DNA of 64,000 nt from Aliivibrio sp. EL58 (GTDB lineage: Bacteria > Pseudomonadota > Gammaproteobacteria > Enterobacterales > Vibrionaceae): assembly GCF_900312675.1 (NCBI RefSeq), contig NZ_OMPC01000001.1:851633-915632 (forward strand). Direction: 5' to 3'. Every line of letters begins with the position of its first letter. The stretch's first letter is position 1. A model generated the notes under the pieces. It saw only the letters and a program-made list of their open reading frames with translations, was not told where the DNA came from and ran no database searches. Position numbers and translations under genes: made by a program. Below, in pieces: positions 1-64,000 of the stretch.

Positions 1-392
1 ATCCCTATTAAACCAAGCGCTAAGCCTACCCATTGCACAGGTTTTAGGCGTTGGTTGCCAAAGTTAACCAATAATACCGCAGTAAGAATCGGTTGAACCC
101 CGACAAGTAACGCACACAAGCCCGATGACATTCCAAGAGCAATAGCTTGATAAGTCCCTCCTAGATAGAATCCATGAATCAATACACCGGCAATCAAAGA
201 GTGAATTGCATCTTTACCTTTTGGAAGATGAGCTTTGAATATAAATAACAATAAAATAAAAACGACAATATTCCCAACCATTCTAATCAATAAAAAAGTG
301 GCAGGCTCAGCAAATTGCAATCCATATTGAGCACCGATAAAGCCAGAACTCCATAAAGCGACGAAGATAAAAGGGATGAATTTAGTTAGCAT
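1..392 (-). CDS. EamA/DMT-family transporter, N-terminal part (cut by window edge)
   Basis: This is the first ~130 residues of a small-molecule exporter of the drug/metabolite transporter (EamA) family, in the inner membrane. The protein begins MLTKFIPFIFVALWSSGFIG, typical of the first EamA helix, and hydrophobic segments follow at regular intervals. The C-terminal half lies outside the window. It is divergent from a MocR-type regulator with about 130 bp between the starts, a common pairing in which the MocR protein controls the exporter. Substrate unknown; family call is firm. Confidence 0.85.
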   Translation of the reverse strand, partial: MLTKFIPFIFVALWSSGFIGAQYGLQFAEPATFLLIRMVGNIVVFILLLFIFKAHLPKGKDAIHSLIAGVLIHGFYLGGTYQAIALGMSSGLCALLVGVQPILTAVLLVNFGNQRLKPVQWVGLALGLIG

Positions 393-443
393 GAGAATTC
401 CTGTGTATTGTTTTATATTGTTGTCTTTCGCGTACTTTAACTA

Positions 444-493
444 GGTACAGCTATTGAGGTAAGAGACAGTTTTCGTTATTTTATTGGGTACAG
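444..493. promoter_or_regulatory. Direct repeat in the EamA/mocR divergent promoter
   Basis: The heptamer GGTACAG occurs at 444-450 and again at 487-493 in the same orientation, 43 bp apart, inside the short divergent intergenic region. MocR-type regulators (for example PdxR and GabR) usually bind direct repeats between themselves and their target gene. That these are the operator sites is inference. Confidence 0.35.
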
Positions 494-523
494 ATGATAA
501 CTGTTGATAATTGGGTTAGGGTG

Positions 524-1951
524 ATGAAGAAATATCAACAAATAAAGGAACATATACAACAAGGGATTGAGCGTGGCTTGTATCTAAAAGGAGATAAGCT
601 GCCTTCGATCCGAGAGTTAAGCGATTCTTTATCGGTAGGAAAAAATACGGTTATTCGTGCTTATGAAGAGCTTGAAGCAAAACAAATCGTGGTTGCCCAT
701 GATCGTTCGGGCTACCGAGTTGGAAGTAAAAATATTCATCTAAATAACATGAATGAATACTTGAACGAGCCTTGTGATATTGATTTACTGTCGCTCAGCA
801 AAGCCATTTTACGCCAACCAAATCACCAGAACTTATTGCCAATGGGATCGGCTCACCCTGATATTGATTTTCCAGCCATACGCAGTCTATACGCAGAAAT
901 TGGTCGCCATAGTCGTCAGCAAATCAATATACCTAGTTGTTATCAATTACCACCGGGTAATGCTTCTTTACTGAAATACATCGCAAACATTACACAAGAG
1001 CTAGGCGTTTCAGTTTCTTCGAATGAGGTATTGATAACTCATGGAGCACAGCAAGCCATCAGTTTAAGTTTGCAGGCGTTAACCAAACCTGGAGATATTG
1101 TCCTGGTTGATTCCCCTTGTTATTTTGGCTCTTTGTTATTACTTGAATCCCTGAATTTAAAAGTAATTGAGATCCCAAATCATTTTACCTATGGATTGGA
1201 CATTGATGCAGTAAAGCAGGCGATAGAAACTTGGGATGTGAAAGCTATATTAGTTAATCCCACTCATAATAATCCAACCGGTTACACTCAATCTGAATCA
1301 GCACGTTTGGCTTTACTGAAGGCCACATCAGGTATTCCATTTATCGAAGAAGATATCTTTGGAGGCCTTACCTACGAAGGGACGCAGAAAACCTTTAAAG
1401 CGTTAGATACTGAAGATAGGGTGATCTATTGCAGTTCACTTTCAAAAACCTTAGATTCGCGTTTACGGATAGGCTGGATCCTTGCTGGAAAATATCAAAC
1501 TCAAATAGAAAAACGCTTAATGTCAGAAAATATGGGTAGCGTTAACCTTATTCAATCGGCGGTGAGTGATTTCTTAAAAAAAGGTAAATATAAACAGCAT
1601 ATTCATAAGGCTCAACGTAGTTATAAAAACAATCAAAAACGACTATTTCAGCAATTAACAGAAGCACTAGATAACTATGAACATATGAAGGGGCGCTATT
1701 ATCTTTCTCAGCCTGAGGGCGGCTTTTTATGTTGGCTAACCTTACCTTTAGGCACTGATGGTACAGAGATTTATAAAAGAGCGTTAGAAGAGAACATCAG
1801 TGTGTTACCTGGCTCGATGTTTTGTACTCAAGATCAATATAAACACTGTATTCGAATTAGTTTTGCCTCTTATCGAGAGAACGATAAATGGAGAAAGGGC
1901 ATAGAAAGTCTAGCGAGTATTGTTGCAAATCAATGCCTTTCGTGTGATTAA
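524..1951 (+). CDS. MocR-type (GntR/aminotransferase) transcriptional regulator
   Basis: A PLP-dependent regulator made of an N-terminal GntR winged helix (about residues 3-70, with PSIRELSDSLSVGKNTVIRAYEEL as the HTH region) and a C-terminal fold-type I aminotransferase domain. The PLP-binding lysine is probably the one in CSSLSKTLDSRLRIGW, and the NPTHNNPTG segment is the conserved NP loop. The reading frame is open from an ATG at 494, but the ATG at 524 (MKKYQQ) fits the usual family N-terminus and has AGGG just upstream, so it is used here (475 aa). It probably regulates the divergent EamA exporter. The ligand is not predictable; MocR proteins often sense an amine or amino acid bound to PLP. 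Confidence 0.88.
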   Translation: MKKYQQIKEHIQQGIERGLYLKGDKLPSIRELSDSLSVGKNTVIRAYEELEAKQIVVAHDRSGYRVGSKNIHLNNMNEYLNEPCDIDLLSLSKAILRQPNHQNLLPMGSAHPDIDFPAIRSLYAEIGRHSRQQINIPSCYQLPPGNASLLKYIANITQELGVSVSSNEVLITHGAQQAISLSLQALTKPGDIVLVDSPCYFGSLLLLESLNLKVIEIPNHFTYGLDIDAVKQAIETWDVKAILVNPTHNNPTGYTQSESARLALLKATSGIPFIEEDIFGGLTYEGTQKTFKALDTEDRVIYCSSLSKTLDSRLRIGWILAGKYQTQIEKRLMSENMGSVNLIQSAVSDFLKKGKYKQHIHKAQRSYKNNQKRLFQQLTEALDNYEHMKGRYYLSQPEGGFLCWLTLPLGTDGTEIYKRALEENISVLPGSMFCTQDQYKHCIRISFASYRENDKWRKGIESLASIVANQCLSCD

Positions 1952-1955
1952 GTCA

Positions 1956-2867
1956 TCAACTTATTACGGGATTAATCATATTTTCTAGATGCGAGTGTTG
2001 AGCCTTAATATGTTCTAGAAATACTTTAGATTTCTCAGAAAGAAAGTGTTTATCAAAATAGATTAGGTTCAGTGGTTTTTTTTGTATATTTACTTCATCT
2101 AATAGAGTTACAAGTGTGCCACTCTTTATTGGATCTTTTACGATGAATTTAGGTAACAAAGCTATCCCACATCCTGCTTTAGCCAGAGATTTAGCGACAT
2201 AAAGGCTATCTACTTGGTATTTTGTATTTATGTTTAACTCTAGAGCATTATTGCTTTCTGAAATGAGCCAAGGAACATTTTTACCATCAATATTAATGAC
2301 AGTACACGGAAGCTGTTCTAGAGCCGATAGGGTGATTTCGCAATCAGACTTAGCAATAAATTGAGGAGAGGCGACAAAAACATATTCTATTTCGCAAATG
2401 TTATAAGCAATTAAGTTTGAGTCTTCTAAATTGCCAATACGAAAAGAGAAATCAATACTTTCATTGATGATTTGTTCGTTCCTATTTGATGAGGATATAT
2501 CCACATTAACAAAAGGATATTGTTCAGAAAAAGAGGCTACGAGAGTTGGTATCAAAAATTGGGCTAAAGTATCTGAGGTAGATAATTTTAGTTTTCCTGT
2601 TATATCAATAGAGTTATTTTCTATGGTTGTTCTTAGCTCTTCTAATACAGTTTCTAAACGCTTTGTTTTCGGTAGTAAGCGCAGCCCTAATTCGGTAAGG
2701 GCTACGTTTCTTGTACTGCGAATAAATAGCCTTTCACCTAATTGAGATTCAAGCTGTTGTATACGTCTACTAACGGTTGTTGTCGGAATAGCTAGTCGTC
2801 TAGCCGCTTCAGAAAAACTTTTGTATTGAGCTACTTTTGCAAATAGTAACCAATCATCATTTGACAT
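1956..2867 (-). CDS. LysR-family transcriptional regulator
   Basis: A 303-residue LysR-type regulator. The N-terminal winged HTH covers about residues 4-62 (FSEAARRLAIPTTTVSRRIQ, then LGERLFIRSTRNVALTELG), followed by the periplasmic-binding-protein-like effector domain. It ends five bases after the MocR gene on the opposite strand, so the two genes converge. It is divergent from the flavodoxin-fold oxidoreductase at 2979 and is the obvious candidate to control that gene. The sequence resembles LysR proteins that regulate quinone or electrophile-responsive reductases, but the inducer is unknown. Confidence 0.9.
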   Translation of the reverse strand: MSNDDWLLFAKVAQYKSFSEAARRLAIPTTTVSRRIQQLESQLGERLFIRSTRNVALTELGLRLLPKTKRLETVLEELRTTIENNSIDITGKLKLSTSDTLAQFLIPTLVASFSEQYPFVNVDISSSNRNEQIINESIDFSFRIGNLEDSNLIAYNICEIEYVFVASPQFIAKSDCEITLSALEQLPCTVINIDGKNVPWLISESNNALELNINTKYQVDSLYVAKSLAKAGCGIALLPKFIVKDPIKSGTLVTLLDEVNIQKKPLNLIYFDKHFLSEKSKVFLEHIKAQHSHLENMINPVIS

Positions 2868-2891
2868 ACCACATCCTTATTATCCCATTTT

Positions 2892-2917
2892 TGGTAAAGT
2901 GTTATCCGATAGTACCA
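2892..2917. promoter_or_regulatory. Candidate operator in the LysR/oxidoreductase divergent promoter
   Basis: TGGTA at 2892-2896 and TACCA at 2913-2917 form an interrupted inverted repeat between the two divergent genes. LysR proteins usually bind such interrupted dyads in divergent promoters. The arms are short, so this is only a suggestion. Confidence 0.25.
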
Positions 2918-2978
2918 TATTATCAAATATAAAAAATTCGCTATCCTGTCTAGGTGTTTACTTAATCAGGTGTAGAAA

Positions 2979-3536
2979 ATGAAAAATATTACAGTAATTT
3001 CGGGACATCCAAATAATGATAATTCAATTAGCAATCATGGGGTTATTAGTCATTTAGAGCAAAGTATTATTAAAGATAATTTGCATGTGAGAATGTTGGA
3101 AAATCTACATTCTAATTTTGAGTTTGATATTGAAAAAGAGCAAGTCGCCTTGTTGGAAGCAGATACTATTATTTTCCAGTTTCCACTATTTTGGTATTCA
3201 TTCCCTGCATTAATGAAAAAATGGATTGATGACGTAATTTGTTATGGTTTCGCTTTTGGTGGTGAAAAAGGCACGCAGTTAAAAGATAAGAAGTTTGTTT
3301 TTTCTTTTACGCTTGGTGGACAGGAGTCCGCTTATGGTAATGAAGACGAAATTGCGTTAACGATTGAAGAGTTAATGAAACCATTGATACAGATCCTGAA
3401 ATATTGCCAAGTATCCGATATCGATTATGTATACAGCTGTAATATGCTTTATATCCCTAATATGTATGGTTCAATTGACGATATTCAATCACGTTCTGTA
3501 ATTCACGCAAATAAAGTGTTGTCTATGATTGAGTGA
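2979..3536 (+). CDS. NAD(P)H-dependent flavodoxin-fold oxidoreductase (KefF/MdaB/NQO1 type)
   Basis: A 185-residue protein of the flavodoxin-2 fold. The N-terminal ISGHPNNDNSISN segment is the FMN/FAD phosphate loop, and FQFPLFWYSFPALMKKWIDD with the following GFAFGG is the characteristic signature of the KefF/MdaB/NQO1 quinone reductase group. Likely reaction: two-electron reduction of quinones or other electrophiles using NAD(P)H, in the cytoplasm. It is transcribed alone, divergent from a LysR regulator that probably controls it. Family certain, substrate not. Confidence 0.87.
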   Translation: MKNITVISGHPNNDNSISNHGVISHLEQSIIKDNLHVRMLENLHSNFEFDIEKEQVALLEADTIIFQFPLFWYSFPALMKKWIDDVICYGFAFGGEKGTQLKDKKFVFSFTLGGQESAYGNEDEIALTIEELMKPLIQILKYCQVSDIDYVYSCNMLYIPNMYGSIDDIQSRSVIHANKVLSMIE

Positions 3537-3662
3537 TTATAGATTGATGATATGTTTGAATGGGTAGCAACTCTGCTTACACATCGGATTTAATGATAGT
3601 AACTAATCTTAATCTGCATTAGAGTCTGGGGTAATAAGTTAACGCAATTACCCGAGGTTCTT

Positions 3663-4460
3663 ATGTTCAGCCAACGTCCAGTCAAACCCGCAAAAACTAT
3701 TGATAATGTATATGGCAGTGCTTTTTACCATCTTGAAGCCAAAGACAGAACTATCGATGAGTTAAGAAAGAAGCTAATTGCTAAGACTGATAATCAAGAG
3801 TGGATTGATACCGTACTTGAAGATCTGATCGGCCGTGGCTATCTAAAATCAGACAAAAACTTTGCAATTAACTTTGTAGAAATGGCGTTTAGTGGCGAGA
3901 AAGGCAGTCAGTTTATTCTGTCTAAATTAAGAGAGAAAGGCATTAATGAATCTATCGTTAATGAAGCGATTGCTTATGTATCTAACCGCGATGAAGTGTG
4001 TGAAATAACGTTATTGAATAACCGATTAGCGAATATGAATTTAGGCTCATTATCGAGTGATAAACTTTATGCAACGCTAACTAAATATGGTTTTAAATCT
4101 GCCGATGTTCGTGAGGCAATCAAATCTCACCCTGTTGCTTCTGCGCTACCCTCTAAAATGCAAATAAAAGCCGATAAAGCGGATCTCGTTAAAGAAATTG
4201 AGAAGCTTACCCGTAAACTAAAAGGTAAGTCTGTTATCAAGCGGGAGCTAAAACAAAAACTGATCGATGTATCTACTTTTGATGAAGAAATTGAAAAGTT
4301 AGAGATGGACGGTTCGATTGATTTTTATGAGAACTGCCAAGCAAGATTAGACAAAAAGCGCTTTGATTTAAGTAATTCAAAAGACAAAAGCAAAGCTTAT
4401 GCGTATCTGTATTCTCATGGTTTTAGCTCTGATGAAATTAAAGAGACGTTGTCTAGTTAA
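3663..4460 (+). CDS. RecX-like protein, enlarged
   Basis: A 265-residue, highly charged protein. Residues ~15-115 read as RecX repeats: a helical unit with TIDELRKKL, then ...VLEDLIGRGYLKSDKNFA, then GSQFILSKLREKGINESIVNEAI. RecX proteins bind RecA and dampen its filament. Typical RecX is about 150 residues, so this version is much longer. Two further helical units follow (LYATLTKYGFKSADVREAI and AYAYLYSHGFSSDEIKETL) that look like extra RecX-type modules. It is not next to recA. The AGGTTC stretch before the ATG gives only a weak ribosome site. The role in RecA control is inferred from the family. Confidence 0.7.
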   Translation: MFSQRPVKPAKTIDNVYGSAFYHLEAKDRTIDELRKKLIAKTDNQEWIDTVLEDLIGRGYLKSDKNFAINFVEMAFSGEKGSQFILSKLREKGINESIVNEAIAYVSNRDEVCEITLLNNRLANMNLGSLSSDKLYATLTKYGFKSADVREAIKSHPVASALPSKMQIKADKADLVKEIEKLTRKLKGKSVIKRELKQKLIDVSTFDEEIEKLEMDGSIDFYENCQARLDKKRFDLSNSKDKSKAYAYLYSHGFSSDEIKETLSS

Positions 4461-4548
4461 AAATATCACCTTTATTTAATTGTTTTTCAGAAAAGTCTGA
4501 ATTTACACTACAAGATTATCTTATTATAGTTTTCCTTTTGTAAAGGGT

Positions 4549-4770
4549 TTGGTTGTAACTGTGATAGATATTCTAAATAATAAAAAAATTATTATTGATG
4601 ATAAAAGTAGAGCGGCACTATTAATAAGAGGGAAAAGTAAATCTATATTGCCATTTAAGCAGTATGAAATTAAAGGTGAGCGAATAATAAAACAACAAAC
4701 TGTATTGGGTTATTGCATTCATGATAAAAGGTTGATCGATGATTGTCTTCAATGCAGTTCTTTAGATTAG
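4549..4770 (+). CDS. Hypothetical small protein
   Basis: A possible 73-residue protein beginning at a TTG (4549), or at a GTG four codons later (4561), with AAAGGG just before the TTG. It reads ...DILNNKKIIIDDKSRAALLIRG and ends YCIHDKRLIDDCLQCSSLD, with three cysteines near the C-terminus. No family recognised. It sits alone between the RecX-like gene and the metzincin lipoprotein. The lack of an ATG and the short length leave real doubt that it is expressed. Confidence 0.35.
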   Translation: MVVTVIDILNNKKIIIDDKSRAALLIRGKSKSILPFKQYEIKGERIIKQQTVLGYCIHDKRLIDDCLQCSSLD

Positions 4771-5024
4771 AGAAATAATTTAAGATAATAGAAATTTTTA
4801 TTAAATATATCGTTATTCGATTGGAGATAAGAATGATTTCAAGACGTTTCCTACGCGACGGAAGGGAGTGTCTTACAAGCTTTTGATTATAAATGACATA
4901 TGATTGATTTTTAAGGGCCGTTAAAGGTTTCGTTTCTCCTAGTTCTTCTCTATATAAGATGAGTGACGGCCATAAAGAAATTCATATTTATTATATATTA
5001 ATAAAAGCTAGAGATTATAAGTAA

Positions 5025-7301
5025 ATGAAAAATAAACCTATCTATTTTATTATTTTTTACCTGCTACTTTTAACTGGATGTGATTTGACAGAAGAAGAAC
5101 CTGTCATTGTAAATTTAACTTTTCATGAACAAGAAGTATCTCTTCCTTTAGGGAGAAGTTACACTTTAAAGGTAAATACGTTATTGTCTGACGGTAGTGT
5201 TACGGAGATCTCTGATACATCAAATATTAATTTTATTATTAGTGATGAAAATATAGCGCTTTTTAAAGAAAATGAACAGAATGTACTTCTAGGTCAGAAT
5301 ATTGGTATGGTGTCCATTACTGCCTCTGGTACTTTTGATGCATCTGAATATCAAAGTGTTATGAAAGTGAAAATAACTAACCCCACGATTAGAGAGCTTG
5401 CTATTGAATCAATACCTGCAGAAATTATTGTTGGTGTTCCTGTCGTATTACAAGTAACCGCAACTCTTTCTGACGGTTCTAAAGTGAGTGTAACTAATAA
5501 TTCAGAACTAGAATGGGAGGTTAATAAGAGTGATGCCGTGACGCTTACTTCTTCTGATGAAGGTATGGTAATAAGAGGGGATAAAGAAGGCGAAGTTAAG
5601 GTTACAGTGTCCATTGGCTCTTCTTCATCTATTAAAGCGCACAGTACATTTATTGTTACCCCTAAAAATTATGTAATTAGTGTCTCGAATAATTCGGTAT
5701 CCCAGATATCTCGTTCTATGTTTGAAGGTTATGATCTCGATGATGTACAGGTTCGTCATAACTATTCAACTAATTTTGATTTATTAAACACAACTCCTAG
5801 GTATTTAAATAATCCGCTAGTAAAGGTTAACCAACAATATTTTCGAATGGACTCTTTTATTTACCCATTTCAAGCGGTTAACTTTAAATTACCAGAATGG
5901 TTTGATGAGCAAGTTACCTCAGCCTATTTTGTCGAAGAACAACCTTTATTTAAAGCCAATGTACGAGCTTATGCTGATATAAAACAAGATGATGATAAGT
6001 ATGCTCAGCCGACAGAAGAGAACGTATATCAATACGAAAAAGAGTTACGAGCCTTCAAACTATTAATGAATAATTACGATTATAATTTTAGGTTTATTAG
6101 TTTCATTGATAATTACATGAATTCAAAATTACGCTCAATAAAACATGAAGGTCATTGGTGTGAAGTTGAAGAACTTACTCAAATACCGCATTCATTTGAA
6201 AGTAGCTCTGATGATTTTACTAAATTTAGAGGTAATGATACCTCCCCGAATACTCTAAAACATGTGAGTCTAATAGCTAACAAACCTAGTGCAACTTATA
6301 TGATGCTCACGAGAACTTCGAATGGAGTTGCTACTATTGGGGATGGCTGGCTAAGTGTACGTGATTTTAGGTTGTTCACGGAAGGTGCAACAGCTCCTAA
6401 GACTACTTACCTTCATGAAAAAATGCATAATCACGGTTTTGGGCACTCTGGGGGGATGACGTATGGCTATCCTGCTGAAACAGGTACGTTCGTAAATCAT
6501 TATTGGAGAGATTTCTATGAAGATAAAGCTGTTGAAATATCTACATCGACTATAGCAAGTAATTATAAATTTGAAGACCTTGGTACTCAGTTTAAATTTG
6601 AGGTTTCATTTTTAGATAAAGCTGCATCAAACATAGGGCCAAGAAGTATTGATAAGTTCATCTTATTAACAACGTCATTACCTAAATTAAAAGAAAGCTA
6701 CTTCATAGATAATAGTTCAAAGGCCATAAGAATTTTTCCTGAAGAACCTTCTGTGTATGAAGGTACTTATACTTTTAAAGATATAAATAATTTAAATACG
6801 TTAAGTATCAATGAAACAAATTCAGAAGCTACTCCGTCAAAGCTTGTTTTTATTTTTGATAAACCAGAGCAAGCTATTATAAACGATGTTCCTGCCTCTT
6901 TAACATTTATTGGAGGAAGTGAAAAAGACAATAGACAGCAAGCTAACCTCATTGTTGGTTATTCTGGAGCAAGTGGGTTTGCTACTGTGGATAATGAGTA
7001 CATCTACTTGTTTAAGAATAGAGAAAAAAATGATAATGGTATTTTTACACGTGAAGCTCAACTTTACTCACCAAGTGAAGCCGAAATGATTTGTAAAAAT
7101 AAAGGTTTAAACCTAGGCATACTTAAGCCTTTTCGTTCAGATGAGATGATGGAATTTCAATCAAAATACCAAATATATGGCTCGCAGGTTGGTATTTCTT
7201 ACGAGACAGGGTTGCCAATTGCTATTTCTGTTCCCACCACATATAGGCCATCAAGCATTAAAGAAGTTGATAAAGGGGCGCTTATTATTTGTAGTCAATA
7301 G
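5025..7301 (+). CDS. Lipoprotein with Ig-like (Big_2) domains and a metzincin-type zinc protease site
   Basis: A 758-residue exported lipoprotein: signal peptide with lipobox LLLTGC (Cys at ~19). Two bacterial Ig-like (Big_2) domains follow at about residues 28-120 and 124-210 (ITASGTF and VTVSIGSS end strands). The central region contains the exact zinc signature HExxHxxGxxH: H464, E465, H468, G471 and H474, read as HEKMHNHGFGH. It is followed four residues on by a methionine in GGMTYG, which would be the Met-turn of metzincins. This resembles the M66 (StcE/TagA) type active site, although overall similarity was not tested. The C-terminal ~75 residues contain two cysteines (CKNKG and IICSQ). 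Likely a cell-surface metalloprotease acting on glycoproteins or mucin; the substrate is inference. Confidence 0.75.
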   Translation: MKNKPIYFIIFYLLLLTGCDLTEEEPVIVNLTFHEQEVSLPLGRSYTLKVNTLLSDGSVTEISDTSNINFIISDENIALFKENEQNVLLGQNIGMVSITASGTFDASEYQSVMKVKITNPTIRELAIESIPAEIIVGVPVVLQVTATLSDGSKVSVTNNSELEWEVNKSDAVTLTSSDEGMVIRGDKEGEVKVTVSIGSSSSIKAHSTFIVTPKNYVISVSNNSVSQISRSMFEGYDLDDVQVRHNYSTNFDLLNTTPRYLNNPLVKVNQQYFRMDSFIYPFQAVNFKLPEWFDEQVTSAYFVEEQPLFKANVRAYADIKQDDDKYAQPTEENVYQYEKELRAFKLLMNNYDYNFRFISFIDNYMNSKLRSIKHEGHWCEVEELTQIPHSFESSSDDFTKFRGNDTSPNTLKHVSLIANKPSATYMMLTRTSNGVATIGDGWLSVRDFRLFTEGATAPKTTYLHEKMHNHGFGHSGGMTYGYPAETGTFVNHYWRDFYEDKAVEISTSTIASNYKFEDLGTQFKFEVSFLDKAASNIGPRSIDKFILLTTSLPKLKESYFIDNSSKAIRIFPEEPSVYEGTYTFKDINNLNTLSINETNSEATPSKLVFIFDKPEQAIINDVPASLTFIGGSEKDNRQQANLIVGYSGASGFATVDNEYIYLFKNREKNDNGIFTREAQLYSPSEAEMICKNKGLNLGILKPFRSDEMMEFQSKYQIYGSQVGISYETGLPIAISVPTTYRPSSIKEVDKGALIICSQ

Positions 7302-7338
7302 AAAAAATCCCCACGATTCGAGAGAGTGAATCATGGGG
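7302..7338 (-). terminator. Rho-independent terminator for the bat operon
   Basis: The inverted repeat 7309-7319 / 7328-7338 (CCCCACGATTC and GAATCATGGGG) is flanked by six A residues at 7302-7307, so on the minus strand it is a GC-rich hairpin followed by a T run. It would stop transcripts from the BatD side. On the plus strand it lacks a T tract but may still act on the lipoprotein gene. Confidence 0.7.
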
Positions 7339-7362
7339 CTAAAAATAGCTAAGAATGACAAT

Positions 7363-7434
7363 GAATAGAAGAAGTAAAAGCAAGGGCATAAACTTTAGTA
7401 TTGTCTACACTCCATTGTGCCTGAGTGATGTTTT
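7363..7434 (-). pseudogene. Relic of a YiaV/HlyD-like gene with an internal deletion
   Basis: About 56 bp (7379-7434) match 18549-18604, inside the intact HlyD-like gene at 18084-19307, with roughly four fifths of positions identical; the minus strand still reads AQWSVDNTKVYA against AQWNLDNTKVYA. Directly beside it, GAATAGAAGAAGTA (7363-7376) is identical to 18091-18104, which is the 3' end of that gene. In the intact gene the two pieces are about 450 bp apart. The piece therefore looks like the leftover of a second copy joined across a deletion. It has no start codon and no function is expected. Bases 7435-7547 up to the BatD stop hold nothing recognisable. Confidence 0.6.
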
Positions 7435-7547
7435 CTATTATTAAGGTTTTAAATAAATTCAATTCTTGAGTTGTGAGAGATAGCCCACAAGGATTTAATA
7501 AATTCCTTGTAAATCTATAGGTTAGGGTGTTTTTACGGTTTAAATTG

Positions 7548-8798
7548 TTACTTTATTTTTAACCAAAATCGCCATAACTTATGGGGTGATAGCATTGTTT
7601 TTTGCACGTCTTCACTATCTGAATTCCATGCTTCTTGATTATTTATTTGATACTTTTTCAGTTCTAGTAATTCTGTTTTCTTAAAGAGTTTACGATATAG
7701 ATATAGCCTAATTTCAGGCGAAGAATGGCACTTGGTAGCCTGAAAAAATAATAGCCAATCAGGGTAAGGATTTGTTTGGTAATAGTTGGTTATCTTTTTT
7801 ATTAGGAAAACAAAAAAAACAATAATGGTTAAAGCTAACGCTAATAACGCCCAATAAGCCTTTAGCCAAGAAGCCAGAGAGTGTTTCACTTGAATAGTTT
7901 TACCTTTAAGAAGGAGTATTTCTGACTGCTGTGTTGTTGTATTCCAATAAGGCATAATAATGCTTGGTAAGGTTATTTTCCCACCATTTTGTAGAATATA
8001 AGTTTCAGACTCTTTTCTTAGTGCAGTATGTTTTCCTCTGTTATTCATGTCTTTGAGTTGCACGGGATTAGTATAAGTTAGGACCGCTTTGTCCTGTTGT
8101 ATAGGGATTAGGGTAGGCAGTAGGATTGCCAGAGAATTAGACGCTTGTAATGATACTTGTCGAGTCACTGTATCCCCAACAGTAAAAATCGGTTTGGCAG
8201 ATTCTTTTGTTGTTATTTTTGAAGTTAAGATCTCCCAGGTTTGAGTTAATATGGCGTCTGAAGAGACAACCCATTCTTCAGGGGCAGTCATTTTTACTGT
8301 TGGTCGTTGTGCTGAGAAACGATGAGGTTGGGTAAATAAAACGCCTTGAATATTTTTCCCTGTAGCTACCGAAACCGTAATTTTAATACCGATAGAGGGT
8401 ACTATAAATTGCCCTGTTTGCTGGGGAAATAGAGGGATCTCCCAACGTTGGTGTGACCATGTTTGCCCACCTTCCATCTGGCTATAATTGGTTGCTTGTA
8501 AATTACGTTGTTGAGCAATAAGGTTTGGGATTGAAATGGTTTCAATTACGGTTCCATCGGTAAACCATCGAGGCGTCGCAATATCAATAGTCAGAATAAC
8601 AGGTTGGTTAATCGCAATAATGGTCGGTCTTTTCTTATCTGAGCTTTCGTTTTCCGAGCTTAGAAAACTCGTAAGCGTAATTTGATGATTGTTTAGCAAT
8701 TCTTGCATTGTTGGTAATGCTTCTTCTTTGGCGTAAAGAGGAAAACTGGTTACGAAAAGCATAAGTAAAAGTAAAAGGGATGTGTGTGCTCGGCGCAT
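7548..8798 (-). CDS. batD: BatD-like protein (aerotolerance/oxygen-tolerance family)
   Basis: A 416-residue exported membrane protein: signal peptide (LLLLLMLFVTSFPLYAKE), a periplasmic beta-rich region, a single transmembrane helix near residue 320 (WALLALALTIIVFFVFLI) and a short cytoplasmic tail. This layout is that of BatD. It is the last gene of the MoxR/Bat operon; its ATG overlaps the BatB/C stop by one base. BatD probably works with the two VWA proteins at the periplasmic face. The exact function of Bat proteins is unsettled (envelope integrity or oxidative stress tolerance). Confidence 0.8.
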   Translation of the reverse strand: MRRAHTSLLLLLMLFVTSFPLYAKEEALPTMQELLNNHQITLTSFLSSENESSDKKRPTIIAINQPVILTIDIATPRWFTDGTVIETISIPNLIAQQRNLQATNYSQMEGGQTWSHQRWEIPLFPQQTGQFIVPSIGIKITVSVATGKNIQGVLFTQPHRFSAQRPTVKMTAPEEWVVSSDAILTQTWEILTSKITTKESAKPIFTVGDTVTRQVSLQASNSLAILLPTLIPIQQDKAVLTYTNPVQLKDMNNRGKHTALRKESETYILQNGGKITLPSIIMPYWNTTTQQSEILLLKGKTIQVKHSLASWLKAYWALLALALTIIVFFVFLIKKITNYYQTNPYPDWLLFFQATKCHSSPEIRLYLYRKLFKKTELLELKKYQINNQEAWNSDSEDVQKTMLSPHKLWRFWLKIK

Positions 8799-10576
8799 TA
8801 TTCATTTCCTTTTTTAGAAAGCGTTTGTAGGTGGAATTTGTTTTGTAAAAAATATTTAGGATCAGCTTCTACTCGACGTAACCACTTATCGGCTATTTTC
8901 TCATTAGCCAAGATTTGTTCCGCAGAGAGAGTTTGTTTTTTTATCTGAGATTCAAATACTTGCTCGTTAGCACCGTCGGAGGTTTGAGGTTCGTTTTCTG
9001 GCAGTTCTTGAGCTGGCTCAAGTTCACCTGTGTTGGCTTGGCTTTCACTTAAGCGGTTAATCTCATCAATCATATTTTGTATTAGATTCAGGTTATGTTT
9101 AGCAGGCTTGTTGTTTGGATAGCGCTTCACAGTGGAGCTAAGTAAATCCCGAGCAGCAATATACTCTCTCTGTCTGGCAAGTGAATTCGCGGTATTAAAT
9201 AATAAAACCTCGATGTTCGAATCTTCTTTAGACTCTTGGTTATTATTTGTTTGCTGAGTGTTTTCTAATGCAGTTTGAAGATCTGGAATTCCCGCAATGA
9301 ATGCCGTATAGGCTTGTTGGTATTCTGCTGCATAATAGAACGCGACCCCTTTCTGCAATGGGTCTTGATAATGTTGCGCGGCTTTAATATAGTCATTTTT
9401 GTTGAAATACCATTGGCCTTGTTGATCTGGAGTGAGCCATAAATCCATCCACCATTGTGTGGTTTTATCCCACATATCTTTCTTGTTATCTTCTTTTTCT
9501 GTAGAGTGTGTTGCTGTTGATTGAACCATTTCAGCCAATGTTGAGGGTGAATAAAGTCCAAGACTCCCTACAAGAATAAAGGCGGCGCACCACTGAACTA
9601 ACCAACCTCGTCTAAACCATAATAGTATGAGTAATAAAACAGGGAACAGCAGAAAATAACCTAAATCTTCCCATGGCATAACGGAATCATTGTTTAATTG
9701 CATGTGACGTTTGATTTGATGATTGAGCCAATTTACATCGCTGTTATCAATTGAGATTTGAATTATTTTTCCATGACTCAAGCGCTTTAATTCATTTAAA
9801 GAAGCCATATTTAACGGGAAATTACTGGTTCTATTTTCATCACCCACAGCAAGAATAAGTAATTGGTTGGAAGAATAAGTAAAGTGTTCCTCAAAACGTT
9901 CATAATCTTGTGTGGTTACCCCATCAGTGATTAATACAACCGTCCCTGTGATTTGTGGTTGTTGTAAAGAAGATAAGGTTGAAAACTGCTGTTTGATTAA
10001 TGGTAATGCTTTGTAAGCTGATTTTCCTTCTACAGGCATTATTTTAGGGCTAATGGCTGCAAGATACGGTTTAAATACCGCAGAATCTTGTGTTAATGGC
10101 ATCGCAATATGTGCGGTACCTGAATAAACGATTAACCCTGTTTTTCCACCTTCTCGTAGCGCTAATAAATTTTGGATCTTTTGTTTAGAACGCGTTAATC
10201 GATTAGGTAATACGTCTTTTTCAAGCATGGACGCACTCGTATCTAATACGATTAATAATGGCGCTTTATCTTCTCCAAAAGGTGACAGTTCTTTTAGCCA
10301 TGTAGGGCCGGCACAAATAAGTATGGTAAGCGATAATACAACCGCGAGTAATTTTAAAGGTAGTTGCTGTTTCCATCCCTCATTTCCTACTACTAACGCT
10401 TTTTGTAAATGTTCGGGAAGTTGATTTTTCTGGTCGTTTTGCGTCTCTTGTCGCCATTTTAGATAGATAATCACAACAAAAGGAATCAATAATAACAACC
10501 ATAATGGGCGAATAAAATGAAATTGAACAACCCCTTGTTTTATCAAAAGCCATTGTGTTGAGAGTGAATCAAACAT
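8798..10576 (-). CDS. batB: BatB/BatC fusion: VWA domain plus TPR
   Basis: A 592-residue inner-membrane protein. Two N-terminal transmembrane segments (WLLLLIPFVVIIYL and LKLLAVVLSLTILICAG) are followed by a von Willebrand A domain with a MIDAS motif (DTSASM and TDG), then a further pair of helices (LLFPVLLLILLWF and CAAFILVGSLGLY) and a C-terminal TPR region (FNKNDYIKAAQHYQDP..., ANSLARQREYIAARDLL) with an acidic tail. This is BatB fused to BatC. The frame is open further upstream, but ATG 10576 (MFDSLSTQW) is the natural start and overlaps the BatA stop by 8 bp, implying translational coupling. Confidence 0.83.
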   Translation of the reverse strand: MFDSLSTQWLLIKQGVVQFHFIRPLWLLLLIPFVVIIYLKWRQETQNDQKNQLPEHLQKALVVGNEGWKQQLPLKLLAVVLSLTILICAGPTWLKELSPFGEDKAPLLIVLDTSASMLEKDVLPNRLTRSKQKIQNLLALREGGKTGLIVYSGTAHIAMPLTQDSAVFKPYLAAISPKIMPVEGKSAYKALPLIKQQFSTLSSLQQPQITGTVVLITDGVTTQDYERFEEHFTYSSNQLLILAVGDENRTSNFPLNMASLNELKRLSHGKIIQISIDNSDVNWLNHQIKRHMQLNNDSVMPWEDLGYFLLFPVLLLILLWFRRGWLVQWCAAFILVGSLGLYSPSTLAEMVQSTATHSTEKEDNKKDMWDKTTQWWMDLWLTPDQQGQWYFNKNDYIKAAQHYQDPLQKGVAFYYAAEYQQAYTAFIAGIPDLQTALENTQQTNNNQESKEDSNIEVLLFNTANSLARQREYIAARDLLSSTVKRYPNNKPAKHNLNLIQNMIDEINRLSESQANTGELEPAQELPENEPQTSDGANEQVFESQIKKQTLSAEQILANEKIADKWLRRVEADPKYFLQNKFHLQTLSKKGNE

Positions 10577-11618
10577 GATGTTCCCCTTTGGATTGATGAG
10601 ATTTTTGCTTTGCACGTTTACATGACATAAACCCAAAGAAGAACAGATGTATTAAGACTAAAAACATCACAGGGTATTGATGAATACTCTGCTTTGTTCT
10701 GTAGGTTGTGCTTTGATAAAGTTGTGGTTCTAATTTGCCAATTTCAGCGTACGCGTTACGTAATTCATTTTGGTTTAGCGCTTGAAATGCTTGACCGCCA
10801 GATGCATTAGCAACAGTATTAATAGTATCCATATCAAGAGCTTGTTCTCCTACAGTTTGTGGGTCACCTATTGCAATCATATGTATGCGTACTCCTTTAA
10901 CTTTCGCTACTTTTGCAGCGTCGATTGGGGGGACATAGCTGTCGGTATCATTGCCATCGGTGAGGATTATTGCGACCTTTTCGCGGGATTTATCGGTTGG
11001 TAACGGTTTTTTACTGTCTTCAAATCGTTTAATAGTTAAGCCAATAGCATCTCCCAAATGGGTACTTTGACCTGCCATTTCTACACGGGTTTGTTCAAGT
11101 AAATCGAGCCAAACTTGATGGTCTGAAGTGAAAGGTGTTTGTACAAAAGCGGCATCACCAAATAAAACCAAACCAAGGCGATCGCCTTTTCGTGTTTTAG
11201 CAAAATCTTTTAATACTTCTTTGGCTGCGTCTAATCGACTCACTTTTTGACCGTTTTTGGCAGTGAAGTCTTTCTCAGCCATTGAGCCTGATAAATCAAC
11301 GACAACCATGATGTCACGACCTATTTGTTCACGAACCTGAGGAGGGCCTAATAAGGTCGGCTTGGTTACAGCGAGTAAAATTAATACCCAAGAAAGACAA
11401 AGTAAGATGCGTTGCCATTTGGCAGGGGTCAACTGACTTGCCCCATCTGATGTCGGGAGCTTTAAAGCATCAACGAGTAGATTGAAAAATGGCACTTTTA
11501 TCGCAGCCTGTTGAGTGCGATAAGAGGGGGCAATACGAGTGATAAGCAAAGGTAAAGGCAGTAACCATAACCACATTGGATATAGAAACTCGATACTAGA
11601 CCAAGACAGGTTACTCAT
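10569..11618 (-). CDS. batA: BatA-like VWA-domain membrane protein
   Basis: A 349-residue protein with N-terminal membrane segments (MWLWLLPLPLL and ILLCLSWVLILLAVT), a VWA domain with the MIDAS sequence DLSGSM and a conserved TDGNDTDS, and a final transmembrane helix (VMFLVLIHLFFFGF). This is the BatA architecture. It overlaps the DUF4381 gene upstream and the BatB/C gene downstream by 8 bp each, so the set is almost certainly cotranscribed. It probably pairs with BatB and receives input from the MoxR ATPase. Confidence 0.85.
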   Translation of the reverse strand: MSNLSWSSIEFLYPMWLWLLPLPLLITRIAPSYRTQQAAIKVPFFNLLVDALKLPTSDGASQLTPAKWQRILLCLSWVLILLAVTKPTLLGPPQVREQIGRDIMVVVDLSGSMAEKDFTAKNGQKVSRLDAAKEVLKDFAKTRKGDRLGLVLFGDAAFVQTPFTSDHQVWLDLLEQTRVEMAGQSTHLGDAIGLTIKRFEDSKKPLPTDKSREKVAIILTDGNDTDSYVPPIDAAKVAKVKGVRIHMIAIGDPQTVGEQALDMDTINTVANASGGQAFQALNQNELRNAYAEIGKLEPQLYQSTTYRTKQSIHQYPVMFLVLIHLFFFGFMSCKRAKQKSHQSKGEHHV

Positions 11619-12147
11619 TAATTTTCACCTGATTTTTTGAGCTGCATTTTTCTTCAATTGTGTGGTGAATTACCCACTCTCTGAATTGACTAATAAGAAC
11701 TTCTGCTTGTTCTGGAATAAGGGTAAATTTAGCCTCAGGAAGCCAAATTTCATTTAATGCACGCTTGCTTAAAGCGTGATGAAAATGCACACAGCGGGAC
11801 GTTTTGGTTAACACAAAGAACTGCAATAAATCATCACCTGATTTTGATGCATTTGTTTTATCTAAATAAACGGCAATACGCTTCATTAAATGAAAGAGCT
11901 CACAGGTTGCTTGATAAGGGCGGTCACTGTTGATCTCGCTAAGATCTTTTAATGCTTGACGGCGATATCGGTTTTTATGATGGATCTTAGCGGCTCTATA
12001 AATCACAAAAAGCATAAGAGCGCTGAGTAAGGTGAATAGAATTTGCCAACCCAGCGTCTGAGGGAACCAAGCGATTGATTCAGGAACTTGAACATCAATA
12101 ATACCTTTTAAGGTATAAGTATTTGGAGGGGTATGAGTCATGGTCAT
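11611..12147 (-). CDS. DUF4381-family membrane protein of the MoxR/Bat operon
   Basis: A 178-residue protein with one transmembrane helix near residues 31-48 (ILFTLLSALMLFVIYRAA) followed by a basic, helical cytoplasmic region. Its place between the DUF58 gene and batA is where DUF4381 proteins occur in Bat operons. Its ATG overlaps the DUF58 stop (TAATG), so translation is coupled. The molecular function is unknown. Confidence 0.75.
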   Translation of the reverse strand: MTMTHTPPNTYTLKGIIDVQVPESIAWFPQTLGWQILFTLLSALMLFVIYRAAKIHHKNRYRRQALKDLSEINSDRPYQATCELFHLMKRIAVYLDKTNASKSGDDLLQFFVLTKTSRCVHFHHALSKRALNEIWLPEAKFTLIPEQAEVLISQFREWVIHHTIEEKCSSKNQVKINE

Positions 12148-13103
12148 TACGTTCTCAGTAGATGAGTAAATTGAGCTATGTGTGTTCCTGACGTTGAAAT
12201 TTCCATGAAAGGTAAGCGTTTAATTGCCATTAAATGACGTAACGTATCACAACGTTTTTGATGCTCAGTTTGGAGGTATTGGTTGGCTTTTATTACGTCT
12301 TTTTTTTTCTCTACATTAATTTGATGAGTCCCATCACTAAACACCCATTTTGAGGTGGGATTGAAAGTAAGAGAGGCTTCCATAGGATCGCTAATTAACA
12401 TGCTTAATACATCATTACTTTTTTGAAGATGCTTGAGTAATGACGTGTCTTTTTCTGTCATGCCAAGCCAGTCACTGAAGATAATAATGACGCTGTCTTT
12501 GATTTTTCGACGATTAAGCGAGTGAAGGGCATCAGATAAAGATATAGGGTGGGGACTATTTTTTTCTGCGTTTAATTGTTGGTTAACAAAAGCAAGATGT
12601 TTGAGATAATGTAATACATCAGATTGACTGCGTTTTGGTGGCATCCATTGTGTATTGTCGTCTTTAATTAAAAACAGTCCCACACGGTCACTTTCTTTAA
12701 TTACACGCCATGCACATAAGCTCGCAAGCTCTGCAGCAACAACGGATTTCATGGTATTAACGGAAGAGAAAAACATGGTTGAACGCTGATCAACACAAAG
12801 AATAATATTGTGATCTTTTTCTTCTGTATACGATCTTACATGAGGTTTACCGGTTCTTAAGGTGACCTTCCAATCGAGGTTGCGAATATCATCACCGATG
12901 TGATAATGACGCAGTTCTTCAAAGTTTAATCCTCTACCACGATAGCCTGAGAGATGACGACCAGAAAGTAAACGACTGGTTTTTAAATGAGGAAATAACG
13001 AGAATCCATTGATATGAGCTTGAAGTTTAACAAGCTGAGAGTGTTCGCAATGGATCCTAGGATCTATAGTTTGATTTGATGAGGTTTTTTTTATTAAATC
13101 CAT
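12147..13103 (-). CDS. DUF58-domain (VWA-like) protein
   Basis: A 318-residue cytoplasmic protein. The segment RGRGLNFEELRHYHIGDDIRNLDWK around residues 55-80 is the hallmark of DUF58, and the remainder is VWA-like (CVDQRSTMFF in the MIDAS position, with FSDWLG later). DUF58 proteins accompany MoxR ATPases and are thought to link them to the membrane Bat complex. It lies 5 bp downstream of the moxR stop and overlaps the next gene. Confidence 0.87.
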   Translation of the reverse strand: MDLIKKTSSNQTIDPRIHCEHSQLVKLQAHINGFSLFPHLKTSRLLSGRHLSGYRGRGLNFEELRHYHIGDDIRNLDWKVTLRTGKPHVRSYTEEKDHNIILCVDQRSTMFFSSVNTMKSVVAAELASLCAWRVIKESDRVGLFLIKDDNTQWMPPKRSQSDVLHYLKHLAFVNQQLNAEKNSPHPISLSDALHSLNRRKIKDSVIIIFSDWLGMTEKDTSLLKHLQKSNDVLSMLISDPMEASLTFNPTSKWVFSDGTHQINVEKKKDVIKANQYLQTEHQKRCDTLRHLMAIKRLPFMEISTSGTHIAQFTHLLRT

Positions 13104-13108
13104 CAGGA

Positions 13109-14089
13109 TTAACCAATAACTACGGTGTTTAAGAGTATTGCTACAATATCTTGTGTGGATATTCCATCCGCCAGAGCGTCATAGCTTAAGCTGATACGGT
13201 GACCTAGTACCGAATGAGCAACCGCTCGAATATCATCGGGAAGTACATGTTCTCTGTTTTCTAACCAAGCGTGGGCACGAGCACATTTGTCTAATGCGAT
13301 AGAGGCTCGAGGGCTAGCTCCAACGTCTATCCATTGTGATAATTGAGTATGTGGGTAACGCTTGGGGTGGCGAGTTGCCATGACTAAAGCGACGATATAG
13401 TTCTCTGCAATGTCAGAGACATGTATAAAAGGCAGCTCTTTACGTCCTTCTAAAATAGCTTTTGGATCAATCGTTACGGTTTCTTTTTGTGATTGATTCG
13501 CTTGCTCATTTTCTTCATCGCGAACTAAACGAATGATTTCTTTTTCGGCTTCATCATCGGGATAACTCACACTTACTTTCATCATAAAGCGGTCCATTTG
13601 TGCTTCTGGTAATGGGTAAGTTCCTTCTTGCTCTACTGGGTTTTGTGTTGCGAGTACCATAAAGAGTTCAGGCAAGGTATGGGTGGTATCATTGACTGTG
13701 ATAGTGCCTTCGGCCATGGCTTCGAGTAATGCTGCTTGTACCTTTGCAGGAGCACGGTTTATTTCATCAGCCAAAACGATGCTGTTAAAAATTGGACCAG
13801 CTTGAAAATGCAGCTGAGGTTTGCCACTGATCTCTTGATAAACCTCTGTCCCCGTTACATCAGAAGGCAGTAGATCTGGAGTGAATTGAATTCGACCAAA
13901 CGATGTATTTAATGCATTCGCTAGCGTTTTAATTGAGCGTGTTTTTGCCGTTCCTGGTAAGCCTTCAAGTAGGACGTGACCATTGGTTAACAAACCGATA
14001 ATCAGAGATTTAACGACATGAGGTTGGCCAACAACCGATTGGTTTACATGATTAATTAATTTGGCAACCGCATCTTGAGCTTTGTGCAT
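13109..14089 (-). CDS. moxR: MoxR-family AAA+ ATPase
   Basis: A 326-residue MoxR ATPase: Walker A GLPGTAKTRSIK at about residues 47-58, Walker B SIVLADEINRAPAKVQAALLEAM, sensor-1 LATQNPVEQEGTYPLPEAQMDRF, and the C-terminal helical lid. MoxR proteins act as chaperone-like ATPases for assembly or activation of metalloenzymes and complexes. An upstream ATG exists at 14110, but ATG 14089 (MHKAQDAVAKL) has a GGAG at good spacing and is preferred. The maturase stop is 25 bp upstream. Being cotranscribed with a sulfatase and its maturase raises the question of whether it helps that enzyme mature or be exported. Confidence 0.9.
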   Translation of the reverse strand: MHKAQDAVAKLINHVNQSVVGQPHVVKSLIIGLLTNGHVLLEGLPGTAKTRSIKTLANALNTSFGRIQFTPDLLPSDVTGTEVYQEISGKPQLHFQAGPIFNSIVLADEINRAPAKVQAALLEAMAEGTITVNDTTHTLPELFMVLATQNPVEQEGTYPLPEAQMDRFMMKVSVSYPDDEAEKEIIRLVRDEENEQANQSQKETVTIDPKAILEGRKELPFIHVSDIAENYIVALVMATRHPKRYPHTQLSQWIDVGASPRASIALDKCARAHAWLENREHVLPDDIRAVAHSVLGHRISLSYDALADGISTQDIVAILLNTVVIG

Positions 14090-14114
14090 AATGACTCCAG
14101 AAGTATTCATATAT

Positions 14115-15413
14115 TTATTGGTTAAGTGCGTCTTGCTGCTTTTTTAATAAAACAGATAATCCGGTAAGCATAGGGAGGCTTTCATCGAAGAAAGCGCGAA
14201 TGCCACTGCACAAATAGTTCAATCCAAGTTCACCATCAGGAGATTTTATGAATCGATTTTTAGGACACTCTCCCCAACATAAATTTAAATAAGGGCAGGC
14301 TTTACAGTAGGCAGGAAGACTGTCTCTTTTCGCCATTCCAAAGCTATGCTGCCGGATTGAAAAAGCAAATTCGTTTAAGCCACGTTCGTTGATATTGCCA
14401 AGCTTATATTCAGGGTATACGTAATGATCACAGCTAAATACATCACCATTGTGTTCCATTGCTAGGCCTTTACCGCAGAACTCGGCAGTCACACATAATT
14501 GAGATTCTTTACCCATTACCTGAGCAACTGCGGTTTCAAATAAGTTAACTAACACACGACCTAAATCATTATTAACCCACTCCACAAATACGGTATTTAA
14601 AAAGTAGCCCCAGTCATCTGGATCGACAGACCAGTCAGTGACGATTGACATTGGGTGTCCGGGTTTAGCTAACTCATTGCTTTTTTCTGGTGTCATTGAT
14701 TCGTTCCAAAACTGAGGAGCAGTAGTGGCAAAATCTTTAGCTTCAACACAAGGAGTGAACTGAATGTAAGTAGCACCAAGCTCTTTTGTTAAGAATCGAT
14801 AAACCTCGAGTGGGTGTTTTACGTTATGGCGATTTACGACAACCAGAGCGTTAAAAGGTATTTGATAATCTTGCAGGCGCTCAACCGCCGCCATTACTAA
14901 ATGAAAAGTAGGTTTACCACTACGAGTCACACGATACTTATCATGCAGTTCTCTTGGTCCATCAATTGATAAGCCAACTAGAAATCCGTTATCTTTTAAA
15001 AATTGACACCATTCGTCATTCAATAAAATGCCATTGGTTTGTAAATCGTTTTCAATTTTTACGCCTTTAGGGCAGTGCTTTTGTTGTAGTTGGACGACTT
15101 TTCTGAAGTAATCGACACCCAATAAGGTAGGTTCTCCTCCTTGCCATGAGAAGACAATCTCGTTGCCATCTTGATTCTCAATATAGCTCTTTATAAAGGC
15201 TTCTAAAGTCGCATCATCCATTACGGGTTGTTTTGGTTGGTGAAGCAACTCATCCTTATGAAGATAAAAGCAATATTGGCAATCAAGGTTACATTTTGAA
15301 CCACCGGGTTTAGACATTACGTGAAATCGACGTTGATAGTCTGTGTTTTTTGTTGCTGTTTTTAATGGAACAACGTCCAAGAACGTTGAATTTTTTACAG
15401 AAGAATAAGACAT
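14115..15413 (-). CDS. Anaerobic sulfatase-maturating enzyme (radical SAM)
   Basis: A 432-residue radical SAM/SPASM protein of the AtsB/anSME type. The cluster motif CNLDCQYC (CxxxCxxC) lies near residues 42-49, preceded by SKPGGSK, and further cysteines for auxiliary clusters are near the C-terminus (CVTAEFCGKG, CDHYVYP, CKACPYLNLCWGECPKNRF). Such enzymes oxidise the active-site Ser or Cys of a sulfatase to formylglycine in the cytoplasm, before export. Its neighbour is a sulfatase with a Ser-type site, which is the expected substrate, 76 bp upstream in the same direction. Confidence 0.9.
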   Translation of the reverse strand: MSYSSVKNSTFLDVVPLKTATKNTDYQRRFHVMSKPGGSKCNLDCQYCFYLHKDELLHQPKQPVMDDATLEAFIKSYIENQDGNEIVFSWQGGEPTLLGVDYFRKVVQLQQKHCPKGVKIENDLQTNGILLNDEWCQFLKDNGFLVGLSIDGPRELHDKYRVTRSGKPTFHLVMAAVERLQDYQIPFNALVVVNRHNVKHPLEVYRFLTKELGATYIQFTPCVEAKDFATTAPQFWNESMTPEKSNELAKPGHPMSIVTDWSVDPDDWGYFLNTVFVEWVNNDLGRVLVNLFETAVAQVMGKESQLCVTAEFCGKGLAMEHNGDVFSCDHYVYPEYKLGNINERGLNEFAFSIRQHSFGMAKRDSLPAYCKACPYLNLCWGECPKNRFIKSPDGELGLNYLCSGIRAFFDESLPMLTGLSVLLKKQQDALNQ

Positions 15414-15489
15414 AGAATCACTTATATATTAAAAAGAGAGTGGCTCAGAAATGAGCCACTGCACATTACAAATCATCAATTAAAAATGA

Positions 15490-17010
15490 TTAATCTTCTT
15501 TTGGAACAAAACTGCCGGCTTTCATACGAGGCGGGAATTTTTCAAAAGACTTATAGATCTTGCCAGCTTCACGTTTAGCGAGTGCAAGTACATAAGAGCG
15601 GTCATACATCCATTTGTCATAGCCCATACCGCCGTCACCACGTTCTAGTGGATCGACTTTTAAATCGAAGATCAGTGGTACACGAAGTTTTGTGAATGGG
15701 TATCTCCATACGTCTAACCCTGTCTCATGTTCTTGAATCATGAAGTGGAATTTCCAGCGATCGTAACGGATTGCGAGTAAGTCACCATCATCACTCCAGT
15801 AAGCAAACTCTTTACGAGCACTTTCTTCTGTTTTTCCAGTGATCATTGGTAATTGGTTATAACCATCTAGATGAACGTTATATTTTTTCCCTTGGATACG
15901 TTCGCCTTTTAGAAGGTCTTGTTTAACGTGATTATTACCTGCAGCTGCAAGCAGTGTTGGCATCCAATCTTCTAGTGACATCATGCCATTTACGTTTTTG
16001 CCTTTAGGGATATGGTTTGGCCATTTAACCATTGCTGGTACACGGAAACCCCCTTCCCAGCCCGTATTTTTCTCACTGCGGAATGGTGTCATTGCTGCAT
16101 CTGGCCATGTTGCGATCATTGGGCCATTATCAGTGGTGTAAATAACAATCGTGTTATCTTCAATACCAAGGTCTTTGATTTGTTTTAGTACTTGGCCAAC
16201 TTGTTCATCGTGTTGAACCATGCCATCGGCATAATCACCTAAACCGGTTTTGCCACGGGCTTTACCATCAATATGAGTATTGTTATGCATACGAGTGGTA
16301 TTGATCCAAGTAAAGAATGGTTTATCTGCTTTTACTTGTTTTTCAATGAAGGTTTCAGCCATGCCTAAGACTTCAGTATCGATTGTTTCCATACGCTTTT
16401 TAGTTAATGGGCCCGTATCTTCGATTTTTCCATCCGCAGACGACTTAATTACGCCTCGAGGACCATATTGTTTACGGAATTCAGGATCTTTAGGATAATC
16501 GACATTTTCAGGTTCTTCTTCTGCATTTAGGTGATACAGGTTACCAAAGAACTCATCAAAGCCGTGATTTGTAGGAAGCATATCATCACGGTCGCCTAAG
16601 TGGTTTTTACCAAATTGACCAGTTGCGTAACCAAGATCTTTCAATAGTGTTGCGATAGTTGGATCTTTTTCGCTAATGCCTTCTGGTGCACCAGGCATCC
16701 CAACTTTTGATAAGCCTGTTCGTTTTGGCATTTGGCCGGTGATGAAAGCTGAGCGGCCTGCAGTTGAACTTTGTTGTGCATAGAAGTTAGTAAACTTCAC
16801 CCCATCTTTTGCAATACTATCGATATTTGGTGTTGAGTATCCCAGCATGTCTTGGTTGTAAGCGCTGATGTTCCAGTAACCGACATCATCGCCAAAGATA
16901 ACGACGATGTTAGGTTGATCTGCAGCGTGAGCAACAGCTGAAGCTGCACCAAGTGCAAGTGTGCAAGCATTAAGCACAAATTTTTTAGCGTTGTTTTTTT
17001 TTAAGTTCAT
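15490..17010 (-). CDS. Periplasmic arylsulfatase, Ser-type (type I)
   Basis: A 506-residue exported sulfatase. Signal peptide about residues 1-29 (FVLNACTLALGAASAVAHA). Metal-binding DD at 41-42 in VVIFGDDVGYW. The sulfatase signature reads STAGR at residues 82-86, where S82 would be converted to formylglycine; TGQMPKRTG follows as in the family. Later metal ligands are in YTTDNGP. It removes sulfate from an organic sulfate ester or possibly a sulfated polysaccharide; the substrate is unknown. It heads the operon containing its maturase and the MoxR/Bat genes, and is divergent from a LysR regulator. Confidence 0.9.
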   Translation of the reverse strand: MNLKKNNAKKFVLNACTLALGAASAVAHAADQPNIVVIFGDDVGYWNISAYNQDMLGYSTPNIDSIAKDGVKFTNFYAQQSSTAGRSAFITGQMPKRTGLSKVGMPGAPEGISEKDPTIATLLKDLGYATGQFGKNHLGDRDDMLPTNHGFDEFFGNLYHLNAEEEPENVDYPKDPEFRKQYGPRGVIKSSADGKIEDTGPLTKKRMETIDTEVLGMAETFIEKQVKADKPFFTWINTTRMHNNTHIDGKARGKTGLGDYADGMVQHDEQVGQVLKQIKDLGIEDNTIVIYTTDNGPMIATWPDAAMTPFRSEKNTGWEGGFRVPAMVKWPNHIPKGKNVNGMMSLEDWMPTLLAAAGNNHVKQDLLKGERIQGKKYNVHLDGYNQLPMITGKTEESARKEFAYWSDDGDLLAIRYDRWKFHFMIQEHETGLDVWRYPFTKLRVPLIFDLKVDPLERGDGGMGYDKWMYDRSYVLALAKREAGKIYKSFEKFPPRMKAGSFVPKED

Positions 17011-17172
17011 AAAAGATCCGTAAAGTAGAGAAGTTTGCTCTTTTAAAAAAGGCAGTGCACAATAAATATACCTGTGGTTTGGTTTTGATAAATAAGGTTA
17101 AACAACGGTATTACCTAAGTTTTATTTATGAGTGTGGTTATTTAAGGCCTATTTATCGGTAGTGGAGCAAGA

Positions 17173-18036
17173 ATGGATTTAAATTTGATTCGTACATTTA
17201 TGGCGGTATATCAATGCCAGTCATACACCAAAGCATCAGAGTTACTGGAATTAACCCAACCTGCAGTGAGTGCTGCGATTAAACGTCTTGAAACTGAGAT
17301 AGATAAGCAATTATTTATTAAAAAAGGGCGGGGGATAGAAGCGACGTCTAAAGCTCATGCGTTAGCGAACAAATTTCAATTTGCTTTAGATACGATTAAT
17401 GATGCAGTTAATGATAAAAATACTTTATCGGTCTATTGTGCGGAGATTATTCTTCACTCTTTAGTTGGTTTAGAGCAAATCGATTTCTCCGAATCTCCTC
17501 GAAGCCAATCAATGATATTTGAACACCTTAGAGAACAAAAAGTAGATTTGGTATTAGATGTTGTCACTATAAAAGATTCTGCGTTCATTATTGAAGATGT
17601 ATACACTGAACCTTTAGTTGTTGTCTGTGCAAAAGATCATCCTCGAATTCAAGAACAATTAACGAAAGAAGATTATTATCGTGAATCACATGTGATTTAT
17701 TCAGGACGTTGGCAGGGGCTAAATGGATTTGAACAAATTGCGCAAGAGCCAATAAAAGAGCGGAAAATAGCACTTAGTGTTTCTTCCTTATCAAGCGTAA
17801 TAATGTTCGTCTCTCATGGTGAATCGTTAGGTTTAGTTTCTCAATCATTTGCAAAACGTTGGCAAAAACAGCTAGATTTAGCGATTTATCCTTGCCCTGT
17901 AAAGTTGCACTTGGCAGATTATAAATTTATTTATCACAAGCGTTATATTAATGACCCTCAGCATAAGAAGGTGAGGCAGCAGATTATTGATAAGTTGAGT
18001 AAGAAGAAACCATTAATGGAATGGATGAGATTGTAA
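17173..18036 (+). CDS. LysR-family regulator beside the sulfatase
   Basis: A 287-residue LysR regulator with HTH at about residues 3-60 (MDLNLIRTFMAVYQCQSYTK, then LTQPAVSAAIKRLE). It is divergent from the sulfatase operon with about 160 bp between starts, so it most probably controls that operon. This intergenic stretch is AT-rich and holds no further gene. The inducer could be sulfate status or a sulfated substrate; this is not seen in the sequence. Confidence 0.9.
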   Translation: MDLNLIRTFMAVYQCQSYTKASELLELTQPAVSAAIKRLETEIDKQLFIKKGRGIEATSKAHALANKFQFALDTINDAVNDKNTLSVYCAEIILHSLVGLEQIDFSESPRSQSMIFEHLREQKVDLVLDVVTIKDSAFIIEDVYTEPLVVVCAKDHPRIQEQLTKEDYYRESHVIYSGRWQGLNGFEQIAQEPIKERKIALSVSSLSSVIMFVSHGESLGLVSQSFAKRWQKQLDLAIYPCPVKLHLADYKFIYHKRYINDPQHKKVRQQIIDKLSKKKPLMEWMRL

Positions 18037-18069
18037 AAAGCCCTCTGCTCGAGAGAGCAGAGCAGAGGG
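18036..18069 (-). terminator. Terminator between the LysR and YiaV-like genes
   Basis: CCCTCTGCTC (18041-18050) and GAGCAGAGGG (18060-18069) form a perfect 10-bp stem. Five A residues at 18036-18040 make it a hairpin-plus-T terminator on the minus strand, serving the YiaV-like gene. It may also end the convergent LysR transcript. Confidence 0.75.
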
Positions 18070-18083
18070 AAAACATGGAAGTT

Positions 18084-19307
18084 TTATAGTGAATAGAAGA
18101 AGTAGATTTGTGATTTCATGCGGATAATAATGCCACGAATCACATCCAAGAAAGCCATGAAGCCAATTGGTTTTTCACCAGATATCCACGCTAAGCCAAC
18201 CGACCCAACAGGAATATCATAGCCTTCACCTTCTTCCAGTTTTAAACGTACAAAGTGGTGCTTGTTATTGACGTTTAAACCTGTGGTTTGGCGTACATTA
18301 GTTTCTCGACCTAATAGATTTCCTTGTGCTTCACCTGTCGCTTCAACAATGCCTTCCACTTCGGCAATAAATACTTTGCCAGGATAAACTGCACTAGAGA
18401 ACTCAGCAGGGCGACCAACCGTGACATTACGTATTGCTTGGTGGTTTACTCGCATCAATACGTACTTCTCATTGGTATACATTTGCATACGTGGAATGGC
18501 ACCAATATATTGACCTTCACGCAGAATAAAGTTTGTTACATAACCATCAGCAGGGGCATAGACTTTAGTGTTGTCTAAATTCCACTGTGCTTGAGCGACG
18601 CTTTCTTTGGCACTTGCAAGCTCACTTTCTTTGGCTTTTACACCTAGCTTTGCGTTATCAAAATCAAGCAATGCTTTCTCATTGGCAAGTTTGGCTTTAT
18701 CTAATTGAGCAACTGCACTGGCTACTTCAATTTCACCGATAGAGACGAGTGTACCTTGTTCATCTAATGCACTTTGAGTAATGGTGTTTTTTACTTTACG
18801 ATTTTGCTCGATATAGCGCTGCAGTGTGAGTTTTTTGTATTTCAAATCTTGGCTTTTTGCTTCAATTTGTTTTTGGCTAACCACGATATCGCTTTCTGAT
18901 GCGGTAATAGCTTGGCGTGCCAATTTCACATTTTGCTGTGCAACTTCAAGGGCGACCTGACTTGCTTCTAAAGAGACCTCTGCTTTATTTAGTGCTATTT
19001 GATATAGCTCATCATCAATTTCATACACTAATTGGCCCTTTGTGATCTCCTGGTTTGGTTTTACGTGGATCTTAGTCACAACGCCTTTAATTTGCGTACT
19101 GGCAGGACGAAGTTGAATGTGTGGTGATTGCACTACAGAGCCGCCAGAAAGATCCATTGGCGTAAAATTAAGTAAGCCCGCCCATACAAATAATAACCAA
19201 GACCCACCGCCAATGTAGGCAAACCCTTGAGTAAACTTATTCCAGGGCATTCCAACCAGACGAAGAAGATAAATAAACAGAGCCCATACCGCTAATCCCT
19301 CAAGCAT
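18084..19307 (-). CDS. YiaV-like membrane-fusion (HlyD-family) protein
   Basis: A 407-residue inner-membrane HlyD-type adaptor. Two N-terminal transmembrane segments (VWALFIYLLRLV and SWLLFVWAGLLNF) precede the biotinyl-lipoyl-like barrel halves (IKGVVTKIHVKPNQEITKG at ~70-90 and YAPADGYVTNFILREGQYI at ~260-280) separated by a long coiled-coil hairpin. It overlaps the YiaW-like gene by 8 bp, the same pairing as E. coli yiaV/yiaW. No transport ATPase or permease is adjacent. Transported substrate unknown. Confidence 0.82.
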   Translation of the reverse strand: MLEGLAVWALFIYLLRLVGMPWNKFTQGFAYIGGGSWLLFVWAGLLNFTPMDLSGGSVVQSPHIQLRPASTQIKGVVTKIHVKPNQEITKGQLVYEIDDELYQIALNKAEVSLEASQVALEVAQQNVKLARQAITASESDIVVSQKQIEAKSQDLKYKKLTLQRYIEQNRKVKNTITQSALDEQGTLVSIGEIEVASAVAQLDKAKLANEKALLDFDNAKLGVKAKESELASAKESVAQAQWNLDNTKVYAPADGYVTNFILREGQYIGAIPRMQMYTNEKYVLMRVNHQAIRNVTVGRPAEFSSAVYPGKVFIAEVEGIVEATGEAQGNLLGRETNVRQTTGLNVNNKHHFVRLKLEEGEGYDIPVGSVGLAWISGEKPIGFMAFLDVIRGIIIRMKSQIYFFYSL

Positions 19308-19671
19308 TGTGATTCTCCTCTTGAGTTGATGCTGTTGTGCCTGTTTCTGTTATTGGTGCTTGTGTCTGTGATGGTGAAGTAGGTTGATGCCAAATATCAC
19401 GAATTTTAATTAATGCTTTTTCTGCATCGACAAAAGCACAAATCACGGCTAAAACCCAGACCCAATGCCAGACAAATCCTATCCAGGTGAGGGCAGTGAT
19501 CAGTCCTATTTGTTGGTGTTGTTTACTGTGTGCTTTGTTGATTGGTAGTTCATGAAGTTTCCAGAAACCATACGCGAGAGCGACAATACTTCCTATCATG
19601 ACGACGCTCGCAGCAATATGCAGCCCAAGATCCTGACCTGATCCAACGAAGGGCATGCTGACTAAACTCAT
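19300..19671 (-). CDS. YiaW-like (DUF3302) inner-membrane protein
   Basis: A 123-residue protein with two or three hydrophobic segments (AASVVMIGSIVALAYGFW and ITALTWIGFVWHWVWVLAVIC) and a Ser/Thr/Gln-rich tail. Its small size, membrane pattern with HELPINKAH between helices, and overlap with the HlyD-type gene match YiaW in E. coli. Function unknown; presumably it partners the YiaV-like adaptor. The family call is by context and pattern. Confidence 0.6.
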   Translation of the reverse strand: MSLVSMPFVGSGQDLGLHIAASVVMIGSIVALAYGFWKLHELPINKAHSKQHQQIGLITALTWIGFVWHWVWVLAVICAFVDAEKALIKIRDIWHQPTSPSQTQAPITETGTTASTQEENHNA

Positions 19672-19797
19672 AAATGATTTACCTTAAATAATAATGAGCA
19701 GTAAGCATGAAGGGTAACTGAGTAATATGTCGATTAAATGGGTTTATATATATCAAAAAATAGATATAAATGATGTATGGAAATATTTGTTTGGTTA

Positions 19798-20808
19798 TTA
19801 AAGTAGTGTTTTCCTGTATTGAACAGGGGTAACACCGTACATACGTTTAAACGCAACAGAAAATGAAGCCATAGTTTTATAGCCAACTCGTTGTGCAATT
19901 TCTTGCATAGATAAATCACTACCCATTAATGCGATAGCCTCATCACAAATGCTGTGGTGGACAATATCGGTAAAGGCAATGCTTTGGTCTTGTAAGCGAC
20001 GTTGAAGCGTAAGTGGCTTCATCCCCATTTTTTGGGCGACAAACTCAAGCGTAGGATAACCAAAAAATAAGGCATATTTAGTGAGTTCAAATACCACTTT
20101 TAACGTATCTTGAGGCTGTGGAATAAGCATATAACTCATCGCTTGTTCTACGGTAAATGCCTTCACTTGTGATGTTGGTAGCTTAAAACGGCGAGGGCAA
20201 GTGATGTCTTTAACGGGAAACCAGACTTGAGTATTTGGACTGTTCCACACGATAGGGCAGTTAAATATAGCTTCGATTTCTCCTGTTTTACCAATCATGT
20301 TACCTGATAAGTGAATGGCGACGGGTTGATAGTCGTCGCCATGGAACAGTTTTAATAATCGAACGAATGATCCCGCCGCCAAAATACTCTCATGGATGCG
20401 AGCTTGAGGAAGCATTGTTGGCGTTAAAATTCGCCATTTTGCAATCGAGCCGCTCAGTAGCATATTGACCTGCACCCCAGACTGAAGGGCATTATGTATG
20501 GTATTCATACGCTTGATTGCCATACCCAAATTGGTCGAGCTTGCTAGTAACTGCACAAAAGGGCCAAACTGTTTCAAACTGTCTGATTGTGTCAACTTTG
20601 CTGTATAAGCTGGATCTTGGGTTAATAATTCAATTTTACAGAGTAGCGCTTCGAGATCGCTTAATGGCATCAATTTTAGTTGATAATCAAATAAGTGAGG
20701 AGGCATATCAAAATCGGCATAGGTTAAACCATAATATTTCATAGCATGGTCTATCAGCATTTTTGCACTATGCACTCGCACGAGATAAGTTGCGTTTGGT
20801 TTAGCCAT
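19798..20808 (-). CDS. AraC-family transcriptional regulator
   Basis: A 336-residue regulator with an N-terminal arabinose-binding-like (Arabinose_bd) domain of the OruR/ArgR-like AraC group and a C-terminal double HTH (TLEFVAQKMGMKPLTLQRRLQDQSI and LSMQEIAQRVGYKTMASFSVAFKRMYGVTPVQYRK). It lies upstream of the yiaW/yiaV-like pair in the same direction and divergent from the YhcH-like gene. Either could be its target. Confidence 0.88.
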   Translation of the reverse strand: MAKPNATYLVRVHSAKMLIDHAMKYYGLTYADFDMPPHLFDYQLKLMPLSDLEALLCKIELLTQDPAYTAKLTQSDSLKQFGPFVQLLASSTNLGMAIKRMNTIHNALQSGVQVNMLLSGSIAKWRILTPTMLPQARIHESILAAGSFVRLLKLFHGDDYQPVAIHLSGNMIGKTGEIEAIFNCPIVWNSPNTQVWFPVKDITCPRRFKLPTSQVKAFTVEQAMSYMLIPQPQDTLKVVFELTKYALFFGYPTLEFVAQKMGMKPLTLQRRLQDQSIAFTDIVHHSICDEAIALMGSDLSMQEIAQRVGYKTMASFSVAFKRMYGVTPVQYRKTLL

Positions 20809-20912
20809 GAAGCCTCATTAAAAGTCACTTTTAAACAGCATTATATCTTACTGATATCAATATCTCATGCTACTATTTTTAACTTCATAATCGATATCAT
20901 TGAGAGGCTATT

Positions 20913-21383
20913 TTGTTTAAAGGTAAATGGAGTGACGATATTCAAGGGGCTGCATTACACCCTGTTATCATTGAGATTATTCAGAAAGTAAAAGAGCAAA
21001 CGGCCAACAATACAGAGGTTGGGAATTACCCATTATCTTATGATGAGTCGGTGTATTTTATTGTTGATGATAAAACCGAGTTAAGAGAAAAACGTCGCTC
21101 TGAAATTCATCATAAATACCTTGATGTACAATTGATATTAGAAGGCACAGAAACCTTTGGATACAGTGACTATCCGTTACTGTCGATTGAAGATGACTAT
21201 CTTGCAGAGAAAGACATTGCTTTTAGCAACGACGTGAAAGATGAGCAATTTGTAACGTTAGAAGCTGGTGAGTTTATTGTCTTTAATCCTAAGCAACCGC
21301 ATCGCCCATTGGTTGCTGTTGATGATAAGCCAGCAGCGGTGAAGAAGCTGATCATTAAAGTGAACAGTGCGCTGTTGATGTAG
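20913..21383 (+). CDS. YhcH/YjgK/YiaL-family protein
   Basis: A 156-residue protein of the YhcH/YiaL (DUF386) family, a cupin-like beta-sandwich. Recognisable features are the EIHHKYLDVQLILEGTE stretch and FIVFNPKQPHRPLVA near the C-terminus. Relatives occur in sialic acid and sugar acid operons, possibly as mutarotases or sugar isomerases. The start is a TTG at 20913 with GAGAGG five bases upstream; no ATG fits. No sugar catabolism genes are adjacent, so the substrate is not predictable. Confidence 0.85.
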   Translation: MFKGKWSDDIQGAALHPVIIEIIQKVKEQTANNTEVGNYPLSYDESVYFIVDDKTELREKRRSEIHHKYLDVQLILEGTETFGYSDYPLLSIEDDYLAEKDIAFSNDVKDEQFVTLEAGEFIVFNPKQPHRPLVAVDDKPAAVKKLIIKVNSALLM

Positions 21384-22213
21384 TTGTATTCAAGAAATAT
21401 TACTTCAGGTAAATAATTTATATCACCATAGCTCTATTTTTTAGACATATAAATAAAATGCACCTTACTGAGCAGTAATGAACGTTCAGCAAGGTGTTAA
21501 GTGCGAAATGAACGCGATAACAATAATAGAGAACTGTAGAATGAGGAGTAATTAACGATAGTGTACAGTTTTTAGACTAAGTAAAAATTAGAAAACTGAT
21601 GCCAGAGTTATATTTTTATAGAATTTATGAATTGAAAAATAGATTATATTAGGCAGAAATGTTGAGGGGATTATACCGTAATCTTCCTTTGAAATAGAAA
21701 GGTGATAATGAATATTGAGAGTTGCTTATATTGGTTTCCATGTGGTTATCTTGGCTTATTGGTTGGATCTTACAGCTTAATAGACAACTGACTCTCTTAT
21801 CTATTCTATACCAAAGTGTATCGGTTATGGTGGGAGCTAAGAGCTACTTTTGAAATAGAAAATTGATGACGAATATTGAGAGTCGCTTGTATGTATTAAT
21901 TACTGAATTTATTGATTATTTTTAAAATAAAAGAGTGTTAATTAATTGAAAAGGAAAGTAAAAAATTCATTGTCTTTATCGGTTAGCATTTATGATGTAT
22001 TTGTTTACTATCAATAAATGTAGCATGTTAGTATTTACTTACTGTTTTTTTAAATTCGTTACTTATCCACAGCGCTCTCTTTATTTCCGACTTGCTCCCT
22101 TATCAAATCGTGGTACCGTATTATTACTAGCCCATTGAGTCTATATATTATATAGAGTTATAGCTATGGTTATATAGGATATTTAATTTTGATTAATTGA
22201 CGTAGGAAGTAAC
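21384..22213. other. 830-bp stretch with no gene; hairpin and direct repeat
   Basis: No convincing coding frame on either strand. A hairpin CACCTTACTGA / TCAGCAAGGTG lies at about 21461-21496 and could terminate the YhcH-like transcript. A 40-bp segment at 21688-21727 recurs at 21849-21888. The second half is very AT-rich and would hold the promoter of the following gene. Confidence 0.6.
21688..21888. repeat. Pair of 40-bp imperfect direct repeats
   Basis: Copy 1 at 21688-21727 and copy 2 at 21849-21888 agree at about 35 of 40 positions (both start TTTGAAATAGAAA and end with ATTGAGAG[TC][TC]GCTT-like sequence). They are 161 bp apart in non-coding DNA. They may be regulatory repeats or the remains of a duplicated element. 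Confidence 0.6.
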
Positions 22214-22708
22214 ATGAATAACCAGACATCCATTTACCAATCTACAGATTTAAACGAACAGTTAATGTCTGGAAAAAATGAAAAGAATGCAAAAATAGTA
22301 AATCCCAAGACAGGTAAATTATCTTTTGGAAGAGTGCCGGATAATAATAATGATATACCAAGTGGTGATATTTATTTAAAACTCGGCCTTATGGGAAGAG
22401 GGTTTAAAAGGTATGGCGCATTTGGTGCAAGGCATATCTGGGAAAAACATAACGTAGATTTATGTATTCCAAAACAAGAGATGTTGCCTCAGATTATCGC
22501 GGATATGTTGGTAGAGGGTACTAATGTTTTGGTTAACTTTGCTATTAAAAATAACAAGAGACCTGTAGTTCTAAATACAAAATTAGGCCGTGTTGCTCTT
22601 GAGCCAGAAATGAAGGCTGGTAAAACGTATTATAGTATTGTCTCTGCGTATGGTAACAAAAATGCACCAGGTACCGTCATTGGGACATTAAAAAGCCCAA
22701 TCGAATAA
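22214..22708 (+). CDS. Orphan protein resembling BECR-fold (phage-type) nucleases
   Basis: A 164-residue protein preceded by TAGGAAG at good spacing. The N-terminal 50 residues look unstructured. The rest shows GFKRYGAFGARHIWEKHN (H74, K78, H79), R116, then a beta-rich end YYSIVSAYGNKNAPGTVIGTL (Y139-Y147). This order - an RHIW-x-KH helix, a basic middle and a final [ST]-x-Y strand with GT.IGTL - resembles the Barnase/EndoU/ColicinE5-D/RelE-like nuclease domains found at the ends of phage head proteins and polymorphic toxins. No signal peptide and no obvious immunity gene next to it. Function is inference; the gene itself looks real. Confidence 0.6.
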   Translation: MNNQTSIYQSTDLNEQLMSGKNEKNAKIVNPKTGKLSFGRVPDNNNDIPSGDIYLKLGLMGRGFKRYGAFGARHIWEKHNVDLCIPKQEMLPQIIADMLVEGTNVLVNFAIKNNKRPVVLNTKLGRVALEPEMKAGKTYYSIVSAYGNKNAPGTVIGTLKSPIE

Positions 22709-22718
22709 TCGATTGGGC
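22690..22718 (-). terminator. Hairpin terminator overlapping the end of the BECR-like gene
   Basis: GCCCAATCGA (22695-22704) and TCGATTGGGC (22709-22718) form a perfect 10-bp stem whose loop contains the TAA stop of the upstream gene. Five A residues at 22690-22694 supply the T tract on the minus strand, so it would stop hcr read-through. The 22719-22995 stretch holds no gene. Confidence 0.65.
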
Positions 22719-22995
22719 AAATTAGTAATAGCGCGTGGCTTCTCTTTAGCTCTAGGGGTCAGAGAACACAATAATTGTGTAGCTATTAAACAAGCTATCC
22801 CAGTTAAGCTTGGTGACTCTACTTATAGATAACATAATCTGGGGAGTTAACTATAAAAGCCCTTTCACGTAGTTAGTTTATGCCGTATTTTTTTTTAATG
22901 CAATAATTTGATGTAATAGAATCATTTTTGATGCCTATCTGAATCTTATACTGCTCCTAAAAGCACCATGGTATGTTTACAGAATAAGACTTATT

Positions 22996-24027
22996 TTAAA
23001 CCAAACTCACTTCAACATCGCTCTGCACTTGGCTTGAACACGCAAGCGTATACCCTTGAGCAATATCTTCTTCGCTTAAGGTTTCAGTGCTGGTTCGGCT
23101 TACTTCGCCTTTCTCTACTTTACATTTACATGAGCCACACATACCACTGCGACAAGCGATAATAATAGGAACACCACTCTCTTCTAATACGTCAGCAAGG
23201 GTTGCGCCTTTATCGATTTCTTTTGATACACCAAAAGCAGGGACTTCAAATTGCACTACGCCAGTGTTTCCTGCTGTTTCTGTTACTTCGGCTTCAATTG
23301 GGGTAAAGCTTTCTTGGAAGAAGTGCGCCATATCTAAACCAAGGTTTTCTACATTGGCTTTCATGTCTTGCATAAATAAGTTAGGACCACATAAGTAAAC
23401 CGTGCGCTCGTTGATATCAGGACAAAGGGTATGTAACCACTCTTGATCTAGGCGTCCTTGTGGGTGAATTGTCTCTGTATTATCTTTTAATAACAGCTTT
23501 AAATGAAAGTTGGCGTGAGTCTCATGTAGCAGCTCAAGTTCTTCAAAAAAGATGGTCTGTTCTTTGTTTTTTGCCATGTGAATAAAGGTAATATCGATCT
23601 CAATATCTTGAGCTATCCATGATTTCGCTATCGACATAACTGGTGTAATGCCACAACCAGCACTTAATAACGCGACTTTTTTTCTTGGCTTGCAATCGAT
23701 TGAGTTGAATGGACCTGTAGGTGCTAAAACGGCAACCTCGTCCCCTTCACTTAGTTGATCAATTAAGTAGTTTGATACCTTCCCACCTTCCACGCGTTTA
23801 ATGGTTAATTGTAGAAAATCTTGATTTGGCATTGAGCTGATAGAGTAGGCGCGATATTCCATCTTTCCTTCAATTTCAATACCGACACTAATAAATTGAC
23901 CCGGTTTAAAATCAAAGCTTTCTTGGTGTTGGTTTGTTAGTTGTAAGCTAATGGTATCAGTGGTTTCAAACCATTTTTTATTACAGCGAAGTTGAACAGG
24001 GGTTGTTGGCCAAATAAATTGTGTCAT
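22996..24027 (-). CDS. hcr: NADH oxidoreductase Hcr (electron donor to Hcp)
   Basis: A 343-residue three-domain reductase. FAD-binding barrel with RAYSISS near residue 60, NAD-binding domain (LLSAGCGITPVMSIA near 110), and a C-terminal plant-type [2Fe-2S] ferredoxin domain with CRSGMCGSCKCKVEKG and a final ACSSQ cysteine. It passes electrons from NADH to the hybrid-cluster protein. It follows hcp in the same direction after a 107-bp gap containing a terminator-like hairpin. Confidence 0.92.
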   Translation of the reverse strand: MTQFIWPTTPVQLRCNKKWFETTDTISLQLTNQHQESFDFKPGQFISVGIEIEGKMEYRAYSISSMPNQDFLQLTIKRVEGGKVSNYLIDQLSEGDEVAVLAPTGPFNSIDCKPRKKVALLSAGCGITPVMSIAKSWIAQDIEIDITFIHMAKNKEQTIFFEELELLHETHANFHLKLLLKDNTETIHPQGRLDQEWLHTLCPDINERTVYLCGPNLFMQDMKANVENLGLDMAHFFQESFTPIEAEVTETAGNTGVVQFEVPAFGVSKEIDKGATLADVLEESGVPIIIACRSGMCGSCKCKVEKGEVSRTSTETLSEEDIAQGYTLACSSQVQSDVEVSLV

Positions 24028-24084
24028 ATTGGTTCTCTATTACTTAGAAGTTATTGGTCAAATGTTATTGCTCGTTTTATAGCG

Positions 24085-24111
24085 AAAAATGCCCCAGATA
24101 AACTGAGGCAT
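24085..24111 (-). terminator. Terminator-like hairpin between hcp and hcr
   Basis: On the minus strand the sequence 24111-24090 folds as ATGCCTCAG / CTGGGGCAT (one G-U pair) and is followed by TTTTT (24089-24085). It lies downstream of the hcp stop and upstream of hcr, so it may act as a partial terminator that lowers hcr relative to hcp. Confidence 0.65.
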
Positions 24112-24134
24112 AGATTAAGACTAATAAACGTCGA

Positions 24135-25796
24135 TTACGCAGTTAAGATCGTTTTTAGATCTTCTTCAACTGTCGTGATACTACGCATATCAAACTTATC
24201 TTGAATGATAGCAAGCAGGTTATCAGTTAAGAACGCAGGCGCTGTTGGGCCTGTGTAAATACCTTTAACACCAAGAGCGAATAGAGTTAGTAGGATAACA
24301 ATCGCTTTTTGTTCAAACCACGAAAGTACCAGCGTTAATGGAAGTTCGTTAATGCCACAATCAAACTCATCAGCGAGTGCAAGTGCGAGTTGAATCGCTG
24401 AGTAAGCATCGTTACATTGACCAACATCCAATAAACGCGGGATACCATTAATATCGCCGAATTCATTTTTGTTAAAACGGAATTTACCACAAGCAAGTGT
24501 TAAAATTACTGAATCTTCAGGTGCTTGAGCTGTGAAATCTGTGTAGTAGCTACGTTCTGATTTGTCCCCATCACAACCACCAACAAGGAAGAAGTGATTG
24601 ATGTTACCTTCTTTAACTTGCTCAATAACCGCAGGCGCAGCAGCCATTAGTGCGTTACGACCAAATCCAACCGTGATCATTTGCTCGATTTCGTTATGCT
24701 TAAAGCCTTCTTGCGCTAATGCACAATCAACAACCGCTGTGAAATCGTCACCTTCTAAGTGAGCAACACCAGGCCAGCCTACGATGCTACGAGTAAATAG
24801 ACGATCTGCGTATTGACCTACATTTGGGTTTAATAGACAGTTTGATGTCATTACGATAGCACCAGGGAAGTTAGCAAATTCTTTTTGCTGGTTCTGCCAT
24901 GCGCTGCCGTAGTTACCTACAAGGTGAGGGTATTTTTTAAGTTCAGGGTAAGAGTGAGCAGGAAGCATTTCACCGTTAGTATAAACGTTGATGCCTTTGC
25001 CTTCCGTTTGTTGAAGGATTTTCTCTAAGTCATGTAAGTCGTGACCAGAAACCAGAATGCATTTACCTTCAATAGTTTTTACGTTTACTTGTGAAGGCTC
25101 TGGGTGACCAAATGTTTTTGTTTCACCCGCATCTAGCATTTCCATTACACGGTAGTTCATTAGGCCAATTTTCATTGAACAATCTAATAACTCACCAAGC
25201 TCACTAGGATCAGTGCCTAACCACGCCATGATTTCATGATATTCAGCAAATACAGCATCATCAGTTTGACCAAGAACTCGAGCGTGCTCCATGTAAGCAG
25301 CTGCGCCTTTTAAGCCGTAAAGACAAAGTAGGCGTAGGCCAATTACATCTTCATGTTGCGATTCGTGACCACGGTTAACCGCGGCTTGTGGTGCTAATGC
25401 GATAAGTTCTTCTGCATTAGTTGGTAAATCAAATAAGGCGGCAGGAGAAAGTTCAGATAGTTCGGTATTGCTAAGAAGAGCCGCAGCGCGAATTTGTTCT
25501 TCTAATTGCTTTTTGTAAGCGTGTGCTTGCAGTGCGAATTCGATAACACGCTCAGGGTCGAAGTTAACGTTAGTTAGTGTTGCGAAGAAGGCTTTTGGCG
25601 CCCATTGGTCGATCTCATCAATCACAACGTTTACTTTACGGCCTTGCTCTGCCCAGAAAGAAACACCTTGTAATGCGTAAACTAGAATATCTTGTAAGTC
25701 AGATACTTCAGCTGTTTTACCACACATACCTTGTGCAAAAGAACAGCCTTTCGTTGTTGGTGTTTGAATTGTTTGTTCACATTGGATACAGAACAT
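24135..25796 (-). CDS. hcp: Hydroxylamine reductase / hybrid-cluster protein Hcp
   Basis: A 553-residue hybrid-cluster protein. N-terminal cysteines C3, C6, C18 and C25 follow CX2CX11CX6C, the class II pattern of enterobacterial Hcp that holds a [2Fe-2S] cluster. Hybrid-cluster ligands are visible in [28 protein letters not shown] and [10 protein letters not shown]. Hcp reduces NO or hydroxylamine and protects against nitrosative stress, taking electrons from Hcr. The frame is open to 25832, but ATG 25796 (MFCIQCEQ) with a GGAG upstream is the start. A sigma-54 promoter and NorR-type sites lie upstream. Confidence 0.95.
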
Positions 25797-25917
25797 AGTT
25801 GGAACTCCAGTCATTGAATACATATTGTTCAAATCACGTCAGTTCAGTGCGTTCTATCCTTGTGGAATAGATTGCTGAACTCATCTCGATTTGAATCGAC
25901 ATTGATGAGCTCTCTAT

Positions 25918-25933
25918 TGCATAGGGTGTGCCA
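25918..25933 (-). promoter_or_regulatory. Sigma-54 promoter of hcp
   Basis: On the minus strand this reads TGGCACACCCTATGCA, which matches the -24/-12 consensus TGGCAC-N5-TTGC with one mismatch and the exact spacing between GG and GC. It is about 120 bp upstream of the hcp start, and the adjacent regulator NorR is a sigma-54 activator. Confidence 0.8.
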
Positions 25934-25966
25934 ATTTTAAGTTATTGATTTTATTGTCGTTAATTT

Positions 25967-26023
25967 GTATTTGAAATCGATTTGATGTATTTATTACATC
26001 GAGGTTGTTGTAATAAATACATC
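25967..26023. promoter_or_regulatory. NorR-type enhancer sites upstream of hcp
   Basis: NorR sites follow GT-N7-AC. Two matches are clear: 25987-25997 inside the palindrome GATGTATTTATTACATC (25984-26000), and 26010-26020 (GTAATAAATAC followed by ATC). A degenerate third (GT-N7-AT) sits at 25967-25977. The three centres are about 20 and 23 bp apart and lie 65-110 bp upstream of the predicted start point, as expected for enhancers of a sigma-54 promoter. NsrR is an alternative for the palindromic site. Confidence 0.65.
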
Positions 26024-26036
26024 GCCGGATCATATT

Positions 26037-27575
26037 TTATAAATTAGATATCCCGAATTTTTTTCCCATTCGGTATAAATTCCCTCTATCCATTTGTAAA
26101 AATTCGGCGGCTTTTGACCAAGTTCCGTTCGATTCAGCTAAAGCGTGCTCAATTAACTGTTTTTGATAGCTTTCTACTAACTCTCGCATTGGTTTGCTTT
26201 CATTAGGTAAAAGGGTTGATGTCATTTTTACATCGCGACCTGTTGCGATATCTCCTAAGAAGTGCGCCAGTGTGATACTGGATTCATTGTTCTGAATGGC
26301 TCGAAGCCCTGCACGCATTAACGTATGCTCTAATTCTCGAACATTACCAAGCCATGGGCTTTGCTCTAGATGAGATAGGGTTCTTGGATGAATGTGTAAA
26401 TTAGGTACATTAAACTGTAGGCGTACTTTTTCTAATAAATGGCCCGCTAATACTGCCACATCACCTTCACGCTCACGCAGTGGTGGAACATGAATAGGGA
26501 AGACGTTTAAGCGATGATAGAGATCCGCACGAAAGCGTCCTTGTTCAACTTCCTGCTCTAAATCTCGATTTGTAGCTGCAATGATACGGACATCAATCAT
26601 GCTATTTTTATCTGACCCTACGCGCTGTACTTCGCCTTGCTGGATAACACGTAACAGCTTTGCTTGAATAAGCAGTGGTAGTTCGCCAATTTCATCTAAG
26701 AAAATAGTGCCGTTATTAGCGAGTTCAAATTTACCTGCACGATGACTGTTCGCACCAGTAAATGCCCCTTTAACATGACCAAACAATTCACTTTCAGCTA
26801 AAGACTCAGGTAATGCAGCACAGTTAACGTAAATCATTGGTTGCTCGTTACGCTGTGACTTTGCATGAACTGAGTGGGCGACTAACTCTTTACCGGAGCC
26901 AGTTTCACCACTGATTAATACCGCATAGTCAGAATGAGCAACGGTATTGATATTAGTTTTAAGGTGCGTCATTTGTGGGCTAATACCGATTAACTTACCT
27001 TTTTGATGCCTAGCTTGTTGGATTAAGGTTTTATTTATCGATTTCTGATGCTGATTACTGTTTTGTAAGGATTTTATCAGAGTTTTATTGTGCAATGTTG
27101 CAGCGGCAAGGGCTGCAAAGGTTTCAATGGTAATGTTATCTATTTTATTGAATGCGCCAACCTCTAGTGCATCTAATGTTAATAGTCCTACGAGCGTATT
27201 ATCGACATACAAGCTACAACCCAAACAGTCATGCACTTCAATACTGATGTGTTCATCGACGAGCAGTAAACCATCAAAAGGATCAGGTAAGTCTGAGTCT
27301 GATTTAAAACGAACAGGGTGTTTGCTTTCTAAAATAGCCTGTAACCGAGGATGTAATTCAGGTTGAAAACGACGACCTAATACCGCTTGAGATAAGCCTT
27401 TAACCGCAACAGGCGTTAATGACCCACTATCATCGAGAACAAATAGAGCGCTAGCGTCACAAGGAAAAACCTGATGAATAGAGTTAATCAGTCTTTGGTA
27501 GTGCAGATCACTGGCTAGATTAGAGCTTAAATCCAGAGCTATTTGTAATAAGATTTTTTCAACAGAAGGTTTCAT
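26037..27575 (-). CDS. norR: NorR, NO-responsive sigma-54-dependent activator
   Basis: A 512-residue three-domain regulator: N-terminal GAF domain that holds the NO-sensing iron in NorR, central AAA+ domain (Walker A GETGSGKELVAHSVH, sigma-54 contact loop GAFTGA, Walker B IFLDEIGELP), and a C-terminal Fis-type HTH (GTWSKAAEFLQMDRGNLYRMGKKFGI). The frame opens at 27620, but ATG 27575 (MKPSVEK) matches the family start and leaves an operator-like palindrome upstream of the coding region. It probably activates hcp, which lies just downstream in the same orientation behind its own promoter. Confidence 0.92.
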   Translation of the reverse strand: MKPSVEKILLQIALDLSSNLASDLHYQRLINSIHQVFPCDASALFVLDDSGSLTPVAVKGLSQAVLGRRFQPELHPRLQAILESKHPVRFKSDSDLPDPFDGLLLVDEHISIEVHDCLGCSLYVDNTLVGLLTLDALEVGAFNKIDNITIETFAALAAATLHNKTLIKSLQNSNQHQKSINKTLIQQARHQKGKLIGISPQMTHLKTNINTVAHSDYAVLISGETGSGKELVAHSVHAKSQRNEQPMIYVNCAALPESLAESELFGHVKGAFTGANSHRAGKFELANNGTIFLDEIGELPLLIQAKLLRVIQQGEVQRVGSDKNSMIDVRIIAATNRDLEQEVEQGRFRADLYHRLNVFPIHVPPLREREGDVAVLAGHLLEKVRLQFNVPNLHIHPRTLSHLEQSPWLGNVRELEHTLMRAGLRAIQNNESSITLAHFLGDIATGRDVKMTSTLLPNESKPMRELVESYQKQLIEHALAESNGTWSKAAEFLQMDRGNLYRMGKKFGISNL

Positions 27576-27586
27576 ACGAATCACTT

Positions 27587-27619
27587 TGGTAGATGATGTA
27601 AAAATAACATCATCTACCA
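27587..27619. promoter_or_regulatory. Palindromic operator in front of norR
   Basis: TGGTAGATGATGT (27587-27599) and ACATCATCTACCA (27607-27619) are perfect 13-bp inverted arms around a 7-bp spacer, so the core is GT-N7-AC, the NorR half-site arrangement. It ends 11 bp before the norR start. Autorepression by NorR, or control by another NO regulator such as NsrR, is inferred. Confidence 0.6.
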
Positions 27620-27672
27620 TATCATAATTAATAGTATTATTAACAATAATGGGATTAATTACTCTGGCTTTG

Positions 27673-28116
27673 TTAGTTATTCCACTGACTCATTTGGCCT
27701 GTAAAATTTGTTGTTAACGTTTTAACTTCAGGAAAATCTTCATAAATAGTTAAATTATCCCCATCTAATTTGTAGGCATAAAATAGTAATCTATGTTCTT
27801 TTGACATTTGAATCGTATCGTCTAATTTGTTTTTGTAATTTGGTTCAATTAAAGGCGTTCTGGTTTCAATAAAGTAAATTAATTGATTTGATAAGTTGAA
27901 TTGTTTTCCTGTGACTTTCCATTTTGCTATGTTATCGCCATATTTTAATGTATGAAGAGCAACAAAATCTCCTCTATAACAGGTCATTTTTATTTTATGG
28001 TTTGGATTAACTGAATCTATAATGTTCACTTTATAGTTACACCCGCTGCCATTTACAAATGAATATAAAGTAATGGTAGTAATAAGAGTAGCTAATGTTA
28101 AATTTATTCTTTTCAT
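27673..28116 (-). CDS. Small exported protein, partner candidate of the membrane regulator
   Basis: A 147-residue protein with an N-terminal signal peptide or anchor (INLTLATLITTITLYSFV), then GSGCNYKVNI with cysteines at 27 and 46. The lipobox is weak, so it may be periplasmic or a lipoprotein. It is 7 bp downstream of the winged-helix membrane regulator. The layout mirrors ToxR/ToxS, TcpP/TcpH and VtrA/VtrC, where the small second protein stabilises or helps the regulator sense its signal. No sequence family recognised. Confidence 0.6.
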   Translation of the reverse strand: MKRINLTLATLITTITLYSFVNGSGCNYKVNIIDSVNPNHKIKMTCYRGDFVALHTLKYGDNIAKWKVTGKQFNLSNQLIYFIETRTPLIEPNYKNKLDDTIQMSKEHRLLFYAYKLDGDNLTIYEDFPEVKTLTTNFTGQMSQWNN

Positions 28117-28123
28117 TATAATT

Positions 28124-28672
28124 TTAAATTATTACCCATGAATGAATTACGTTTAATATAAAATATGTTAATAATAAAAATATTAACAATTGAGTTGGTG
28201 ATGATGAAAATACATCCATTAATTTATTGTAATTATTAGGAGGGCTGATATTTTCTTGGTATATTTCCTTTTCCTTTTCCTTTTCCTTTTCCTTTTCCTT
28301 TTCCTTTTCCTTTTCCTTTTCCTTTTCCTTGAAACTAATCTTATACCCAACTTTAGGTGTGTTTATTATTTTTATATTGTCGTGTTTTAGTATCTTTCTT
28401 AGGTTAGAGATGGCTACAGCTAAAGAATTTGGACCAATGAAATCAGGATGTTCCCAAGCTGCAATGATTAATGTGTTTTTATCTATTGACTCATTTTTAT
28501 TTTTAATTAAAAGTTGAAGTATTTTACTTTCAGGTATTGAAATAGGGTGAGATTGCTTATCTATTATAATCTCTGGCCTATCCTCCATTGATAGCATTGA
28601 GTTATTGAAATGTGTTATTGAAGTTGCCATGGTTATCATTATTAGTTTTGTTTGTGATTGGGAATATATCAT
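28124..28672 (-). CDS. Membrane-anchored winged-helix regulator with a (Lys-Glu)11 linker
   Basis: A 182-residue protein. Residues ~30-112 are an OmpR/CadC-type winged helix (ILQLLIKNKNESIDKNTLIIAAW, then SNLRKILKHDN and INTPKVGYKI). Residues 115-136 are eleven Lys-Glu pairs, encoded by a hexanucleotide repeat. Residues ~160-182 are a single transmembrane helix (LLIFLLLTYFILNVIHSWVII) that ends the protein, so there is almost no periplasmic domain. This fits ToxR/TcpP-like membrane transcription factors. The start is uncertain: several in-frame ATGs follow 28672 and none has a strong ribosome site. Confidence 0.75.
   Translation of the reverse strand: MIYSQSQTKLIMITMATSITHFNNSMLSMEDRPEIIIDKQSHPISIPESKILQLLIKNKNESIDKNTLIIAAWEHPDFIGPNSLAVAISNLRKILKHDNIKIINTPKVGYKISFKEKEKEKEKEKEKEKEKEKEKEIYQENISPPNNYNKLMDVFSSSPTQLLIFLLLTYFILNVIHSWVII
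28264..28330. repeat. TTTTCC hexanucleotide microsatellite (ten perfect units)
   Basis: Ten exact TTTTCC units run from 28269 to 28328, with partial units on each side. On the minus strand they read AAGGAA, giving Lys-Glu. Because the unit is six bases, gain or loss changes linker length by two residues and keeps the frame. Confidence 0.95.
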
Positions 28673-28880
28673 TTAGATTTTATAAAATACAGCATCAAGA
28701 TCACAGTTAATAAATTTGTCATTATAATTTAAATAATCTTATCGTAAGTTTGTTTTGATTTAAACTATTGATTTTAATGTGTTTATACTTAAATTAAATA
28801 TTATTACTGGATAAGTGTTAAAAGTTTACAGATACTTTACTTTCTAAAAAAACATAAATAGATAAGAAAGGGAGGTGAAG

Positions 28881-29030
28881 GTGTCATTATGTGGGAGTCA
28901 TAAAAAATCAAATTCAATTGATTACTTAACTATAGATGAAATCTCTTATCTTAATGATGTATTTGAAATAATATTTATAGTTGACGTTAATAACGATAGA
29001 TTTTATGAGTTTGAGGATGAAATTATTTAA
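28881..29030 (+). CDS. Possible small acidic protein
   Basis: A 49-residue frame starts at a GTG with GGGAGG five bases upstream, a near-perfect ribosome site, and ends with TAA at 29028. The protein begins with SLCGSHKKSNSIDY and ends in an acidic tail (YEFEDEII). It lies 108 bp upstream of the chemoreceptor in the same direction. No family recognised. The strong ribosome site is the main support. Confidence 0.45.
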   Translation: MSLCGSHKKSNSIDYLTIDEISYLNDVFEIIFIVDVNNDRFYEFEDEII

Positions 29031-29138
29031 TGTCGAATTTTTACATAATTATGTGATGAAATGTATTTAGAATGAAGATAAATATATCTATGTTATTTGA
29101 TGGCATAGTAAATAGTAATATTACTTAGGGTTAGTTAT

Positions 29139-31022
29139 ATGGATTTGAAAAACAAGATATTAATATCTACATTTGCATTACTTTTTTTAGTATCAGCAGG
29201 GTTAACATGGCTTGGATACTCTTCATTTAAGGCTTATAACGAGAAAATAACATATTCTAGTTTAGATAAAAATGACGACCTTTACTCAGAATCATTAGAA
29301 AGTGCTCTTGATAAATATTTTATCGCATTAGAAACATTTAGTGTGGAATTCGATAATGATGGAGAGTTATCAAATCAAGAGTTAGTTGTTGAGCAATTAA
29401 GATTGATTTATAACAGATTAGGAGCCGATGATGCTTGGTTAGGAATGGCTGATGGTAGAGCTTTAGAATATACAGGTCAATTTCATCCTACTTTTAATGC
29501 AATAGAAGATAAGAGAGAATGGTATTTTAGAGGTATTAAGGGTGAAGAGCGAATAGTAACGAGTAGTTATTTGAATTCTAATGGAGATACGGTTTTTGGT
29601 ATTGCCCATCCGATAATTAATAAAGGGAAAGTTGTAGCAATTGTTGCTGTAGGTGTAAAGGTTAATGCTCTTGATAAAATAATGGATGATATAGCTGAAG
29701 ATGGGCAAATATATTTATATGAGATAGACTCCGAACAGGTTATTAGCTCTAAAAATAAGAAGCATATAGGGCAATCATTGTTTAATATTAATCCGGATTT
29801 AGACGGTTTCATTGATGGAACTTTAAGGTTTAAAAGTGTTTTTAGGGATGATTATGTTATAGCCTCAGTTGCGGATATTGACTCAGCCGATTGGAGGCTG
29901 ATAATTTATCAGTATGAAGATGAAGTGTATGCAGAAAGTAATAATATGCTTAAAGAGTCATTAGCGGCTTTCTTTGTGATTTTAGTTTCATCATTAGCGC
30001 TTGTTTATTATTCGATTATTCATTTAATATACAAACCAATAGGTGGTGAACCTGTTGAAATATCAGGGATTTTATCTAATATATCAAAAGGTGATCTATC
30101 ACAAGAGTTGACTTCATCAGGTAAAGATACCGGCATATATTTATCCCTTTTAGATTTAAATGCTAAGCTTTCTGAGATAGTAACAAGTAGCCATTCAATT
30201 TCAAATAATGTATCTGCTTCATCTGAGGAATTAACTGTTGTGATGTCTGATACTGCAAAAAACTCACAGCATGAACTAGCGCAGATAGAGGAGATCTCGA
30301 CAGCAATTAGTGAATTATCGAGCACCTCTAAAGAAGTAACAACAAATGCATCTCATGCAGAAGAAGAAGCACAAAAAGCCATTACAAATGTATCAAGTGG
30401 CCGCTCGACATTGGAAGATTCTATATCATTAACTATTAATATTAATGAATCAGTTCAGCAAACTGCGGAAATGATTACGGCCCTAAGAGATGATGCTATA
30501 AATATTGGCGAAGTCACTGATGTGATTAGGAGCATATCAGAACAAACCAATTTGCTTGCTCTTAATGCGGCCATCGAAGCGGCGAGAGCCGGAGAGGCAG
30601 GGAGAGGCTTTGCTGTTGTAGCAGATGAAGTTAGAAATCTTGCTGCGAAAACTCAAGAATCAACAATAAATATTCAGGGAATTATTAGTAAATTACAAGC
30701 TCAATCAGAAAACGCTAATAAGAATATGTTGGAAAATGTCCACTCAATTCAAGAATCAGTGAATCTGACTGAAAGTGTCAAAGAATCGTTTAATGAAATT
30801 GTAAATGCTGTTCAGTCTATTTCTGATATTAATACGTTAGTTGCTACGGCATCGCAAGAGCAGTTTAGTGTGACTGAAGATATCGCTAAGAATACGACCC
30901 GAACGTTTGATTTAGTTACACAGAATGTATCAGCCATAAATCAAACTCAACAAGCAGCTGGTGAACTATCTAAATTAGCTGTTGCTCAAAAAATGGAGCT
31001 GGATTTTTTTAAAGCGAAGTAA
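29139..31022 (+). CDS. Methyl-accepting chemotaxis protein with a dCache sensor
   Basis: A 627-residue chemoreceptor. TM1 at about residues 7-25, periplasmic dCache-type sensor to ~270 ([18 protein letters not shown] and [25 protein letters not shown] are the cache strands), TM2 near 275-300, a short HAMP-like region ([23 protein letters not shown]), and the signalling hairpin around [36 protein letters not shown]. There is no C-terminal CheR-tethering pentapeptide. Ligand unknown; cache domains bind amino acids, organic acids or amines. A strong terminator follows. Confidence 0.93.
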
Positions 31023-31035
31023 ATCTACAATAATT

Positions 31036-31065
31036 GCCTTTAGACCATTATGTCTAAAGGCTTTT
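31036..31065 (+). terminator. Rho-independent terminator after the chemoreceptor
   Basis: GCCTTTAGAC (31036-31045) and GTCTAAAGGC (31052-31061) form a perfect 10-bp stem with a 6-base loop, followed by TTTT. Confidence 0.9.
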
Positions 31066-31271
31066 ATAGGTTTATGACTAGGTTTCATTCTGGCCTTCCA
31101 AGCATAAATAGAAGATAAGCATAATAGGACTCATACTTATAGGAATAAATACCCCTTGTTTAGGTGTCGGTAAAATAGCTCAATTTTGATACTTTTAATT
31201 TTAGGGTTTGATGTATTATAAAATATAGGGCAAAATATCACTGTTTGTTTTCTAAGCGAGTTTGAGTATCT

Positions 31272-33761
31272 ATGCATTCACTAAAAAATAGTAAATTACT
31301 ACGATTACTACAGTATTTACCAATTATGGTGATCGTTGTGTTTACTATCGTTCTAAATTTGAATGTTATTAATAGTAACGAAAGGAAAATAACAGCATTA
31401 CTTGATGCGGTTCATAGTGAGGTGTTAGAAACAAAACAACGGCAAGCACAAGCCGTTGTTGAACAAGCTTATCAACAGGTTGAGCATGAAAAAGCATTGA
31501 TTGATAGGATTGCTCGTGAAAAATTACGTCTTCGTGTGCAGACCGCTTTTAGTATTGTCGATGGTTTACTTAAGATAAATAAAGTTAAGCCAGTCAGTGA
31601 AGCCAAACAGCAGATAATAGATGCCTTAAGAGCGATGAGGTTTGATGATGGGACTGGCTATTTCTATATCTATGATATGGAGGGGCGAAATATCATGCAC
31701 CCAATTTTACCTGAAGTGGAAAATACATTGGTGCTTGATATGGTTGATTCGCGTGGTAATTATATTATTCAGAATCAACTCAAATCACTAAAAGAAACTG
31801 GTCAAGCATATAATCATTATTGGTATATAAAACCAAGTCAGCAAGATAGAGAATTTGAAAAAGTTAGTTTTGATCGTCATTTAGAGTCTCTTGGTTGGTA
31901 TATAGGCTCTGGTGCTTATGTGGAAGATATTGAAAAGCAAATACAAGCTCAAGTATTAAGCATGTTATCGAGTGTGAATTTAGGCAATACAGGCTACATT
32001 TTTGTTTCGGACATTAACGGTGATGTGAAGTTACAGAATCAAAAAGTGATTACTGATCATTCCTCTTCATTTTTGGCTGATAATAACGAAGTGCATCAAA
32101 AATTAATTCAAACGGCTAAAACTGGGGACTTTTTTACCTATGAACATATTGATGCATATTCTAAAAAGCTTGAAGAAAAAATAAGTTACGTCCGCCTCAT
32201 CGAAGATTGGAATTGGGTCATTGGAACTGGTTTTTATACTTCTGATATCACTAAAATTACAGAAGAAAAGAAACAAAAATTGATTGCTGAATCCCATTTC
32301 GAATTACAAATTATGCTGGCATTCAGCGTGATGTTAACCATCTTGTTAACGGTAGTTGTTCTTGTGATTGGTAAACGAGTGACTAATCACGTTATCTTTT
32401 TAGAAGAGCGGGTCATTGGAGATTATGAGCGTCTTGAAAGCACTAAAAATGAGATGCAGTACATGGCTGAGTTTGATGTGCTAACGAATTTACCAAATCG
32501 CACCTTATTATCGACTCATATTCAAAAAAGTATTGGTTTATCCAGATTGGAAGATAGAAAGGTAGCGGTTGTTTTTGTTGATCTTGATGATTTTAAAAAT
32601 GTGAATGATCAGTTTGGCCACTCTGCGGGTGATCAACTATTGCAGCAAATTGGTGCGCGCTTTGAGAGTATTATTGATTGTTCTGATTTTGTCGCACGAT
32701 TTGGCGGCGACGAATTTGTGTTTTGTTTTTCTTTACTAAAAGATATCGATGAAGCAAAGCTCAAAGTGGAACAAATTTTACAATCCTTTGAGATCCCCTT
32801 TTTATTAAATGGACAGTCTGTGCAAACCAGTTGTTCTATTGGGGTTTCTATGTACCCCGATGACGGCCATAGTGTTGAAGACTTGATATCAAAAGCGGAT
32901 ATTGTTTTATACAAGGTGAAAGACCAAGAAAAAGGGAATATTTTATTTTATGATGCTGAAATTAATCAACAAGTTCAACATGATTTCCAATTAGAAAACC
33001 ATTTAAGACAAGCGCTAGATAACAATGAAATAAGTGTTGTTTATCAACCTCAGATCGATGCGGAAACACAACAAATCTGTGCTGTTGAAGCGTTATGCCG
33101 TTGGAATAGCCATGCTCTTGGTTTTATCTCGCCACTGGATTTTATTCCTTTAGCTGAACGGACGGGTTTGATCCACCAAGTGGGTGAGTTTGTATTTGAA
33201 ACGGCGTGTCGAGATACCTTAGCGCTTATGCCTAATGGCGTTAATGCGATAGGGGTATCAATTAATATTTCGCCAAAGCAATTTTCATATCCTGGTTTTG
33301 AAGATAAGGTACTGTCAATTGTTAAGCGAGTTGGTATTGATATTGAGCGCATTACATTAGAGATCACTGAGAACATTTTTATTGAAGATTTACACTCTAT
33401 TTCTCCTATCTTAAATCGCTTTAGAGATCATGGCTTTGGGATTTCATTGGATGATTTCTGTACTGGCTATTCGTCACTGAATTACTTAAATAACCTTCCT
33501 ATAACTGAAATTAAAATAGATCGCTCTTTTGTTGATAAATTACTGAGTAATAAGCAAAGTGATACGTTAGTGAAAGCGATTATAGCGATTGGCTCTTCTT
33601 GTCATATGAAGGTGGTGGCAGAAGGGGTCGAAACTATAGAGCAACATCAAAAATTAAAAGAATATCATTGTGATTTACTGCAAGGGTATTACTTTGATAA
33701 GCCATTAATTATTGCTGATTTGATTGAGCGTTATACTGATAAACAAATATTGGCGAGTTAA
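31272..33761 (+). CDS. dCache-GGDEF-EAL protein (c-di-GMP synthesis and breakdown)
   Basis: An 829-residue membrane protein. TM1 at ~15-30, a two-part periplasmic cache domain (GTGYFYIYDMEGRNIMHP near 125 and LGNTGYIFVSDINGDV near 240), TM2 near 350-370, a GGDEF domain with an intact site (G478-F482, FGGDEF) and an EAL domain with E606-A607-L608. Downstream EAL residues look intact (NISPKQFSYP, LEITEN, LDDFCTGYSSL, KIDRSF, AEGVET). Both activities could be present; which one dominates cannot be read from sequence. The ligand of the cache domain is unknown. Confidence 0.93.
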   Translation: MHSLKNSKLLRLLQYLPIMVIVVFTIVLNLNVINSNERKITALLDAVHSEVLETKQRQAQAVVEQAYQQVEHEKALIDRIAREKLRLRVQTAFSIVDGLLKINKVKPVSEAKQQIIDALRAMRFDDGTGYFYIYDMEGRNIMHPILPEVENTLVLDMVDSRGNYIIQNQLKSLKETGQAYNHYWYIKPSQQDREFEKVSFDRHLESLGWYIGSGAYVEDIEKQIQAQVLSMLSSVNLGNTGYIFVSDINGDVKLQNQKVITDHSSSFLADNNEVHQKLIQTAKTGDFFTYEHIDAYSKKLEEKISYVRLIEDWNWVIGTGFYTSDITKITEEKKQKLIAESHFELQIMLAFSVMLTILLTVVVLVIGKRVTNHVIFLEERVIGDYERLESTKNEMQYMAEFDVLTNLPNRTLLSTHIQKSIGLSRLEDRKVAVVFVDLDDFKNVNDQFGHSAGDQLLQQIGARFESIIDCSDFVARFGGDEFVFCFSLLKDIDEAKLKVEQILQSFEIPFLLNGQSVQTSCSIGVSMYPDDGHSVEDLISKADIVLYKVKDQEKGNILFYDAEINQQVQHDFQLENHLRQALDNNEISVVYQPQIDAETQQICAVEALCRWNSHALGFISPLDFIPLAERTGLIHQVGEFVFETACRDTLALMPNGVNAIGVSINISPKQFSYPGFEDKVLSIVKRVGIDIERITLEITENIFIEDLHSISPILNRFRDHGFGISLDDFCTGYSSLNYLNNLPITEIKIDRSFVDKLLSNKQSDTLVKAIIAIGSSCHMKVVAEGVETIEQHQKLKEYHCDLLQGYYFDKPLIIADLIERYTDKQILAS

Positions 33762-33772
33762 TTAGTGGCATT

Positions 33773-33817
33773 AAAAATGGAGCGTTAGTGTTGAATGATT
33801 CAAACACTAACGCTCCA
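33773..33817. terminator. Long bidirectional terminator hairpin
   Basis: TGGAGCGTTAGTGTT (from 33778) pairs with AACACTAACGCTCCA (to 33817) around a GAATGATTC core; five A residues at 33773-33777 give the T tract on the minus strand. It lies between the convergent c-di-GMP gene and acr3. Confidence 0.8.
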
Positions 33818-33843
33818 CATGCGTCTTCTTAGATATCGATAAT

Positions 33844-34887
33844 TTAAGCGACTGAGTTTGCTTTTTCTTTTCCTTTCATTCTCAAAGCAACATTAACTAA
33901 AGCGATTAAGACGGGTACTTCGATCAGAGGCCCAATAACACCTGCAAAAGCTTGGTCAGAGTTCAAACCAAATACCGCAATAGAAACCGCAATAGCTAGC
34001 TCAAAGTTATTTCCCGTTGCTGTAAAAGCGATAGAGGCGTTCTTATCATAAGGAATCCCCATTTTCTTACCGATAAAGAAACTAGTGAAGAACATTAAGA
34101 CAAAATAAATAGCCAGTGGAATAGCAATGCGAACCACGTCCATTGGAAGCTCAAGGATCATCTCTCCTTTTAAGCTAAACATAAGTACAATCGTACCTAG
34201 CAGCGCAATCAAGGTGATTGGTGAGATCTTAGGGATGAAAACTGTGTTGTACCACTCTTCGCCTTTTTTAGAGACTAAAATCTTACGGCTTAAAAATCCA
34301 GCTAGAAATGGGATACCAAGATAAATCAGAACACTTTCAGCAATATCCATCATAGAGATATCAACCACCATGCTTTCATAACCAAATACTGGTGGTAGCA
34401 CACTAATGAATAACCACGCCATAAAGCTGTACGTTACGATTTGAAATGCAGAGTTTATCGCAACTAAAGCCGCACCATACTCTTTATTGCCGCCACCAAT
34501 ATCATTCCAAACTAATACCATGGCAATACAGCGAGCTAGGCCAATAAGAATAATACCAACCATGTAACCTGGGTGATCACCTAAAAAGGTCAAGGCCAGA
34601 ATAAACATAAGAATTGGGCCGACAACCCAGTTCATAATTAGAGAAAGGGTAATCGCTTGTTTGTCTTTTACGACCGTACCAAGTAAGTTGTAATTCACTT
34701 TTGCTAACGGTGGATACATCATTAAGATCAGACCGATAGCTAATGGAATATTGGTTGTACCGACCGACATCGATTCATTCCATTGTGCAACTTGGGGGCA
34801 CTGAACCCCAAGTAATACGCCTATAGCCATGGCGATAAAAATCCACAGTGTTAAATATCTATCTAGAAAGCCCAGTTTAGGTTGCAT
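33844..34887 (-). CDS. acr3: Arsenite efflux permease, ACR3 family
   Basis: A 347-residue inner-membrane protein with about ten hydrophobic segments. The ACR3 signature [15 protein letters not shown] contains the conserved cysteine used for arsenite transport, and [19 protein letters not shown] near residue 285 is also typical. It exports arsenite (and possibly antimonite) using the proton gradient. The regulator arsR is upstream in the same direction, with matching operator sequences in front of both genes. No arsC (arsenate reductase) is adjacent. Confidence 0.93.
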
Positions 34888-34934
34888 AGTCTCGCCTTAA
34901 TTAATGTTGTAAATTTCAAATAATTTAATCGTAC

Positions 34935-34950
34935 ATCGTCGAAAATCGAT
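34935..34950. promoter_or_regulatory. Candidate ArsR operator in front of acr3
   Basis: ATCGTCGAAAATCGAT lies 48 bp upstream of the acr3 start. It shares ATCGTCGAA-N3-CGAT with a site at the same distance in front of arsR, and its ends form an ATCG/CGAT dyad. Confidence 0.55.
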
Positions 34951-35068
34951 TGATGAGATTAAAAATTATCACGAAGCTTCTTTATTACAAAGTTTAAAGT
35001 GACCAGTTCATTTAACAGTTAGGTCATTAAGCATTCGTGACAGTGTGTCGCTAATAATCGCTTTGGTA

Positions 35069-35404
35069 TTAATCTAAAATACTTTGTGTCAGATTTTTGA
35101 ATTGACGAATGCACTCTCGATTTATGCGATAGCACATTTTTGGTGGTATCGACTCAGCAGTAATAAACCCTGCCAGTTTTAAAATACGTAAATGCTCAGA
35201 AACGGTTGATTGTGCCAAGCCTAATTCTGATACTAAATCGCTGTTTAGGCAGCCTCCTGCTTTTTCTAGTGCAGATAGAATATGTAAAATTCGCACACGT
35301 GCAGGATGTGAAAGGGCTTTTGCTAATAGTGCAAATTCTTTCTCTTTTTGAAGATCTTGCTCTGTTGAGCTAAAAGTACAAACATCATTTACGTTACAAG
35401 TCAT
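35069..35404 (-). CDS. arsR: ArsR/SmtB-family arsenic-responsive repressor
   Basis: A 111-residue winged-helix repressor. The HTH is LVSELGLAQSTVSEHLRILKLAGF, preceded by LSHPARVRILHIL. Cysteines at 3, 9, 52, 91 and 98 are available for As(III); the N-terminal C3/C9 pair is a plausible site, and the classic ELCVC motif is absent. The frame is open to 35488, but ATG 35404 gives the normal family length. Probably represses itself and acr3. Confidence 0.87.
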   Translation of the reverse strand: MTCNVNDVCTFSSTEQDLQKEKEFALLAKALSHPARVRILHILSALEKAGGCLNSDLVSELGLAQSTVSEHLRILKLAGFITAESIPPKMCYRINRECIRQFKNLTQSILD

Positions 35405-35441
35405 CGTTATTATCTTACCTTTTTTACAGCTACTAAGATCA

Positions 35442-35457
35442 ATCGTCGAATTACGAT
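35442..35457. promoter_or_regulatory. Candidate ArsR operator in front of arsR
   Basis: ATCGTCGAATTACGAT, 38 bp upstream of the arsR start, matches the acr3 site at 13 of 16 positions with the ATCG and CGAT ends conserved. Confidence 0.55.
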
Positions 35458-35650
35458 TAACTATAGGCGGAGTTAAGAAAGAGATCAAGCCCTGAATTCC
35501 ACTTATGGAAAATAAACAATAAGTAAAGGCAGCAAAAAAGAGTGAAGTGCATCAAAAAATCAAATCAATGGGCGATAAATATTCACAAGTTTTCTACGTT
35601 ATGACCGATATAATATATAGACGGTTAATTATTCATCAAAGGACAGGGTA

Positions 35651-36022
35651 ATGATAAGTGGCGTTTCTTCATATCAAAATGCAATGACATACAGTAAAGC
35701 AGGGCCTTCTACTGTAATGGCTGCTAGTCCAAGTGTGAAGGTCTCTTCAATGGGAACGGCAGTAACAGTGAGTGATAACCAAGTCAGCTTATCAAGTGAA
35801 GGGAAAGCTTTATTGTATGCGCTTCAAGATATTGAAAAAGAAAGCCAGCTAAACCGTAATTTAACCAAAGATGTCAGTGATGACGTCGAATCTTTTGCTC
35901 ATGGCGCTTTAGGAATGGATCATCCGGATAAAATCGAAGAAGAAAATGATTCCTCTTATTCTGCTGGGCAATACTTGTCAGCAGCATTAACCGTAGGTGG
36001 GGTGTTATTGGCTCTAGTTTGA
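35651..36022 (+). CDS. Hypothetical protein with hydrophobic C-terminus
   Basis: A 123-residue protein preceded by a GGACAGGGTA ribosome site. The N-terminal third is Ser/Ala/Val-rich (MTYSKAGPSTVMAASPSVKVSS), then comes VSLSSEGKALLYALQDIEKES and an acidic segment (DDVESFAHGALGMDHPDKIEEEND). It ends with a hydrophobic stretch (AGQYLSAALTVGGVLLALV) that could be a membrane helix. No family recognised. It is followed by another unknown gene 69 bp away in the same direction. Confidence 0.65.
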   Translation: MISGVSSYQNAMTYSKAGPSTVMAASPSVKVSSMGTAVTVSDNQVSLSSEGKALLYALQDIEKESQLNRNLTKDVSDDVESFAHGALGMDHPDKIEEENDSSYSAGQYLSAALTVGGVLLALV

Positions 36023-36091
36023 TAATCTATTCTCGTTATTGTGTATTCTTATCTAAACTTAGGTTATCGTTAAGAAAATACAATAATAGGT

Positions 36092-36760
36092 ATGATTATG
36101 TTGGCTCGATTAGGAATAGCAATACAGGCGTTATTAGCGATCTCAATTTTTTATTTGGGCTATACTATTTACGCGTTTACTAACTCAGTAAATACTGTAG
36201 TTGAGAAATATCCAGAATTAATGACTGAGGTGAATAAAACGGCTGATAAATTGGAAATTGATCAGTGGTTATTATTAGCTCAGCACATTGATGATCTCAC
36301 CCCTCAAATATTAACCTTAGTCAGTGAAGTGAAAGATACGGTAAAGGATGTAAATCAGACCGTTGCTTCTGTTGATAATAAAATCCCGCTTATCCTTAAT
36401 GAAGTTAAGGCTATTCGCACAGAATCGTTACCTGAAGTGTTCACAGTCATGAATGCTGTTAATAAAGAAACTGTGCCTAATACACTGGTTGAGTTGAAAC
36501 ATTATCGCGAACAGGTTTTCCCTAAAGCCTTTGTAGAAAGTAAAGGTTATCGAATAACAACAATTCCTGCTGTGATTAAAGAATCGGAGAGATTGCGTAA
36601 AGAAGTTCCTCCAATCATGGTAAAAGCCGATCAAATTATCGATAAAACGGAAGAGTTATCTCAACAAGCTACCCAAGGTGCTGTGAAAGGAGTAATAATG
36701 TCGCCGTTTAATCTATTGAGAGAAGCGGGAACGGAGATTCAATCTAAAGTTCAGAAATAA
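36092..36760 (+). CDS. Hypothetical membrane-anchored coiled-coil protein
   Basis: A 222-residue protein with one N-terminal transmembrane helix (LGIAIQALLAISIFYLGYTIYAF) and a long helical, probably periplasmic, region rich in Val/Lys/Glu heptads (LTLVSEVKDTVKDVNQTVASVDNKIPLILNEVKAI). Overall it looks like a rod-like anchored protein. No enzymatic motif. May be cotranscribed with the preceding gene. Function unknown. Confidence 0.7.
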   Translation: MIMLARLGIAIQALLAISIFYLGYTIYAFTNSVNTVVEKYPELMTEVNKTADKLEIDQWLLLAQHIDDLTPQILTLVSEVKDTVKDVNQTVASVDNKIPLILNEVKAIRTESLPEVFTVMNAVNKETVPNTLVELKHYREQVFPKAFVESKGYRITTIPAVIKESERLRKEVPPIMVKADQIIDKTEELSQQATQGAVKGVIMSPFNLLREAGTEIQSKVQK

Positions 36761-36888
36761 CCACTACTTTTATCAAATTGCTTCTAAGGTGTTCGCCATA
36801 GCATTTTAAAAAATTGAATGTTTATAGATGCCATTAAGGTGTAGGGGCAGTTTGCAATAATACTCGGCCATTCGTTATTGGTCGCTAT

Positions 36889-37098
36889 ATGAAATTGCTC
36901 GAATATAAAACAGAAAGGTCCATTATTACACTTTCTTACGAACCAGGAACTTTTCTATATAATTCGACATACCTTCATATTACCTTGTTGCTGTTAGATA
37001 ATAGTAAGAAACATAGCTCTAAAATTGGAATGGATATTCTTGATTTCATTGATTCAGTTTGGATTGAAAGGTATGAGCGTTTGATATTAGATAATTGA
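36889..37098 (+). CDS. Hypothetical small protein
   Basis: A possible 69-residue protein (MKLLEYKTERSIITLSYEPG) with no strong ribosome site and no recognised family. It lies alone in a ~490-bp gap between the coiled-coil protein and the cytochrome operon. Its existence is doubtful; the rest of the gap holds no other clear gene. Confidence 0.35.
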   Translation: MKLLEYKTERSIITLSYEPGTFLYNSTYLHITLLLLDNSKKHSSKIGMDILDFIDSVWIERYERLILDN

Positions 37099-37193
37099 CC
37101 AATCTATAACAAGGAGCTTCGCATCTTATCCTGAATAGTGAGTAAGCCACATTTAGCACTTATATTTATGATTTTATACGACCTAAATTAGGC

Positions 37194-37219
37194 AAGCTTA
37201 AAATAAATAACCTAAGCTT
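37194..37219. promoter_or_regulatory. Inverted repeat upstream of the cytochrome operon
   Basis: AAGCTTA (37194-37200) and TAAGCTT (37213-37219) form a 7-bp dyad with a 12-bp spacer, about 35 bp before the first cytochrome gene. It may be an operator or a leader hairpin. It does not match FNR (TTGAT-N4-ATCAA). Confidence 0.3.
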
Positions 37220-37251
37220 ATTATTATTGTTAAACCATAAGGGTTTTAAAT

Positions 37252-37590
37252 ATGAATAAGTGGATTGTCGTTTATTTTGCTTTTTTATTTAGTGGTTTTC
37301 TTTCTGCTGAAGAATCAAATCAGTTTGAAATTGGAAAACAAAAAGCCAAAGTATGTATGACTTGTCATGGTGCTGATGGTATTGCATTGATTGATCCCTA
37401 TCCAAACCTACGAGGCCAGCGTGCTTCTTACCTTGTGTCTGCACTAAAAGATTATAAATCCCGCGAGAGAACGAGTGGGTTAGCCATTCTAATGCAGCAA
37501 CAAGCAGATACTTTATCCAATCAAGATATGAAAGATATTGCCTACTATTACTCGATGTTAGGTTCTGAGTCTCAAGATAAAATGGAGTAA
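37252..37590 (+). CDS. Small class I cytochrome c, periplasmic
   Basis: A 112-residue exported cytochrome: signal peptide (WIVVYFAFLFSGFLSAEE), one heme site CMTCH near residue 35, and the distal methionine probably in SGLAILMQQQA. The fold resembles half of cytochrome c4 (PNLRGQRASYLVSALKDYKS). It is the first gene of the ccoN-ccoO-ccoP-like operon, 5 bp before ccoN, so it is likely an electron donor to this oxidase. Confidence 0.87.
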   Translation: MNKWIVVYFAFLFSGFLSAEESNQFEIGKQKAKVCMTCHGADGIALIDPYPNLRGQRASYLVSALKDYKSRERTSGLAILMQQQADTLSNQDMKDIAYYYSMLGSESQDKME

Positions 37591-37595
37591 AGGCG

Positions 37596-39011
37596 ATGAC
37601 AGATATCAGGGATTACGATACAAAAGTTGTACGCTATTTTATTATTGCCGCAGTTATTTGGGCCGTTATTGGCATGAGCGTTGGCGTCATACTCGCCGCC
37701 CAGCTTTATTGGCCATCACTCAATTTTGATTCACAATATTTTCAGTTTGGACGGTTGAGACCACTGCATACCTCGGGTGTTATTTTTGGTTTCGTCGTCA
37801 ATATATTAATGGGGACCTCGCTGTATATTGTTCAACGAACAAGTAAAATTGAGTTATTTAATAAAAGCCTGTCTTGGATGGTGTTCTGGGGATGGCAGTT
37901 TATTTTAATTCTCGCCTTGATAACCCTCCCATTAGGATACACAACCACCAAAGAATACGCCGAATTAGAGTGGCCAATCGATATATTAATCGCCTTAGTT
38001 TGGGTGCTTTATGCGGTCTTGTTCTTCGGTACTATTGCGAAACGAACCGTCAGCCATATCTTTGTTGCCAATTGGTTTTTCGGGGCATTTATTCTCGTTA
38101 TCGCGATGATTTTCATTATTAATAATTTGGCATTACCCGTGTCGATGTGGAAATCTTATTCTGTTTATGCAGGTGCGCAAGATGCCATTGTTCAGTGGTG
38201 GTGGGGTCACAATGCAGTAGGTTTCTTGTTAACAGCGGGCATTATTGCCATGAACTACTACTTCATTCCTAAAGTGTCAGAACGTCCTATTTATTCCTAC
38301 CGTTTATCTATCATTCATTTTTGGGGATTAGTAGGCTTTTATACATGGGCAGGAACGCATCATCTGATCTATTCCTCTGTACCAGAGTGGGTGCAAAATA
38401 TTGGTATAGTTATGTCGCTGATTTTGTGGATCCCATCATGGGCAGGCGCATTTAATAGTGCGATGACCTTACTTTCTAACAAAGCAAAACTGAAAAAAGA
38501 CTACATTATGTTGTTCTTTTTCTCGGCCATTCTTTATTACTGTCTAGCGACGTTTGAAGGGCCATTATTGGCGATTCGTTGGTTTAATATGGTTGCTCAT
38601 AATACCGAGTGGATCATTGGTCATGTGCATTCTGCTGCCTTAGGTTGGGTTGGTATGTCTGCCATTGCTGTATTTTATTACTTTATTCCTCGTTTATGGG
38701 GAAAAGAAGATCTGTGGTCACTCCGTCTATTAAAATGGCATTTCTGGTTCGCTCATATTGGGGTTGCTCTTTATGCTATTGCCCTATGGGTTGCAGGGAT
38801 TGGTGAAGGGTACATGTGGCTTACCCAGCTAGATAATGGCTCACTCGCTTACAGTTTTGTGGAAGCGATGGACTTTAAAGCGCCGTGGTTGTTTGTTCGA
38901 TTCCTTGGTGGTGTGTTCTTTGTCGTCGGTTTATTGATGATGGTCTTTAATCTGTATAAAACGGTTACCTCAAATTCGGTTCCCACGGCAGCAATGGAGG
39001 GTAAATCATGA
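37596..39011 (+). CDS. ccoN: cbb3-type cytochrome c oxidase subunit I (CcoN)
   Basis: A 471-residue, twelve-helix heme-copper oxidase subunit. Conserved histidines for heme and copper are visible in LRPLHTSGVIFGF, WWWGHNAVGFLLT, GTHHLIYS, EWIIGHVHSAALGW and WHFWFAHIGVALY. It reduces oxygen to water with high affinity, in the inner membrane. It is followed by ccoO with a 4-base overlap. No ccoQ, ccoG, ccoH, ccoI or ccoS genes are nearby, so assembly factors must come from elsewhere in the genome. Confidence 0.93.
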   Translation: MTDIRDYDTKVVRYFIIAAVIWAVIGMSVGVILAAQLYWPSLNFDSQYFQFGRLRPLHTSGVIFGFVVNILMGTSLYIVQRTSKIELFNKSLSWMVFWGWQFILILALITLPLGYTTTKEYAELEWPIDILIALVWVLYAVLFFGTIAKRTVSHIFVANWFFGAFILVIAMIFIINNLALPVSMWKSYSVYAGAQDAIVQWWWGHNAVGFLLTAGIIAMNYYFIPKVSERPIYSYRLSIIHFWGLVGFYTWAGTHHLIYSSVPEWVQNIGIVMSLILWIPSWAGAFNSAMTLLSNKAKLKKDYIMLFFFSAILYYCLATFEGPLLAIRWFNMVAHNTEWIIGHVHSAALGWVGMSAIAVFYYFIPRLWGKEDLWSLRLLKWHFWFAHIGVALYAIALWVAGIGEGYMWLTQLDNGSLAYSFVEAMDFKAPWLFVRFLGGVFFVVGLLMMVFNLYKTVTSNSVPTAAMEGKS

Positions 39012-39625
39012 TCTTAAGTAAAGACTTTACCCAATCGGTGTTCATTTTAATTCTTTCAACGGTTATTGTTGCCTCTTTTTCGTTGTTAGTTTGGGTCGTT
39101 CCTAATGTGTTTATGGCCTCGGATTTGAAGAAAATATCCTTGGCTAAACCACTGACGGCGATTGAACTTGCAGGACGAGATATTTATATCAGCGAAGGGT
39201 GTCATGTTTGTCATACTCAAATGGTGCGTCCGTTAGAAGCAGAAATACTGCGTAATGGCCGTGCCAATAAAGAAGCCGATGATATTTATGAGTTTCCAAA
39301 TTTATGGGGTTCAAAACGTACCGGTCCTGATTTGACGAACATGGGGCGTAAGTATTCAGATCAATGGCATGTGATTCATTTAATGGACCCTCGTAATGTG
39401 GTGCCAACCTCTATCATGCCAAGCTATCCATGGTTGTTTGAACAAACGCTCGATGGAGAGGCCATTTCCGACAAAATGCGAGCGTTACGTAAGCTTGGTG
39501 TACCTTATACGGATGCAGACATTGATGGAGCTCGACTTCAAGTTATTGGGAAAACTCAAGGTGAAGCGTTAATCCGTTACTTGCAGAGCTTGGGTGTTGA
39601 TACCATGCAAGATCAGGGAGAATAA
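39008..39625 (+). CDS. ccoO: cbb3-type oxidase mono-heme subunit (CcoO)
   Basis: A 205-residue membrane-anchored cytochrome c with an N-terminal helix (FILILSTVIVASFSLLVWVV), the CcoO signature REIYISEGCHVCHTQMVRPL-like segment here read as RDIYISEGCHVCHTQM, and a distal Met in PTSIMPSYPWL. It passes electrons to CcoN. Overlaps ccoN by 4 bp and is 2 bp from the next gene, so the operon is tight. Confidence 0.93.
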   Translation: MILSKDFTQSVFILILSTVIVASFSLLVWVVPNVFMASDLKKISLAKPLTAIELAGRDIYISEGCHVCHTQMVRPLEAEILRNGRANKEADDIYEFPNLWGSKRTGPDLTNMGRKYSDQWHVIHLMDPRNVVPTSIMPSYPWLFEQTLDGEAISDKMRALRKLGVPYTDADIDGARLQVIGKTQGEALIRYLQSLGVDTMQDQGE

Positions 39626-39627
39626 TT

Positions 39628-41784
39628 ATGACTGGATTTTGGAACGTATGGGTCATTAGTCTTACTGTTATCTTCTTAGCGCTAATGGTCTATGTGGTGA
39701 TTAAATATTGGCGAACCAATCACCTTGCCGATAAAGATAAAACTATTGATTCATTTGATGATATTGATGAGAACGACGGACCACCGCCACGCATTATGTT
39801 TGTGGGCTACTTTGTCGCCTTCGCTTGCTCTTTGGTTTTCCTCGTTTTATATCCGGGGCTAGGTAATTGGCAAGGACTGTTAGGGTGGCAGCAAAGTGAT
39901 GATACGGTTCAGGATCACAATAAGTCTTTGGATGAACAAATAGCTCAATTAGGTGAGGCCGATTTAACGGTACTCACTGCCGAGCCTAATATTGTGGCTT
40001 CTGGCAAAGGGCTATTTCAAACCCATTGCGCAGCTTGTCATCGTGCTAATGGGCAAGGTCAAAAGCATTTCCCTAATTTAATTGATAATGTGTGGTTATA
40101 TGGTGGCTCTGATGATGCCATTTTGCATTCGATTCAAAAGGGACGTTATGGAGCAATGGCTGGGTGGATAAATATTCTTCCTAAAGAGGATATTCAAAAC
40201 ATCTCTTATTATCTGGCTTCTTTACAGCAGCGCCCACTTAATGCCCCTTCATTAAAGATAGATCTTGGTAAAACAGCCTTTATGAAAAGTTGCATTGCGT
40301 GTCATGGGGTAGATGCAAAAGGAAACCAAGCGATTGGGGCACCAAATCTATCTGATAATGTGTGGTTGCATGGAGGAAGCATTGAAGAAATACAGCACAC
40401 CATTAATTATGGTTTGAATAACATCATGCCTGCGTTTGAAGAACAACTCAGTGATAACGATATCCTAGCGTTAGGGGCGTTTATTACCTCTCAGCGCCTA
40501 GCTTATGATGAAAAAATGGCCGCTATTCCACAAGAGGAATTAACACAAGGCGAATACCTTGCTTATGCAGGGGATTGTGTTGCTTGTCATAGTGCAGAAG
40601 GAGGAGAACCATTTGCGGGTGGGCTGCCTTTTGTTACACCATTTGGAACTGTGTATTCAACCAATATTACGCCTCATTACACAGAAGGGATTGGTGATTA
40701 CAGTTATGAAGAATTCAAAGCGGCCCTTTATGATGGTAAAGGAAAACATGGCTACCTGTACCCTGCAATGCCTTATACGTCTTATCAATATGTGACAGAA
40801 GAAGATGTAAAAATACTGTGGGATTATTTGCAATCAATACCTGCGGTTTCACGTCGTAATGATGACAATAGCATGATGTTTCCGTCAAATATTCGATTAG
40901 GGTTGTTAGGTTGGAATATCGTATTTATGGACAGGGACCCTCTTGATTTAACCAGCAACATACCAGAAGGCTCCACAAAAGAAGAGGCGGATATTTGGGC
41001 TCGTGGTAAATATTTAGTCGCGGGGCTTGGGCATTGTTCGGAGTGTCATACGCCACGTAATATTGCTCAGGCATTAGAAACGGATAAGATCTTCCAAGGT
41101 AATATTATTGATGGTTGGAATGCGCCAGATATTTCATCTCGTGAGTTATATCAAGACCGCTGGGATATTAAATCACTGACTGATTTCTTACATACAGGGC
41201 ATTCAGATAAGGGTTCTGCTTTTGGTGGTATGGCTGATGTGATTAAGAACAGCACAAGCTTTATGACGCGTGAAGATGTAGAAGCAATGGCGACGTATCT
41301 ATTGGTGGGGGATGAAAATAATACCATTCCGCCAAATACGAAGCAGTTGCAACCGACAGGATTCACAGAAGAAGCCAAACAATCTGATATGTATTCTTTA
41401 TTTGTATCAACCTGTGGCGCATGCCATGGTGAAGACGGTAAAGGGCGAGATCCTATTGCTCCGACGTTGTTAAATAACGGTATTATCATGCACCGAGACC
41501 CATACAATACCATTGCGGTGGTCATTCGAGGGTTAGAACCAAGCTACCTTAATGAAGAAAGAAATTTTATGCCAATGGTGAGCTTCCAAAATATATTAAC
41601 GGATGCACAGTTGTCTGAATTGATTTCGTTTATTCGAGATTACCTTGGAGACCGAACTGAGGTGGTGACGACAGAAGAGGTAAAAACGGTACGAGAGAAA
41701 CTTCAACAAGCAGGTTATGCTGGGAATTTCCATACTACGCCTGACATGTACGATAAACGAGATCGTAATATCAATGTCGATTAA
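39628..41784 (+). CDS. ccoP: CcoP-like subunit fused to a triheme cytochrome: five heme c sites
   Basis: A 718-residue protein, more than twice a normal CcoP. Two N-terminal transmembrane helices (WNVWVISLTVIFLALMVYVVI and VGYFVAFACSLVFLVLYPGLG) are of CcoP type. Five CxxCH sites follow: C134-H138 (CAACH), C222 (CIACH), C317 (CVACH), C470 (CSECH) and C596 (CGACH). The first two belong to the CcoP part. The last three lie in a region that looks like the triheme cytochrome subunit of membrane-bound alcohol/gluconate dehydrogenases (FAGGLPFVTPFGTVYSTNITPH, GKHGYLYPAMPYTSYQYVTEEDV). The fusion could feed electrons from a periplasmic dehydrogenase directly into the oxidase. No dehydrogenase gene is adjacent. 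Confidence 0.9.
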   Translation: MTGFWNVWVISLTVIFLALMVYVVIKYWRTNHLADKDKTIDSFDDIDENDGPPPRIMFVGYFVAFACSLVFLVLYPGLGNWQGLLGWQQSDDTVQDHNKSLDEQIAQLGEADLTVLTAEPNIVASGKGLFQTHCAACHRANGQGQKHFPNLIDNVWLYGGSDDAILHSIQKGRYGAMAGWINILPKEDIQNISYYLASLQQRPLNAPSLKIDLGKTAFMKSCIACHGVDAKGNQAIGAPNLSDNVWLHGGSIEEIQHTINYGLNNIMPAFEEQLSDNDILALGAFITSQRLAYDEKMAAIPQEELTQGEYLAYAGDCVACHSAEGGEPFAGGLPFVTPFGTVYSTNITPHYTEGIGDYSYEEFKAALYDGKGKHGYLYPAMPYTSYQYVTEEDVKILWDYLQSIPAVSRRNDDNSMMFPSNIRLGLLGWNIVFMDRDPLDLTSNIPEGSTKEEADIWARGKYLVAGLGHCSECHTPRNIAQALETDKIFQGNIIDGWNAPDISSRELYQDRWDIKSLTDFLHTGHSDKGSAFGGMADVIKNSTSFMTREDVEAMATYLLVGDENNTIPPNTKQLQPTGFTEEAKQSDMYSLFVSTCGACHGEDGKGRDPIAPTLLNNGIIMHRDPYNTIAVVIRGLEPSYLNEERNFMPMVSFQNILTDAQLSELISFIRDYLGDRTEVVTTEEVKTVREKLQQAGYAGNFHTTPDMYDKRDRNINVD

Positions 41785-41817
41785 TTCAGATTTGTGAACA
41801 TAAACGCTGATGTAATA

Positions 41818-41842
41818 AAAAGCCGATCATATGATCGGCTTT
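41818..41842. terminator. Bidirectional terminator after the oxidase operon
   Basis: GCCGATCAT/ATGATCGGC is a perfect palindrome at 41822-41839 with AAAA before and TTT after, so it can act in both directions between the oxidase operon and the convergent peptidase gene. Confidence 0.85.
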
Positions 41843-41854
41843 AGTTATATAAAT

Positions 41855-42979
41855 TTACAGCTTACCAACGGTAGCCCAGATTGCAGATAGCGTGTCTTGA
41901 CCAAAGGCGATGCTTCGCTCTGGAGACCAACCATACAGTTCATCAGCGTGGCTAATGTGATCTTTAAATGGCATTTCAACCGTATAAGATAGACATTTGA
42001 ATTGCTCACCAACCCAGTTAGAACCAACGGTTAAGTTTGCAGTACCTGGCTCATCTTTGTCGTAGCCAATCTCGTCTTGAAACTCAGGAGTAATCGTTAG
42101 TAGCGCTTGTTTAAAGGTATTCTCTAATTTAGCTATACGCTCATTGTAAGAAGGAAGGCCTTCACTGCCTGCAACGAAGTTGTATGGAATAGCCTCATCG
42201 CCGTGAATATCTAAGAACATATCAACGCCGGTTGCTAGCATACGCTCACGGACAAGGAATACTTCCGGTGATCTTTCCATTGATGGTGTTTGCCATTCAC
42301 GGTTTAAATTCACGCCAATCGCATTGGTACGTAAATGACCACGGATACTGCCATCAGGGTTCATGTTAGGGACAATATGGAAAACAGCTGTATCAAGTAG
42401 GGCACGGCCAACCGTGTCGGTTTCATCTAATAGGCGTGATAATAAGCCTTCAATGAACCATTCCGCCATTGTCTCACCCGGATGCTGACGACCAGTGATC
42501 CAGATGTTTTTCTTACCTTCGGCAGGCTCACCAATCGTTAGAATACTGATGTCATTGTTATCTAATGTCACACCAAGCGTTTCTAACTGGCAGCTGTGGT
42601 GCGTTTGTGCACCGTGAAGTAGGTCTTGGTGACGGTCGTACGAGTAAGGTGCAAAGTACGCGAAATACATTGAACGGTACTCTGGCATTACATTAAAGCT
42701 AAGTGTATCACCATCAAATTCAGCTGGAATGCGGAACCACTCTTCACGGTCATAAGAAGCAACCACATCGTAATCTTGCCAACCTTCAGGATAAGCAGAT
42801 TTAGCCAATCCTAAAATTTTAAATGAATGCTGCTGTTGAGGCTGGCTTTCTAAACGAAAGTGAAACCATTGAGAGATCTCAGTTTGGTTATCGGCAGGAA
42901 TAGTCAGCTGAATATCATTAGGCGTATTCGCTGCAACGACATGGATGTTACCACTTTCAAAATTACTGAATATTTTCAT
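41855..42979 (-). CDS. M14-family zinc carboxypeptidase (cytosolic type)
   Basis: A 374-residue protein. An N-terminal beta-sandwich (residues ~1-120) precedes the catalytic domain. Zinc ligands H166 and E169 are in GRQHPGETMAEWF, the substrate-binding segment is NPDGSIRGHLRTNAIGVNLNREW, the third zinc ligand lies in LDIHGDEAIPYNF and the catalytic Glu in YTVEMPF. This is the layout of bacterial relatives of cytosolic carboxypeptidases. No signal peptide. It lies 45 bp downstream of the aminotransferase on the same strand. Confidence 0.87.
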   Translation of the reverse strand: MKIFSNFESGNIHVVAANTPNDIQLTIPADNQTEISQWFHFRLESQPQQQHSFKILGLAKSAYPEGWQDYDVVASYDREEWFRIPAEFDGDTLSFNVMPEYRSMYFAYFAPYSYDRHQDLLHGAQTHHSCQLETLGVTLDNNDISILTIGEPAEGKKNIWITGRQHPGETMAEWFIEGLLSRLLDETDTVGRALLDTAVFHIVPNMNPDGSIRGHLRTNAIGVNLNREWQTPSMERSPEVFLVRERMLATGVDMFLDIHGDEAIPYNFVAGSEGLPSYNERIAKLENTFKQALLTITPEFQDEIGYDKDEPGTANLTVGSNWVGEQFKCLSYTVEMPFKDHISHADELYGWSPERSIAFGQDTLSAIWATVGKL

Positions 42980-43024
42980 TTATATACCACTTAAATTATA
43001 AATTTTATGATGATTAGTCTACGC

Positions 43025-44179
43025 CTAGTTTAGCGCTTCATTCAATACTTTAGTTAAACGACCTACGGCTTCAACCAACTCTTCAGTATTTGCATTAGTA
43101 AAGTTTAGACGTAGTGCTGAGGGTGCGCCTTCTGGTTTTGGATAAAATACAGGGCTTGGTACCACTGCTACACCGTTAGCAATTAATGTTTTAGCCAGAG
43201 CGAAAGTGTCGCAATCTGGTAGAGATAACCAAATGAACATGCCGCCATCAACAGGATTAAGCACACAGTTTTTAGGTAATTGCTTCTGAAGTTCCGCAAA
43301 TAGCACTTCATAGCGAGTTTTATACAGTGCTTGAATTTGTTCCATGTGCAGACCAAAATCAGCGTGTTTTAATAAACCAACCAGTAGAGCTTGCATTGGT
43401 ACGCTTGAATGTAAATCAGCGCCTTGTTTTACTTTAATCAGAGGTTCTAAATAGCCTTTCTTACCTGTTACTGCGCCAATACGTAAACCCGGAGAGGCAA
43501 TTTTTGAGAATGAACGCAGCACGATAGAATCGTCAGGGCAAAAAGTTGAAACCATTGGCAGCGCTTCGCCGGTAAAGCGTAGTTCACGATATGGCGCATC
43601 TTCAATGAAAGCGACTTTGTATTTAATGCACAATTCAGCCACTTTTTTGCGTGTTTCTAATGACCAACATACACCCGTTGGGTTGTGGAAATCAGGCACG
43701 GCATAGAACATTTTTGGTGAGTCTTGAATAAAGCATTGCTCTAGCTCTTCAAGGTTAGGACCAAAATCTGTTTGAGATACGGTTGCAATATTTGCTTGAA
43801 CCAAACCAAATACTTGCATAGCACCAAGGTAGCTCGGCGCTTCCATTACTACGGTATCATTTGGGTTAATGTAAGCTCGCGCAATAAGATCTAATCCTTG
43901 CTGAGAGCCAGTACAGATCATTGGCATATGCGTTTCTGGTAATTGGTACATTTCTGTCAGTAGTTCTAACAGAGGGCCATAACCTGCAGTCGCACCGTAT
44001 TGAAAGACTTCTGGCATATCAGACAGGCTTTCTAATGTTGGCTTCATTAAATCAATTGGGAACGTTTTCTCATCAGGTAATCCACCAGCGAGAGAGATAA
44101 CATTCTTGTCCGTTGCTGCCGCTAAGATCTCTCTGATATAAGAAGATTGGATCTGTTGCAGTGAGTGAGCTATTTCCAT
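43025..44179 (-). CDS. PLP-dependent aminotransferase (fold type I, MocR-like family, no HTH)
   Basis: A ~384-residue aminotransferase of the 2-aminoadipate/valine-pyruvate type. SLAGGLPDEKTFP is at the N-terminus, PDFHNPTGVCW is the NP loop, and the PLP lysine is in LRSFSKIASPGLRIG. The frame is open to 44236; ATG 44179 (MEIAHSLQQI) has GGGA upstream and fits related proteins, although ATGs at 44191 and 44194 are possible. Divergent from the AraC regulator at 44293, which may control it. Substrate unknown. Confidence 0.85.
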   Translation of the reverse strand: MEIAHSLQQIQSSYIREILAAATDKNVISLAGGLPDEKTFPIDLMKPTLESLSDMPEVFQYGATAGYGPLLELLTEMYQLPETHMPMICTGSQQGLDLIARAYINPNDTVVMEAPSYLGAMQVFGLVQANIATVSQTDFGPNLEELEQCFIQDSPKMFYAVPDFHNPTGVCWSLETRKKVAELCIKYKVAFIEDAPYRELRFTGEALPMVSTFCPDDSIVLRSFSKIASPGLRIGAVTGKKGYLEPLIKVKQGADLHSSVPMQALLVGLLKHADFGLHMEQIQALYKTRYEVLFAELQKQLPKNCVLNPVDGGMFIWLSLPDCDTFALAKTLIANGVAVVPSPVFYPKPEGAPSALRLNFTNANTEELVEAVGRLTKVLNEALN

Positions 44180-44292
44180 ATGTGTTCCCATCATTATCTT
44201 ATTTATTTTATCCTTTGATAGTACAAGGCGTTGCACAACTATGTTTGTCCGTTTATGCTTATAAATATGTCCATTTATGCTATTTTGAGTTT

Positions 44293-45162
44293 ATGACCCA
44301 ACAACATATATCAAGAATCAATGATGTTCTGTTTTATATACATAAAGACATCAGCAAAGAGCTTACGGCAAAAGAGCTTTCTGAGGTAGCGGCGTATTCA
44401 GAGCAGCATTTTCATCGCATCTTTAAACAAGTGGTCGGAGAGTCTATTCATCAGTATATTCGTCGAACTCGCATGGAATATGCAGCGAATCAGCTTATGT
44501 TTGATACTAAATCGACCGTTTTAGACATTGCCAATACCTGTGGGTTTAGTTCGCTCTCTTCTTTTAGTCGTGCATTTAAGTCGACTTTTGATATGTCTCC
44601 GGGGGAATGGCGCAAGCATGATTTACAGATATCAGATAAACCGTATTTGAAAGATCCTGAAATTGCAGAGGGGTATTTAAGTGTGGCTGATAGAGTGTTA
44701 CCTCAACCAAAAATCACAGAAGTTTCAGAACTGCTGGCGGCTTATGTGAGACACGATGGCTATAACCGCTCTATTCGTAATGCGTGGCTGGTATTAAAAG
44801 CGTGGGCAGATACAGAGAATCGAGATTTCTCTACTCAGTTTGGCTTACACCATTCAAATCCTGCATGGGTTGAGCTTAATAAGTGTCGTTATGTAGCGTG
44901 TATTGCGATTGATAAACCATTGAAATATCGTGGTGTGGTAAATCAAATGGTGATCCCTGGTGGGTTACATGCGGTGTTTCGGTTACATGGTGTATATGGG
45001 CAACTACTGCCACAAATCAGTACAGTATTAGAGAAATGGTTGCCGGCGTCAGGCTTTAAATTAAGATCGACACCAGCGTATGTGCGTTACCACAAAAACC
45101 ATTTTTTAAATGAAACCGAAGAATTTGAGTTGGATTTTTATCTGCCAATTAGCTTTTATTAG
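44293..45162 (+). CDS. AraC-family regulator with GyrI-like domain
   Basis: A 289-residue protein. The AraC HTH is at the N-terminus (LTAKELSEVAAYSEQHFHRIFK, then VLDIANTCGFSSLSSFSRAFKSTFDMSPGEWRK), followed by a GyrI-like small-molecule binding domain (VRHDGYNRSIRNAWLVLKAW..., LDFYLPISF). This order (HTH first) is typical of Rob/SoxS-like multidrug-type sensors. The frame is open upstream, but ATG 44293 (MTQQHISR) gives the usual start. Its last 14 bases overlap the convergent rarD-like gene. Confidence 0.88.
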   Translation: MTQQHISRINDVLFYIHKDISKELTAKELSEVAAYSEQHFHRIFKQVVGESIHQYIRRTRMEYAANQLMFDTKSTVLDIANTCGFSSLSSFSRAFKSTFDMSPGEWRKHDLQISDKPYLKDPEIAEGYLSVADRVLPQPKITEVSELLAAYVRHDGYNRSIRNAWLVLKAWADTENRDFSTQFGLHHSNPAWVELNKCRYVACIAIDKPLKYRGVVNQMVIPGGLHAVFRLHGVYGQLLPQISTVLEKWLPASGFKLRSTPAYVRYHKNHFLNETEEFELDFYLPISFY

Positions 45163-46000
45163 CAAGATTCGGCTTATTTGGTTTCTTCATTTTGATGTTA
45201 GCAACCATGATAGAAAGAATAACCAATATTAGGGCGCATTTTTGACCATTAGAGATAGGCTCATGATAAATCCATATTGCTAAGGCGAGATGCAAAGTCG
45301 GTTCAATATATTGAAGTAAGCTTATCTTGCTTAATGGTGTTTTGAGAATAGAGATACTCAATAGCAGAATTGAAGCGAGTTGCAATGGTGCCGTTCCCAT
45401 TAACTTGCCAAAATCTGCCAATAAGAGGCCATCAGAGTGAGTCATGATGTACCACAAGGCAATAGGTGCAAAAAGGATATGCTCAAAGAAAATCGCACCA
45501 AACGTATTTAATTTAATCAGTTTTTTAATGGCAATATAGCTAGCAAAAGAGAGTGAAATAGCCAAACTTAAAACAGGCAATTGTTGATCTAAATAAACAT
45601 AACTAACAATGGCCAATACCATCAGAAATAGAGCAATTTTTTGGGGAGATTTAAGTTCTTCTTTAAAAAAGACAAAGCCCATAAAGAACACAAAAACAGG
45701 CGTGATATAAAAGGCTAATGATGCTGCCATGATATTATTGGTGATGGTTGCATACACAAATCCCAACCACGATAAATTCATCAAGATCCCCGCCACAAAA
45801 GCGATAGAGATATTTTTAGCTGTACATTGTTTCTTATCTATTAAGTTGGGTTTAAAGCAAAAAACAGCAATTAGAATCACAGCCGACCAAAAGATACGGT
45901 TAGATAGAATTAATGCAGGGCTGAAGCCTTCCAGTTGGTGGAAGTAAACAGGCACTAATCCCCATATAATAAAAGCCAAAGCCCCAAAAAATGTATACAT
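45149..46000 (-). CDS. rarD: RarD-type EamA/DMT transporter
   Basis: A 283-residue inner-membrane protein with about ten helices. The N-terminus TFFGALAFIIWGLVPVYFHQL matches RarD, and two EamA repeats are visible. Presumed exporter of a small metabolite; the RarD substrate is not established. Convergent with the AraC gene, sharing 14 bp at the 3' ends, so antisense effects are possible. Confidence 0.85.
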   Translation of the reverse strand: MYTFFGALAFIIWGLVPVYFHQLEGFSPALILSNRIFWSAVILIAVFCFKPNLIDKKQCTAKNISIAFVAGILMNLSWLGFVYATITNNIMAASLAFYITPVFVFFMGFVFFKEELKSPQKIALFLMVLAIVSYVYLDQQLPVLSLAISLSFASYIAIKKLIKLNTFGAIFFEHILFAPIALWYIMTHSDGLLLADFGKLMGTAPLQLASILLLSISILKTPLSKISLLQYIEPTLHLALAIWIYHEPISNGQKCALILVILSIMVANIKMKKPNKPNLANKS

Positions 46001-46152
46001 AACGAACCTTTTAATAATCTACATCAACATGACAGTAGTGCGCTATTTGAATGGTGTCGATTCTATGCCCTTCTTTGATTTTTTGCTATTAAGTAATGCA
46101 TCCCATATGATGAAAGGAATGATTACTGATATTAATATAAAGGAATTAAATT

Positions 46153-46773
46153 ATGTCAGATGAAAAAGCGATACTTTATTACGTCTATGATCCAATGTGT
46201 TCATGGTGTTGGGGCTATAAACCAGTATGGGATAAGGTGAAGAAAGCCGTTTCTAATGATGTCGATATTGTCTATGTTCTTGGTGGGTTAGCGCCAGATT
46301 CAGCCGAGCCTATGCCACAAGAGATGCAGGTTCAAATTGCGTCATATTGGCAAAAAATAGAAAATTACCTAGGTACTTCTTTCAATCATGACTTTTGGGA
46401 GAAAAATACACCGCGTCGTTCTACATATCCCTCTTGCCGTGCCATTCTTGCTGCACGATCTCAAGGTGCTGAATTAGCAATGCTTGAAGCAATCCAAACC
46501 GCTTATTATTTAGACGCTAAGAATCCAAGTGATAATGACGTATTGCTCGACTGTGCTAGAAATATTGGCTTAGATATGACTCGCTTCGAGTTAGACTTAT
46601 TATCTCCAGAGACAAACCAAGCATTGTTAGATGAAATTACATTTTCTCGATCAATTGGTCGAAGTGGCTTTCCTTCTTTATTTTTTAAAACAGAAGATGA
46701 GCTGATTGAGTTTCCAATTGATTATGAAAAATCAGAAGGAACCGTAGCATTATTAAAAAGTCGTCTATATTAA
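46153..46773 (+). CDS. DsbA-family thioredoxin-fold protein
   Basis: A 206-residue protein with the active-site motif C-S-W-C in YDPMCSWCWGYKPVW near residue 16, followed by the helical insertion typical of DsbA/FrnE relatives (AILAARSQGAELAMLEAIQTAYYLD) and the cis-proline region GRSGFPSLFFK. It has no signal peptide, so it acts in the cytoplasm, unlike true DsbA. It is 46 bp upstream of the YghU-like gene, and both handle thiol redox chemistry, which suggests an operon. Confidence 0.87.
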   Translation: MSDEKAILYYVYDPMCSWCWGYKPVWDKVKKAVSNDVDIVYVLGGLAPDSAEPMPQEMQVQIASYWQKIENYLGTSFNHDFWEKNTPRRSTYPSCRAILAARSQGAELAMLEAIQTAYYLDAKNPSDNDVLLDCARNIGLDMTRFELDLLSPETNQALLDEITFSRSIGRSGFPSLFFKTEDELIEFPIDYEKSEGTVALLKSRLY

Positions 46774-46819
46774 TAGATAACAAGGTAGCGATGTACTTAA
46801 CTTTCTAAATGGATAAGGA

Positions 46820-47686
46820 ATGACGATGGCAATTGAATACACACCACCGAAAATTTGGGTTAATGACACTGATGGCGGTAATAAATGGGCGAATATCAAT
46901 AGCCCAGAATCAGGTGCAAGGCATGAGAAAAAGCTTCCGGTAGGCGAGCATTCTTTACAGCTTTATTCTTTAGCGACGCCTAATGGCCAAAAAGTGACGA
47001 TTCTATTAGAAGAGTTATTAGCACTAGGCATTAAAGAGGCTGAATACGATGCCTACTTAATCAATATTGGTGAGAGTGACCAATTCTCATCAGGCTTTGT
47101 GGATGTTAATCCAAATTCAAAAATCCCTGCGCTAGTTGATCATTCTGTTGATCCTGAAGTTCATGTTTTTGAATCTGCTTCTATCTTGGTTCATTTGGCT
47201 GAGAAATTTGGTCAGTTTTTACCAAAAGAAGGCAGTGCGAGAACCCAAACCTTTAATTGGCTATTTTGGGCTCAAGGCTCTGCACCATTCTTAGGTGGTG
47301 GTTTTGGTCATTTCTATGCGTATGCTGATGAAAAACAAGAATACCCAATTAACCGCTTTTCAATGGAAGCAAAACGCCAACTAGACGTACTTGATAAGCA
47401 ACTTGCTAAAAATACTTATGTTGCAGGTGAAGAGTACAGCATTGCTGATATGGCGATTTGGCCATGGTATGGCAACCTAGTATTAGGTAACTTGTATGAT
47501 GCTGCGGAGTTTTTACAAGTAGACTCTTACACCAATGTGGTCCGTTGGGCAAAAATGCTTGAAGCCAGAGAAGCAGTACAGCGCGGTAAAATTGTCAACC
47601 GTGGGTGGGGCGAAGAGTGGGAGCAAGTGCCAGAACGTCATAGTGCCGCGGATATTGATGAAGTATTAAAGAAAAAACCGAAGTAA
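46820..47686 (+). CDS. yghU: YghU-like glutathione-dependent disulfide-bond oxidoreductase
   Basis: A 288-residue GST-fold protein. The N-terminal extension (YTPPKIWVNDTDGGNKWANINSPESGARHEKKLP) before the thioredoxin domain (LQLYSLATPNGQKVTILLEEL) is specific to YghU, and NSKIPALVD plus FESASILVHLAEKFG are the glutathione-binding strands. YghU binds two glutathiones and reduces disulfides. Probably cotranscribed with the DsbA-like gene. Confidence 0.93.
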   Translation: MTMAIEYTPPKIWVNDTDGGNKWANINSPESGARHEKKLPVGEHSLQLYSLATPNGQKVTILLEELLALGIKEAEYDAYLINIGESDQFSSGFVDVNPNSKIPALVDHSVDPEVHVFESASILVHLAEKFGQFLPKEGSARTQTFNWLFWAQGSAPFLGGGFGHFYAYADEKQEYPINRFSMEAKRQLDVLDKQLAKNTYVAGEEYSIADMAIWPWYGNLVLGNLYDAAEFLQVDSYTNVVRWAKMLEAREAVQRGKIVNRGWGEEWEQVPERHSAADIDEVLKKKPK

Positions 47687-47711
47687 ATTTCGTTGTTATT
47701 TTTTATATACC

Positions 47712-47743
47712 AAAGGCGACAGTATTATACTGTCGCCTTTTTC
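47712..47743 (+). terminator. Terminator after yghU
   Basis: GGCGACAGTA (47715-47724) and TACTGTCGCC (47728-47737) form a perfect 10-bp stem with a TTA loop. TTTTT follows, and AAA precedes it, so it may also serve the convergent metal-exporter gene. Confidence 0.92.
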
Positions 47744-47766
47744 ATTCGCATGTTCTGAACAATAAC

Positions 47767-48969
47767 TTACATCTCAAACAAGAAGTAATAACCATAGCCA
47801 ACTACAAAGGCAGGAACTGCTGAGTAGAAGGTCGCAACCATTGCCGCTTTTGGTGCTAAAGCAATTGCCGGGAATAGCGCGTCACCATCATTTGAAATTG
47901 CATTTGAAAGCTGTGCTGACATTGGCATCGCACCGGATAAATATAGGCTCGTCACTAAAATCTGAGGACCACAACCCGGAAGTAAACCAATCGCCAAGCC
48001 AATCAGTGGCATCCACATTCCATAGCCTAAGAAGACCGTTTGTAAATTGATGCCTGAGAAGTAGGTGGTTAGTTCAAAAATTAAGAAAGCGACAATTACC
48101 CAAGCAGAGATAAAGTTAGTGTCTTGCGCAGCCTTTTGCATTGGGTGCGAACTTACACACTTATTATCTTCTGAAACCGTTGATTGATAATCACTGATCT
48201 CTTTGGTTAACGACCATAACATCATGCTGCCAATCGCTAATATTGCGCCAATCCATTCAATGCTGTGTTGTGGTAAATGAAACAGCTGATTTATATCCAC
48301 TTGAAACGAACCGAGTAGGGCAATTACAGTTGCTGGAATTAATACCCATTTCCAAAATACACCCTGTAAGTTGATCGCCTTTACTTGTAAACATGATGTG
48401 TTTTGTTCTGAATTTTCAGATTTTTGATCTTGTTGTTTATCTTGAGTCTCAGGGCGTAAAAAATCGTCTTTATGTAATGCATTTACAACAATGCCTGAGA
48501 TTGCACCAACCACAACGCCTAATGCCATTACGCCAAATCCCACTTTAGGTTGTGCGGCAATTAATAAGAACGCCGCATCACCCATGGTAGCCGTTAATAC
48601 CGCGACGACTGAGCCAAAACCAACTTTACCGCTAATGTATTGAGTGGTAACGACAATGGCACCACCACAACCAGGCAGAGCACCGAGTAAAGATGAAAAC
48701 ACCACTTGGTTGGTACGAGATTTATTATAAAGTGCAGTAATACGATTGGTTTTACCCATTATATTCGATAGGTAATGGTAAATAACCAATGTGAAAGCTA
48801 CGTAGGTAGATACCGCCCAAAAAGCATCAGATAAGGTTGTTACGGTGATTTCTCTTGTCGTTTCTGCCCCGACTAAGGCCAATAAAGTGATAGGCAATAA
48901 TAGACGCTTGTGTTGCAGTGAAAACTGCGAAAGCGAGAGTGATTGTGAAAATGAATGAGTAGTCATCAT
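47767..48969 (-). CDS. Putative 10-TM heavy-metal exporter family protein (DUF2899)
   Basis: A 400-residue inner-membrane protein with about ten helices in two halves. Each half carries the same motif: GALPGCGGAIVVTTQYISG near residue 93 and GLLPGCGPQILVTSLYLSG near residue 335. A hydrophilic stretch with Gln/Asp/Glu/Ser and the His/Lys segment HKDDFLRPE lies after the first half. This is the family called putative 10-TM heavy-metal exporter or putative manganese transporter. Two Fur-box matches directly upstream imply iron-dependent repression. Substrate and direction of transport are inference. Confidence 0.8.
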   Translation of the reverse strand: MMTTHSFSQSLSLSQFSLQHKRLLLPITLLALVGAETTREITVTTLSDAFWAVSTYVAFTLVIYHYLSNIMGKTNRITALYNKSRTNQVVFSSLLGALPGCGGAIVVTTQYISGKVGFGSVVAVLTATMGDAAFLLIAAQPKVGFGVMALGVVVGAISGIVVNALHKDDFLRPETQDKQQDQKSENSEQNTSCLQVKAINLQGVFWKWVLIPATVIALLGSFQVDINQLFHLPQHSIEWIGAILAIGSMMLWSLTKEISDYQSTVSEDNKCVSSHPMQKAAQDTNFISAWVIVAFLIFELTTYFSGINLQTVFLGYGMWMPLIGLAIGLLPGCGPQILVTSLYLSGAMPMSAQLSNAISNDGDALFPAIALAPKAAMVATFYSAVPAFVVGYGYYFLFEM

Positions 48970-48990
48970 AAGAATAAAGCCATCAGTAAA

Positions 48991-49031
48991 TGCGAATGAT
49001 TATCAGTATATGCAAATGAGAATTATTATCA
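48991..49031. promoter_or_regulatory. Two Fur boxes upstream of the metal-transport gene
   Basis: The 7-1-7 Fur consensus is TGATAAT-N-ATTATCA. TGAGAATTATTATCA at 49017-49031 matches with one mismatch and TGCGAATGATTATCA at 48991-49005 with two. They are 26 bp apart and 22-62 bp upstream of the start. No other gene starts nearby on the minus strand. The remainder up to the astB start shows no further gene. Confidence 0.78.
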
Positions 49032-49291
49032 ACTATCATTTTAATAGTTTTTCCCGATGGATAAGATATTTTTGTATACATAAAATAATTAGAATAAAAA
49101 TCTGCATAGTTATTTGATAACAGAGAATAGTTAATTAAAAGTCATTAAATGTTAAATAAAAGTTGTGATTGTGCGCTTGTTTGGTGAGATCAAATGCTGC
49201 TGACTCAGTTTAATTTGCTACTATCAGGCCAATAAATAGATTAGGCCAAAGTGCTTAGTTAGCTGATAAGAGAACGGTTATGAGGGAACAT

Positions 49292-50626
49292 ATGAAAGCA
49301 GTTGAAGCGAATTTTGATGGCCTTGTTGGGCCAACGCATAACTACAGCGGTTTATCGGTAGGGAACATCGCCTCTAAAAATAATAAATCCGGCGCATCGA
49401 ACCCAAAACAAGCGGTAAAGCAAGGCCTAGAAAAAATGAAGGCTCTGCATGATATGGGCTTTACTCAAGGGGTGTTAGCGCCACAAGAGCGTCCAGACAT
49501 TCATACTCTGCGTCGTTTAGGCTTTTCTGGTTCAGACGCTGAAGTGTTACAAAAATCTCATCAATATTCACCACAACTACTCGCTGCGTGTAGCTCTGCC
49601 TCAAGTATGTGGACAGCAAACGCAGGTACGGTTTCTCCAAGTGCAGATACCTCTGATGGCAAAGTCCATTTTACTCCTGCTAACTTAATTAATAAGTTTC
49701 ACCGTTCAATTGAAGATGAAGTGACGGGTAATATCTTAAAAGCCACGTTTGCGGATGAAAAGCACTTTGCTCATCATGAAGCTTTGCCACATAGTGACTA
49801 CTTTGGTGATGAAGGGGCGGCAAACCACACTCGTTTTTGTAATGAATATGGCGAACAAGGTGTTGAGTTCTTTGTCTTTGGTAAAAGTGCATTTGATGAG
49901 AGCTACCTTGCTCCGAAAAAATACCCAGCACGCCAGACGTTAGAAGCCAGTGAAGCGATTGCACGAACGCATGGTTTACGCGCTCAATTTACGGTATTTG
50001 CACAACAGAACCCTGATGTTATTGACCAAGGTGTATTTCATAATGACGTTATTGCTGTCGGTAATAAGAACACCTTATTTTGCCATCAACAAGCATTTTT
50101 GAATCAAGAACAAGTGAAGTTAGCTCTAAGTGCTTCTTATGGTTCTGGCTTTAATGTTATTGAGGTTCCAACAGATAAAGTGTCGGTGCAAGATGCAGTC
50201 GAAACTTACCTGTTTAACAGTCAGCTAATCACCAAGTCGGATGGGACTACCTTGATCATTCTTCCACAACATTGTCGTGAGAATCCAAGAGTATGGGCAT
50301 ATCTAAATGAGCTAGTAGAGCAAAAACGCGGTATTGATGAGTTGCATACCTTTGATTTAAAACAGAGTATGCAAAATGGTGGTGGGCCAGCGTGTTTACG
50401 TCTACGGGTTGTATTAAATGAAGCAGAGAAAAAAGCCGTCAATCAACATACCTTGATGAACGAACAGCTATTTACAACGTTAAATCTGTGGGCTGATAAG
50501 CATTATCGAGATCGTATTGAAGACAAAGATCTTGCGGATCCACAGTTATTATTAGAATCACGAGCAGCGCTGGATGAGTTAACACAAATCATGCAGCTTG
50601 GTTCTGTGTATCCTTTCCAAAAATAA
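49292..50626 (+). CDS. astB: N-succinylarginine dihydrolase AstB
   Basis: A 444-residue enzyme of the arginine succinyltransferase pathway. It converts N2-succinylarginine to succinylornithine, ammonia and CO2. The start [20 protein letters not shown] is characteristic; an in-frame ATG 12 bases earlier (49280) is less likely, as GAGGGAA sits well before 49292. The active-site cysteine is in [13 protein letters not shown] near the C-terminus and conserved His/Glu are in the middle. The other ast genes (astC, astA, astD, astE) are not in the window. Confidence 0.95.
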
Positions 50627-51114
50627 GTGATTAATGGCTTTACATCAGATTATGCTTAAGCGAATTAAGTCGTATGCTAAGTTTAAATTTGATTATAGAG
50701 CCATTTTTTATTCTTCGATTTAGTTATAGAGTAATATCAATCGTAGTAAATAACTGATCATCCTAACTGGTTTAAATACTCGATAACTGTGTTGAATTGT
50801 TCCAATGAATTGGCATAAACAGGGAGGATTCAGCAATGTCGTTGGTGATTTTAACTCGTGCTTGAATTTCATTGTTTACATTGTAAATCGTCGCTATATG
50901 GTCGTTTCGAGTTGATGTGCCTTTACTGTAAGCTAAGTGAGCGTTATCAAATTGGTCAAGCGATGTGATCTCACTAGGAGTATGGGGTCATTAGAAGGTG
51001 AACCTTACCTATCTTCATCGCTTTATAAGCATCACCGGATATATCGTTAACGACTTACTCTGTGCGTGTGATGGATCACTATGTACAAATATGTCTAACT
51101 CATTAAAGGACTCA
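50627..51114. other. 488-bp gap without an intact gene
   Basis: The first ~130 bp are AT-rich and show no frame. The segment 50774-50986 on the minus strand is a relic of a molybdoenzyme gene (separate entry). Bases 50987-51110 hold the transporter promoter and an AAAGGA ribosome site at 51105-51110. Confidence 0.7.
50774..50986 (-). pseudogene. Relic of the C-terminus of an assimilatory nitrate reductase-like molybdoenzyme
   Basis: On the minus strand, about 70 codons are open and end at a TAA: the last part reads IQARVKITNDIAESSLFMPIHWN, then NSTQLSSI and stop. The order ARV-[KR]-[IL]-T...-LFMPIHW is what the C-terminal molybdopterin-binding domain of assimilatory nitrate reductases (NasA/NarB type) looks like. 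The frame has a stop just upstream (TGA before 50986) and no start, and the domain lacks its final residues. It is beside a nitrate transporter gene, which supports a lost nas gene. Call is by eye; a profile search would settle it. Confidence 0.55.
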
Positions 51115-52584
51115 ATGATGACAGATAAATTTTCACTGTTTTCATTTTCAGGAAAGATGAAAGTACTGCATTTAAGCTGGATGGCTTTTTTTATTACATT
51201 CATGGTGTGGTTTAACTTTGCTCCTTTACTTAATGTCGTTAAAGAAACGCTTGGATTAAGCTCTGAGCAGATAAAAACTTTATTAATTCTTAACGTCGCT
51301 TTGACGATCCCTGCACGCGTTATTGTCGGAATGCTAACGGATAAATATGGACCAAGAATTGTCTATTCTGTCTTGCTTGCGGTCTGCTCTCTTCCTTGTT
51401 TTATGTTCGCTTTTTCTGATTCGTTTATGCAAGCAGCTATTGCTCGTTTTTTACTTGGGTTCATAGGAGCAGGCTTTGTCGTCGGTATTCGTTTAGTTTC
51501 AGAATGGTTTCCTCATCATGAGCTAGGTACTGCTGAAGGGATTTATGGGGGCTGGGGTAACTTTGGCTCTGCCGCCGCTGCATTTACATTGCCAACGGTT
51601 GCCCTATGGTTTGGTGGTGATGAGGGTTGGCGTTATGCAGTCGCGATCACCGGAGTCATGAGTTTACTGTTTGCTTTTGTATTTTATTCGAATGTTACTG
51701 ATACACCAAAAGGCGCGACGTATTTTAAACCTACCCATTTAACGGCAATGGAAGTGACCTCTATCAGTGACTTCTATCTGCTTTTGATTATGAAAATACC
51801 AATGTATGCCGCATTAGCATTGTTGGCTTGGAAATTGTTACCATCGGGTATCGATATTCTTTCAAGCGTGATGGTTAATGCAATTTATATGGCGTTAATT
51901 GTGATTTATTTTTATGAAGTATCACAAGTTTGGAAGGTTAATAAAGCCATATTTACCAATAATGTTGCGCCACATCACCAATATAAATTTAAGCAAGTAG
52001 CGGTATTAAACGTTTTGTATTTTGCGACCTTTGGATCAGAGTTAGCAGTTGTATCTATGTTGCCATTGTTTTTTTTAGATACGTTTGAATTGACGCCTAT
52101 TATGGCAGGAATGGTGGCCTCGGCGTATGCGTTTATGAACTTAATGTCACGTCCCGGAGGTGGATGGATATCGGATCGATTTGGTCGAAAACTGACATTA
52201 ATGATCTTAACCGCAGGGTTGGCAGTAGGCTATTTTATCATGGGTCAAGTCGATAGTGAGTGGCCACTATGGCTTGCTGTGGTGGCAGCTATGGCGTGTT
52301 CTTTCTTTGTTCAAGCAGGTGAAGGCGCCGTATTTGCTACCGTTCCATTAATTAAACGTCGTATGACAGGGCAAATAGCGGGGATGACTGGGGCGTATGG
52401 CAATGTAGGTGCTGTAGTTTATCTAACCATACTTTCCTTTGTTGAGTACCAAACCTTTTTCTTGGTGATAGCAGCAACGGCAGTACTTGGCTTTGCAACA
52501 TCACTGTTGATGGAAGAGCCAAAAGGGAAGATCACCGAAGTGAATGATGACGGCAGCATTACACTTATCGATGTCTCTCATTAA
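51115..52584 (+). CDS. NarK-type nitrate/nitrite MFS transporter
   Basis: A 489-residue, twelve-helix MFS transporter. Both nitrate signatures are present: GGWGNFGSAAAAFTLP near residue 140 and GAYGNVGAVVYL near residue 425. Conserved arginines of the nitrate pore fit (RLVSEW, SRPGGGW). It imports nitrate or exchanges nitrate and nitrite. The frame is open from 50998, but the double ATG at 51115/51118 follows AAAGGA and is the real start. An adjacent relic of a nitrate reductase suggests it once belonged to a nitrate assimilation locus. Confidence 0.92.
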   Translation: MMTDKFSLFSFSGKMKVLHLSWMAFFITFMVWFNFAPLLNVVKETLGLSSEQIKTLLILNVALTIPARVIVGMLTDKYGPRIVYSVLLAVCSLPCFMFAFSDSFMQAAIARFLLGFIGAGFVVGIRLVSEWFPHHELGTAEGIYGGWGNFGSAAAAFTLPTVALWFGGDEGWRYAVAITGVMSLLFAFVFYSNVTDTPKGATYFKPTHLTAMEVTSISDFYLLLIMKIPMYAALALLAWKLLPSGIDILSSVMVNAIYMALIVIYFYEVSQVWKVNKAIFTNNVAPHHQYKFKQVAVLNVLYFATFGSELAVVSMLPLFFLDTFELTPIMAGMVASAYAFMNLMSRPGGGWISDRFGRKLTLMILTAGLAVGYFIMGQVDSEWPLWLAVVAAMACSFFVQAGEGAVFATVPLIKRRMTGQIAGMTGAYGNVGAVVYLTILSFVEYQTFFLVIAATAVLGFATSLLMEEPKGKITEVNDDGSITLIDVSH

Positions 52585-52598
52585 ACTAAGCTTTGGGT

Positions 52599-52622
52599 AG
52601 CCATCTTTGAAAGTGGCTTTTC
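52599..52622 (+). terminator. Terminator after the nitrate transporter
   Basis: AGCCATCTTT and AAAGTGGCT pair (one bulge) around a single G, followed by TTTT. Simple hairpin of moderate strength. Confidence 0.6.
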
Positions 52623-52689
52623 AATGGGTAATAGCAAGGAGGCGTGTTTCATGTCGCATCAAATAACCTCTCAGCATGAGTTTGTTTAC

Positions 52690-53790
52690 TTAATCTAATG
52701 ATTTTTTAAATCGTTTTGAGGCAATAAATAAACCAATGATGGTAAAAATGATCATCCAGACAGTATCTCGCCATAAATCAATTAAATCAGCGCCACGTAA
52801 AACAATACCGCGAATTAATCTCATAAAGTGAGTCGCGGGTAAAATCTCAGCTATCCATTGAGCAACGACAGGCATTCCTTCATAGGGAAACATAAAACCT
52901 GATAATAAAATCGATGGCAATAGAATAAATATCGTCATCTGCATCGCTTGAAGCTGTGTTTTAGCAATGGTTGAAATAACTAATCCAAGCGTAAGACTTG
53001 CTGAAATAAATAACAATGTACCAAGCAAAATTTGACTTAATGAGCCATTAATCGGAACGTCAAAAATGAAATATCCTAACCCAAGAATAATAAATACTTG
53101 AATCAAACCGACAAAGATATAAGGGATGATTTTAGCAACCATTAGTTCAAAAGAGTGAATAGGGGTAGTAATAAGTAATTCTAAGTTTCCTCTTTCACGT
53201 TCTCGTACAATGGCTGAGCTGGTGAAGAGTATCATTGTCATGGTTAATATAACGCCTAATAGTCCCGGTACAATATTCACTGCGGATTGTCGGCTAGGGT
53301 TATAAAATAGCGTCACCTCAAATGTCTTAGCGTGGGCACTATTGCGAATATCAAAATCCAAATCGCTTAATGGCATGCTTTGCAATCCAAGAATGGCTGC
53401 ACTTATCATGGTGTCTGAACCATCTACAATCCATTGGCCTAGCTCTCTGCCTTGTACCATGCGTTGTGTAATGTCTTTGGGTAATATCAGTGCAGCACGC
53501 ACAACGCCTTGCTGAATTGCTTTTTCGGCTTCTTTTACTGTTGGATAATGTTGTTTAACACTGACGACTTGCGTGACTTTCACTGATTCAGTAATGAGTC
53601 GACCAAAAGTACTCTCACTTTGGTCAACAACCGCAATAGGTATATCTCTAATATCAGTATTAATAGCGTATCCAAATAATAACAATTGTATTAAAGGGAT
53701 CATAATAACCATACCAAAGGTCAACTTATCTCGTGATAATTGACGAATTTCTTTGACCATGATGGCTTTCATTCGATTGAGTGACTTCAT
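52690..53790 (-). CDS. ABC-2 type exporter permease (YhhJ/YbhR-like)
   Basis: A 366-residue inner-membrane protein: N-terminal helix (LTFGMVIMIPLIQLLLFGYAI), a large periplasmic loop, and five C-terminal helices including the ABC-2 signature region (VRERERGNLELLITTPIHSFELMVAKIIPYIFVG). It would form the channel of an exporter with the ATPase at 53787 (4-base overlap) and the HlyD-like lipoprotein. Substrate unknown; relatives export drugs or cations. Confidence 0.9.
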   Translation of the reverse strand: MKSLNRMKAIMVKEIRQLSRDKLTFGMVIMIPLIQLLLFGYAINTDIRDIPIAVVDQSESTFGRLITESVKVTQVVSVKQHYPTVKEAEKAIQQGVVRAALILPKDITQRMVQGRELGQWIVDGSDTMISAAILGLQSMPLSDLDFDIRNSAHAKTFEVTLFYNPSRQSAVNIVPGLLGVILTMTMILFTSSAIVRERERGNLELLITTPIHSFELMVAKIIPYIFVGLIQVFIILGLGYFIFDVPINGSLSQILLGTLLFISASLTLGLVISTIAKTQLQAMQMTIFILLPSILLSGFMFPYEGMPVVAQWIAEILPATHFMRLIRGIVLRGADLIDLWRDTVWMIIFTIIGLFIASKRFKKSLD

Positions 53791-54719
53791 TGACGACCCT
53801 TCCCTGTTACGGTAACAAAGACATCTTCTAAACTTGGACGCGCGATATTCATTTCGGAATCTTTTAATTCAGGGAATTCAGATCTTAACCATGAAATGGG
53901 GTCATTAATATCTTGATGAATAAGTACTCGTAATCGAATACCTATTTGGGCTGCAGATCTGATTTCATTACGTTGAATTAATGTGTTTTTTAATGCGCGT
54001 AAATTATTTGTTTTCACTTCAACGATATTAACCCCCATGTTAGCCATTAATGTCTCTGGCTCTCCATCGGCACGGATAATACCTGATTCCATTATTGCCA
54101 ATCGATGACAGCGTTCAGCTTCATCCATGTAATGGGTTGTAATAAGGATGGTGGTTCCTTTATCTGATAAATCAAATAGTTGCTCCCAGAAATCTCGACG
54201 ATTCTCAGGGTCAACCGCAGAGGTTGGTTCATCTAGAAACAATAGTTCAGGCTTATGCATGGTTGCAGCAGCTAGTGAAAGGCGCTGTTTTTGACCTCCA
54301 CTCATGCCTGATACTCGTTGTTTTCGTAATTGATCAAGCCCATAGGTAGAGAGTTGCTCCGTTATGCGTTGGAGTAACGTTTGTTTTTCCATACCAAAAA
54401 TTTGGCCAATGAATTCGAGGTTTTCTTCTACACTTAAATCATCATACAAAGAGAATTTTTGCGTCATATAGCCAATTTTTAAACGCAGAGCTTCTGATTC
54501 TTTAGGGATACTTAAACCAAGGACATTCACCTGACCAGAGGTAGGGCTTAATAGGCCGGTTAAGGTACGAATGGTAGTAGATTTACCACAACCATTAGGG
54601 CCTAAAAAGCCATAAATACAGCCTTTGGGTACGGATAAGTTAATGCCATCAATAGCGGTAAAATCCCCAAATTTTTTCATAACATCAGTGGCTTGAATAG
54701 CAAACTCAGTCATTTTCAT
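53787..54719 (-). CDS. ABC exporter ATP-binding subunit
   Basis: A 310-residue ATPase. Walker A GPNGCGKST near residue 41, signature VSGMSGGQKQRLSLA, Walker B LLFLDEPTSAVDPE and the H-loop TTHYMDEAER are complete. The C-terminal region is the DrrA-like extension. It overlaps the permease gene by 4 bp and the HlyD-like gene by 14 bp, so the three genes form one operon. Confidence 0.93.
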   Translation of the reverse strand: MKMTEFAIQATDVMKKFGDFTAIDGINLSVPKGCIYGFLGPNGCGKSTTIRTLTGLLSPTSGQVNVLGLSIPKESEALRLKIGYMTQKFSLYDDLSVEENLEFIGQIFGMEKQTLLQRITEQLSTYGLDQLRKQRVSGMSGGQKQRLSLAAATMHKPELLFLDEPTSAVDPENRRDFWEQLFDLSDKGTTILITTHYMDEAERCHRLAIMESGIIRADGEPETLMANMGVNIVEVKTNNLRALKNTLIQRNEIRSAAQIGIRLRVLIHQDINDPISWLRSEFPELKDSEMNIARPSLEDVFVTVTGKGRQ

Positions 54720-55668
54720 TGTCCTTTTCTAAGAGGACTTGGGCAGGTACGCCAGAAGGTAAAGAGGCCGCAGATTCAGGTAAATCTACTTCTGCTAAGT
54801 ACATTAAATGAGATCGGTCTTCTTCTGTTAAGGCGTAATATGGCGTAAATGACGGTTCAGAGGAAACCCAACGAACGGTTCCTTTAAATGGAGAGCTAAC
54901 ACCATCCACAGTCACTGAAAATGTTTTCCCTGGGATGAATCCAACACGATAAGAGGCAGGAACGTAAACACGAGCGTAAGGGATACGATTGGCTTGAATA
55001 ACAGCAACAAAACCATTTACAGGAACACGCTCGCCAAGGTTATACGGAAGATTATCTAAAATGCCGTTACGAGTGGCGACGATGGTTAATTCATCCAGTT
55101 TCTGTTGCTGCAATACAACTTCAGCATCCATCGCATCAAGTTCTGCTTTTGCTTGGTCTATATCTTCAGGTCTTGCTCCTGCGGTTAATTTTGAGAATTC
55201 TTCATTAGCTGAGTTTAATGTAGCGCGCGCAGAGTCTCGGGAGGCGAGGGCAGTATCTTTATTGGATTGGCTAGTGAGTTTTTTCTTTACTAGCTCAACC
55301 ATTCGACGGTAATTTTTTTCAGCATCAATAAGCTGTGCTTTTGCTTGGTCTACTTTGGCTTTGGCTGATGCAATATCTTCAGGGCGCTCACCATTGGTTA
55401 AGCGTAATAAATAGGCTTGGGCTTTCGCGGCGTTTGCAATGGCATGGGCAAGGATGGCGTTTTGATTTTTTGTGTCCAATTGGACTAATACGTCACCGAC
55501 TTTGACTTCACTGCCTTCTTTGATAGGTAAAGCTCGGATAATTTCATTTGAAGTCGCGGAGAAAGTGACCCGGTCTCGCTCTAAGGTTCCTAATGCTTCA
55601 TCTCCTTTGTCTGAGCCACAACCTTGTAATAGTGCGACACATAAGAATCCTAAGAATAGCTGTTTCAT
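54706..55668 (-). CDS. HlyD-family membrane-fusion lipoprotein of the ABC exporter
   Basis: A 320-residue periplasmic adaptor. Signal peptide with lipobox LLQGC (Cys ~17), so it is anchored as a lipoprotein. Barrel-lipoyl part (VTFSATSNEIIRALPIKEGSEVKVGDVLVQLD), a long coiled coil with a repeated GERPEDIASAKA/GARPEDIDQAKA pattern, then the second barrel half. AGGAG lies at good spacing before ATG 55668; an earlier ATG at 55686 is not needed. First gene of the three-gene operon. Confidence 0.88.
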   Translation of the reverse strand: MKQLFLGFLCVALLQGCGSDKGDEALGTLERDRVTFSATSNEIIRALPIKEGSEVKVGDVLVQLDTKNQNAILAHAIANAAKAQAYLLRLTNGERPEDIASAKAKVDQAKAQLIDAEKNYRRMVELVKKKLTSQSNKDTALASRDSARATLNSANEEFSKLTAGARPEDIDQAKAELDAMDAEVVLQQQKLDELTIVATRNGILDNLPYNLGERVPVNGFVAVIQANRIPYARVYVPASYRVGFIPGKTFSVTVDGVSSPFKGTVRWVSSEPSFTPYYALTEEDRSHLMYLAEVDLPESAASLPSGVPAQVLLEKDNEND

Positions 55669-56029
55669 CTTTAAATCTCCTGACATTGATTGTTTACTTA
55701 TAGCCTAATCAGGGGATCGTCATAGCTTAAAGTAATATCAATTGCTTATAAGGTATTTAAAGAAACTATACTCAATTAACGAGAAGCGCAAATTATTTAA
55801 TTCAATTTAAAATGCGCTTTCGCTTAATTTAGGTTGATTTAACGGACTTCCTTTCTGCAAATCATCAATATACTGTTATCAGTTTGCGTCTCAAAAAGAT
55901 AATACAGAATTCTTATTTTGATTCTATTTATCTCAATTACATTAAAATACCATTAATATCAATGTTTTAAAAGTTTGGTATGGGTTGTGCTTTTCTTCAT
56001 TATACGCTAGGTATAAATGAGGGAATATT
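55669..56029. other. 361-bp divergent promoter region, no gene
   Basis: Very AT-rich sequence between the ABC operon and the LruC protein. An imperfect dyad (GCGCAAATT ... AATGCGC) lies around 55788-55817. No convincing small frame is seen. Confidence 0.5.
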
Positions 56030-58174
56030 ATGAAAAAAAGCAGATTACTTTCTTGTATCGCTACATTAAGTCTTACTGTTGGAGTCAGTGGACAAGTGGA
56101 AGCTGCAATTCCATTTGCTTCCTGTCCAGGACAAGCATTTATGATACAAAACCCTTCTGGAACTCCGGTAGCTTATGGCATTAATTTGGATGTAGGTAGC
56201 TATAGCACTTTATCTTGGGAAGTTGGAAGCGGAAAAATTAATGCTATTGGATATAGCGTTCATGATGATTATATTTATGGGTGGGATTATGGAGCGAAAA
56301 CCTTAACTAAAATTGGTTCCGATTTCGTATCAACGCCATTATCGGTCTCTAACCTAAATGTTGGGCCTACTTCAATTTATGTTGGTGATGTATCGACCAT
56401 TGAAAATGCTTGGTATGGCTACAGAGTTAATCAAGGACTTTTTAGAATTGGCTTGGATGACTTGATTATGACTAAAGTTGCCAACTCTGGCACTATTGGC
56501 AATATTCGTATACTTGATATGGCTTTTCATCCAGATGATGGACTTATCTACAGTGTTGATAATTCTGGATATCTTTATAGAATTGATCCAAATACAGGGT
56601 TAAGTACCCAATTAAACAAAGTTATCAGCAGTGATAATGTTGGTCATAGTTTAGCTTTTGGTGCTCAATATTTTGATGTCGATGGTAATCTTTATCTCAG
56701 TAATAATGGGAATGGGTATATCTATCTTATTAATATTGATGATGTAAATTCAACTTCAGCCTTTTTTGCTTATGGACCATCGAGTAATTCAAATGATGGT
56801 GCTCGCTGTGCATTTGCTGCGGTGGGACAAAATGATAATAGCGATTACGGGGATGCTCCCGATACTTACGGTACTTTATATGATTCATTTGGTGCTCGTC
56901 ATGGTATTTCTGATTTAAAATTGGGTCCTATCGTTGATGGAGAAAGTGAAGCTTATGTGTACCCGCTTTCAGATGACACATCAGATTCAAGTAATGATGA
57001 TGATGGTATTTCATTTCCTGTACCACTTGAAATTAAGGAAACAAGCTTCATTTATGCCGATGTTGAAGGTGCAGAGGGAGAAGGGGTACTTAGTGCTTGG
57101 ATTGATTGGGACCAAGACGGGGTGTTTAATGATGATGAAATGATCCTTAACAGTGAATGGGTAGATGATGGCCAGAATCAACTCTATTTTGAAGTACCAA
57201 GCTGGGCTCTAGCAGGAGATACTTGGGCTCGTTTTCGTTTAAGCCATACTTATGATGTTGGTCCAAATGGTGGGGTAAGTGCAGGTGAAGTTGAAGATTA
57301 TCAAGTTACTGTTACAGACCAAGGTGTATCCGTTGAGCTTTACCCTGTAGGATCTGACTACACCACTTTCGCTTATGAAGATCAATTTCCTAAAGTCGGT
57401 GACTACGATATGAATGACGTCCTTATGAACGTCAAGTACACTGAATTTAGTCATAATAACCAAGTGATTCAACTTAAAATTGAAGGGCAAGTTGCAGCTC
57501 TTGGCGGTACTTATCACTCTGGTTTTGCTATTCGTTTGCCTAATATCAGCCCAGATAAAATAAAGGCTGATTCAGTTAAATTATTCATTGATGGAGAATT
57601 ACAAAATACAACAGTGTTAGAGAGTGGCACTTTAGATGCCGTTTTGATTATTCATGAAGATCTTTGGTCTCTTACCGAGTCCGGTGAGGCTGACGGTTGT
57701 AATATGTTCCGAACTGAACCCGGTTGTGGGACTCAATATCGTCCTAGTTGGTCACTTACCGTCCCGTTTGAATCACCTATTTCTCAAGGACAAATGCCTG
57801 CTTTACCTTACGACCCATTCATTTTTGCGACTCCAGGTTATTACTACGGGGAGAATGGCTTACAAGTGAGTGGTGGCCATCCTGGACGTAATTTAGAAGT
57901 ACACCTGAAAAACAAAAAACCGACCTCTAAGTTTGATTATCGCTATATTGGTCGAAGTGATGATGCAACCAATACCGCGAACAGCACTTACTTCCAGACA
58001 GATAACGGGCTTCCATGGGCAATTGAAATTCCGCTTAATTGGGAGCATCCAAATGAGTCAGTCAGCATTCTTGAAGCGTATCCTCAATTTGCAGGTTTTT
58101 CTCAGGATGCAACAGGACAAACAGCTGCAGATTGGTATACCACGCCTAGCGCTGGAAAAACTTATATAGATTAA
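56030..58174 (+). CDS. LruC-domain secreted/surface protein
   Basis: A 714-residue exported protein with signal peptide (MKKSRLLSCIATLSLTVGVSGQVEA). Residues ~30-270 resemble a beta-propeller-like region with repeated N/D/Y-rich strands (DUF6923-like). A short GEVEDYQVTV segment near residue 420 is typical of the GEVED motif family. From ~445 the LruC domain follows (YEDQFPKVGDYDMNDVLMNVKYTEFS). Cysteines are few. Such proteins occur on bacterial surfaces, function unknown. A small lipoprotein gene follows 11 bp later. Confidence 0.82.
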   Translation: MKKSRLLSCIATLSLTVGVSGQVEAAIPFASCPGQAFMIQNPSGTPVAYGINLDVGSYSTLSWEVGSGKINAIGYSVHDDYIYGWDYGAKTLTKIGSDFVSTPLSVSNLNVGPTSIYVGDVSTIENAWYGYRVNQGLFRIGLDDLIMTKVANSGTIGNIRILDMAFHPDDGLIYSVDNSGYLYRIDPNTGLSTQLNKVISSDNVGHSLAFGAQYFDVDGNLYLSNNGNGYIYLINIDDVNSTSAFFAYGPSSNSNDGARCAFAAVGQNDNSDYGDAPDTYGTLYDSFGARHGISDLKLGPIVDGESEAYVYPLSDDTSDSSNDDDGISFPVPLEIKETSFIYADVEGAEGEGVLSAWIDWDQDGVFNDDEMILNSEWVDDGQNQLYFEVPSWALAGDTWARFRLSHTYDVGPNGGVSAGEVEDYQVTVTDQGVSVELYPVGSDYTTFAYEDQFPKVGDYDMNDVLMNVKYTEFSHNNQVIQLKIEGQVAALGGTYHSGFAIRLPNISPDKIKADSVKLFIDGELQNTTVLESGTLDAVLIIHEDLWSLTESGEADGCNMFRTEPGCGTQYRPSWSLTVPFESPISQGQMPALPYDPFIFATPGYYYGENGLQVSGGHPGRNLEVHLKNKKPTSKFDYRYIGRSDDATNTANSTYFQTDNGLPWAIEIPLNWEHPNESVSILEAYPQFAGFSQDATGQTAADWYTTPSAGKTYID

Positions 58175-58185
58175 GGAAATATTTT

Positions 58186-58650
58186 ATGAATAGTATCGTG
58201 AATAAAATGTATTTATTACTTTTTGCTGCTAGTTTTAGTCTACTCACTGCTTGTAATAGTGATAGTTCTGGTGGCTCAAATGATTCAGGTACAGGGTCAT
58301 CTGTGAGCCCTCAATTATCGGTTTTAGATTTAAAAATTAGTGCTGAGAATAGCCTTAGTTCGGTATATAGCGTTGATATTGATGTTGATATTTCAGAGCG
58401 TTCCACTAAGCGTGCATTTATTTCTATTTGTGATAATAGTCAAGCACAAGGTGATTTATCTAAAGTAGATTTTGATATGTGTTTACTTAAAGGTCGCTTA
58501 GAGCAAGGTGTTGGTAAATTTGACCTTCGTGTTGCGAATCATTGTGAAGAGTTAATTACCATCATATGGATCATGGAAAAAGATAGGGAGCCTCTTATCT
58601 ATACTTTGTCGCATAATAATCAAAAAGAAAATTATTGGTTAATTAATTAA
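58186..58650 (+). CDS. Small lipoprotein paired with the LruC protein
   Basis: A 154-residue lipoprotein: signal peptide with lipobox SLLTAC (Cys ~24) followed by a flexible Ser/Gly-rich stretch (NSDSSGGSNDSGTGSS). The rest is beta-rich with cysteine residues in ISICDNSQ, DMCLLKG and NHCEELI. It is 11 bp after the LruC gene in the same direction, so probably cotranscribed. No family recognised. Confidence 0.75.
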   Translation: MNSIVNKMYLLLFAASFSLLTACNSDSSGGSNDSGTGSSVSPQLSVLDLKISAENSLSSVYSVDIDVDISERSTKRAFISICDNSQAQGDLSKVDFDMCLLKGRLEQGVGKFDLRVANHCEELITIIWIMEKDREPLIYTLSHNNQKENYWLIN

Positions 58651-58668
58651 GAGTATAAATAATGCGAT

Positions 58669-58699
58669 TGACAAACCGCCTTAGTAAAGGCGGTTGTCA
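58669..58699. terminator. Bidirectional hairpin between convergent genes
   Basis: TGACAAACCGCCTT pairs with AAGGCGGTTGTCA, one bulged A, loop of four. It separates the lipoprotein gene from the convergent LRR-kinase gene. Confidence 0.7.
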
Positions 58700-58702
58700 T
58701 AT

Positions 58703-59893
58703 TTATTTAGTGCAAATATTCATTAAATCATCGACAAAGTGATTCAATGCACGCTCTTCAATGGCTCTAACTTTCTGTTGCTGACTCTCACTTAGCATGT
58801 GGTACATACTCGCGGCACCAAAGTCGCCAAAGATAATGTTCGCATCTGCATCAAATAAGGTGTTATGCGCATACAAATCACCATGACACACTTGGTTATC
58901 ATGCAGGTGTTCAAACACATTACGCATTTCAGCGGTCATTTTATTGATGTGCTCTAACGATAAGGTAAACCCTGCAGGGAAAGTATCACGCGTGCAGCTT
59001 TCTAAACTTGGTGGTAAACCTAAGTTTTTATAATGTGAAGGGATCAAGTTCATGATCAACGCCAGATGATTGTCTTCATTCACCTGTGCTAATGATTGCA
59101 CCAAACTTGGATGATTGCCGACTTTTAAACACGCTTGTAACTCATCTTCAGGGTAACCATCACTGGTGACTTCGCCTTTAAATACTTTAACTGCAATTTC
59201 TTGTGGAAAATCCATTTGTTCTTTATTCCAACGGGCTTTAGAAATGACACCTGATGCGCCTTGGCCTAATACATTTTCTAATGTGTAGTCTGATGAGGCG
59301 ATACTAGGAACGGATTTCACTTTCACATCAGATTTGCAGAATGGATTACCGGCAAACGCAAACCACGCCAGTTTTGGTAAATTAAGCAGTTGCTCTGGGC
59401 ACTCAATCAATTGGTTTGCTGAAATACGCAGTAATTCCAAGTTATGAAGTTGAGACAAGTTGTTTGGCAGTTCAGTCAGTTTGTTGCCTGCTAATGCCAG
59501 TTTTTGCATTAAGTGGCAGTCACCCAATGAGTTTGGTAATACTTCTACTTGGTTATCGGTTAAGATCAACCAACGTAATTTTGGCGGAAAGGCATCTTCA
59601 GGAATATGCTGAATTTGACACGATTTGAATCCAATCATCTCAAGATTTTGACACTGCACCAGAACATCAGGGAACACAGTAAATGGATTGTTTGATGCAA
59701 AGAAAATCTTCAAGTTAGGTAATTGAGCGATCTCAATCGGTAGCGTAGTTAGTTGATTATTCGATAAATCTAAGATTTCTAATGAATCAGCAAGAGATAA
59801 GATCTCAAGTGGAAACTCTGTTAACCCTTCACTTAATTGTAATCGAGTAATACCTTGTAATTCACCGGATTGTAACTGCGCTAATGTATGCAA
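58703..59893 (-). CDS. Leucine-rich repeat protein fused to a protein-kinase-like domain
   Basis: A 396-residue protein with no signal peptide. Residues ~15-185 hold seven leucine-rich repeats (LEILDLSNNQLTTLPIEI, LRWLILTDNQVEVLPNSL, MQKLALAGNKLTELPNNL, LELLRISANQL). Residues ~203-396 form a kinase-like domain: glycine loop G210-x-G-x-x-G215, lysine K236 in IAVKVFKG, catalytic HGDLYAHN (D339, N344) and DFG (D357-G359). All core residues are present, so it may be active. LRR-kinase fusions are rare in bacteria. Role unknown. Confidence 0.9.
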   Translation of the reverse strand: MHTLAQLQSGELQGITRLQLSEGLTEFPLEILSLADSLEILDLSNNQLTTLPIEIAQLPNLKIFFASNNPFTVFPDVLVQCQNLEMIGFKSCQIQHIPEDAFPPKLRWLILTDNQVEVLPNSLGDCHLMQKLALAGNKLTELPNNLSQLHNLELLRISANQLIECPEQLLNLPKLAWFAFAGNPFCKSDVKVKSVPSIASSDYTLENVLGQGASGVISKARWNKEQMDFPQEIAVKVFKGEVTSDGYPEDELQACLKVGNHPSLVQSLAQVNEDNHLALIMNLIPSHYKNLGLPPSLESCTRDTFPAGFTLSLEHINKMTAEMRNVFEHLHDNQVCHGDLYAHNTLFDADANIIFGDFGAASMYHMLSESQQQKVRAIEERALNHFVDDLMNICTK

Positions 59894-60097
59894 ACTAATC
59901 TACCTATGTTGTTTATATTTTGCCGCTGATTGTACGGTGTTTCAGTATGAAAATCTAATATACCTATTTGGTTATAATGGATATAACGGATGGGTCATTG
60001 GCTCTTGAATTGTCATCACGTATCTTTTGTCCCATTGAAATATATTGTGGATAAGGGAGTAAATGGAACTTACTTCAAATTACGTGGAGAAGTTCAA

Positions 60098-60919
60098 ATG
60101 GCTGTATTAAAAAATAGAGATAAAGTATCAAAAGCAGGGTTGATAATTACAAGTCTATTATTATGTTCTACGAGTGTTTCGGCTCAAGAGTCAAATGACG
60201 ATATACAAGATATGTCAGATCCATTAGCTGTATACACCCAAGCTGGTGCAGGTTATACGGATAAAGGGTTGAACCTAAAAGTTGGACAGACCTACGATAC
60301 AGGTAGTGATACAACGATGGGGATGAATATTATTGAAATTAAAGGCATCGGTGGTGAAGCCGTTGGATGGAATGGGGACGCTCGTTCAGACAACGATGAC
60401 AGTATAGATTCTCTTCGTTTTCGTAATTTTAGTGTCGATTTAACCAATGGCCGTGGTGCTCAGGTTGATGTCGATTGGAACTTTGATAGCAACCAAGGCT
60501 CAGCTTCTTATAGTTTCATACAGGCACTTCCAAAAATGGGACCTGTTAGTTTATATCCTTTAGCAGGATTAGGTTTGGCAGCTGGTGAAGCATACGATCC
60601 TCAGGATAAAGGGGCAGCTCAAGCACAAGACCGTTATGACTTGCATGGGTCTTTTTATGTTGCTGGCCTCTACAGTAAAATTGAAATTACCGATAAGATC
60701 TGGATTAACTATAATCCAATGTATTTAGGTACGATTTCTGGTTCTGAAGAATATAAAGATAATGCTTATGGCATTGATAATGATGCCATTCTAACTCATG
60801 AAGCAGCGATTAGTTACCAAATAACTAAGCGTTCAAATGTTCGTTATTTTGCAAACTGGACAGAAGATACTCATTATTCCGATGGTGACCATAGAATTGA
60901 ATTTAACTATCAATTTTAA
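60098..60919 (+). CDS. Putative outer-membrane beta-barrel-like protein
   Basis: A 273-residue exported protein. The frame is open further upstream, but ATG 60098 follows GGAGAAG and gives a clean signal peptide (AGLIITSLLLCSTSVSAQE). The rest is alternating, aromatic-rich beta strands (VSLYPLAGLGLAAGEA, IWINYNPMYLGTISG, SNVRYFANWTEDTHYSD) and ends in IEFNYQF; a final phenylalanine is typical of outer-membrane proteins. No close family recognised. A terminator follows. Confidence 0.7.
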   Translation: MAVLKNRDKVSKAGLIITSLLLCSTSVSAQESNDDIQDMSDPLAVYTQAGAGYTDKGLNLKVGQTYDTGSDTTMGMNIIEIKGIGGEAVGWNGDARSDNDDSIDSLRFRNFSVDLTNGRGAQVDVDWNFDSNQGSASYSFIQALPKMGPVSLYPLAGLGLAAGEAYDPQDKGAAQAQDRYDLHGSFYVAGLYSKIEITDKIWINYNPMYLGTISGSEEYKDNAYGIDNDAILTHEAAISYQITKRSNVRYFANWTEDTHYSDGDHRIEFNYQF

Positions 60920-60952
60920 AATATTCATCATTTAAAAATTCGATCTTATATC

Positions 60953-60985
60953 ATCCAATGGATTAATTAATTCGTTGGATTTTTT
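60953..60985 (+). terminator. Terminator after the beta-barrel-like gene
   Basis: ATCCAATG (60953-60960) and CGTTGGAT (60973-60980) form the stem, followed by TTTTT. Confidence 0.75.
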
Positions 60986-61014
60986 GCCTTTTAAAAATAA
61001 ATATTGAGTAATTC

Positions 61015-61728
61015 ATGAATCTAAAATCTACATCAATGTACCAAGGTGTATTTCCTATTTTAAGCCTTTTTCTTGTTAATCCTTCTTTTGCTTCTACTGA
61101 AGAAAAGCATCAAGATGATCCAACAAAAATAGTGACAAAATTGGGTTTTGGGTATAACGATGATTTAACTATTTCTGGTTCCATCGGGTTAGATCCGGTG
61201 CGAATGCTAAATATGAGAACCACTGCTGATGGGGATGATTGGCGTCTTGGTGGTTCATGGCTATTACCAATAGGTATTATTAATGTCAATTTTAGCCGTA
61301 CAGAGTATGACCATAGTGCCTATAAAAATAACTACAGTATTGGAACCTTTATACCATTATCCTATTTTGGGGTAGAGCCTATGGGCTGGCAAATTTTCCC
61401 AATGGCTGGTTATGCTTATAACGATGGTGAATTTGCTGTTGAGCAACATAATGAAATGCAATCTGGTGATTATGTCTTGATGTCTAACTCAAATCATAGT
61501 GGCTATTTAGGGGCGTTTGCATTAAAACCACTTACAGATACATGGAGTATTCTCGCTTTTGGTGGAGGGGCTTTAGGTTCTGATGATTACAGCAGTTATT
61601 GGGGAGGCGGTGGCCTTAGCTATAAGATAAATGAACACCAATCTTTTAATTTCTACGGGGTAATTAGTGAAGATGATTTTGGTCACAATGAAAAAGTAGG
61701 CTTGTCTTATACCTATGAGTTTAAGTAG
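61015..61728 (+). CDS. Second putative outer-membrane protein
   Basis: A 237-residue protein with a signal peptide (VFPILSLFLVNPSFAS) and amphipathic beta strands rich in Gly, Tyr and Trp (TKLGFGYNDDLTISGSIGL, WSILAFGGGALGSDDYSSYWGGGGLSY), ending in LSYTYEFK. Similar in style to the preceding gene but not an obvious copy. Overlaps the diguanylate cyclase gene by 14 bp, so they may be translated together. Confidence 0.68.
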   Translation: MNLKSTSMYQGVFPILSLFLVNPSFASTEEKHQDDPTKIVTKLGFGYNDDLTISGSIGLDPVRMLNMRTTADGDDWRLGGSWLLPIGIINVNFSRTEYDHSAYKNNYSIGTFIPLSYFGVEPMGWQIFPMAGYAYNDGEFAVEQHNEMQSGDYVLMSNSNHSGYLGAFALKPLTDTWSILAFGGGALGSDDYSSYWGGGGLSYKINEHQSFNFYGVISEDDFGHNEKVGLSYTYEFK

Positions 61729-62890
61729 CAATTTGAATATGCAGAGCCATTATACTAAACAATTTTCGGATTATGTTAATGTGCATAACCATCAACGTAT
61801 TTTTACTATTTCATTAGTGATTTTATTTATTTCTGTATTTTTAGGATTAACCTTAGATTTGTGGATCTCACGTAGTGCAATTATCGATTCTGAACATGAA
61901 TTGTTTGTATTATATAATACGTTATTAATGGGGATACCAATTATATGTCTATGCGTTGGTTTGGTTTTTAGGTTTTCTTTACCAAGTAATCCTTTGAATA
62001 TAGGTGGTATTTTCTCGTTGAATGCCAGTCTTGCAGCTATACATACCGTCATATTAACCGACGCATTAACCTTTTCTCCTATTAGTATCATCGCTATTAC
62101 ATTAATGGCGAAAATATTTATTCTTAAAACGATATCGTTGATCTTTCTTTTTGGTAGCTATGTTCTCTTTGGCTTTTTAACCATTGTAGAGTTTCATGAT
62201 ACAGAAACCTTAGGCATTCAGTTTTATTTTTTCTTGGTTATGTTATTTATTTGGTTACTTTACCTAGGGTTAGACCATTATAAGAAAGAGAGAAATCAAT
62301 TTGTATATAAGAGAAGGCAAGCTCGGCAATTGAGTCAAATTACACTACAAAGAATGTTGATTGAATCTCATAATATGATTTTAGAACGTAAATCGAATGT
62401 GGATGAGTTAACGGCACTATATAACCGTCGTTTTTTTGAAAAAGCCTACAATGATGAACTTCTTGGTATGAATAGAAGTTGCCGTTCATTAGCGGTGCTA
62501 TTGGTTGATATAGACCATTTTAAAGCGGTTAATGATAGTTTTGGTCATGACCGTGGAGATCAATGTATTCGTCAAATCGCAACAGCTCTTAATCAATGTG
62601 TAACACGAAAAGACGATGTAGTTGCTCGTTATGGTGGCGAAGAGTTTATTGTTTTATTGCCTAATACAGACATTGCTGGTGCCTTGGGGCTTGCCAATCA
62701 TATTAATCAATATATTCGAAGATTAAATCTACAGCACCCATTTATGGAGCATGTCACTGTCAGTATTGGTGGTGCCGTCGCCTCTAATAAAATTACGGAT
62801 AAAAAAGCATTTATCAAAAAGGCTGACGAAAATTTGTATACGGTAAAGCATAACGGACGAGATGGTGCCTGTATTTTGCGTTACTCATGA
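61715..62890 (+). CDS. Membrane diguanylate cyclase (GGDEF)
   Basis: A 391-residue protein. Six hydrophobic segments occupy residues ~25-190 (IFTISLVILFISVFLGLTL ... FYFFLVMLFIWLLYLGL), followed by a GGDEF domain with an active-type GGEEF site (G307-F311 in ARYGGEEFIVL) and the usual DIDHFKAVNDSFGHDRGD region. It would make c-di-GMP. The start may instead be ATG 61739 (MQSHYTKQF). Overlaps the preceding putative outer-membrane gene. Confidence 0.92.
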   Translation: MSLSSNLNMQSHYTKQFSDYVNVHNHQRIFTISLVILFISVFLGLTLDLWISRSAIIDSEHELFVLYNTLLMGIPIICLCVGLVFRFSLPSNPLNIGGIFSLNASLAAIHTVILTDALTFSPISIIAITLMAKIFILKTISLIFLFGSYVLFGFLTIVEFHDTETLGIQFYFFLVMLFIWLLYLGLDHYKKERNQFVYKRRQARQLSQITLQRMLIESHNMILERKSNVDELTALYNRRFFEKAYNDELLGMNRSCRSLAVLLVDIDHFKAVNDSFGHDRGDQCIRQIATALNQCVTRKDDVVARYGGEEFIVLLPNTDIAGALGLANHINQYIRRLNLQHPFMEHVTVSIGGAVASNKITDKKAFIKKADENLYTVKHNGRDGACILRYS

Positions 62891-63813
62891 TTAATGATCT
62901 GTTGGATTAATGTCGTAATTTGCTCTTGTAGCCATTGAAAGTAAGGGTCATTACGGTATTTATAATTACTATATAAAAGAATGTTTCTTGGCTCTATTTT
63001 TGGTAGTCGATCATGGTATATAGGGGTCAAGTTTTGATGAGGTTCTATATATAATTCAGAAACAGGGAAGATAGAATCTGTTTCTGAAACGACTTTTGAG
63101 ATATTTGAAATGACTTCTGAGCTAAACCCTTTTGTAAATGTTCGTCCTTCAAGTTCAAATAATCTTTCGAGTAATCCTTTCCTATCATTCCAGTTGGGTA
63201 AAATGGCTGTTGTGATTGGGTAGTGTGATAAGTCATTAATCGTGATCTTGGATTGCTTGTTTAGAGGGTGTTTATCACTAACATAAGCTTTAAAACGATC
63301 TTTTAGTAAACATGAAGCAACGACCAATTTATTTGGCACGTCTATATCGTAGTGAATCCCCATATAGATTTGATCTGTTTCAATATTCTCTAAGGTGTAT
63401 TTATTCCATAAGTGACAAGAAAAAGTGACTTTAGGTGAGTGTTTAGCCAGTAATAAATAAATTTCTGCCGGTAATGTTTGACCTAGAATTGGATTAATAG
63501 CGAGTGATATATGGCCTTCTTTTTTTGCGGGATCAAATTCTTGCTCGGGTGATAGCGTTTGATAAATTGCATCGAGTAAATCAGGTAATACTTGCGCAAT
63601 TTGTTCACATCGCGGCGTAAGAATGAGTCCTTTGGGAGAGGAAATAAACAGAGCATCATCTAAATTATCGCGTAATTTCCTTAATTGCCGGCTGACAGAT
63701 GGTTGAGCTAGATGTAATCGGTCCGCTGCTTTTGTAACGTTTTTTTCTTCGATCAATACTTTTAGAACTTTAAGTAAATTGAGATCTAATTGTGCTAATT
63801 TTTTAGTGGTCAT
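62881..63813 (-). CDS. LysR-family transcriptional regulator
   Basis: A 310-residue LysR regulator. The HTH is NLLKVLKVLIEEKNVTKAADRLHLAQPSVSRQLRKLR. The frame is open to 63870, but ATG 63813 (MTTKKLAQLDLNLLK) is the natural start. It is convergent with the GGDEF gene, with a 10-bp overlap of ends. The target is not obvious; it could be the gene that ends at 63956. Confidence 0.9.
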   Translation of the reverse strand: MTTKKLAQLDLNLLKVLKVLIEEKNVTKAADRLHLAQPSVSRQLRKLRDNLDDALFISSPKGLILTPRCEQIAQVLPDLLDAIYQTLSPEQEFDPAKKEGHISLAINPILGQTLPAEIYLLLAKHSPKVTFSCHLWNKYTLENIETDQIYMGIHYDIDVPNKLVVASCLLKDRFKAYVSDKHPLNKQSKITINDLSHYPITTAILPNWNDRKGLLERLFELEGRTFTKGFSSEVISNISKVVSETDSIFPVSELYIEPHQNLTPIYHDRLPKIEPRNILLYSNYKYRNDPYFQWLQEQITTLIQQIINHE

Positions 63814-63902
63814 TATGCTCTCTTTATTTTTATTCCTTACATGAACTATAGCTGTTTTCATTAGAGACATAACTTATTTGTTATGGATTAGTGATGAGGA
63901 TA

Positions 63903-63930
63903 ACAAGCAGCATAGAGGGTATGCTGCTTA
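63903..63930. terminator. Hairpin between the LysR gene and the next outer-membrane gene
   Basis: AAGCAGCATA and TATGCTGCTT form a perfect 10-bp stem with a 5-base loop. It lies downstream of the minus-strand gene entering from the right edge, so it could be its terminator, although the T tract is poor. Confidence 0.55.
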
Positions 63931-63955
63931 AATGAGGTTAGATGTTTATGATTGA

Positions 63956-64000
63956 TTAGAATGTAAAATTCACTCCGACAAAATGAATACGTCCGTCGAA
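63956..64000 (-). CDS. C-terminal end of an outer-membrane protein (cut by window edge)
   Basis: Only the last 14 codons are visible on the minus strand, reading FDGRIHFVGVNFTF and stop. The alternating pattern and terminal phenylalanine fit the last beta strand of an outer-membrane protein such as a TonB-dependent receptor. Nothing more can be said from so short a piece. Confidence 0.6.
   Translation of the reverse strand, partial: FDGRIHFVGVNFTF

Follow-up and report, generated by a model that had tools for sequence, protein, structure and literature searches.

A cbb3 oxidase operon of Aliivibrio encodes a five-heme CcoP with a dehydrogenase-type triheme cytochrome at its C-terminal end

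Results

An operon for a seven-heme cbb3 oxidase

The CcoP subunit encoded in a four-gene cbb3 oxidase operon of Aliivibrio sp. EL58 is fused to a dehydrogenase-type triheme cytochrome, and this fusion, proposed in an initial annotation of the DNA, proved to be real and widespread. The operon lies on the forward strand at positions 37252–41784 of the window, that is, of the whole 64,000-nt stretch that was analyzed (genome G000; assembly GCF_900312675.1, contig NZ_OMPC01000001.1, positions 851,633–915,632), and its genes encode, in this order, a small c554/c4-type cytochrome, CcoN, CcoO, and a 718-aa CcoP. The first gene (37252–37590) specifies a 112-aa monoheme cytochrome c of the c554/c552/c4 type with a hydrophobic, signal-like N terminus, which matches cytochrome c554 in the PDB (2zzs_A, 2.2e-23) as well as cytochromes c552 (1cno_A) and c4 (6q2u_A). 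The catalytic subunit, encoded by ccoN (37596–39011), scores 594.6 bits against TIGR00780 (cut-off 583.15) and matches cbb3 subunit I in the PDB at 2.2e-173. Its residues H58, H205, Y249, H255, H256, H343, and H345 are invariant in all 37 aligned CcoN sequences; we take the histidines to be candidate heme/CuB ligands and Y249 to be the active-site tyrosine. The ccoO gene (39008–39625), which overlaps ccoN by 4 bases, encodes the mono-heme subunit (PF02433, 7.8e-64; TIGR00781, 207.1 bits, cut-off 200.65), and the fusion gene (39628–41784), recognized both by TIGR00782 and by triheme structures in the PDB, closes the cassette. As judged from sequence, the operon product is a cbb3-type (C-type) heme-copper oxidase, with CcoN, CcoO, and CcoP each exceeding the family cut-off, and it would carry the seven c hemes originally counted (five in CcoP and one each in CcoO and the small cytochrome).

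The genome does encode a further cbb3 oxidase, as had been supposed, since another ccoN is present at G000:C12:528021-529394, in a cluster (L056) whose CcoP has two hemes and 323 aa. The operon in the window differs from a canonical cbb3 operon in that there is no space for ccoQ between ccoO and ccoP, and a Pfam scan of the seven neighboring genes found no assembly gene. These neighbors (an ArsR regulator, a bile-acid-symporter-family protein, a weak DUF948 match, a zinc carboxypeptidase, an aminotransferase, and two unmatched genes) also include no dehydrogenase, in line with the initial annotation. Downstream, a perfect 22-base palindrome followed by an AT-rich stretch (41820–41841, forward strand), noticed by eye, is a possible transcript end; it is absent from the terminator-scan output, and the promoter and terminator scans performed no better than on shuffled sequence. 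A search of the window for FNR sites returned ten one-mismatch matches, none of them upstream of the operon, and at least ten were found in 19 of 100 shuffles.

Architecture of the five-heme CcoP

Canonical CcoP/FixP proteins (e.g., PDB 3mk7_C and 8smr_G), likewise encoded with ccoN and ccoO, share the membrane part and two heme domains with residues 1–288 of the window protein, but they carry two c hemes in some 300 residues, whereas here 718 residues contain three further hemes, the five CxxCH motifs lying exactly where first reported (C134, C222, C317, C470, and C596). The membrane part (residues 1–95; 39628–39912) contains a FixP_N domain (PF14715, 4.1e-7 with residues 1–300 as the query) and two hydrophobic segments, which hydropathy places at approximately residues 1–28 and 54–81. 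The two CcoP heme domains (residues 119–292; 39982–40503), with C134 and C222 and candidate distal methionines at 177 and 267, fall in the TIGR00782 match, which reaches 203 bits (cut-off 180, precisely 179.95) and is best over residues 38–287. A short joint (residues 293–304; 40504–40539), whose mean pairwise identity of 28.8% is the lowest of nine regions in 19 copies, leads to the triheme module (residues 305–680; 40540–41667), with C317, C470, and C596 and candidate distal methionines at 381, 535, and 648. The C-terminal tail (residues 681–718; 41668–41781) is without a membrane anchor, and no 19-residue stretch past residue 81 has a mean hydropathy above 1.6. Residues 1–292 thus correspond to a normal di-heme CcoP. 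Residues 305–689 are a dehydrogenase-type triheme cytochrome and match the PDB triheme subunits 8hdd_B, 8gy2_B, 7w2j_C, and 8gy3_A, with a best value of 9.4e-61 when the C-terminal half served as a separate query. The nearly whole-length match to dehydrogenase trihemes rules out that the extra hemes are duplicates of CcoP's own domains.

The module thus resembles these membrane-dehydrogenase trihemes over nearly its whole length, with three heme domains, three CxxCH motifs, and one candidate distal Met for each. It differs from them in being fused to an oxidase subunit and in having no catalytic subunit alongside: no molybdenum, GMC, or PQQ catalytic subunit is encoded among the neighbors, and no conserved one outside the cassette. 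The closest triheme relatives (36–43% identity, same tree group) are found in operons for molybdenum enzymes of the XDH family, which combine a 2Fe-2S subunit with a stand-alone triheme and in which, in contrast to the fusion, the triheme is a separate gene beside the catalytic subunits. Such operons occur in Vibrionaceae, Shewanella, and Microbulbifer (L038, L062–L064, L097, L099–L106, and L116). In one genome, G130, the molybdenum-enzyme operon with its own triheme (L038; MoCoBD_1, MoCoBD_2, 2Fe-2S, and XdhC by Pfam) adjoins the oxidase cassette divergently. Covalent joining of CcoP to an electron carrier is also seen in PDB 6xkx_p, a 474-residue CcoP-cytochrome cy chimera that we take to be man-made. 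According to the available text of PMC2924362, the tri-heme CcoP of Neisseria likewise has a fused C-terminal extension from a different c-type cytochrome, in that case a single domain of cytochrome c5 that follows an Ala/Ser/Pro-rich region and is linked to nitrite reduction. The window CcoP has no such c5-derived domain behind a low-complexity region; it differs in carrying a complete three-domain dehydrogenase-type triheme behind a joint of ~12 residues.

Conservation and distribution

Looking for the fusion in other Vibrionaceae, as had been advised, we found it as a single frame in 94 of 296 genomes of the family, with the match broken in two within one frame in 11 of the 94, and as two additional split copies. 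With this many copies, several of them in assemblies of two to three contigs, an assembly join of two genes is ruled out. Split copies were seen in G201, G114, and L093. Farther afield, the class sample gave one positive genome of 369, the source genome itself (E 1e-85), the order sample 18 of 394 (E 1e-110), 15 from the same family and three from two other families, and the phylum sample eight of 398 (E 1e-85), five with fusions, all from the same family, and three with stand-alone trihemes; these samples overlap, and scoring was limited to the two or three top candidates of each genome. The fusion also occurs in Shewanella and in one Microbulbifer.

The five CxxCH motifs and one candidate distal Met for each are invariant in all 26 aligned copies, whose identity to the window protein goes down to 54%. 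In 19 copies the mean pairwise identity is 73, 67, and 65% in the triheme domains vs. 61 and 53% in the CcoP heme domains, and therefore the added part is under selection. The four-gene cassette is intact in every locus of two sets (26/26 and 28/28, the cytochrome gene in the latter being identified by label in 27 loci and by tblastn in L074). The flanks vary between clades; in the fusion loci examined, the cassette has no neighbor that is conserved from clade to clade.

Ancestry of the triheme module

In a tree of 58 trihemes, all 13 fused ones form one clade (100/100), within a group (100/100) that also holds 17 of the 18 rows labeled molybdenum-type. At the level of sequence, this establishes a single origin of the fusion in the triheme tree and a kinship of the triheme part to the trihemes of molybdenum (aldehyde-dehydrogenase-type, XDH-family) enzymes. 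The initial annotation, which had pointed to the cytochromes of alcohol or gluconate dehydrogenases, was right about the dehydrogenase type, but the module groups with the molybdenum operons and not with the GMC (gluconate-type) trihemes. Descent from the latter is unsupported by the tree within its sampling, where the label "GMC-like" (16 rows) denotes the size of the upstream gene; in the four rows that were checked, all four upstream genes encode GMC proteins. These score only 32–41 bits for PF00732, so weak matches to this profile can be real partners.

The third triheme domain stands out. It is the least conserved domain of 14 molybdenum-type trihemes (39.6% identity) vs. 65.6% identity in the 13 fusions, a comparison between groups of different age from which four of the 18 "Mo" rows (L068_12, L112_6, L112_10, and L131_5) and one of the 16 "GMC-like" rows (L138_4) were omitted. 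The gain in conservation exceeds that of the other domains, to an extent reached in 18 of 10000 permutations that shuffle columns only, and is strongest in 15-residue windows starting at residues 609–620. Identity in this domain is 46.6% in a 10-row Vibrionaceae/Shewanella molybdenum subclade, and the domain is also well conserved in GMC-type trihemes (63.6%). In the available text of PMC6472588, its homologue is modeled as contacting FAD in the glucose dehydrogenase of Burkholderia cepacia.

Search for a partner dehydrogenase

A profile search of the source genome found neither the molybdenum-enzyme profile PF02738 nor the aldose-dehydrogenase profile PF07995, and the PQQ-alcohol profile TIGR03075 gave weak matches only (best 2.8e-10, 40 bits vs. 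a cut-off of 480), of which the listed one, in a 385-aa frame, is taken as BamB. The sole GMC protein of the genome is the choline dehydrogenase BetA. The search for a partner elsewhere in this genome, which had been suggested, thus yielded no likely one in the four classes covered. We extended the search to 27 fusion-bearing genomes and 27 others, hand-picked for spread, with PF07995 searched in 21 of the 54. Among the carriers, 20 match at least one of three partner classes (molybdenum, GMC, and PQQ-alcohol) at some level and seven match none, weak matches included; four of these seven (G029, G044, G057, and G124) are also without the fourth class, PF07995, which the other three have. PF00732 is matched in 18 of 27 carriers vs. 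16 of 27 others (strongly in 14 vs. 14), the GMC matches being identified further in the source genome alone. Stand-alone trihemes are somewhat commoner in fusion-bearing genomes (10/96 vs. 6/200, p 0.012), also with six genomes with weaker trihemes added (12 vs. 10, p 0.031), both tests ignoring kinship. The direct path from a periplasmic dehydrogenase into the oxidase that the initial annotation envisaged is weakly supported. Its further suggestion, a bypass of bc1, is without genomic support because cytochrome c1 of bc1 is present in all 54 genomes tested.

Discussion

Our preferred, tentative explanation is that the operon may encode a cbb3 oxidase with an extended five-heme input arm, fed mainly by c-type cytochromes and foremost by the co-encoded one. 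Electrons would enter at the outermost triheme domain, repurposed as a new docking site, on the heme of C596, and would pass via C470 and C317 to C222 and C134 of the CcoP part, then to CcoO and finally to heme b3-CuB in CcoN. The donors would be periplasmic c-type cytochromes present in every host, reduced by bc1 or by other periplasmic donors, rather than a dedicated triheme-partner dehydrogenase of a known class, and the extra hemes may extend the reach of the arm, allow it to store more electrons, or create another site for docking. In the PDB entries 8smr and 8snh, a cbb3 oxidase is accompanied by cytochrome c4, and the cassette cytochrome is of the c554/c4 type. However, ordinary CcoP already accepts a c-type cytochrome as donor, and therefore the benefit of the triheme is unexplained if such a cytochrome is the donor. 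The molybdenum-enzyme operon next to the cassette in G130 and the higher frequency of stand-alone trihemes among carriers also speak against this reading. Moreover, a dehydrogenase outside the searched classes could serve all carriers.

A periplasmic dehydrogenase, of an unrecognized class or swapped from species to species, might instead dock on the triheme and feed the oxidase directly. The solved relatives of the triheme are dehydrogenase subunits, its nearest relatives sit in molybdenum-enzyme operons, one of which neighbors the cassette in G130, most carriers match some partner class, and domain 3 has strongly fixed residues. We nevertheless consider this somewhat unlikely, given a source genome with only BetA and weak TIGR03075 matches to offer, the seven carriers devoid of all three classes, the lack of any conserved neighbor, and the fact that the stand-alone molybdenum operons seen retain their own triheme. 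Trihemes of this dehydrogenase family reduce ubiquinone in acetic acid bacteria, and the reverse reaction, direct oxidation of quinol by the triheme, would make a bc1-independent quinol-oxidizing cbb3. A donor available everywhere, such as quinol, would suit a self-contained cassette that is kept where no known partner dehydrogenase is encoded, but the ubiquity of cytochrome c1, a shuttle-type cytochrome co-encoded in every fusion locus examined, and the CcoP helices as the only membrane anchor near the triheme make this quite improbable. The more general proposal that the captured triheme takes electrons directly from quinol or from an unrecognized periplasmic dehydrogenase common to the carriers, via a refashioned domain 3, and so supports bc1-free high-affinity respiration, strikes us as unlikely; no cbb3 oxidase is known to use either donor. 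That the triheme is a passive leftover of gene fusion, tolerated with no role of its own, would suit the split copies, yet it is hardly credible given that the protein is most strongly conserved in the triheme domains and that every heme site is invariant even in distant copies.

In the open literature, as covered by titles and the beginnings of abstracts outside subscription papers and preprints, no five-heme CcoP was found among the matches listed. The available part of PMC3669370 concerns another cbb3 gene, PBPRA1834, and that of PMC10715153 mentions no CcoP. The five-heme CcoP is common, being present in about one-third of the 296 family genomes sampled, and the source genome has a five-heme cbb3 in addition to an ordinary one. 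With a dehydrogenase-type electron-transfer subunit covalently built into a terminal oxidase, the fusion shows how the capture of a module can rewire a respiratory chain.

Architecture of the fusion and its genomic surroundings

The tightly packed cassette on the forward strand (window positions 37252-41784) encodes a 112-aa cytochrome c, CcoN, CcoO, and a 718-aa CcoP, the last three of which exceed NCBIfam cut-offs. Its G+C content is 41.5%, higher than that of the whole window (37.9%). The CxxCH motifs of CcoP are found at residues 134, 222, 317, 470, and 596, as in the initial annotation, and scanning its two parts separately reveals a composite protein. Residues 1-300 match FixP_N and the ccoP model (Pfam and NCBIfam). 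Residues 301-718 match generic cytochrome c domains in Pfam, with only weak model matches in NCBIfam, and align over nearly their entire length with PDB structures of the cytochrome subunits that serve glucose, alcohol, fructose, and aldehyde dehydrogenases (8hdd_B, 9.4e-61; 8gy2_B, 7w2j_C, and 8gy3_A), which contradicts the idea that the extra hemes are merely CcoP-internal domains. The sequence shows a five-heme CcoP. Extension of CcoP by fusion is already known, since the Neisseria protein has one added heme domain derived from cytochrome c5 (excerpts of PMC2924362). The present fusion carries a dehydrogenase-type triheme; among the titles and abstract openings listed for CcoP and cbb3 in the open literature, none describes a five-heme CcoP or a dehydrogenase-triheme fusion.

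A Pfam scan of seven genes neighboring the cassette detected no dehydrogenase or oxidase-assembly gene, in agreement with the earlier statement that no dehydrogenase gene is adjacent. The cassette is indeed the second cbb3 operon of this genome (4.3 Mb in 12 contigs, with a listed completeness of 100%): the single further ccoN (C12:528021-529394), whose product is 53% identical to the CcoN of the window, is clustered with a gene for a two-heme, 323-aa CcoP (locus L056).

Distribution and conservation

The presence of the same fusion elsewhere in the Vibrionaceae, a point raised by the initial annotation, is borne out by 94 of 296 family genomes (EL58 counted) with a single-frame copy, the match being broken in two within one longer frame in 11 of them, and two more with a split copy. 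The TGA noted in genome G030 is the gene's own stop codon, giving a protein of 702 residues with five hemes; the remaining family copies are 54-98% identical to the window fusion. Split genes (loci L065, L066, and L093, from G201, G114, and Vibrio maritimus) may reflect either decay or sequencing errors. When named genomes were scanned and the best of at least 569 relatives kept as 79 loci, 28 of these had the fusion (17 Vibrio, 5 Photobacterium, 1 Vibrionales isolate, 4 Shewanella, and 1 uncultured Microbulbifer), and the other 51 match chiefly the triheme part, some with extra pieces over the CcoP heme region.

All five CxxCH motifs are invariant in 26/26 aligned fusions, as is one methionine per heme (177, 267, 381, 535, and 648), which by its position is a candidate distal ligand. 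Conservation of the triheme is no lower than that of the remaining subunit: mean pairwise identity among 19 fusions is 73, 67, and 65% for its three domains, versus 61 and 53% for the two heme domains of CcoP and 55% for the membrane part; the 12-residue joint shows 29%.

The four genes occur together in all 26 fusion loci of one set and all 28 of the named-genome set, whether the fusion is intact or split (the small cytochrome of L074 was located by tblastn). Cassette flanks are alike within clades and different between clades. In the window's genus, the cassette occupies two nearby positions among the same neighbors (window versus L036 and L037) and is absent from 8 of 14 searched genomes. 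In a quick tree, the 31 fusion-linked CcoN rows cluster (local support 84) separately from three canonical CcoN and beside three CcoN with a four-heme CcoP. This related oxidase, found in three other genomes (L042:15197-18663, L058:7619-11101, and L059:8123-11617), consists of ccoN-ccoO followed by a 484-489-aa CcoP with four CxxCH, and its CcoN branches as the sister of that in the five-heme oxidase.

Origin of the triheme part

Among 58 trihemes placed in a tree, all 13 fused sequences fall in a single clade (100/100) that joins trihemes of XDH-like molybdenum enzyme operons (100/100; 17 of 18 rows so labeled, with the Mo-labeled L068_12 placed elsewhere), apart from a group with 16 rows adjoining GMC-sized genes and 11 rows lacking an operon label. 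The stand-alone trihemes sampled are those of this family plus those retrieved by two peptide patterns taken from the fused protein, with no PQQ-type rows labeled; the L038 operon was checked by Pfam, four GMC genes were verified, and L112_6 and L138_4 were flagged by the tree program as long branches. This grouping suggests that the ancestor most likely served a molybdenum enzyme of the aldehyde-dehydrogenase type, in preference to a gluconate-type dehydrogenase; the aldehyde activity is itself only the probable one, judged from family membership.

In ten loci of other Proteobacteria (L120, L124-L126, L129, L136, L140, L143, L145, and L146), the match also spans part of the CcoP heme region, and in L140, L145, and L146 a separate diheme cytochrome gene adjoins the triheme gene; these may be relatives of such an arrangement in unfused form.

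Candidate electron donors

We surveyed 27 fusion-bearing and 27 fusion-free family genomes, hand-picked, for dehydrogenase partners. Molybdenum enzymes (PF02738) are found in 14/27 carriers versus 9/27 fusion-free genomes, and GMC proteins (PF00732) in 18/27 versus 16/27 (strong matches, 14 versus 14). Weak GMC matches, e.g., in G221 and G130, may represent genuine partners because GMC proteins adjoining trihemes elsewhere score only 32-41 bits. PQQ alcohol dehydrogenase exceeds its cut-off in 0/27 versus 2/27; other PQQ-model matches among those listed are mostly weak and lie in frames of ~385-412 aa that we interpret as BamB; G011, G073, and G079 have intermediate matches in larger frames. 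Seven carriers (G029, G044, G057, G124, G202, G285, and G271) lack even a weak match to these three classes. PF07995, searched in 21 genomes, occurs in six (five Vibrio and one Photobacterium, including G202, G285, and G271) and is absent from G124 and all 14 genomes of the window's genus. G029, G044, G057, and G124 thus match none of the four classes; hence, judging by gene content, keeping the fusion would require no known partner class. Nor did a partner of these four classes turn up elsewhere in the EL58 genome for the dehydrogenase route originally suggested: its sole PF00732 match is BetA, adjoining BetB and BetI, and PF02738 is absent from all 14 genomes of the genus.

Evidence against this independence from the known classes is that 20/27 carriers match at least one class, that stand-alone trihemes are modestly commoner in carriers (10/96 versus 6/200, p 0.012; with weaker matches, 12 carriers versus 10 others, p 0.031; kinship ignored in both), and that the cassette of G130 has a divergently oriented molybdenum operon as its neighbor, complete with a triheme of its own (L038:8914-19586; XDH-like enzyme, 2Fe-2S subunit, triheme, and XdhC-like protein). 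We consider a dehydrogenase donor of unrecognized or changing kind unlikely, and direct quinol oxidation by the fusion oxidase more doubtful still. The small cytochrome is the only candidate partner accompanying the fusion in every locus examined; it is of the c554/c552/c4 type (2zzs_A, 2.2e-23), and cytochrome c4 is found together with a cbb3 oxidase in PDB entries 8smr and 8snh. We therefore tentatively prefer, at somewhat under even chances, a triheme arm fed by c-type cytochromes that would themselves be reduced by bc1, whose cytochrome c1 is present in 54/54 surveyed genomes, and other periplasmic donors. Electrons would presumably pass from C596 to C470, C317, C222, C134, CcoO, and CcoN.

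In Burkholderia cepacia glucose dehydrogenase, modeling places the third heme region in contact with FAD (excerpts of PMC6472588). Domain 3 is the least conserved in 14 Mo-type trihemes (61, 50, and 40% for domains 1-3; 68, 55, and 47% in a 10-row subclade) and equals domain 2 in 13 fused ones (72, 66, and 66%). The gain in conservation, between groups that differ in age, is largest in domain 3 (18/10000 column permutations, tree ignored), with top windows spanning residues 609-634; domain 3 of GMC-type trihemes is likewise conserved (64%). We read this pattern as a former dehydrogenase dock that may have turned into the docking site of a single, constant new partner.
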